Source: Robiginitomaculum sp.
GTDB lineage: Bacteria; Pseudomonadota; Alphaproteobacteria; Caulobacterales; Maricaulaceae
DNA length: 35,660 nucleotides
Direction of reading: 5' to 3'
Assembly (NCBI GenBank): GCA_015485155.1
Contig: WFUF01000011.1
Location: 1 to 35,660, forward strand
Made by a program: the position numbers and the translations under genes. The notes under the pieces are model-generated. The model was given only the letters and a program-made list of their open reading frames with translations, was not told the origin of the DNA and did no database searches. Shown here piece after piece: positions 1 through 35,660 of this stretch (positions are counted from its first letter, which is position 1; every line of letters starts with the position of its first letter).

Positions 1-2297
<2,297 letters not shown>

Positions 2298-2336
2298 CAG
2301 CAATGTTCATAAGCAGTGAATGTATCGAACTTTTTG

Positions 2337-2436
2337 GTCCTATCGCCTATCGGCTACTTGAGGACTTTTTATCTGTCCTATCGCCTATCGGCTACTTGAG
2401 GACGGGTTGCGTCCTATCGCTTCGCTACTTGAGGAC
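2337..2436 (-). repeat. Three tandem hairpin repeats in the 16S-23S spacer
   Basis: Three direct repeats lie at 2337-2365, 2375-2403 and 2411-2436. The first two are identical 29-mers. The third is a 26-nt variant with an altered middle. Each begins GTCCT and ends AGGAC, so each can form its own small hairpin, and the third has a GCGAAGC-type inner stem. The gaps between them are only 9 and 7 nt. They sit about 40 nt before the 23S 5' end in the primary transcript. A role in processing or termination/antitermination is possible but not demonstrated. Confidence 0.85.
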
Positions 2437-2740
2437 GAACGCCTCAAACAGACACAAGCAATAACACAAAAGTTCAATCAAACACCAGCTCTTAAACATC
2501 GCGCCAGATACCCGGCACACTGATAATGCACCGGGATTATAGATGTGTTTCTGATCTGCTCGTTTAAGGGGACGCATCTATGACCATAATTGGAGCAGTC
2601 ATAAGCACGCCGAACAGATCCTCCTTTACAATGTCAAAACGTGAACTGCCAAAGCAGACACGAATTCGGATCTCTAACGTTTAACGATCATAAAATCACA
2701 GCGGCAAACAGTCCTTGAAATAGCAGAGCGCCAGGAAAAA
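2437..2740. other. Spacer between tRNA-Ala and the 23S leader repeats
   Basis: About 300 nt of transcribed spacer with no tRNA or convincing gene. Open frames overlapping the tRNA-Ala end here are not protein-like. One half of the 23S processing stem should lie in the leader, but its partner is beyond the window edge and cannot be checked. Confidence 0.7.
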
Positions 2741-2816
2741 TGGTGGAGCCAGACGGGTTCGAACCGACGACCCCCTGCTTGCAAAGCAGGTGCTCTCCCA
2801 ACTGAGCTATGGCCCC
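2741..2816 (-). tRNA. tRNA-Ala (anticodon TGC)
   Basis: A 76-nt cloverleaf read on the minus strand. It has a GGGGCCA/TGGCTCC acceptor stem, the GGTTCGAACC T-arm, anticodon TGC (complement at 2781-2783) and an encoded 3' CCA (complement at 2741-2743). It is the second of the two spacer tRNAs of the rRNA operon, nearest the 23S gene, as usual in alphaproteobacteria. Confidence 0.98.
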
Positions 2817-2906
2817 TATTAGAAACACCAACAACGCCCCTTGAACATAACCCAAGCAAAACGTCCTCAAGCAGCAAGCCTTAGCGTTGCGTCAGGACAG
2901 GCAAGA

Positions 2907-2983
<77 letters not shown>

Positions 2984-3076
2984 GACTGCGCTGTGAAATG
3001 CAGATTGCAAGGCCTATTACGCACCAGACAACCTATCAATGATCGTTATATCCCTCACCTTGGAGGAATGTAACGC

Positions 3077-3109
3077 TGGAAAGAGAAACGAAGACAGCGA
3101 CGATCCGCT
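3077..3109 (-). other. 3' strand of the 16S rRNA processing stem
   Basis: This stretch is an imperfect inverted copy of 4858-4890 in the 16S leader. The first 14 nt (3077-3090) are perfectly complementary to 4877-4890, and the rest pairs with a few mismatches. In the primary transcript the two would close a long helix around the 16S rRNA. Such stalks are the classic RNase III target in rRNA maturation. Confidence 0.85.
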
Positions 3110-3121
3110 AGAGTTCGGTGT

Positions 3122-3138
3122 CATGAGGAAACCTCATG
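3122..3138 (-). other. Small perfect hairpin in the 16S-tRNA spacer
   Basis: A 7-bp perfect inverted repeat (CATGAGG and CCTCATG) with an AAA loop lies between the 16S 3' end and tRNA-Ile, next to the processing stem. It has no T-tract, so it is unlikely to be a terminator. Confidence 0.6.
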
Positions 3139-3210
3139 CACCATTTATGTCAATGAAAGGGTGTTTGTTAATTACATCCTAGAATGTAGCTAGATCAAAA
3201 ACCCATCCTT

Positions 3211-4686
<1,476 letters not shown>

Positions 4687-4857
4687 TTGATCCGACTATA
4701 TAATTCCAATCCATCTACCGGATCAGAATACGCAAAGCATATTTCTCAAATTTAACGGGAACCGCTGCTTCATATGACAAGTCATATAAATAGCGATTTC
4801 GTCAAAAAAGAAACGACATTGCAGTCGAAGCTTCAAACGTACTTATTGCTAAGTACC

Positions 4858-4890
4858 GCCAGATCCTCGCTGCCTGCGTTTCTCTTTCCA
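4858..4890 (-). other. 5' strand of the 16S rRNA processing stem
   Basis: This leader segment is complementary to 3077-3109 in the spacer behind 16S. It is the upstream half of the stalk that brackets the 16S rRNA in the precursor, and it lies directly downstream of the boxA motif. Confidence 0.85.
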
Positions 4891-4901
4891 TTTTCCAACG
4901 A

Positions 4902-4912
4902 TGTCAAAGAGC
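4902..4912 (-). promoter_or_regulatory. rRNA leader boxA-like antitermination site
   Basis: On the minus strand this reads GCTCTTTGACA, close to the E. coli boxA TGCTCTTTAACA. It lies in the 16S leader between promoter and gene, where NusB/NusE-dependent antitermination is assembled. The same 11-mer recurs at 14657-14667 outside any rRNA operon. Confidence 0.75.
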
Positions 4913-4989
4913 CGAAAACACTCGAGTTTCCCCGAATATTCCCCCCGAAACTACTGCCGGTAAAGGCCGCTGCTTCGAGTAGGAGGCGC

Positions 4990-5018
4990 TGTATAAGCGC
5001 CGCCGTATCACCTGTCAA
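4990..5018 (-). promoter_or_regulatory. rRNA operon promoter, proximal (P2)
   Basis: On the minus strand, -35 TTGACA (complement 5013-5018) and -10 TATACA (complement 4990-4995) are separated by exactly 17 bp. This is a near-consensus sigma70 promoter about 300 nt before the 16S gene and upstream of boxA, pointing into the operon. Confidence 0.85.
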
Positions 5019-5138
5019 ACGCTATTTTCAGTTTTTTTCAGTTGCAGCAAAAAGACTTTTGCAAGAGCCGAAAAATCCCCGCGAAGCTGGCCGAAACCGG
5101 CTTTCGTAAAGACTCACCTAAATAACGCTAGGGCCGGA

Positions 5139-5167
5139 ATTATACTCCAACTGTTTTTTTCGTGCAA
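5139..5167 (-). promoter_or_regulatory. rRNA operon promoter, distal (P1)
   Basis: On the minus strand, -35 TTGCAC (complement 5162-5167) and a perfect -10 TATAAT (complement 5139-5144) lie 17 bp apart. It is about 150 bp upstream of P2, giving the tandem arrangement typical of strongly expressed rRNA operons. An A/T-rich run lies upstream at 5168-5200. Confidence 0.8.
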
Positions 5168-5481
5168 GAGAAGAATTCTTCTCAACGTAAAAAACCGTCA
5201 TCCCGACCGGGTGGGCAGCTTGTAGATAAGATTCGGCTACAGCACAAGCGATTTTTCAGCTATTAACGAAAAAAAATAACTGCCCAGGTAAAAGCCTGAA
5301 AAAAACCAAAACACAGCACAAAAACAATATGTAAGAGCCATGCAGTAAAAATGGCCTTGAACGTGGAAACAGCCAAGGCGGATATTGCAAGCAAATGACC
5401 TACCGCCAAGGCTCAAGCCTGTTCGTTCAAATAACTTGTCTGGACTCAAATCAGGCGATTGAACCAGATCAAAGCTCCGCC
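5168..5481. other. Non-coding gap between typA and the rRNA promoters
   Basis: About 310 bp between the typA stop and the rRNA promoter region. A 70-codon open frame runs through it on the minus strand, but its product is cysteine- and phenylalanine-rich with no recognisable family, and it has no convincing ribosome site. T-runs on the minus strand after typA might help termination, but no clear stem precedes them. Confidence 0.5.
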
Positions 5482-7347
5482 TTAATGCTCCGCCTCAGCC
5501 TTTTTGGCCCGTTTGCGTAAATGCTCTTCGCGTTCAATTTTGCGCAACCGAATGGAATCGGGCGTAACTTCAACCAATTCATCATCATTGATATAGGCAA
5601 TAGCCTGCTCAAGGCTCAGGATTTTAGGCGGAGTAAGACGCACTGCCTCATCCTTGCCCGAGGCGCGCATATTGGTTAACTGCTTGGCCTTCAACGGGTT
5701 TACCACCAGATCATCGGGCTTGGAGTTTTCACCTATAATCATGCCTTTATAGACCTTGGTTCCCGGAGATATCAACATAGGCCCCCGCGACTCAAGGTTC
5801 CAAAGCGCAAATGCCACGGCTACGCCATCACCATTGGAAATCAACACTCCGTTTCTTCTGCCCTCAATCGCGCCCTTGTGCGCAGCGTGCTTAAGATAAA
5901 TCCGGTTCATAATACCAGAGCCACGGGTGTCGGTCATGAACTCACCATGATAGCCGATCAAGGCTCGCGCCGGCACATGCATTACCAGCCGGGTTTTGCC
6001 GCCACCAGAAGGCTTCATTTCTACCAGATCGGCTTTTTTACGGGTTAACTTCTCGATCACAGCGCCAGTGAATTCATCATCCACATCAATGGTAACTTCT
6101 TCTATTGGCTCAAGCACATTGCCATCATCGTCCCGTGTGGTGACCACTTTGGGGCGGGACACGGCCAGTTCAAACCCTTCACGGCGCATGTTTTCGATCA
6201 AAACGCCCAATTGCAGCTCACCGCGCCCGGCAACCTCAAATGCGTCCCTTTTTTCACTTTCAGTAACGGTTATGGCAACATCGCCTTCGGCCTGACGGTA
6301 AAGACGCTCACGAATAACCCTGGACTGCACCTTGGAACCTTCACGCCCGGCCAGCGGGCTGTCATTAGGTGCCAGCGTAATAGATAGGGTTGGCGGATCA
6401 ATTGGCTGTGAAGGCAAGGCCTCAGAAACCACAGGCTCACACAATGTGTCAGCAACTGAGGCTTTGGCAAAGCCGGCCAGAGCCACAATATCCCCCGGAA
6501 GCGCCTCTTCCACCGGCTGACGATGCAGACCGCGAAATGCCAAAACCTTGGAAATACGCACCCGCTCAATCTCCGAACCATCATTAGATAGCGCCTTTAG
6601 GGTCATCCCGGGACGGACAATTCCTGAGACTATGCGCCCGGTTAAAATTCTACCTAAAAACGGATCTGCCTCCAAGGTGGTTGCCAACATGCAAAACGGA
6701 TCGTCCTTGGCGCAAGATGGCATTGGCGGCAAGGGTGTGTGCTTCACCACTGCCCTGAATAATGGTTCCAGATCCTTGCGCTCTCCATCAAGCTCTTCTG
6801 ATGCCCAGCCATCGCGACCCGAAGCATAAAGCACGGGAAAATCCAATTGCTCATCGCTGGCGCCAAGAGCTGCAAACAAATCAAATGCAGCATCAAGCGC
6901 AGCATCAGAATCGGCGCTTGGCCTATCTACCTTGTTCAAGACAACAATCGGCTTCAAGCCCAGCGCCAGAGCCTTGGACAGCACAAATTTGGTTTGTGGC
7001 ATTGGCCCCTCGGCTGCATCTACCAGTAACAGGCAACCATCAACCATCGATAATATACGTTCAACCTCACCACCAAAGTCTGCATGACCTGGAGTGTCTA
7101 CAATATTGATCCGTACCGGTGTTTCAGCTTTCTCCCACAATACAGAAGTGCATTTGGCCAAAATTGTAATACCTCGCTCGCGCTCAATATCATTGCTGTC
7201 CATCGCCCGTTCATCCATTGCAGTATGGGCCTGTACCGCGCCAGACTGGCGCAGCATTTCATCAACCAGCGTGGTCTTGCCATGGTCAACGTGGGCAATG
7301 ATTGCAATATTACGTAAGGTCGGGGTGTGGGGAGTTTGCTGTGTCAT
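5482..7347 (-). CDS. typA: Ribosome-associated GTPase TypA/BipA
   Basis: A 621-residue translational GTPase of usual family length. The N-terminal G domain shows the P-loop AHVDHGKTT (about residues 18-26), the switch region ending in RGITI, DTPGH (G3) and NKVD (G4). EF-G-like domains and the BipA-specific C-terminal domain follow. BipA binds the 70S ribosome and assists 50S assembly and growth under stress or cold. The ATG at 7345-7347 fits the family N-terminus, which starts just before LRNIAIIAHVDHG. It lies 57 bp behind the antiporter gene on the same strand and could be cotranscribed with it. Confidence 0.97.
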   Translation of the reverse strand: MTQQTPHTPTLRNIAIIAHVDHGKTTLVDEMLRQSGAVQAHTAMDERAMDSNDIERERGITILAKCTSVLWEKAETPVRINIVDTPGHADFGGEVERILSMVDGCLLLVDAAEGPMPQTKFVLSKALALGLKPIVVLNKVDRPSADSDAALDAAFDLFAALGASDEQLDFPVLYASGRDGWASEELDGERKDLEPLFRAVVKHTPLPPMPSCAKDDPFCMLATTLEADPFLGRILTGRIVSGIVRPGMTLKALSNDGSEIERVRISKVLAFRGLHRQPVEEALPGDIVALAGFAKASVADTLCEPVVSEALPSQPIDPPTLSITLAPNDSPLAGREGSKVQSRVIRERLYRQAEGDVAITVTESEKRDAFEVAGRGELQLGVLIENMRREGFELAVSRPKVVTTRDDDGNVLEPIEEVTIDVDDEFTGAVIEKLTRKKADLVEMKPSGGGKTRLVMHVPARALIGYHGEFMTDTRGSGIMNRIYLKHAAHKGAIEGRRNGVLISNGDGVAVAFALWNLESRGPMLISPGTKVYKGMIIGENSKPDDLVVNPLKAKQLTNMRASGKDEAVRLTPPKILSLEQAIAYINDDELVEVTPDSIRLRKIEREEHLRKRAKKAEAEH

Positions 7348-7403
7348 GGCGGGCTCTGTAAACGGTTTGCGCCCAAAGGCAAGAGATTTAGGGCAGGGAT
7401 ATA

Positions 7404-9119
7404 CTATTTACCGCCAATAATTTCATCCAGCTTTGCATATTCATCCTGCCGGTATTCATCAATCAGGCTGGTGATTTCATCGGGACAAAGATCCATTGCT
7501 TGCAGGGCAATGCCACCTAATTGCAGGCTCGACTCTGCGGCTTCATAAACCGCAGCATTGGCTCCTGCTTCTTCTAGCAAGTGTAACTGCTTTCGATCAC
7601 GGGCCCGGACAAATATCGGTAAATCAGCATATTGTCCCCTTAGGGATTTTACCGCATGGCGGGCTGAGACTGTATCATCTATTGTAATAATAACCATTTT
7701 AGCCCGGGCCACGCCAGCCGCTTCCATAACGTGAATACCGGCAGCATCACCATAATATACCGGCAGCCCCCGATCCCGGCATTTGCGCACACGTTTCTGA
7801 TCCAGATCAAGAGCCACATAGGAAATTCCGGCTTGTGACAATACATTTGCAATTGTTTGCCCGACCCGGCCGAATCCTGCGATCAGAACATGATCCTTAC
7901 CCGGCTGAATATCAATTTGCGAACTGCTGGCGCCATCGGAAAACCGTTTTGAAATAGCCGTGGACAGAAACTTGCCAAGATAAAACAGGCCCGGCGTGGC
8001 AATCATGCTAATGGCAATTACTGCCATAAGTATCTGTACTGTATTTTGCAAAAACAATCCGGCACCAAAGGCAGCACCAAATATCACAAAGCCAAACTCA
8101 CCTCCTTGTGCAAGTGCCAGCCCACTACGCAAAGCCACAGCAAACGGTGTTCCAGTGATCCGGCACAACAAGGTGATGACCACAGCCTTGCCAATTATCA
8201 AGGCTGCCACAATTGACATAATTATGAGTAAATTCCCGGCGATAAAGCCAATATCTATTGCCATGCCTATAGTGATGAAGAACAGGCCCAGCAAAATACC
8301 GCGAAACGGCTTGATATCGGCTTTGATCTGGTGCCGGTACTCGGTTTCACCCAGCAACAGCCCGGCCAGCAATGCCCCAAGCTCCATTGAAAGACCGGCC
8401 AGTGACATTACCCATGCCATGCCAAGCACAGTCAATAATGTGGCCGATACGAACAACTCCACGCTGCGCGTTCGGGCAATCATATGATAAAGCGGTCGCA
8501 ATAAAAACCGCCCAAAGGCAATTACAACTAAAAATGCGACCCCACCCTTTAGTGCTGCCATAGTAAAAGTTTCCACCAAGGACGTATCAGGAGCACCGGC
8601 CAGGGTAACAAAAATTAAAATTGGAACTACCGCCAGATCCTGTAATAACAGGATTGAAAATGTGGTCAGACCAAACCGGCTGGCTCTTTCGCCACGCTCA
8701 TCAAGTAATTGCAGCACAAAAGCAGTAGATGACAAGGCCAGCCCACCACCAATTATCAGCGCAGAAGTAATACCCTGCCCGAAAAACGCCGCAGTGGCAG
8801 CAATCATTATCCCGCTAATGATAACCTGTGCGGAACCAAGGCCGAAAACCTTGCCGCCCAAGGCCCGCAGGCGCCGAAATGACAGCTCCAGGCCGATCAT
8901 GAACAGCAAGAACACAACACCAAACGAGGCCAGAGTTTGCGCCGCGCTCGTATCTCCTATCAATTTCAGCCCATAGGGGCCGATAATCATTCCCGCCGCC
9001 AGATAACCCAAAATCGGGCTGAGCTTAAAGCGCTGAAACACCGGAACAATCACAATCATTGCTGTTAGAAAAATCAAAACATCAAACAAATATTCGGATT
9101 GATGCACGCCGGGCCTCAT
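7404..9119 (-). CDS. CPA2-family monovalent cation:proton antiporter with RCK domain (KefB/KefC-like)
   Basis: 571 residues. The first 390 or so are very hydrophobic (about 12-13 membrane spans) and form a Na+/H+-exchanger domain of the CPA2 family, with the QD pair at 160-161 that is conserved in KefC-like proteins. A cytosolic RCK/TrkA-N nucleotide-binding domain follows from about 409, with the Rossmann motif GFGRVGQ (415-421). KefB/KefC are glutathione-gated K+/H+ efflux systems, while YbaL-type relatives are less defined, so the ion and ligand are not assigned. The protein should sit in the inner membrane. No KefF/KefG-type ancillary gene is adjacent. The ATG at 9117-9119 is the natural start. 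Confidence 0.93.
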   Translation of the reverse strand: MRPGVHQSEYLFDVLIFLTAMIVIVPVFQRFKLSPILGYLAAGMIIGPYGLKLIGDTSAAQTLASFGVVFLLFMIGLELSFRRLRALGGKVFGLGSAQVIISGIMIAATAAFFGQGITSALIIGGGLALSSTAFVLQLLDERGERASRFGLTTFSILLLQDLAVVPILIFVTLAGAPDTSLVETFTMAALKGGVAFLVVIAFGRFLLRPLYHMIARTRSVELFVSATLLTVLGMAWVMSLAGLSMELGALLAGLLLGETEYRHQIKADIKPFRGILLGLFFITIGMAIDIGFIAGNLLIIMSIVAALIIGKAVVITLLCRITGTPFAVALRSGLALAQGGEFGFVIFGAAFGAGLFLQNTVQILMAVIAISMIATPGLFYLGKFLSTAISKRFSDGASSSQIDIQPGKDHVLIAGFGRVGQTIANVLSQAGISYVALDLDQKRVRKCRDRGLPVYYGDAAGIHVMEAAGVARAKMVIITIDDTVSARHAVKSLRGQYADLPIFVRARDRKQLHLLEEAGANAAVYEAAESSLQLGGIALQAMDLCPDEITSLIDEYRQDEYAKLDEIIGGK

Positions 9120-9362
9120 AAATTATCTGCAGATTCAATAACAGTAATAAGTGCATGACCTGATAATCAGCAAAAGACAAGTCAGACCAAGATAAAACAA
9201 ATGCCCCCGATCGTCCGTTCCATCAGACCAAATCTGGCATCAGCAAGTTCAACCGGCACAATGCCCATTCACAATCGTGAACACGTCCACTTCATTTTTG
9301 GCTTTTGTTTATGGCACGGCTTGTTATGGTGTTTTTATTGAAAACAGATCGGGAGTGGGGGC

Positions 9363-10661
9363 ATGGACAGTAAATTGATTGCGGCAGTATTTGGATTGAC
9401 CCTGTTGTGGGGAGCTCCTGCACAAGCAGATACAGAGAGCAAATATCTGGAAGACCTGTACAAGCACTTCCACCAAAACCCGGAGCTTTCCCTGCAAGAA
9501 GTTGAAACGGCCAAACGCATGAAAGCCGAGCTTGAAGTAGCAGGCTTTCAGGTAACATCAGGCATTGGTGGCACCGGGCTGGTGGCGATTATGAAGAACG
9601 GCGATGGGCCAACCTTGATGCTGCGCGCCGATATGGACGCCCTGCCCTTAAAAGAGCAAACCGGATTGCCATATGCCAGCTCCGCCAAAGGGGTGAACCA
9701 GATGGGACAGGAGGTCTCGATAATGCATGCCTGCGGCCATGACATTCATATGACGTCCCTGGTTGGAACAGCGCGCAATCTGGCCCGGCAGAAAGATAAA
9801 TGGTCTGGAACCTTGATGCTGATTGCACAACCAGCCGAGGAAGTGGGAAAAGGCGCCAAAGCCATGCTTGCCGACGGGCTTTTTGAGCGCTTCGCTCAGC
9901 CCGACTTCAATATTGCCCTGCATGTAAACGCCTCATTGCCCGCAGGCGTTGTGGGTTATACCTCAGGTTATGCCCTGGCCAATGTGGACAGTGTTGACAT
10001 AAAGGTTCACGGTATTGGTGGTCACGGAGCCTACCCGCACACCACCAAGGACCCGGTAGTTCTGGCGGCCTATATTGTAACTGCCTTACAGACTCTGGTC
10101 AGCCGGGAATTGTCTCCACTGGATCCGGCAGTAGTAACTGTTGGCTCCATACATGGCGGCTCCAAGCACAATATTATTTCTGATAATGTGCACTTGCAAC
10201 TTACCGTTCGTTCCTATTCCGATGAAACCCGGGCCAAATTGCTGGCTGGCATTGAGCGCATTGCCGAAGGACAGGCTCAGGCATTTGGCTTGCCCAGAGA
10301 CAAATGGCCGGAAATTGAAATAAAGGACGAGTTCACCCCTTCCACCTATAATAACCCGGCACTTAATCAGCGTGTGGTGTCCGCATTAAGCGCAGCTCTT
10401 GGCGACAAGCAGGTGATTAAAATGGAACCGGTAATGGGCGGAGAGGACTTTGGCCGTTATGGTCGCACCTCGGCCAATATTCCCGGCGTAATTTACTGGT
10501 TGGGCGCGGTAGAGCCGGAAAAATACGAAGCCGCCAAAAAACAGGGCACGTCCCTGCCATCCCTGCATTCGCCATTTTTTGCCCCAAACCGGGTAAAAAC
10601 CATCGAAACCGGAGTTGCCAGCATGAGCGCAATCGCACTTGATCTGCTGGCCAGCGAATGA
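9363..10661 (+). CDS. Exported M20D-family amidohydrolase (hippurate/N-acyl-amino-acid hydrolase type)
   Basis: 432 residues with an N-terminal signal peptide, predicted cleavage near APAQA/DTE (about residue 22), so probably periplasmic. Metal-binding motifs of the M20D clan are visible: RADMDALP (88-95), MHACGHD (121-127, with Cys124 and His126), QPAEE (156-160), a GGHGAYPH block in the dimerisation region, and a C-terminal LHSP. The family cleaves N-acyl or amide bonds of amino acids, but the substrate is not predictable. A GGGAG ribosome site lies 8 nt before the ATG. Its stop overlaps the start of the Rid-family gene by 4 nt, showing translational coupling. Confidence 0.93.
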   Translation: MDSKLIAAVFGLTLLWGAPAQADTESKYLEDLYKHFHQNPELSLQEVETAKRMKAELEVAGFQVTSGIGGTGLVAIMKNGDGPTLMLRADMDALPLKEQTGLPYASSAKGVNQMGQEVSIMHACGHDIHMTSLVGTARNLARQKDKWSGTLMLIAQPAEEVGKGAKAMLADGLFERFAQPDFNIALHVNASLPAGVVGYTSGYALANVDSVDIKVHGIGGHGAYPHTTKDPVVLAAYIVTALQTLVSRELSPLDPAVVTVGSIHGGSKHNIISDNVHLQLTVRSYSDETRAKLLAGIERIAEGQAQAFGLPRDKWPEIEIKDEFTPSTYNNPALNQRVVSALSAALGDKQVIKMEPVMGGEDFGRYGRTSANIPGVIYWLGAVEPEKYEAAKKQGTSLPSLHSPFFAPNRVKTIETGVASMSAIALDLLASE

Positions 10662-11050
10662 ATACCGCCAGCCGGGTATTTTCCGGCGCACCATGGGAGA
10701 CCAGAATTGGCTATTGCCGGGCTATTCGCAACGGCCCCCATGTCTGGGTTACCGGAACGGCTCCGGTTGCAGATGATGGTAGCTGTTTTGCTCCGGGAGA
10801 CCCCTATGCACAGGCCCGGCGCTGTTTTGAGCTCATTGAGCAGGCCCTTGCACAGCTTGATGTGCAAATGAGCCATGTGGTGCGCACCAGAATGTTCGTA
10901 ACAGATATCAGCATGTGGCAGGAATTTGGCAAAGCCCATCACGATTTTTTTGCCCAAAACCCGCCAACTACCAGCATGATTGGCATCAGTGCCCTTATTG
11001 ATCCTGACATGATGATAGAAATTGAGGCCGAAGCATTTGTACCAACATAG
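10658..11050 (+). CDS. Rid-family (YjgF/YER057c/UK114) protein lacking the catalytic arginine
   Basis: A 130-residue single-domain protein. The SGAPWE N-terminus, the VTGTAPV strand, VVRTRMFVTDI and the C-terminal IEIEAEAFV mark the Rid fold. RidA proper hydrolyses reactive 2-aminoacrylate with an arginine in a PAR(S/T) motif. Here the aligned segment is PPTTSMIG, with Thr in that place, so this is more likely one of the Rid subgroups without imine deaminase activity. It overlaps the upstream amidohydrolase stop (ATGA) and precedes the cyclophilin gene by 11 bp. The protein has no signal peptide although both neighbours do. Confidence 0.9.
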   Translation: MNTASRVFSGAPWETRIGYCRAIRNGPHVWVTGTAPVADDGSCFAPGDPYAQARRCFELIEQALAQLDVQMSHVVRTRMFVTDISMWQEFGKAHHDFFAQNPPTTSMIGISALIDPDMMIEIEAEAFVPT

Positions 11051-11061
11051 GAAAAGCCCTT

Positions 11062-11925
11062 ATGAGACTGATTGCCCTGCTATTGTTTTTTACAATTTTA
11101 AGCACCCCTCTGGCGGCAGAGCATGGCCCCGATCACATTAAATGGCGCGCCATTGCCCCGGAAAATTTGTTGGTTATTGATACAGATTACGGGCGCACCA
11201 TAATCGAGTTAAACCCTGAGTTTGCCCCAAACCATGTGGCACAAATCCGCAAACTGGCCAGGGTCGGGTTTTATGACGGATTGAGTTTTTATCGGGTAAT
11301 TGATGGTTTTGTAGCCCAGGCCGGGCGCGGTGAGGGCAAGGATGCACGAGCATTGCCAGAAGGCTTTGGCACTTTGCAGAATGAAAATGACCGTGCCAGC
11401 GAAGGTCTGGAATTTGTTGAGATTGTATCACCTGATTTATATGCGCCGCAGGCAGGCCATGTGAACGGGTTTGCGGCTGCTCGCGACCCCAAAACCGGGC
11501 GCACATGGCTCCAGCACTGCCCCGGCGTGATGGCCATGGCAAGAGATACTGACCCGGACAGTGGTGATGCGGAATTTTATATCGTGCTTGGCCCCGGCAC
11601 CCGATATCTGGATCGCAATCTTACCATATTTGGCCGGGTGATAGATGGCATGCAGTATATCCAGAAACTAAACCGTGGTGTACGCGCCATAAATAGCGGC
11701 GTGATTGCCGATATTGCGCGGCGCGATGTTATTCGAAAATTCCAGATTGCCGCTGATATGCCGGAAACAGAGCGCCCAGCCTATGAAGTAATGCCAACAT
11801 TATCGGGCGAATTTGAAATTTTCAAAATAAAAAAACGTATCCGCAATGAGCCCTTTTTCTATCGGCATCCGCCCGAAGTCATCGAAGCATGCACTGTAGT
11901 TGCTCCGGCACGAATGGTGAAATAA
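11062..11925 (+). CDS. Exported cyclophilin-type peptidyl-prolyl cis-trans isomerase
   Basis: 287 residues with a signal peptide (cleavage near LAA/EHG, about residue 19), so periplasmic. The cyclophilin core is seen in the FYDGLSFYRVIDGFVAQAG strand-helix region, GVMAMARD, and FYIVLGPGTRYLD followed by FGRVIDGM. It is larger than minimal cyclophilins because of inserted loops and a C-terminal extension of about 60 residues. An AGGA site precedes the ATG. As the third gene of the amidohydrolase operon it may help fold exported proteins, but a specific client is not indicated. It ends one base before the convergent metallopeptidase-like gene. Confidence 0.9.
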   Translation: MRLIALLLFFTILSTPLAAEHGPDHIKWRAIAPENLLVIDTDYGRTIIELNPEFAPNHVAQIRKLARVGFYDGLSFYRVIDGFVAQAGRGEGKDARALPEGFGTLQNENDRASEGLEFVEIVSPDLYAPQAGHVNGFAAARDPKTGRTWLQHCPGVMAMARDTDPDSGDAEFYIVLGPGTRYLDRNLTIFGRVIDGMQYIQKLNRGVRAINSGVIADIARRDVIRKFQIAADMPETERPAYEVMPTLSGEFEIFKIKKRIRNEPFFYRHPPEVIEACTVVAPARMVK

Positions 11926-12894
11926 TTATTGCTGATCCATCCACTTTTTTGCGTTTAGCACATCTCTTCTGGCGGCACGGTCATCCTCCGGGATCAATTG
12001 CAGGGCTTGATCAAAGTCCGCCCGGGCCTTCTGGAAATTTTTTGCTCCTAACTGTGCAAATCCACGCAAATACCAGCCTTGACTGAAATCAGGTGACAAT
12101 CGAATAGCCTTGTTCAAATATTTTATTGCCTTCGGGTAGTTATTCTTGCGCATTTCAAGATTGGCGGCACGATATAATGCTGATAGCTGTTTTGCCTTTT
12201 TATCGGGACTGCTATAGACTTCTTCTTTTACGAACATTGCTATGTCGTCCGATATTTCCAGCCCAAAATAAACAGTAGCCACAAATTCAGCCAATGCCTC
12301 ATGACGACTGGTGGCAGCATAAATAGAAGGAAAACCATAAGACTGCGCCAGCGCATCCATGCGATTGAACATTGCCTGACGCATGTTTAACCCCTGCCCG
12401 CTGACATCGTTTGCAACCAAAGTCAGCTTATTTGCAATAATCCGGCTCCAGCCATCAGAACGCGCGATTTGATCCACCGGGTCTGCAAGATGGGTGATTT
12501 CATGGATAAACAACCAATTGGCATAATCAATTCCCAAATGGTTGTTACCTGTGCCCTTGAAAAAAACATCAGTAAAAATGAATGAAGCCTCATGGCGTCT
12601 GCGCACCCATGCCCCCGAAACATGAGACGGTGATGATTTGGCCCGGTACAACAAGATTTTACCCGGCCCCATGGCACGTGCCAGTAAACCAGGAGAGTTT
12701 TCAGCCAAATCCTCAAACAGGGCTGTTACCTTAGCCTTTTGCGCCGGTGTCCATGGTTTTAGCTCCATATTCAATGTGGATTCAGCCGCAAGGCTTGAAC
12801 GGAACTCCGCCCATTTTGATATGTCAGCCTTTGCCTCGAAAGAAACAAACAGCAATACAATAATAAGAAACACACGTTGCAATTTGCCCTCCAT
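11926..12894 (-). CDS. Secreted protein with HEXXH zinc-protease-like motif and C-terminal TPRs
   Basis: 322 residues from the ATG at 12892-12894, preceded by a GGAAG site; a longer frame to 12933 has no ribosome site and would bury the signal peptide. A signal peptide (residues 1-23, ending EAKA) implies export. Residues 131-135 are HEITH, and a second cluster, RHEALAEF (197-204), could give the third zinc ligand, as in gluzincin-like peptidases. Residues about 244-302 form two TPR units (KAIKYLNKAIRLSP and ARADFDQALQLIP). I do not recognise a named family. It is divergent from an unknown lipoprotein gene, which may share its promoter region. Protease activity is inferred from the motif only. 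Confidence 0.85.
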   Translation of the reverse strand: MEGKLQRVFLIIVLLFVSFEAKADISKWAEFRSSLAAESTLNMELKPWTPAQKAKVTALFEDLAENSPGLLARAMGPGKILLYRAKSSPSHVSGAWVRRRHEASFIFTDVFFKGTGNNHLGIDYANWLFIHEITHLADPVDQIARSDGWSRIIANKLTLVANDVSGQGLNMRQAMFNRMDALAQSYGFPSIYAATSRHEALAEFVATVYFGLEISDDIAMFVKEEVYSSPDKKAKQLSALYRAANLEMRKNNYPKAIKYLNKAIRLSPDFSQGWYLRGFAQLGAKNFQKARADFDQALQLIPEDDRAARRDVLNAKKWMDQQ

Positions 12895-13111
12895 AGAATT
12901 TTCTTCCAGATAAGCTAAGGCACATTCATGCATTCATAGCCCGGTTTTGCAACCATTGAACAAAGACGATAGCTTATCCCATGGTCCAGAATCAGTCCCG
13001 GCATATGCAATCTGGCAATATTGGCCTATACTGAGACAATTGATTACTGGGCCTGCGGCTTTGCCAATTAATGGAAACAATATCCAAATGGCCCATAACC
13101 GGAGCATTGGC
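12895..13111. promoter_or_regulatory. Divergent promoter region of the HEXXH-TPR and lipoprotein genes
   Basis: This 217-bp gap between the two head-to-head start codons must hold both promoters. An open frame on the plus strand extends back to 12947, but its product before the lipoprotein signal is not protein-like. No clear -35/-10 pair stands out. Confidence 0.5.
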
Positions 13112-14302
13112 ATGTTTGGTAAGTTCACCCTCACCTTTGTTGCAAGCGCTGTTATTTGGCTGGGCGGCTGTGAGCCTGACAACGACAAGGCAAACAACAG
13201 TAAAATTGATACCGTAGCCATTGTCTGCGAAGACTGTCCCAGCTTAAACAAATTTACGCAAATACTGGACAGATCAAACCTTGAAGCCTCATGGATAGAG
13301 GAAGTCAAAACCTATATGAACAAAAGCCGGATACCAAAAGCATCTCTGCCGATTGAATTTAGCGTAAGAGACTTTTGCAATGACCCGGCCAGTCAAGAAT
13401 TTAACCAATTACAGGAAAGCTATATTGCCCAGTTTGAACAGATTGCCGCGGCCAGACAATCATGTACGGCAGATTGCACAATAAACATCAATAGCGCGGA
13501 GTATTGCGCATTTGATGCGCTGTTAACCCGGCAAGACAAGGAGTGGCCGCAAATCTCACTGGCCTTGCAGAATGCAGATATTCTACTGCAAGGTGCCGAT
13601 CAATCCCAAAGAAGTATAGTGGCGCAGGTCAATATGACTATGAACGGTGCCGCCATGGCCGCACAGTCCGGACTAACGGACAATTTTGAAATTCTGCTTG
13701 GCAATAAAACAACAAAGTCTGATGATGTGGAACTAAGCCTTGCTGTTAAAGAGCTGTTTGAGCTTGGTACAGCATTGCAGGCAATGTACTGGGCCAAGCT
13801 TGGCAATAAGCAGGTTGGGGATGCTGGCAATCGTCTGGTTGCACTGTCCAGCAAAATTGAGACCATCGGCGCTGAAACCCAATTGGCCTTAAATCGGGCT
13901 GAGGTTCTTGCGCCTTTGCGACGCCAACAATTGGCAAAACGCAATATTGATGCGGTGCTGGAATTGCAGTCCATAAAGAACATACTTCTGAGCGCGAAAA
14001 ACTCCGCGCCCCTGTTGAGGCCAGATACTTCGGCAAATGCCAATAATCCTGCAGCAGGAAATTCAGTGATTATGCAAGCTGCGGCGAAATGCTTTGCAAA
14101 ACTATCCCTAAACACCGCCATAGCACACGAATTTGGCCAGGTCATTCAAAGTGAATTGCAATCCTGCCGCTCATTCGCCCCTTGCCAGGCGGCAGCGGCT
14201 GGGGACTCAAAAAACCTGAGCAATATTATTGAGCACAATCTTAATTCTAAAGCCAAAACCGAAAAACTGATGCTGTCAGTCCGCAAGGCAATTTGCACTT
14301 AA
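13112..14302 (+). CDS. Predicted lipoprotein of unknown function
   Basis: 396 residues from the ATG at 13112, chosen because a GGAG site lies 7 nt upstream and a short lipoprotein signal follows directly, ending in the lipobox LGGC with Cys20. Earlier in-frame starts at 12947 or 13088 are less likely. The mature part is mostly helical with long Ala/Gln/Leu-rich stretches, a CEDC pair near the N-terminus and several more cysteines (CTADC, CRSFAPC). This suggests disulfides in an exported helical bundle. I recognise no family. It is likely anchored to the inner or outer membrane facing the periplasm. The divergent neighbour is also secreted and unassigned. Confidence 0.8.
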   Translation: MFGKFTLTFVASAVIWLGGCEPDNDKANNSKIDTVAIVCEDCPSLNKFTQILDRSNLEASWIEEVKTYMNKSRIPKASLPIEFSVRDFCNDPASQEFNQLQESYIAQFEQIAAARQSCTADCTININSAEYCAFDALLTRQDKEWPQISLALQNADILLQGADQSQRSIVAQVNMTMNGAAMAAQSGLTDNFEILLGNKTTKSDDVELSLAVKELFELGTALQAMYWAKLGNKQVGDAGNRLVALSSKIETIGAETQLALNRAEVLAPLRRQQLAKRNIDAVLELQSIKNILLSAKNSAPLLRPDTSANANNPAAGNSVIMQAAAKCFAKLSLNTAIAHEFGQVIQSELQSCRSFAPCQAAAAGDSKNLSNIIEHNLNSKAKTEKLMLSVRKAICT

Positions 14303-14392
14303 AGCACCTCTTGTAAGCTGCGGCTGAAGCACTGGCAAAGAGGCAGAAAACCTCGCTAAGTGCAAGGATGGACTTACGTCGCGCAGGACGCA

Positions 14393-14604
14393 AGTGACGG
14401 TTTGGGGTGAGGGTCAGTGACGATGGTCACCGTGAAGGGTCACTTACAGGGTCATCGCAATTTTTCGCTGTCCCTTGAGTGATACTTGATATCCCCTGTA
14501 ATCACACCAAAACAGCACTTTTTGATAACCAGATGACCCTTAAATGACCCTTCTATATACTAACTGACCCTTGGGATAAGGGGATAAGTGATAACGATGC
14601 CCGC
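14393..14604. repeat. Dispersed ~211-bp intergenic element, copy A
   Basis: Shares its whole length with copy B at 35441-35651, from AGTGACGGTT to GCCCGC. The left arm has GGGTCA-type sites starting at 14411, 14424 (TGGTCA variant), 14437 and 14449. The centre (14463-14520) matches copy B at 57 of 58 positions. The right arm has TGACCC at 14534, 14545 and 14565. It encodes no plausible protein. It lies 90 bp behind the unknown lipoprotein gene and directly before an extended -10 promoter. Confidence 0.9.
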
Positions 14605-14616
14605 AATCTTAAAACC

Positions 14617-14625
14617 TGTTATAAT
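14617..14625 (+). promoter_or_regulatory. Extended -10 promoter before the phoX leader
   Basis: TGTTATAAT gives a perfect -10 (14620-14625) with the TG extension (14617-14618). No good -35 is present, which extended -10 promoters can tolerate. Transcription would start near 14632 and run through a structured leader toward phoX. Confidence 0.55.
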
Positions 14626-14920
14626 GTAAGAGTTGGGGCAAAGCCCCTTACAAAATGCTCTTTGACAGGTGAATATTTTTCTCAAAACCAATAAAATAAA
14701 AGGTTTTGTGCACTCGTGACGCGAAAGCAATCTTAACGGGTAAGCATATAAGTGTTGCCTGCCTCTGGCAGTTATGCGCAGGGGAAAACCGGATAAGCGT
14801 TTTTACTGCTGGATTTGTGTATTAAACGCGATTGAGCAGTGTAGAATCACCCAAAAGCATTTATACTGGGCATTGATACGCAAATGCTCATTTTGATCCT
14901 TATTTGATGAAAGCTGTTTA
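14626..14920 (+). ncRNA. Candidate structured leader or small RNA with boxA-like motif upstream of phoX
   Basis: Non-coding. A GGGGC-AAA-GCCCC hairpin (14635-14647) is followed by GCTCTTTGACA at 14657-14667, identical to the boxA-like motif of the rRNA leader in this window. Further perfect stems follow: CAAAACC/GGTTTTG (14683-14708), GCAA/TTGC enclosing CTTA/TAAG (14727-14758), CTGCC/GGCAG (14759-14771), GCGTTT/AAACGC (14797-14829) and GCATTT/AAATGC (14857-14887). It matches no riboswitch or known RNA that I recognise. No terminator is seen before the phoX start, so a long 5' leader is as likely as a separate RNA. Confidence 0.4.
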
Positions 14921-16366
14921 ATGAACCTGTCAAGACGCAATATACTAAAATCCGGGCTGGCGGTAAGTGCTGCCTTTGGTGGCATGTCCGTACTGGCGGC
15001 ATGTGGTAATGATCGTAATTCTTTGGAAATTACCCTTGATAAATACGGTAAACTAATTCCCGACCCAAAAGGAATCCTGGATCTTCCCAGAGGATTTGAA
15101 TACAAAATCCTGTCTCGGGCCGGTGAAAAAATGAACGATGGCTTGCGCGTTCCCGCAGACCCTGACGGCATGGCCGCCTTTGCCGGTAAAAACGGCACCA
15201 CAATCTTGATGCGTAATCATGAACTAAACGCCAAAGATCTGGCAAAAGAGGATGTCCGGGCTGGCAAGCCTGTATCTCCCTTTGGCAAGGATGATGAGTT
15301 GCTTGATGCGGTAGATCGCTCAAAAATTTATGACTTTCACAAAAGCGGCAGAGCCATGGCCGGCGGGGTTACCGGACTGGTAATTGATCCAGGCCCACTG
15401 CATGTAAAGCACCAATGGCTGGCACTTACCGGCACCTATGACAATTGTGCGGGCGGGCCAACACCGTGGAATAGCTGGATCAGTTGCGAGGAAACCCGCG
15501 CCAGAGCCGGCGAGAAAGGTGCAAAAGATCATGGCTGGGCCTTTGAAGTAATAGCAGATCCAGAACTTGGCCTGCAGGATCCTGTACCCTTAAAAGGTCT
15601 GGGCCGCTTCAAGCATGAGGCAGCAGCCGTAGATCCGGCTACCGGTATTGTCTACCTTACGCAGGATGATTGGGGCCATAACAGCCTGCTCTATCGCTTT
15701 GTACCCGATATTCCAGGCGAAATGATCGATGCTGATAGCGGTAGGTTTCAGGCACTTATGGTCATAGGACAGCCGGGACGTGATTTACGCAACTGGCCCC
15801 TGTCCAAAGGTAAAAACGTGCGCTCTGGGCAATGGCTTGATGTGCAATGGGTGGATATTGCAGATCGCCACAACCCGGAAAATGACATTGAGGATCGTGG
15901 CGTTGAAAACGGCGCTGCGATTTTCTCCCGTGGCGAAGGCATCTGGTATGGAGATCAGGAATTATATTTTGCCTCCACTGATGGCGGAGCTAAAAAACTC
16001 GGGCAGATCTGGCGCTATGTTCCTTCCAGGTTTGAAGGAACAGAATTTGAAGCCAATGAACCAGGACGGCTGCAATTGTTCTTTGAATCTCCGGATAAAG
16101 CGGTTATGGAATACTGTGACAACATAACCATTGCCCCGTGGGGCGATATTCTTATTTGCGAAGATGAATATTCTGATGGAAATGGTGACAATTATTTGCG
16201 GGGCATAACTCCGCAAGGTAAAATATACACTCTGGCGCGTTCTGCGCTGAAACAGAAAAATGAGTTTTGTGGCGCATGTTTTGGACCCGATGGAAAAACC
16301 CTGTATTTCAACCTGCAACAAGATGGACTGACCCTGGCCGTGCGCGGCCCGTGGAAAGAGTTATAG
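14921..16366 (+). CDS. phoX: PhoX-family phosphatase (DUF839), Tat-exported lipoprotein
   Basis: 481 residues. The N-terminus combines a twin-arginine motif (SRRNIL, residues 4-9) with a lipobox LAAC (Cys28), so it is probably exported folded and lipid-anchored. PhoX signatures are clear: NCAGG with Cys176, the SCEE pair (about 188-191), RFKHEAAAVDP, EYCDNITIAPWGD, ICEDE, and the C-terminal CFGPDGKTLYFNLQ and RGPW. PhoX enzymes are Ca/Fe-dependent alkaline phosphatases that free phosphate from organic esters. Some DUF839 members have other or unknown roles, so substrate use is inferred. No Pho box is visible upstream. The next gene overlaps its end by 16 nt. Confidence 0.88.
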   Translation: MNLSRRNILKSGLAVSAAFGGMSVLAACGNDRNSLEITLDKYGKLIPDPKGILDLPRGFEYKILSRAGEKMNDGLRVPADPDGMAAFAGKNGTTILMRNHELNAKDLAKEDVRAGKPVSPFGKDDELLDAVDRSKIYDFHKSGRAMAGGVTGLVIDPGPLHVKHQWLALTGTYDNCAGGPTPWNSWISCEETRARAGEKGAKDHGWAFEVIADPELGLQDPVPLKGLGRFKHEAAAVDPATGIVYLTQDDWGHNSLLYRFVPDIPGEMIDADSGRFQALMVIGQPGRDLRNWPLSKGKNVRSGQWLDVQWVDIADRHNPENDIEDRGVENGAAIFSRGEGIWYGDQELYFASTDGGAKKLGQIWRYVPSRFEGTEFEANEPGRLQLFFESPDKAVMEYCDNITIAPWGDILICEDEYSDGNGDNYLRGITPQGKIYTLARSALKQKNEFCGACFGPDGKTLYFNLQQDGLTLAVRGPWKEL

Positions 16367-17346
16367 CGGCCAGCCTGCTGATTGCCGTTGCAGCATGTGA
16401 ACCGGCACCAGATCAGCAAGAGGTGAGCATAGAGCCTACTCCGATATATTCGGCGCAATCCATAGGGCCGATAGCCGGAGGAATATCAGCTTTGGCCTTT
16501 GCGCCCAATGCCTCAATCCCGTGGGAGGGACGGCTGCTGGTCGCTCCTGAAACCGGCGGTATTATGGTCTATAGCGTAGAAGGAAAGCAGGGCTTCATCA
16601 TGCAGGGGCCGGTCTATTCAGCTTTGGCTGCACAGGCCGGATTTTCGATTCGCAAACTAAAAACCAGCCTGGTTCTGGCAGCTCATAAAGATGGCCGGCT
16701 ATCAACAATGATTGTTGATGATGCCAGAGGCCAGGTATTTCAGGTCCCAGTTTCCGGGCTTCCTGAAACTGGCGTCACCGGAGTTTGCGCCCTTGTATCC
16801 TTACCAGGAACGCCAGAATTTGCTATTTTGCGAACTGATGGCAGCTTTGAACATTGGCAGATCAAAGACACCGGAGCAGATACGCTAGAGGCAAAAAACA
16901 TAAAAACCAACCAATTAGCCGTACCTACAAAAAGCTGTACGTCCTCTGATGAGCACGTATTTGCAACTGGCACCAATGGCGGCATTTATGCCATTGATAA
17001 CAGTTCCAAACCGGTCATTGAAAGCGCAAGCACACAAGTGGGGGCGCATATTGTTGCCCTTTCCCCGGACGAGAATACCACCTATGTGCTGTCCTCCAGT
17101 CCAGAACAGGCCGCCTTGCAGCAGTTTGACCAGACCATGACCCAAAGCGGTGCCTTGTCGGCAGTGACTTCGCTTAGCAATCCTCCGGTCACCCGTCCTG
17201 GCGCTTTGGCAGTTTCAAGCTGGTCATTTGGTGGTGCGGGCTTTTCTGCTGGTTTGCTGGCAATTGCCGATAATGAAAATAACCGGATTTCCCTAGTGGT
17301 TCGCGATACACTGCCTGGATTTAAGCACGATCAGGAAGAACGCTGA
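16351..17346 (+). CDS. Predicted beta-propeller lipoprotein, possibly phytase-like
   Basis: 331 residues if it starts at GTG 16351. This start places a short signal directly before the lipobox AVAAC (Cys16) and overlaps the PhoX stop by 16 nt. The open frame continues upstream inside phoX but is not protein-like there, and no strong ribosome site marks the GTG. The mature protein has repeated blade-like strands such as GGIMVYSVEGK, GGIYAIDNSS and SAGLLAIADNENNRISLV. The first resembles the KGGLYVYDLDGK strand of beta-propeller phytases, but the metal-ligand motifs are not obvious. With PhoX it could form a phosphate-scavenging pair; that is an inference. Confidence 0.7.
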   Translation: MERVIAASLLIAVAACEPAPDQQEVSIEPTPIYSAQSIGPIAGGISALAFAPNASIPWEGRLLVAPETGGIMVYSVEGKQGFIMQGPVYSALAAQAGFSIRKLKTSLVLAAHKDGRLSTMIVDDARGQVFQVPVSGLPETGVTGVCALVSLPGTPEFAILRTDGSFEHWQIKDTGADTLEAKNIKTNQLAVPTKSCTSSDEHVFATGTNGGIYAIDNSSKPVIESASTQVGAHIVALSPDENTTYVLSSSPEQAALQQFDQTMTQSGALSAVTSLSNPPVTRPGALAVSSWSFGGAGFSAGLLAIADNENNRISLVVRDTLPGFKHDQEER

Positions 17347-18389
17347 AGACGCGAACCGCCATGAGTTACATTCAAAACCACCAAAAATGAAACCAGCGCC
17401 AGAAACTGATGCACCAGCGCCAGAGAAATCGGCGAAACTGCCAGCAAGGTCCAGATTCCAAGCAGTATCTGGGCAACAATGACCAGTCCGACCCAAAATA
17501 TACTACGGCGCAGTTCTGCCTGCGGTTCCTTGCGTGACTTCCACACCAGAAAAATCGTTGCAATAAGAACTATATAAGCCCCCATGCGGTGATGGAACTG
17601 GGTAATAAGCGGGTCTTCAAACCAGTTGCGCCACAGGGGAAGCAAATCACCATAGGAAGCAGGTATCAGAGCGCCATCAATCAACGGCCAGGTATTGGCC
17701 ACCAGACCACCATCATTGCCAGCAACAAACCCGCCAAGCAGAAACTGGACAAACACCAGCCCTAACAATACCCAGGCAGTTGCGAGAAGTGACGAAGATA
17801 CCTTCCAGCCTTTGCGCTTGCTAGTCAGCATCAAATCCATCCATGTCCATACGCTTATAGCCAGAATAATCAGAGCCAGCCCCAAATGCGCCACCAGACG
17901 ATAGGGACTCACATCCAGAAGATCACCAAGACCACCAAGTCCTGACGAAACCATCCACCAGCCCATAAACCCTTGCAAACCACCCAAAACAAACAATCCA
18001 GCCAACCTGACTTTCAAACCTGTACTTAAAAACCCGCGCACCCAGAAAAATACCAGTGGTAATAAGACTACCAGACCAATGGCCCGTCCCAGCAGACGAT
18101 GCCCCCACTCCCACCAGTAAATGGCCTTAAAATCATTCACATCCATATGCGTGTTTTGCAGCTTGTATTCGGGAATTTGCTGATACTTCTGGAACTCCTG
18201 CTGCCATGCAGCTTCGGATAAGGGAGGAACGACCCCGGTAACCGGCTTCCACTCGGTAATCGACAAGCCAGAATCGGTGACCCGCGTCATGCCGCCAAGC
18301 ACAATCATCGCCATCAACAAGCCGATAACAATCAAAAGCCACACTGAAAGCGGTTTGATTGCGTGTTGCGGTACCTGAAATTGACGCAC
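17331..18389 (-). CDS. ctaA: Heme A synthase (CtaA/COX15 type)
   Basis: 352 residues with about eight membrane spans. It oxidises heme O to heme A for aa3-type cytochrome oxidase in the inner membrane. Family motifs are GMTRVTDSGLSITEWKPVTG, the heme-ligand histidines in WEWGHRLLGR, AHLGLAL, FHHRMGAY and VHQFLAL, and the GGFVAGNDGG loop in the second half. The start is GTG at 18387-18389 with a strong GAGG site 6 nt upstream; no better ATG exists in frame. Its 3' end overlaps the convergent beta-propeller gene by 16 nt. Confidence 0.96.
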   Translation of the reverse strand: MRQFQVPQHAIKPLSVWLLIVIGLLMAMIVLGGMTRVTDSGLSITEWKPVTGVVPPLSEAAWQQEFQKYQQIPEYKLQNTHMDVNDFKAIYWWEWGHRLLGRAIGLVVLLPLVFFWVRGFLSTGLKVRLAGLFVLGGLQGFMGWWMVSSGLGGLGDLLDVSPYRLVAHLGLALIILAISVWTWMDLMLTSKRKGWKVSSSLLATAWVLLGLVFVQFLLGGFVAGNDGGLVANTWPLIDGALIPASYGDLLPLWRNWFEDPLITQFHHRMGAYIVLIATIFLVWKSRKEPQAELRRSIFWVGLVIVAQILLGIWTLLAVSPISLALVHQFLALVSFLVVLNVTHGGSRLQRSS

Positions 18390-18459
18390 AGTTCACCTCA
18401 TACATGCAGAGCACTAAAATGGGAGAGTTGGAACCCAGAGGCTCCCAACGGCGCAAGAA

Positions 18460-18537
18460 TGGTCGGAACGGCGAGATTTGAACTCGCGACCCCCGGTCCC
18501 CCAGACCGGTGCGCTAACCGGGCTGCGCCACGTTCCG
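18460..18537 (-). tRNA. tRNA-Pro (anticodon GGG)
   Basis: A 78-nt cloverleaf on the minus strand. It has acceptor CGGAACG/CGTTCCG, a D-arm with GCGCAGCCCGGTTAG, an anticodon loop CTGGGGG giving GGG, a T-arm with GAGTTCAAATCTC, discriminator A and an encoded CCA (complement 18460-18462). It lies between ctaA and the MerR-type gene. Confidence 0.97.
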
Positions 18538-18596
18538 ACACGGTTCTTGAACTGCCCCGATTTATAGGCCCTGCCCCCACCGGCATCAAGGAGAGT

Positions 18597-19064
18597 TTAC
18601 TGCTTTTTCAGGCTTGCCGACAGTTTTTCTCTGGCTCCGGTAAGCCGGGACAGAATATCGCGTAATTCTTCTTGTTTTGTTGGCGAAGAATTGTCAGCGC
18701 GCTTTGGCTCACTCGCTATTGATGCAGAAGACGGTTTTTGCGGCGCCTCGGCCTTTTTGCTTGCTGTTTTTGGTTTTGAGGACTGTTTTGGCTCTGCTGT
18801 GGGTATGGCTACGGCTTCTGGCCCCTGCTCACGCAACAAAGCCTGTAGGCTTTTGATTGAAAACTCCTTTTCATACAGGAAAAGTCGTATTCCAGCGAGC
18901 AGCTCAATGTCTTCGGGTCGATAATACCTTCGGCCACCACCCTTCTTCATTGGTCTGACCTGGGAGAACTTGGTCTCCCAGAACCGCAAGACATGAGACG
19001 GAACCCCTACGGATTTTGCCGCCTCACCAATGGTGCGATAGGCATGTGGCTTCTTGTCAATCAG
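18597..19064 (-). CDS. MerR-family transcriptional regulator with a non-standard start codon
   Basis: 155 residues if started at CTG 19062-19064. The helix-turn-helix (YRTIGEAAKSVGVPSHVLRFWE) and wing (GGGRRYYRPEDIELL) match the MerR type commonly found beside ihfA in alphaproteobacteria. The C-terminal half is a Lys/Pro/Ser-rich linker and a short helix. The first standard start codon in frame (TTG, 18987-18989) falls inside the HTH. Upstream of the HTH no ATG, GTG or TTG exists before an in-frame TAG (19077-19079). CTG has GGAG 7 nt upstream; ATT (19059-19061) is the alternative. Its position after ihfA suggests one operon. Confidence 0.85.
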   Translation of the reverse strand: MIDKKPHAYRTIGEAAKSVGVPSHVLRFWETKFSQVRPMKKGGGRRYYRPEDIELLAGIRLFLYEKEFSIKSLQALLREQGPEAVAIPTAEPKQSSKPKTASKKAEAPQKPSSASIASEPKRADNSSPTKQEELRDILSRLTGAREKLSASLKKQ

Positions 19065-19096
19065 GACTACGCTCCACTATTGGGGCGAAGACTCAA

Positions 19097-19396
19097 TTAC
19101 TTGTTACCCGAATCAACGCGATCTTTTAGTACTTGCGAGGATTTGAACACAACCACCCGCCTAGGTTCAATAGCAACCTCTTCTCCGGTTTTGGGGTTGC
19201 GCCCCATGCGCTGTCTTTTGTCGCGCACATGAAATGCTCCAAAAGATGATAGCTTTACAGATTTGCCTTGTGCCAATTCATCGGACATCAGTTCAAAGAC
19301 CCGATCAACGAAGTCTGATGAATCCTGCCGTGAAAGCCCAACCTCACTTACCAGTGACTCGGCTAATCCTGCTCTTGTTAAAGTATTCCCGCTCAT
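19097..19396 (-). CDS. ihfA: Integration host factor subunit alpha
   Basis: A 99-residue DNA-bending protein of the HU/IHF family. The start MSGNTLTRAGLAESL fits IHF-alpha, and GRNPKTGEEVAI with the following RRVVVFK strand is the beta-arm that intercalates in DNA. A GGGGA site lies 5 nt before the ATG. The open frame runs on to 19555 into fabH, but that extension is not part of the family. IHF pairs with IhfB to bend DNA in replication, recombination and transcription. The neighbours fabH upstream and merR downstream keep the usual alphaproteobacterial order. Confidence 0.97.
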   Translation of the reverse strand: MSGNTLTRAGLAESLVSEVGLSRQDSSDFVDRVFELMSDELAQGKSVKLSSFGAFHVRDKRQRMGRNPKTGEEVAIEPRRVVVFKSSQVLKDRVDSGNK

Positions 19397-19439
19397 TTGC
19401 ATCCCCATGCTACTGCGTCCCCGTAATGCGTTTACAAAG

Positions 19440-19505
19440 AACCTATGGCGAGTAATTTTGGCAGTCAATACGATATATTGAAACTTTCGTGTATGACCAT
19501 AGGTT
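19440..19505 (-). promoter_or_regulatory. Possible ihfA promoter overlapped by a 9-bp inverted repeat
   Basis: In the 131-bp gap between fabH and ihfA, AACCTATGG (19440-19448) and CCATAGGTT (19497-19505) form a perfect 9-bp inverted repeat. On the minus strand TTGACT (complement 19463-19468) lies 17 bp before TAGGTT (complement 19440-19445), which could act as a weak -10. The left arm overlaps that -10, so this could be an operator. Confidence 0.35.
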
Positions 19506-19527
19506 TTGTGCCGGATTCTTAAAACAG

Positions 19528-20505
19528 CTACATACGAGCCAAAGCGGCACCCCATGTAAACCCGCCGCCCAGGGCCTCAAACAGCACCAGATCATTCTTC
19601 TTGATACGCCCATCCTTTATGGCTACATCCAGTGCCAATGGAATAGATGCCGCAGATGTATTGCCATGATCAGCAACAGTAGAAATAACCTGATCACGGG
19701 CCAGTCCCATCTTTTTGGCAATGCCTTCTAAAATCCGCTCATTTGCCTGATGCGGAACAAACCAGTCAATATCACTTACATTTAGGCCTGTATCATCAAG
19801 CACCCGCGCTATGGCCCCGGAAATATTGGTCACTGCATGGCGAAATACCTTATTGCCACTCATTTGCAAATGACCAACGGTTTTGGTCTTCGATGGCCCG
19901 CCATCAACATAAAGTAATTCCTCATGACGACCATCAGAGCGAAGATGGGTGTGGATTATGCCCCTGTCACCCATTCCCGGCGCGCCCGGTTCACCGCGCA
20001 AAACAACAGCTCCAGCACCATCACCAAAAAGCACACATGTGGTGCGATCCTCCCAGTCCAGTATTCTGGAAAAGGTTTCAGCACCGACAACCATGGCGGT
20101 TCGCGCCTGCCCCCTAACTACGAAACTGTCAGCAATTGCCAGAGCATATAAAAACCCGGAGCAAACTGCATTTACATCAAAGGCAAAACCACGATACATG
20201 CCAATCTCACGCTGAACCATGGTTGCGGTGGCCGGGAATGTAAGATCAGGCGTCGCAGTTGCCAATACAATCAGATCCAGCTCCCCGGCTTCTACATTTG
20301 CATCTTTTAATGCCCGCTTTGCAGCATGCACCGCCATCATTGATGTGGTTTCACCACTGGCAGCGATATGGCGTCTCTTAATCCCTGTACGCTGGCGGAT
20401 CCATTCATCATTGGTATCAACCATATTTGCCAGATCATCATTACTTAAAACTTTCTTGGGCAAATAGCTGCCCACACCGGCAAATACACTGCGAAACCTA
20501 GTCAT
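19528..20505 (-). CDS. fabH: Beta-ketoacyl-ACP synthase III
   Basis: 325 residues, the usual length. The catalytic triad is seen as Cys115 (AVCSGF), His252 (VPHQAN) and Asn282 (GNTSAAS). FabH starts fatty-acid synthesis by condensing acetyl-CoA with malonyl-ACP in the cytoplasm. The ATG at 20503-20505 overlaps the plsX stop by 4 nt, so the two are translationally coupled. [12 protein letters not shown] and the C-terminal [11 protein letters not shown] are typical of the family. Confidence 0.98.
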
Positions 20506-21545
20506 GAAGACGCTCCAGATTGTTTGCCGGCAAAGGTATTCAGGTTTTGCTGAATGATATCCATATAATCTGAGGCCGACATACGGCGCGCCACCTCCAG
20601 CGCATTGGAGAAACCTTCGGCATCAGTACCTCCATGGCTTTTAACCACAAGCCCGCCCAGCCCAAGGAACAAGCCGCCATTTGAGTTCTTCGGATCCATC
20701 TTGTCCTTCATTTTCTGGAAAGCACCACGACTTAGCAAAGCGCCAAACCGGTACAAGGGCCTGCTCATCAGGCTTTCTTTTAATACAGAAGCTGCAAGTT
20801 TAGCAGTGCCTTCAGCAGCTTTTAGGGCAACATTACCAGTAAAGCCATCTGTTACCACAACATCTGTGCTGCCAAGAGATATGTCATTTCCCTCGATAAA
20901 ACCGGAATAATTCATACGAAGATTAGCATCTCGAAGCAGTTGATCAGCTTCCCTTACTACATCATTACCCTTAACATCCTCGGTCCCAACATTTAACAGG
21001 CCCACGGTTGGATTGTCTTTCTTGTGAACAATCCGTGAGAAAGCCTCGCCTAAAATTGCAAACTCCACCAGTTGATGAGCACTGCACTCCACATTGGCGC
21101 CAACATCCAGCACTACGCTATAGCCATGGGGGGAAGGCCAGCTTGCGGCAATGGCCGGGCGGTGAACATTTTTCACCATGCCCAGCAAAACCTTGCCAAG
21201 CACCATCATCGCGCCGGTATTGCCTGCAGAAACTGCGGCATGGGCCTGATTTTCCTTAACGGCGCGAATTGCATTCCACATGCTGGAACCTCTGGCCCGG
21301 CGTATAGCCTGACTTGGCTTGTCGGTCATTGCTACAAAGGTATCTGTATGACGGACTTCGCAAAGGCTGGCAGCATTTGAGAATTTCTGCAAAAGCGGTT
21401 TTAGTATAGGTTCCTGACCGTGTAGTAATATTTTTGAGACTTTGTCTTTGGCGCTATCTGCAAATAAGTCTATTCCTTGTATGATCGCTTCGGGTGCATA
21501 ATCGCCACCCATTGCATCGACCGACAGGCAAACCGGTTCATTCAT
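20502..21545 (-). CDS. plsX: Phosphate acyltransferase PlsX
   Basis: 347 residues from the ATG at 21543-21545, chosen because GGAAG lies 8 nt upstream and the protein then begins [15 protein letters not shown], close to the family N-terminus. PlsX makes acyl-phosphate from acyl-ACP, feeding PlsY in phospholipid synthesis. [24 protein letters not shown] and [12 protein letters not shown] are family blocks. It is a peripheral membrane enzyme. The frame extends 22 codons further upstream without a ribosome site. It is coupled to fabH. Confidence 0.97.
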
Positions 21546-21634
21546 CTGGCATACTTCCATTTTAGCGGCAGAACTGCACCTGACCGTTTTGCCGGGACGA
21601 TAGTCAGACACACGGCAACTGGCAATACATTGAA

Positions 21635-22180
21635 CTAATAAAAATCACTTTGAGCAAAATCCGGCCCTGCTCGCAATATTTGCTTTAAACTCTGGGAATT
21701 CAGGTTCTTTTCACTGGCAAAAACCCATTTACTTAGCTGTTTTACGAATTTTGTTTCTTCCGCGCCTTCGGCACCTGCCATGACATTTCGCAATAGGGCA
21801 ATTTGCATTTTTTCCTCTGAGCCCTCATCCAAAGCCTCATGATAAGCCCTGCTGCGACCGTAAAAGGCTTTGGCCATGGCCTTGATTTTCTTGCCAACCT
21901 GCGTGTCACTGGTGCCAAGTTCACGTACAGCCGTGTCCATATCATCAAACATGGCATCAAACAGCAATTGATCCAGCCGCTCTTCGGGCGATTTGACTCT
22001 TAAGGCACGCATAAGCAAAAACCCGTGCAGCACCAATAACTCAAATCTGCCATCTACAGTATCAGCAACCTTTCCCGGCCCAAAAAAACTGGTGTTGCGG
22101 GCGGCGCTTCTGATAAATTCGTAACAGGTTTTGCCTAATTTTTGCCGTTTTTTCCGATTAGAGAAAAACCAAAATCCCAT
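21635..22180 (-). CDS. Ubiquinol-cytochrome c chaperone (CBP3/UQCC1 family)
   Basis: 181 residues from ATG 22178-22180, which has AAGG 8 nt upstream and starts MGFWFFSNRKK; the frame continues to 22255 with a weaker site. The core VADTVDGRFELLVLHGFLLMRAL, LFDAMFDDMD and MAKAFYGRSRAYHEAL is the CBP3 domain, which in mitochondria assists cytochrome b assembly in the bc1 complex. The bacterial role is likely similar but less studied. The gene lies upstream of plsX on the same strand and is divergent from bamE, the common alphaproteobacterial arrangement. Confidence 0.92.
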   Translation of the reverse strand: MGFWFFSNRKKRQKLGKTCYEFIRSAARNTSFFGPGKVADTVDGRFELLVLHGFLLMRALRVKSPEERLDQLLFDAMFDDMDTAVRELGTSDTQVGKKIKAMAKAFYGRSRAYHEALDEGSEEKMQIALLRNVMAGAEGAEETKFVKQLSKWVFASEKNLNSQSLKQILRAGPDFAQSDFY

Positions 22181-22291
22181 CTGCCATGCCTTCTGTGTTT
22201 TTGGAGAGTTTTTCCAATAATATTCAACAAGAGGCTTGAAACTAACGTCACACATCTTTAGGTCAACAGTTCAATTAGCAATGAGATAAAA

Positions 22292-22780
22292 ATGAAACTG
22301 CTCACCAGCACAATTGTTTTAGGCGCAGTCTTGCTTGTGGCAACAAGTGCATGCACACCTATTTCACGCTCTCACGGATTTATTTCCGCCAAAGGCTCAC
22401 CCGGCGATGTAGAGGCCGGTGTTGACAGCAAATCAACCGTTTTAGCCAAATTTGGCACCCCTTCCACAACCGGAGTATTTGAAGAAGACACTTGGTATTA
22501 CATGTCGGAATTTCGCGAGCAGCTTGGATTTTTGAAGCCAAAAACCCAAAACAGAACCATTACAACTATCAAGTTTGCCGATAATGGCATGGTCTCTAAT
22601 GTTGATATCTATACCATAAAAGACGGAAAGCTGGTTTCGCTGGTTGGCAGAAAAACTCCGACCCGGGGACGGGAGTTGACCATTTTGGAGCAATTGCTGG
22701 GTAATGTGGGCAGATTGCCACAAGGAACCATGGGTCAGCAAAACCTGCCCGGCGGAGCTGGTGGCCCTCGTCGGCAATAA
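22292..22780 (+). CDS. bamE: Outer membrane assembly lipoprotein BamE (SmpA/OmlA family)
   Basis: 162 residues. A lipoprotein signal ends at TSAC with Cys21. The SmpA/OmlA fold is seen in GVDSKSTVLAKFGTPSTTGVF, DTWYYMSE and ITTIKFADNGMVSNVDIY. BamE is a small periplasmic subunit of the BAM complex that inserts beta-barrel proteins. The C-terminal 40 residues, ending in a Gly/Pro-rich tail, go beyond the minimal domain, as in other alphaproteobacteria. It is monocistronic and divergent from the bc1 chaperone gene. Confidence 0.93.
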   Translation: MKLLTSTIVLGAVLLVATSACTPISRSHGFISAKGSPGDVEAGVDSKSTVLAKFGTPSTTGVFEEDTWYYMSEFREQLGFLKPKTQNRTITTIKFADNGMVSNVDIYTIKDGKLVSLVGRKTPTRGRELTILEQLLGNVGRLPQGTMGQQNLPGGAGGPRRQ

Positions 22781-22807
22781 GCTTACTGTCTGCGCTAAAT
22801 ATATTGC

Positions 22808-24622
22808 TTACGGTTTTTTAGGCTCATGAGCCGGCAGCCGGTTTCCGTCCTTATCTACTGCAATGCACGGCAGCTTATACCAAAAACAGCTTCCCTCACC
22901 TACTTTGCTCTCAAGCCCGATTTCCCCACCCATCAGCTCGACCAATTGCCGACAAATAGCCAGCCCCAGCCCGGTGCCTCCAAATTTGCGCGTAATAGTG
23001 TCATCCGCTTGGGAAAAACGATCAAATATTCTGTCTTGCACATCTTCTGGTATGCCAACGCCGGTATCGACAATTTTGGAAATTGTCCACTGCCCGCCGG
23101 TTTTACCCGCAGGCGGTTCACACATATCCACAGATAATCGTATGGATCCTGAATCGGTGAATTTAATCGCATTTGAAACCAGATTTACACCAACCTGGCG
23201 AATACGCGTTGAGTCTCCAATGCAAAATTCAGGAACATCATCAGCAACAGTGCATGAATATTCCAGCCCCTTGTCCAGCGCCATTTGTTTCAGCGGCATC
23301 TGGGTTTTATGCACCATGTCACGTAAGTTTATAACTTCGCGCTCCATTTCAAGTGCACCATAATCAAGTTTGGAAAAGTCAAGAATATCATTGATAAGGG
23401 ACAAAAGCAGATCAGCTGATGTCATGGCCACATCCAGGTCTTCGTGCTGTTCCTTGCTCAATCCTGATTGTTTTAAGACATGTAACATGCCCACCACACC
23501 ATTTAACGGCGTACGCAGTTCATGGCTCATTGTTGCCAGAAAGTTTGCTTTTGCTCTTTGTCCGGCCTCAGCCCTTACCGTGGCTGCATCGGCCACCTGC
23601 ACCGCCATTTCTGCTTTTTCACGCTCAGCAACCAATTCTTCTTCGCGGCGCTTAAAAGAGATAATTACGGCCATCGCATTGGCAATATCGGAAAGGTTTT
23701 CTTCTTCCACAGCCTGCAATCTGGTGTGCTGTTGCAAGATGATAAGCAAAACCCCAAGAATCTTATTCCCAATGGCAACAGGAATTGCGTATTTGATACT
23801 GGCAGCTTCATCCGGCGTATCAATCTGTGAAAACACCATGGTTTTGGTGCGCGCTGCCTTACCGCACAGCGGATCATCAAATGATATGACCCGATATGAT
23901 CGATTTTGCTCTGGTTCAAGATTATAATCACTAATCAAGGACATGTCCTGATTGCGCTCATTTACTAAAAAGATTGCTCCTGCCGGCTGCCGATCCGGCC
24001 AGTTAGCCGCAAAAAGAATGTTCAGCGCCTGATTTAGTATTTCAGGCAGGGTTTTTTCTTTTCTGTCCAGCTCGTACATATAATTTATCCGAACTGCGTT
24101 TTTTGCCTTGCGTTCAAAATATTTCTTGTCCGAATTCGCCTGTAATAAGCTGGTTACATCGGTACGAATGGAGACATAGCGTATGATAGCCCCGGTTTCG
24201 TCCTTAACCGGTCTGATCAGGGTTTTCACCCAATAATGATGCCCGTCCTTGGCCCGGTTCTTTATGGTTCCGCGCCAGTCTTCTCCGCGTTGAATTGTCT
24301 GCCACATACGCTTGAAGAATGAATCAGGATGAAAACCAGAACACAATATTGAGTGCGGAGCGCCGATTAATTCCTCATGACTATATCCGGACAATTTAAC
24401 AAAATTCTCATTCGCAGAAATGATATTTCCCTGCAAATCGCTCTCGGCAATGATTGAATGCTTATCTGATGCAGCCAGAATATCTTCGGAATAATCATAA
24501 CGCCCGGGTATATTGCCAGTTCCGGAAGGTTTGCTTGCAACAATTGCGGGCGCGGTAATTCCTGATACAGGAGTTGTAAGCGCTGCGGATATTTTGCTCT
24601 CTAATTCGCGAATATGTTTCAC
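22808..24622 (-). CDS. Soluble PAS-GAF sensor histidine kinase
   Basis: 604 residues with no membrane segment. A PAS/PAC domain (about 54-158) contains GNIISANENFVKLSGYS and the WRGTIKNRAKDG core. A GAF-like domain spans about 195-320, followed by a coiled linker. HisKA has FLATMSHELRTPLNG with phospho-acceptor His367. The HATPase has the N box around 480-484, DTGVGIP (519-525), FDRFSQ and GGTGLGL (548-554). There is no receiver domain and no adjacent regulator with an Asp, so its partner is unknown. The start is GTG with AAGG 8 nt upstream. It is convergent with bamE, with 27 bp between. Confidence 0.93.
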   Translation of the reverse strand: MKHIRELESKISAALTTPVSGITAPAIVASKPSGTGNIPGRYDYSEDILAASDKHSIIAESDLQGNIISANENFVKLSGYSHEELIGAPHSILCSGFHPDSFFKRMWQTIQRGEDWRGTIKNRAKDGHHYWVKTLIRPVKDETGAIIRYVSIRTDVTSLLQANSDKKYFERKAKNAVRINYMYELDRKEKTLPEILNQALNILFAANWPDRQPAGAIFLVNERNQDMSLISDYNLEPEQNRSYRVISFDDPLCGKAARTKTMVFSQIDTPDEAASIKYAIPVAIGNKILGVLLIILQQHTRLQAVEEENLSDIANAMAVIISFKRREEELVAEREKAEMAVQVADAATVRAEAGQRAKANFLATMSHELRTPLNGVVGMLHVLKQSGLSKEQHEDLDVAMTSADLLLSLINDILDFSKLDYGALEMEREVINLRDMVHKTQMPLKQMALDKGLEYSCTVADDVPEFCIGDSTRIRQVGVNLVSNAIKFTDSGSIRLSVDMCEPPAGKTGGQWTISKIVDTGVGIPEDVQDRIFDRFSQADDTITRKFGGTGLGLAICRQLVELMGGEIGLESKVGEGSCFWYKLPCIAVDKDGNRLPAHEPKKP

Positions 24623-24745
24623 GAAACCAACCTTTTCACCCCGTAATCACACAATGATGCGATTACTTAAAAAAATAGTTAAATAACAAGGTATTTTGCA
24701 GTATTGGTAAGGATAACAGCAGTGAAAAACCATAAAGCGGTATGA

Positions 24746-26380
24746 TTATACCAGCCTACTTTGTTTTAGGGCTGCAGCAATAAAACTGGAGAACAATGGG
24801 TGGGGTTCAAATGGCCTGGACTTCAGCTCCGGATGAAACTGTACACCAATGAACCATGGGTGATCGCTGATCTCGACAATTTCGGGCAATACCCCATCCG
24901 GAGACATGCCGGAGAATACAACGCCATGCTTAGCCAGAATATCTGCAAATGCGGCATTTGCCTCATATCGGTGCCGATGACGCTCTGTAATCCGTGTACT
25001 TTTATAAATACGCGCAGCCAGCGAACCTTCTTTTAACAGGGCCGGATATGCACCAAGACGCATGGTGCCGCCAAGGTCGTCTTTTGCCGATCGGCTTTGG
25101 CGGGCATTTCCCTTTATCCATTCGGTCATAAGTCCGACCACGGCTGTGCCTTCGCTGTGGATTTCGCTGGAAATGGCATCCTTGATGCCGGCAAGATTTC
25201 TGGAGGCTTCGATTACCGCCATTTGCATTCCGTAGCAAATTCCAAAATATGGAATTTTGCACTCACGAGCATAGCGTGCCGCCAATATCTTGCCTTCGGC
25301 TCCGCGTTCGCCAAAGCCACCAGGCACCAAAATGCCATCGACACCATCAAGAGCAGATAGGGAATGACTGTCACTTTCAAGGCTCTCACTATCGATCCAT
25401 TTGATATTCACCTTTACTGTATTGGCAATACCGCCATGAACCAGAGCCTCCATCAAAGATTTATATGCATCCGGCAATACAGTGTATTTACCGACCACCG
25501 CAATCGTCACTTCACCATCAGGCTCGTTAATGCGCCTTGAAATTTCCAGCCATCTGGAATGATCCGGAGGCGGGGCATCATTAAGCAGCTCAAAGCGATC
25601 CAGAACCACATCATCCAGCCCCTGCTCATGATAGGCCAAGGGTACATCATATATGGATTTGGCATCGTAGGCCGGTATTACAGCCTTCTCATCCACATTA
25701 CAAAACAGACCAATTTTACGGCGCTCAGATTCAGACAAAACCTGTTCACTTCGACACAGAAGCACATCTGGTTGAATGCCTATTGAGCGCAACTCCTTGA
25801 CCGAATGCTGTGTTGGTTTGGTTTTAAGCTCTCCTGCCACCCTTACAAAAGGCAATAGAGTAACATGAATATACAAGGCCCGCTGACGACCAATTTTTAA
25901 GCCAACCTGTCTGATTGCCTCAAAAAACGGCAAGGCCTCTATATCGCCAACGGTTCCGCCAATTTCACATAAGACAAAGTCCACATCACCGGCATCAGAA
26001 AGGACAAAATCCCGAATCTTATCAGTAACATGCGGCACGACCTGTACGGTGGCGCCAAGATAATCCCCTCTGCGCTCGGCCTCGATAATTTGTTGATAAA
26101 TGCGTCCGGTAGTCACATTATCGCTCTGGTGAGCTGATACCCCGGTAAAACGCTCATAATGGCCAAGATCAAGATCTGTCTCGGCACCATCATCAGTAAC
26201 AAACACCTCACCATGTTGATACGGAGACATGGTTCCGGGGTCGACATTCAAATATGGGTCAAGTTTACGCAGGCGTACGGAATATCCGCGCGACTGCAAC
26301 AAAGCGCCAAGAGCAGCAGAGGCCAGACCTTTTCCAAGAGAAGATACCACGCCCCCGGTTATGAATATATATCGGGACAT
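24746..26380 (-). CDS. pyrG: CTP synthase
   Basis: 544 residues, the standard length. The synthetase domain opens with [15 protein letters not shown], then [13 protein letters not shown] and a [20 protein letters not shown] block. The C-terminal class I glutamine amidotransferase has the nucleophile Cys382 (GICYGMQ) and a C-terminal HPE for the His/Glu pair. It converts UTP to CTP with glutamine nitrogen. It follows secG by about 56 bp on the same strand, the usual alphaproteobacterial secG-pyrG pair. Confidence 0.98.
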
Positions 26381-26436
26381 GGGAGCGCACTATATCTTAG
26401 ATTCGGGACGATTGAAAAGAGAAATGCTGTGATAAC

Positions 26437-26757
26437 TTACTCTGGCTCAGGTTTTTCCACAGGTATTTCAGCATCCAAAGCTTCAGGAGCGCTCTCTATC
26501 TGTTGCCCGATAATATCACTGTCTATGCTGCCCTTGCCCCAATTGGGAACAACGGTAAGCAGGATTGACATGACAAAAAAGGCCGCACCCAATATTCCTG
26601 TGGCCTTGGTAAGCATATCACCGGCTGCACGCCCTGACATTAAACCGCTGGGCCCACCACCCATTCCAAGCGCACCACCTTCGGATCGCTGTAACAGGAC
26701 AGCAACTACCAAAGCTACACTTATGATAAAATGAATAGTCAACAAAATAGTAGTCAT
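26437..26757 (-). CDS. secG: Preprotein translocase subunit SecG
   Basis: 106 residues from ATG 26755-26757. An in-frame TTG four codons upstream is possible but less likely. There are two membrane spans (about residues 5-20 and 53-70) around the conserved LLQRSEGGALG and a glycine-rich loop, then a short acidic tail. SecG joins SecYE in the inner membrane and aids SecA-driven export. It is upstream of pyrG in one operon. Confidence 0.95.
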   Translation of the reverse strand: MTTILLTIHFIISVALVVAVLLQRSEGGALGMGGGPSGLMSGRAAGDMLTKATGILGAAFFVMSILLTVVPNWGKGSIDSDIIGQQIESAPEALDAEIPVEKPEPE

Positions 26758-26818
26758 TGAAAATCTCAAAATCCGTATAAGCCCGCAAACAGGCGAAGCG
26801 GCTCCTCTTAGCGCAAGC

Positions 26819-27769
26819 TCAGGCAGATTGCCAGCCGCTTATCAACTGTTTCTGTAATTTATTGCGCAAGCTGGCCACAGTGCTTTGTATTTCATGTGTA
26901 TCCACGCTCATTTCATCGCCCCCGGCAAAAGCCATATAAGCACCCATCGCCAATTCCCGTATCAGCTTAAACTGTTTTGGGTCACGTTCCTGAGGATCCA
27001 GAACATCAGTGGTAATTTCGGTCAGGGCGCTGGCCAATTCCACCGCATCCGGCACACCATGGCCACGTAATCGCCGGCGCAATTCCCTGGCTGTTGCGTC
27101 AATTTCTTCCATGTCCATTGCTTCTGCTGCTGCCGGGTCATCTATCAGCACCTGCATGGCCACAACGACTTTCATCGCCAGACGACGTATCCGCTCTTTT
27201 GCCACATCTGCCTTGGCCGCGGTAATTTCCTGTTCCACCGCCATTTGCTCCTGTGCATTGCCTTCAGCAACTGCCTTTAGGGTATTTGGCGGCTGAAATG
27301 ACTTAACATGACCTGAACTGCGCGCAGTATCCCCCCTTCGATCTGGCCCGACATAATCACTGGTGACCACAAATTCCTTGCGATTAGTCACCAGCGAGCC
27401 CAAACGCTGTTTTAACTGTGCCGTGGAAAATGGTCGCAGTAATATGTCATCAATACCGCTATTGACCAGACCTTTAACATGAACAGACTCGCGTCCCCAG
27501 CTGGTAGTCACACAAACGACGAACGGATTATCACCAACTTCTCCGGTCCTGACCCTGCGCATAAGATCCCCAACACCACCGCCAGCATCATGGGACTCAG
27601 CTATAATCAGGTCAAATGTCTGTTTGGATACAAGCTCAGCAAACTTTGAAAATTCCGTGGTCATTTCAATATTGGTAAACCCGATCTCCACCAGTGAAGC
27701 CCGCGTCACCATTAAGTTATGGCGGGCCGGATCAAACAGGCAAACCCGGACATCTTCAAAATTTTTCAT
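26819..27769 (-). CDS. Response-regulator-like protein without the phosphoacceptor aspartate
   Basis: 316 residues from ATG 27767-27769, with AAGG 8 nt upstream; the frame extends to 27871 but without support. Residues 5-120 have a CheY-like fold. At the phosphorylation site the motif is FDLIIAES, with Glu58 where Asp is expected, and the conserved KPF lysine is arginine (LLRPF, Arg112), although the Thr/Ser site (VTTS) remains. The middle has DYVGPDRRGD, which I associate with a response-regulator-like family in alphaproteobacteria. The C-terminal 150 residues are helical. It probably signals by protein contact without phosphorylation. Confidence 0.85.
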   Translation of the reverse strand: MKNFEDVRVCLFDPARHNLMVTRASLVEIGFTNIEMTTEFSKFAELVSKQTFDLIIAESHDAGGGVGDLMRRVRTGEVGDNPFVVCVTTSWGRESVHVKGLVNSGIDDILLRPFSTAQLKQRLGSLVTNRKEFVVTSDYVGPDRRGDTARSSGHVKSFQPPNTLKAVAEGNAQEQMAVEQEITAAKADVAKERIRRLAMKVVVAMQVLIDDPAAAEAMDMEEIDATARELRRRLRGHGVPDAVELASALTEITTDVLDPQERDPKQFKLIRELAMGAYMAFAGGDEMSVDTHEIQSTVASLRNKLQKQLISGWQSA

Positions 27770-27933
27770 CGGATAGACCTTAAGCAAAGACAACAGTCGA
27801 TGTAGAACCCTAAAGCCAAATACTTTATAAGGTTTTACGTTCTTACAGCCAATTGCAGTAACCTGCCACAACCAAAATCAGGGCAGCACCACAATGTGCG
27901 CCCTGACTTGTCATACCAAAAGTCCGCTATTAA

Positions 27934-30852
27934 CTACGGAGTTTTAGGCTGAATAGGATTTCCGTCAGCATCCAGCTCGACAATCGGCTGACCCAGAGCC
28001 TTTAGACCATCAAGAATTTTAGCCTTGTCGCCAACTACAACTGTTATCATTTGCGATTGATCCAGATATTTGGCAGCCAAAGCGTTTAACTCGTCCTTGC
28101 TGATATCAGCCAGAATTCTGTTTTGCTGATCAACATAGTCATCAGGCAAGTCATAAGAAACAATCCGCCCTAAGAAGCCGAGTTTCTGGCGTGGCGTTTC
28201 ATACGACCTAGCATCGCGTTGCCCAAGTGAACTTTTTAAGAATGCCAGTTCCTCATCGCTCATTCCGTTTTCAAAATAATTAGCAATTTCCTTGTTAAAC
28301 TCAATAATCGACTTATCGGTAACATCAGCCCGAACCCCGGCACTGGCGGTAAATCTGCCAGCATCAGCATCAGCCCTAAACCCGGAACGCGCACCATAGG
28401 TATAGCCCTTGTCTTCACGAAGATTGATGTTGATCCGGGAATTAAATGCACCGCCAAGGTTATAATTCATCAGCCCAAGACGATAAAACTCTCCGGTTGC
28501 ATCATAGGTTATGGAGCTGTTGCCAATACGGATTTCTGACTGTGCGGCCCCTGGCTTGTCAATCAGATACAAGGTTCCCACCGCCAGATCAGGTGCTGGA
28601 TAAATTACCGGCCTGGCAACAGGTTCACCGCTCCAACTGGCAAAGACAGACAGCTTTTGCACCAGATCTTCTTGTTTCATGTCACCAACGGCAATTATAG
28701 CTGCTCCTGCCGGGGTGTAATTAGCTCCATGATAGGCCTTTACATCGTCCAGAGTTATGGCAGACACCGTCTCGGTAACCCCGCCCACCGGCCAGGCAAA
28801 GGCGTTATCCTTGCCATAAACCAATTTACGAAACACATTGTTCGCAGTGACCGAAGGGTTCTTCTTGGCATGCTCAATGCCCTGCAGGGCTTGCGCTTTC
28901 AGCCGGGCAAAATCCGCAGGATCAAATTTAGGTTCAAACAGCTTTTCAGCAGCAATCGCCAACGTTTCATCGAGGTTTTCGGTCAAGGACCGGATGTTTA
29001 ACGTGGTAAAATCACCACTGGCATTAAAGCTGACCGATGAGCCAAGTTTTTGCAGACGATTACTCAATTCCTCAGTGGTAGAATTGTTTGTAGCTTCATT
29101 CATCATTGCTGCTGTCAAACTGGCAAGGCCTATTTTGGATACAGGTTCCAGCTTCTGAGCCGCCGGAATGCGAAATGAAATAGTCATTGTTGGCGCTTCA
29201 TCATTGATCGCGCCCATTATTTTAATGCCGTTATCCAGCTCGGCCCGCCAGATAGGCGGCAGGGATATTTGCGGATTTGGCCCGGCGGGAGGCTGTATGC
29301 TGCGATCAAAATTGTCCACAGCAACTCTGGCCTGCAGGCTATCGGCATCGGTTTTTTCATACTCAGGCAAAGTGCGCTCGACACGCTCCCATGTATCTTC
29401 CCTGGCTATTAAATCCAGCTTGCCCTTTGGAACAATGCTCATGATCACTGCGGGCTTGTCTTTGATATACTTCTCATAAACCCGCACCACATCTGCTTTG
29501 GTGACATTTTTATAGCGGGCAATGTCTTTGCCGATATAATTAGGATTTTTAGTAAAGGTTTCATAGGCTGCCAGTTGGCTCACCTTGCCACGCACACTCT
29601 CCAAACCATAGATCATGCTGGAAACTATACTGGCCTTTACGCGGGTAAGGTCATCATCTTCAACACCACGGGTTTCAAACTCCGTCAGTGATGACCGGGC
29701 GATTGCCTCCAGATCGGCCAGATTCTTGCCCTTGCCGGGATTAGGCAAGGCCATAACCGCAAACTGACAAGCCAATTCACCGCAATGATGGCTGGAAGAT
29801 GCTTGAACAGCCAGACCGTTCTTGACCATGTTTTTATACAATAATGAAGTTTTGCCACCGCCAAGTATTGACTGTAACACATCCAGTGGCGCTTCGTCTT
29901 CGTGACGGGCCTTTACCGTTGGCCAAGACATATAAAGCAAAGGCAGCGCAACATTGTCTTCCATCGAAATATATCGATCGGCATCAAGAGAAAATTCCGG
30001 GGCAGTTGGCATATCCACTTCCGGGCCACGCGGAATAGAGCCAAAATATTTAACCACCCATTCCAAGGTTTTTTTGGTGTCCAAGTCACCACCAATGGTC
30101 AAGGTGGCATTATTAGGGCCATACCAACGCAAGAAAAACTTCTTCAGATCATTGACATCAACCCGATCCAGATCCTCCAGATAGCCAATGACCTGCCATG
30201 AATAAGGGTGGCCTTCAGGAAACATGGCCTCATTAACCCGCTCACGCAAAAGACCATAGGGGCGATTGTCCATGCGCTGTCCGCGTTCATTTTTTACCGT
30301 TTCACGCTGAACCTCAAATTTCTCCTGAGTTACCGCATCAAGCAAAAAGCCCATGCGATCAGCCTCCAGCCACAGCATTTTTTCCAGCTGGTTATTGGGA
30401 ACTGTCTCAAAATAATTCGTGCGATCAGTGTTGGTGGTGCCATTTAAGGTGCCACCGGCTGCAGAGATGATTTTGAAATGCTGTTCATCACCAACATTTT
30501 CTGAACCTTGAAACATCATATGCTCGAAGAAATGCGCAAATCCTGATTTACCGACCTCCTCACGAGCGGAACCCACATGATAGGTCACATCAACATGCAC
30601 CAACGGATCAGAACGATCTTCGTGCAGAACCACAGTTAAACCATTGTCTAATTTGTACTTGCTGTAAGGAATGGCTATTTCGCCGTCTTGTTTGGTAACT
30701 GTTTCTATGAGGGTAACCCCCGCCGGCAGAGCCATTTCAGATACTACCTTTGATTCGGTTTCAGTTTTATTTTTTGAATCACCTGAAGTTTCTGCCTGAC
30801 AGGCAATCAGACTAACCGAGGCCAACAGGCTCAGCAAAATACGTTTTTTCAT
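27934..30852 (-). CDS. M16-family (pitrilysin-like) zinc peptidase, lipoprotein
   Basis: 972 residues. A lipobox LIAC (Cys18) follows a short signal, so it is anchored in the cell envelope. The N-terminal M16 unit has the inverted zinc motif HFFEH (107-111) and the downstream glutamate region RETVKNERGQR (about 183-193). The second M16 unit lacks the motif and is probably structural, as in pitrilysin and insulysin. Such enzymes degrade peptides in the periplasm. A GGGGAA site lies upstream of the ATG. It stands alone between the response-regulator-like gene and the hflKC terminator. Confidence 0.94.
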   Translation of the reverse strand: MKKRILLSLLASVSLIACQAETSGDSKNKTETESKVVSEMALPAGVTLIETVTKQDGEIAIPYSKYKLDNGLTVVLHEDRSDPLVHVDVTYHVGSAREEVGKSGFAHFFEHMMFQGSENVGDEQHFKIISAAGGTLNGTTNTDRTNYFETVPNNQLEKMLWLEADRMGFLLDAVTQEKFEVQRETVKNERGQRMDNRPYGLLRERVNEAMFPEGHPYSWQVIGYLEDLDRVDVNDLKKFFLRWYGPNNATLTIGGDLDTKKTLEWVVKYFGSIPRGPEVDMPTAPEFSLDADRYISMEDNVALPLLYMSWPTVKARHEDEAPLDVLQSILGGGKTSLLYKNMVKNGLAVQASSSHHCGELACQFAVMALPNPGKGKNLADLEAIARSSLTEFETRGVEDDDLTRVKASIVSSMIYGLESVRGKVSQLAAYETFTKNPNYIGKDIARYKNVTKADVVRVYEKYIKDKPAVIMSIVPKGKLDLIAREDTWERVERTLPEYEKTDADSLQARVAVDNFDRSIQPPAGPNPQISLPPIWRAELDNGIKIMGAINDEAPTMTISFRIPAAQKLEPVSKIGLASLTAAMMNEATNNSTTEELSNRLQKLGSSVSFNASGDFTTLNIRSLTENLDETLAIAAEKLFEPKFDPADFARLKAQALQGIEHAKKNPSVTANNVFRKLVYGKDNAFAWPVGGVTETVSAITLDDVKAYHGANYTPAGAAIIAVGDMKQEDLVQKLSVFASWSGEPVARPVIYPAPDLAVGTLYLIDKPGAAQSEIRIGNSSITYDATGEFYRLGLMNYNLGGAFNSRININLREDKGYTYGARSGFRADADAGRFTASAGVRADVTDKSIIEFNKEIANYFENGMSDEELAFLKSSLGQRDARSYETPRQKLGFLGRIVSYDLPDDYVDQQNRILADISKDELNALAAKYLDQSQMITVVVGDKAKILDGLKALGQPIVELDADGNPIQPKTP

Positions 30853-30979
30853 CTATTTTCCCCTTGATGGTGCATGGCGCAACCATACTTAACGATAACG
30901 TGACGTAAAGTTAATTTAAGGACAGACTTGTTTTTCACCAAATATACAGGTGCTGCACAGTAAAAGCTCTCACAGAAAA

Positions 30980-31005
30980 CCGCCCCTGCCAGCAAGCAGG
31001 GGCGG
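30980..31005 (-). terminator. Rho-independent terminator after hflC
   Basis: A perfect 10-bp stem (CCGCCCCTGC / GCAGGGGCGG) with a 6-nt loop is followed on the minus strand by TTTTC. It begins about 28 bp past the hflC stop and should end hflK-hflC transcripts. Confidence 0.88.
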
Positions 31006-31033
31006 CTCTTTACTTATCAGAATACTACTCTGG

Positions 31034-31924
31034 TTATTTTCCTTTTAAGTCTCCAAAATAGCGGAAAAATTCACTATCCGGAGAGAGCACCATTGAGGTC
31101 TGGCCATTGGCCAATGCTTTTTCATAGGCCTCCATTGAGCGATAAAATGCAAAAAATTCCGGATCCTGGCTATAGGCCTTGGCATAAATTTCATTACGCT
31201 CAGCATCACCGGCACCACGAATTTTTGAGCTTTGCTCCTTGGCATTAGCCAGAATAACCCGAACTTCACGATCAGCTTTCGCCCGCAATTCCAATGCCTG
31301 TTCCTCACCTTCAGCGCGAATTTTTGCTGATTCTTGCTGGCGTTCTGTAATCATTCGCAAGAACACCTTGTCAGCATTTTCTGCTGGCAGGTCTGCACGA
31401 CGAATTTTTACATCAATGATCTCTACGCCCAAATTCGCATCCTTGGTTTGAGACTCAAGCTGATCACGAATACTGTTCATGAGTTCCGCACGGTGTCCGG
31501 ATACGATTTCAGTGGAGTTCTGGCTGCCAAGCACGCTTTTGACCGAGGCTTCCAGAAACGGGGTCATCCGCATTTCAGCACCACGGATAGTGGTCACACG
31601 CTGATAAAACAGCAAGGGATCTGCAATCCGGTATCTGGCAAAGACATCAACAACCAGCCATTCCTGATCAGAAGCCAATATCTGCTTGGCCGGCGCATCC
31701 AGCATTAAATTACGGCGATCAAAAAACACCACATTGTCCCATGGCATTTTGAACTTTAACCCGGGCTTATCATCGCTTCCCCAGGCGTGTTTTACATCGA
31801 CAATTTTACCAAAGCGCAAAACCAGGGCCTGCTGACGCTGATCAACGGAAAAAGCAACCGTATTGGCCAGCAAGCTGCCAATGAAAATAATAAAAACTAC
31901 AATCGGTAAGGTGAAACGTCCCAT
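31034..31924 (-). CDS. hflC: Protease modulator HflC
   Basis: 296 residues. One N-terminal membrane span (about 5-25) is followed by an SPFH/band-7 domain beginning VDQRQQALVLRFGKI, then a long charged helix with AEGEEQALELRAKADREV. With HflK it forms a cage around the FtsH protease at the inner membrane and modulates its access to substrates. The ATG has AAAGGA 9 nt upstream, inside the hflK end, and the gap to hflK is 2 nt. A strong terminator follows. Confidence 0.97.
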   Translation of the reverse strand: MGRFTLPIVVFIIFIGSLLANTVAFSVDQRQQALVLRFGKIVDVKHAWGSDDKPGLKFKMPWDNVVFFDRRNLMLDAPAKQILASDQEWLVVDVFARYRIADPLLFYQRVTTIRGAEMRMTPFLEASVKSVLGSQNSTEIVSGHRAELMNSIRDQLESQTKDANLGVEIIDVKIRRADLPAENADKVFLRMITERQQESAKIRAEGEEQALELRAKADREVRVILANAKEQSSKIRGAGDAERNEIYAKAYSQDPEFFAFYRSMEAYEKALANGQTSMVLSPDSEFFRYFGDLKGK

Positions 31925-31926
31925 AA

Positions 31927-33060
31927 TTATTGTCCTTTACCCTTACGAGTTAACTCATTAAGCGGCAGGTATGGAACCACGCCACCGGATCCATCCGGAT
32001 CAAGCAAAATCTTATCGGATTTCTCCAATACCTTCTCCATAGTTTCCAGATACATGCGCTGGCGAGTAACCTCTGGTGCCAGCCTGTATTCCTTGTAAAC
32101 CAGCGAGAACCTCTCGGCCTCGCCCTTGGCCTCTGCTACTCTGGCCTCACGGTATGCTTCGGCTTCTTGTACCAGACGCTGGGCATCACCTCGTGCTTTT
32201 GGAACCTTATCATTACGATAGGCAATCGCCTTATTGATCGTTCCTTCCTTGTCCTGTGCTGCGTTTACCACATCGCGGAATGCGTCATTCACCTGTCCAG
32301 GAGCCTGTGATCTGGCAATCTGAACCTGCGTAACCTGCATGCCCGCACCATATTCATCCATGATTTTTTGAATGTTTTCACGAGCTTCTTCTTCGATTTG
32401 GCCGCGACGTTCGGTAATAATATCCTGTAGCTTGTTTTTACCAACTATCTCGCGCATTGAACTTTCGGCAACCGCCTTCAAGGTAGTTTCAGGGTCTTCC
32501 ACATTAAACAAATAATCTGGAGCTTCCTTGATTTGCCAGAATACTGAAAAACCAAGTTCCACAATGTTTTCATCTCCGGTCAGCATAAGGCTGTCAGCAG
32601 ATGCCGCACGACGGGAATTTGCACTAACAACACCAATATCAATTTGATGAGCCACCGTTACTTTTGGTTTTAGAACCCGCTCAAACGGTACAGGCAATTT
32701 CAGGTGAAAGCCGGGAGGCTCGGTGCGGGTATACGCCCCAAAACGCAAGATAACACCTTCTTCGTCGGCTTCAGCAACATACCAGCCAGATCCCGGCATG
32801 GCGACCCAGAACAATGCAGCCAGAATCAAAAACACTCCGATCCCGAAACCGCCCAGTCGACCGCCGCCTTTGCCTTTGCCGCCACCTTTGCCAAAAATGC
32901 CGCCAAACCGGTTTTGCAGATTACGCATCATCTCATCTACATCAATGGGGTCTTCTCCACCACCACCGGGGCCGCCAGAGCCCCACGGCCCCTTGCCATC
33001 TCCGGGTTTTTGTCCCCACGGGCCTTTGCCATCTCCATTTTGCTGGTTATTCCAAGCCAT
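31927..33060 (-). CDS. hflK: FtsH protease activity modulator HflK
   Basis: 377 residues. The N-terminus is a Gly/Pro-rich cytosolic segment (GDGKGPWG repeated), then a single membrane span near residues 73-92, then the SPFH domain (YVAEADEEGVILRFG) and a coiled helix with ARGDAQRLVQEAEAYREARVAEAKGEAERF. It partners with HflC and FtsH. It is divergent from mrp across 86 bp that must hold both promoters. Confidence 0.97.
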   Translation of the reverse strand: MAWNNQQNGDGKGPWGQKPGDGKGPWGSGGPGGGGEDPIDVDEMMRNLQNRFGGIFGKGGGKGKGGGRLGGFGIGVFLILAALFWVAMPGSGWYVAEADEEGVILRFGAYTRTEPPGFHLKLPVPFERVLKPKVTVAHQIDIGVVSANSRRAASADSLMLTGDENIVELGFSVFWQIKEAPDYLFNVEDPETTLKAVAESSMREIVGKNKLQDIITERRGQIEEEARENIQKIMDEYGAGMQVTQVQIARSQAPGQVNDAFRDVVNAAQDKEGTINKAIAYRNDKVPKARGDAQRLVQEAEAYREARVAEAKGEAERFSLVYKEYRLAPEVTRQRMYLETMEKVLEKSDKILLDPDGSGGVVPYLPLNELTRKGKGQ

Positions 33061-33146
33061 ATTATATCTCTTTCTCCTTGAATCATGCGTATACTAGCAC
33101 GATATGTGGCGATAGACGAAACCAAAGGCAAGCATTGAAGTACAAA

Positions 33147-34244
33147 ATGACAGAAAAATTGACAAAAAACGTCCAAAAAGCACTCAGCAAAATCAAAGAC
33201 CCTGCTTCTGGCAAGGATATTATAAGCGCCGGCATTGTTCAGGGGCTCACCGTTAAGGATGATCGGGCCGGTTTTGCCATCCAGACCAGCCGCGAAATGG
33301 CCGACAAAATGGAAATGATTCGAGAAAAGGCTGAAGCTGCCGTTCGCAAGGTTCGCGGTATTAACGCGGTGACTGCCGTCCTTACGTCACACAATGAAAA
33401 TCCACAAAGTCCGCCTGCCGGTGCGAAACAGCAAAAAAGACCGCCCATGTCCGGTGGCCACGGCACACCGCCACCGCCCACCCCCAATGCCCTGCCCGGT
33501 GTTAGCGCCGTGATTGCTGTTGCGTCGGGCAAAGGCGGGGTTGGCAAGTCCACCATTGCCGCCAATCTGGCGGTAGCACTGGCCAAACAGGGCAAAAAGG
33601 TAGGGCTGATGGATGCGGATATTTACGGGCCATCAGCTCCAATCCTGTTCGGCCTTGTTGGTCAAAAGCCTAAACTCAATGAAAACAACAAAATTATCCC
33701 GCTAATGGCTCATGGAGTAAAAGTTCTGTCTATGGGATTCATGGTCAGCGACGGGCAAGCTGTCATCTGGCGCGGGCCAATGATTATTGGGGCCTTACAA
33801 CAAATGTTCGCTGATTGTGAATGGGGCGATCTGGATGTGTTGATAGTGGATATGCCTCCGGGAACGGGAGATGCGCAGCTTACCCTTGTGCAAACGGTAA
33901 AACTGGCCGGAGCGCTGATTGCTGCAACCCCGCAGGAAGTTGCCCTGGCCGATGTACGGCGTGGAGTTAACATGTTCAAGAAGGCTCAAGTTCCGGTACT
34001 TGGCGTTATTGAAAACATGTCCGGCTTCATTCACCCTGAAACCGGTGAGGGCATTGATATATTTGGCAAAGGCGGCGCAAAGCGCGTGGCAGAAGAGCTA
34101 AAAACCAATTATTTGGGTGAAATCCCTCTGGATCCGGTATTGCGTGAAAGCTCTGATGCCGGAAAGCCTGCTGCAACCGACCCGAACAGCCCTCTTGGCA
34201 AAGTATTTTCCGGACTGGCCAATACGATACTGGCAGAGATTTGA
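33147..34244 (+). CDS. mrp: Mrp/ApbC-family iron-sulfur carrier ATPase
   Basis: 365 residues from ATG 33147; the longer frame overlaps hflK and is not protein-like there. An N-terminal MIP18/DUF59 domain (about 1-80) and a proline-rich linker are followed by a deviant-Walker P-loop GKGGVGKST (128-136), then DADIYGPSAP and DMPPGTGDAQ. The family carries [4Fe-4S] clusters to apoproteins. At the usual CXXC site the sequence is FIHPETGEGIDIFG with no cysteine, which may change cluster binding. It is convergent with folA. Confidence 0.95.
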   Translation: MTEKLTKNVQKALSKIKDPASGKDIISAGIVQGLTVKDDRAGFAIQTSREMADKMEMIREKAEAAVRKVRGINAVTAVLTSHNENPQSPPAGAKQQKRPPMSGGHGTPPPPTPNALPGVSAVIAVASGKGGVGKSTIAANLAVALAKQGKKVGLMDADIYGPSAPILFGLVGQKPKLNENNKIIPLMAHGVKVLSMGFMVSDGQAVIWRGPMIIGALQQMFADCEWGDLDVLIVDMPPGTGDAQLTLVQTVKLAGALIAATPQEVALADVRRGVNMFKKAQVPVLGVIENMSGFIHPETGEGIDIFGKGGAKRVAEELKTNYLGEIPLDPVLRESSDAGKPAATDPNSPLGKVFSGLANTILAEI

Positions 34245-34277
34245 ATAGATATTGGTTAAAATAAAGTTTGAGGATGT

Positions 34278-34784
34278 TTAACGCCGCTCAAGCACCTGTG
34301 CAACGAATGCGTGATCGTCCTTCTCACTAGCCGGATATGAATTTTCCTGCACCAAAGCCCAGGTTTTCTCATCCAGTTCTGGAAAAAAAGTATCTCCTTC
34401 TGGAGCGGCATCAACCCGGCTTAAATAAATCCGGTCACAAAACGGCAAGGACGCACGATATAAGGCTTCCCCGCCGATGATAATGGCTTCATCGCTGTTC
34501 AAAGATTTGGCATGCTCGATCATCTTAGACATATCACTAAACACCAAAGCACCCGGTGCATCGTATTCCGCATTACGGCTTAACACCAAATTATCCCGTC
34601 CGGGCAATGGCCTTACGAACAGGCTTTCCCAGGTTTTCCGCCCCATTAAAACCGGCTTTGTACTGGTAACACGCTTAAAATGCGCCATATCAGAAGCCAG
34701 CCGCCACGGCATATCACCATCCTTTCCAATCACTCCATTTCTGGCGACAGCAACAATCATGGAAAGTTTGGCTTTGGATTTCAT
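34278..34784 (-). CDS. folA: Dihydrofolate reductase
   Basis: 168 residues, usual length. Motifs include MIVAVARNGVIGKDGDMPWRL, the catalytic acid in SDMAHFKRVT, PVLMGRKTWESL and IIIGGEALYRASLPFCDRIYL. It reduces dihydrofolate with NADPH for thymidylate and purine synthesis. The ATG at 34782-34784 lacks a strong ribosome site, so an internal ATG eight codons later is possible. thyA, often beside folA, is not in this window. Confidence 0.96.
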   Translation of the reverse strand: MKSKAKLSMIVAVARNGVIGKDGDMPWRLASDMAHFKRVTSTKPVLMGRKTWESLFVRPLPGRDNLVLSRNAEYDAPGALVFSDMSKMIEHAKSLNSDEAIIIGGEALYRASLPFCDRIYLSRVDAAPEGDTFFPELDEKTWALVQENSYPASEKDDHAFVAQVLERR

Positions 34785-34833
34785 AAGGCGTATGTATACA
34801 GAGGGTTTGAAAATTATTCCAAGGTAATTGGCG

Positions 34834-35415
34834 GTGGGTTACAAATTATTTTCGTTAAAATGGACACTTGTTTATGTGGCTCTGATCCCGTTTGTAAACT
34901 GGTCATTTACATGGGCTCCGAATATCGAGCTGTTTGGTTCATGGGCATTTAACCCGGTAACAATTATTACCGGGCTGGTATTGGTGGTACGTGACTTTGC
35001 TCAGCGCGAAATAGGCCATAAGGTCTTAATAGCCATGATGATCGCCTTGGCAATTACTGTGGTTCTGGCCGGGCCAAAACTGGCTCTGGCATCCGGAGCT
35101 GCATTTGCAATTTCCGAACTGGTGGACTGGATATTATTCACCTTTACAAGGTTTCGCCTGTCAACACGGGTATTTTTGTCCAGCCTTATCGCAGCACCGA
35201 TTGACAGCGTGGTATTCTTGGCCGGTGCCGGCTTCTTCACCATTGCCAATGTTATCATGTCAATAACCGGCAAAATGACTGGAGCCATAGTAATTGCTCT
35301 GATGATACGAAAAAACGAAAACTATCAGATAAAATCGGGAGCACAGGTAACAGATACAACAGGCATTAGCGAAGGAGATTTCGATGCCGTGGATGAAGAC
35401 CCACGCCGGACTTAA
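34834..35415 (+). CDS. VUT-family queuosine precursor transporter-like membrane protein
   Basis: 193 residues from GTG 34834, chosen because AAGG lies 9 nt upstream; TTG 34828 in the same frame is too close to that site. About five or six membrane spans. FVNWSFTWAPN, the VRDFAQREIGHK block and ISELVDWILFTFTRFR fit the VUT (PF02592, YhhQ) family. E. coli YhhQ imports preQ0/preQ1 for tRNA queuosine. The exact substrate here is inferred. A polar C-terminal tail of about 35 residues follows. The gene is divergent from folA across 49 bp. Confidence 0.85.
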   Translation: MGYKLFSLKWTLVYVALIPFVNWSFTWAPNIELFGSWAFNPVTIITGLVLVVRDFAQREIGHKVLIAMMIALAITVVLAGPKLALASGAAFAISELVDWILFTFTRFRLSTRVFLSSLIAAPIDSVVFLAGAGFFTIANVIMSITGKMTGAIVIALMIRKNENYQIKSGAQVTDTTGISEGDFDAVDEDPRRT

Positions 35416-35440
35416 GCTTCAAATCCGCCCAGCGAAGCCG

Positions 35441-35651
35441 AGTGACGGTTAGAGGTGAGGGTCACTCTTAAGGGTCAACGTGAAGGGTCACTTATAGGGT
35501 CAGCGTAAATTTCGCTGTCCCTTGAGTGATACTTGATATCCCCTGTAATCATACCAAAACAGCACTTGATGGTAATAAACTTACCCTTAAATGACCCTTG
35601 ATGACACTGACTGACCCTTGAGGATCGGGGATAAGTGCAAAAGGCGCCCGC
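35441..35651. repeat. Dispersed ~211-bp intergenic element, copy B
   Basis: Second copy of the element at 14393-14604. Four perfect GGGTCA sites start at 35459, 35472, 35485 and 35497 (spacing 13, 13, 12). The core 35510-35567 matches copy A at 57 of 58 positions. The right arm has TTACCC (35581), TGACCC (35592), TGACAC (35602) and TGACCC (35612). It begins 25 bp after the VUT-transporter stop. A short minus-strand open frame across it is not a credible gene. Confidence 0.9.
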
Positions 35652-35660
35652 CTTCCCCAA

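Follow-up and report, generated by a model that had tools for sequence, protein, structure and literature searches.

A dispersed family of predicted boxA-bearing small RNA genes that seem to exchange short segments in a marine Robiginitomaculum

A non-coding sequence found twice in a stretch of DNA from the marine bacterium Robiginitomaculum sp. appears to be the upstream control region of a multi-copy family of predicted small RNA genes. The stretch analysed (the window) comprises 35,660 nucleotides (GCA_015485155.1, contig WFUF01000011.1, forward strand). Roughly 45 similar copies are scattered through the chromosome, they seem to swap short pieces with each other, and they often sit where gene order differs between two close species. 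The window's own genome (hereafter G000; 2,394,068 bases, 27 contigs, 99.99% complete) contains 44 matches to a pattern for the core of the repeat (up to 3 mismatches), while the reversed pattern gave none. Likewise, a pattern for the downstream boxA gave 41 matches and its reversed control 0. A similarity search of the same genome returned 44 matching stretches, some of them pieces of one copy. As two divergent boxA copies (L110 and L111) have no core match, the number of copies is estimated at about 46, or one per 52 kb. By our count, copies lie within about 200 bp of 19 of the 54 contig ends, as expected of repeats that break short-read assembly.

The preliminary description had reported two homologous segments of about 211 bp, at 14393-14604 and 35441-35651, with sharp ends and a central 58 bp differing at a single position. 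This observation is confirmed: both segments align over their whole length and the central 58 bp differ at one position. Two corrections are, however, required. The right end, GCCCGC, is not an end, since copy 2 stops 9 bases later only because the contig ends at 35660, and in other copies homology runs on for about 200 bp through a -10, a hairpin, boxA and a T-run. Further, the left end AGTGACGG is shared by many copies but not all: in the copies L023, L025 and L069 the AGGGTCA units begin directly after unrelated sequence. A REP-like palindrome such as CGTCACTTACGGC..GTAAGTGACGG abuts the head of many copies (e.g. window 14380-14400), and its half is the AGTGACGGTT end noted in that description. 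The interpretation offered there is partly supported. A multi-copy intergenic family with conserved short sites and drifting spacers was correctly proposed, and there is no Rfam match. However, the 211 bp are not a free-standing element but the upstream half of a predicted RNA gene, and the drifting spacers are a limited vocabulary of words shared between copies. Clean empty sites, suggested as proof of mobility, were not obtained: where a G000 flank was found without the element in the close species, the neighbouring gene was also a different one.

The features of the two copies, and of the rRNA operon used as reference, are as follows.
14393..14604 (+): head (upstream control region) of copy 1
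14410..14454 (+): left array of GGGTCA-type units, with AGGGTCA at 14410, 14436 and 14448 and a degenerate ATGGTCA at 14423; in copy 2 the units are mostly spaced 13 bp
14479..14508 (+): core GTGATACTTG-N6-CCTGTAATCAC, imperfect inverted halves around a variable 6-bp spacer
14534..14572 (+): right array of three TGACCCTT units (14534, 14545, 14565) in inverted orientation to the left array
14580..14590 (+): GGGGATAAGTG box, 29 bp upstream of the -10
14617..14625 (+): proposed extended -10 promoter TGTTATAAT
14632..14651 (+): P1 hairpin GTTGGGGCAAAGCCCCTTAC at the 5' end of the predicted RNA
14657..14667 (+): boxA-like GCTCTTTGACA, identical to that of the rRNA leader of this genome
14683..14708 (+): P2 stem AAACC..GGTTT
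14632..14804 (+): predicted ncRNA of copy 1, about 173 nt, ending in a T-run
35441..35651 (+): head of copy 2; the RNA part lies beyond the end of the contig
4902..4912 (-): boxA of the rRNA operon (GCTCTTTGACA), recognised by its sequence and position; the 16S gene lies at 3212-4684 (-)

Across copies the order is two to five units of AGGGTCA plus about 6 bp, the core, inverted TGACCCTT units, GGGGATAAGTG, a variable stretch, the extended -10, the P1 hairpin, GCTCTTTGACAGGTRAATA, a stem AAACCC..GGGTTT, a variable region, and TTATCC..GGATAA-like sequence followed by a T-run. The whole unit, head plus RNA, is roughly 400 bp. From the presumed start to the end of the T-run, 70 copies extracted from G000 and from a Robiginitomaculum MAG (G006) measure 171-178 nt in 49, 193-198 nt in 9 and 180-203 nt in 4, while no terminator could be assigned in 8. 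It should, however, be noted that generic scans for -35/-10 promoters and for terminators did not score the proposed sites in copy 1; a terminator-like stem was scored at 14867-14890 (+), which is a possible alternative end.

The evidence for RNA structure is good for two stems, and none beyond inspection exists for the rest. The arms of P1 co-vary: 57 distinct sequences fold at -8.34 kcal/mol on average, whereas permuting the 3' arms between copies gives -7.48, and none of 300 permutations reaches the real value. The P4 region behaves likewise (2 of 300). However, the same arm-swap test was not significant for P2, P3 and the terminator (57, 214 and 198 of 300), with a control segment giving 133 of 300; these five tests used the 49 copies of standard length. 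The whole RNA is only slightly more stable than mononucleotide shuffles (mean z -1.0 for 30 of 49 sequences). RNAalifold on the MAFFT alignment predicted no pairs, probably because stems of different length are misaligned, and the arm-swap tests were used in its place. No Rfam family matched the element at the gathering threshold, and at E<=1 in 8 loci there were only four microRNA-family hits, all in the locus L181 outside the unit.

The family was found only within the genus in the searches performed. The core pattern over a collection of 84,980 species gave 38 stretches, of which 30 belong to one Robiginitomaculum MAG (JALSYJ), taken to be G006 because contig numbers and sequences agree. 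The other 8, in other organisms, and two hits in IMG/VR viral contigs lack the GGGTCA arms and boxA and are taken as chance matches. A phage or plasmid origin is not supported, as blastn at 1e-5 found no match in 50,697 phage and 72,556 plasmid records. Blastn with the head matched 2 of 61 genomes, G000 and G006, the latter carrying the same subfamily with 31 boxA sites. A sequence-only model of the -10 to P2 stretch found, in 81 genomes, 42 matches in G000, 31 in G006, 9 in G009, 2 in G012 and 1 in G014 (further genomes of the genus), whereas single weak matches in G022 and G024 do not show the architecture.

A boxA-context pattern with up to 1 mismatch matched 13 of 18 genomes of the genus (11 of the 16 besides G000 and G006), among them 44 sites in G009, 31 in G014, 10 in G016, 8 in G015, 7 in G012 and 6 in G017, with 0 for the reversed control in every genome. 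Not every such site is a demonstrated copy, and the pattern does not fit the main subfamily of G000 and G006, whose boxA context is one base shorter. Of 36 diverged sites with at least 270 bases upstream, 12 of them from G009 (L188 and L196 were dropped for length and L177 was left out as a G000 copy), the GGGGATAA/TTATCCCC box, in the same or reverse-complement form, is present in 25, an extended -10 in 22, and three or more GGGTCA/GTCCC-like units in 14, against 2.1%, 0.6% and 2.2% of 3,000 random positions. One concern is that these features were chosen after inspection of the sequences. Over 299 genomes of the order, four of them from the genus, the strict pattern hit G017 (4 sites) and three single sites; the single hits in three other genera have none of the upstream features and are presumed to be rRNA leaders. 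Overall identity between most subfamilies (0.53-0.59) is hardly above that of shuffled sequence (0.53), with closer pairs G000-G006 (0.77), G007-G013 (0.73), G009-G014 (0.69) and G012-G015 (0.62). The relationship across the genus therefore rests on ordered motifs and not on alignment, and G016, G012 and G015 fit least well. Divergent single copies also occur inside genomes that carry the main subfamily, namely L185 (G006, contig C120) and L111 (G000, C25:14055), which may be older members or functional paralogues.

Copies are mosaics of shared short words. The slots between the conserved boxes hold 12 words for the core spacer in 60 copies of the two genomes and 31 words for the next slot in 58 copies. 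As the variable words are shared between copies, the possibility of unique, CRISPR-like guide sequences was dropped. Words combine loosely but not freely. With both genomes pooled, co-occurrence is below 3.2 times expectation in 39 of 45 slot pairs, and the six higher ones (5.0-15.7) all involve the P1 segment, while mutual information exceeds its permutation mean by 2 sd or more in 24 of 45 pairs. Within G000 this holds for 10 of 45 pairs and falls with distance (mean z 1.9 for neighbours, about 0.2-1.1 at five to seven slots), whereas within G006 it holds for 20 of 45 without a clear fall until the farthest slots. Further, a copy keeps almost no memory of its chromosomal site up to the terminator. 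Pairs of copies sharing their downstream flank in G000 and G006 (n=19) are hardly more alike than shuffled pairs (n=105): differences are at most 0.024 from the head to 60 nt past boxA (e.g. 0.782 vs 0.758; 0.732 vs 0.731) and 0.06-0.07 from +60 to +145, and then become large at the terminator (0.855 vs 0.615) and in the flank (0.869 vs 0.483). Eight pairs sharing the upstream flank have similar values inside the element, without a control of their own.

With regard to REARRANGEMENT, of 82 G000 flanks compared with the DNA around G006 copies, 33 matched over at least 150 bp and 17 over at least 1,000 bp without a break. Eight G006 copies have both flanks matched. In six of these the two flanks lie at different G000 copies, and in two (L028/L056 and L035/L060) both agree. 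In five of the six, one of the G000 partners is a contig-end copy whose other side is unresolved, while the other partner is a complete G000 copy with a different neighbour. As background, about 16.6 kb of 19,991 bases (20.0 kb) of the window without a copy align to G006 contig pieces with no break inside a piece; 3.3 kb and the last 58 bases next to copy 2 did not align. It should, however, be noted that G006 is a fragmented MAG (about 360 contigs) that seems to hold strain variants, as two contigs (C332 and C143) cover the same part of the window region at 98% and 95% identity, so that single junctions may be uncertain.

Two further searches for G000 flanks in G006 recovered few. In one, 5 of 24 segments gave a single good match, and a further 80-base segment was itself a dispersed repeat that took 82 of the 87 matches (40 of 95 candidates were scored). 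In the other, 6 of 32 segments matched at 84% or more, two weakly (40 of 52 candidates scored), and one of the six (L103) aligned mainly through dispersed repeats. Most of these G000 sites thus have no G006 comparison. The flanks found in G006 without an element in the 500-700 bases examined (L025, L023, L033, L010, L016, L030, and L008 downstream) run into different neighbouring sequence, so these are changes of gene order and not simple insertions. At the downstream flank of L015, G006 holds a decayed copy (L243, contig C144) in which the array, the GGGGATAAG box and the -10 remain but core and boxA are gone, and at the downstream flank of L017 it holds a copy in the opposite orientation. 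Other dispersed repeats (..CTCAAGTAGCGAAGCGGTAG..) lie in the same intergenic regions and may cause part of this. A second dispersed repeat, ..CTCAAGTAGCGAAGCGGTAGGAC.. / ..AGTAGCCGCTAGGCGATAGG.., often in tandem-like runs, is present at G006 loci L213-L237 and at G000 loci L012, L013, L023 and L103, and often lies beside the elements; it is the repeat to which the 80-base segment belongs.

Of 54 copies with enough flank, 25 lie between convergent open frames, 12 point with both neighbours, 8 against both, 4 between divergent frames, and 5 are undetermined, based on simple ORF calls. The element thus tends to avoid the promoters of its neighbours and shows no sign of being the leader of one particular gene.

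Collectively, these observations are best explained, with moderate confidence, by a multi-copy ncRNA gene family with its own proposed promoter, homogenised and reshuffled by recombination between copies. The order of upstream units, box, extended -10, hairpin and boxA, and the near-constant RNA length, fit an autonomous RNA gene best, and the mosaic and the exchanged flanks fit ordinary recombination among dispersed copies. The sequences themselves show the shared upstream region (AGGGTCA units, a symmetric core, inverted TGACCCTT units and a GGGGATAAG box, with a GGGGATAAG/TTATCCCC box in diverged genus copies), an extended -10-like sequence, a 5' hairpin with co-varying arms, an rRNA-type boxA, further stem-like segments and a T-run at a nearly fixed distance, as well as diverged units with the same order of motifs in other genomes of the genus, the near absence of site memory and the frequent location of copies where gene order differs between two close species. 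Transcription, the function of boxA, including NusB/S10 binding and resistance to Rho, and the mechanism of exchange are, in contrast, inferred. In this view, a sequence-specific regulator reading the repeated GGGTCA units would switch on sigma-70 transcription from the extended -10, NusB/S10 would load on boxA so that RNA polymerase is not stopped by Rho within the untranslated RNA, and a structured RNA of about 174 nt would be released at the T-run. General homologous recombination between copies, by gene conversion and crossing over, would homogenise the family within a species and shuffle both modules and flanks; nothing needs a dedicated recombinase, although the core with its variable spacer leaves that possible. 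Mobility over long times is likely from the copy number and from presence or absence between species, but it is not shown. The RNA may act as a base-pairing regulator or as a sponge for Nus factors that tunes rRNA synthesis, and we lean to a Nus/boxA-linked role because boxA, with the -10, is the most conserved block.

Other readings are less likely. A MITE-like non-autonomous element that carries a promoter and is moved by a transposase or recombinase encoded elsewhere, with the RNA as passenger or by-product, would account for the high dispersed copy number and for a G000 copy (L025) whose left flank continues in G006 without the element, with a sharp border at the first AGGGTCA. However, no clean empty site with both flanks adjacent was found among the flanks that matched, left borders differ between copies, and copies at shared flanks differ in sequence as much as shuffled pairs, which transposition alone does not explain. 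A repeat search of 14300-14700, which did not include the right end near 14804, showed internal inverted GGGTCA/TGACCC units but no pair at the outer ends. A similarly unlikely alternative is a BIME-like DNA-level element, that is, a protein-binding array for nucleoid organisation, replication or partition whose promoter and boxA look-alikes are incidental. About seven GGGTCA/TGACCC-type units in two inverted arrays, together with a symmetric core with a variable 6-bp centre, are typical of dimer binding, and copies occur about once per 52 kb. Yet boxA and the -10 are the most conserved blocks and keep their places in many diverged genus copies, and both the co-varying P1 arms and the nearly constant RNA length argue against this reading. 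The unit also does not consist of short (20-40 nt) palindromic units as REP/BIME do; a REP-like palindrome (..AAGTGACGG) only abuts many copies.

The inverted half sites of the core, its spacer words shared by subsets of copies and the different flanks at the copies also raised the possibility of a tyrosine recombinase crossover site, with the GGGTCA units as arm sites, at which the cell reshuffles its chromosome. This appears very unlikely, as exchange is not confined to the core: words on both sides vary in combination, and similarity between copies with the same downstream flank is lost all the way to the terminator and not at the core. A more far-reaching reading, which the data do not rule out but which remains improbable, is that the genus carries an RNA-only dispersed element, a prokaryotic counterpart of a SINE in form, whose copies exchange short cassettes so fast that the family behaves as one recombining pool. 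Such an element would also provide the places at which the chromosome is cut and rejoined, so that the same units would diversify an RNA and reorganise the genome.

No prior description of the family appeared in literature searches, which covered a limited set of titles and beginnings of abstracts, or in the passages of PMC11109978 examined. The modular intergenic repeats BOX, STAR (PMC3532100) and BIME/REP are likewise dispersed, modular, lineage-limited and without apparent coding capacity, but here each copy looks like a whole transcription unit with control region, extended -10, boxA and near-fixed RNA length, and copies often mark changes of gene order. Multi-copy bacterial sRNA families under one regulator, such as csRNAs, Qrr and CcsR, also comprise several similar sRNA genes with a common control region, whereas the present family of predicted genes has tens of copies and not a handful, an rRNA-type boxA, a mosaic of words and diverged versions by species. 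The boxA is identical to that of this genome's rRNA leader, but compared with rRNA leaders and other boxA-bearing RNAs (PMC4807359, PMC5725501) the predicted RNA is short and stand-alone, and not an rRNA operon or mRNA leader. It is also not a CRISPR array; boxA occurs upstream of such arrays. Mobile or repeat sequence candidates of ncRNA discovery pipelines (PMC11109978) are structured motifs in dozens of copies per genome, judged there as probably selfish; the main text of that paper has no occurrence of Robiginitomaculum, Caulobacter, Maricaul- or boxA. Bacterial dispersed repeats are mostly short palindromes or transposon derivatives. Tens of copies of what looks like a complete small RNA gene with an rRNA antitermination signal, evolving in concert within a species by exchange of short segments, would be an unusual case of concerted evolution in bacteria and a new set of boxA transcripts, and may also explain part of the gene-order change between close species.

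The rRNA operon at the start of the window (1-4684) has two tRNA genes in its spacer and a 23S gene cut by the contig end. The gene downstream of copy 1, on the same strand (14921-16366), is a 481-aa ORF that seems to resemble PhoX/DUF839-type secreted proteins.
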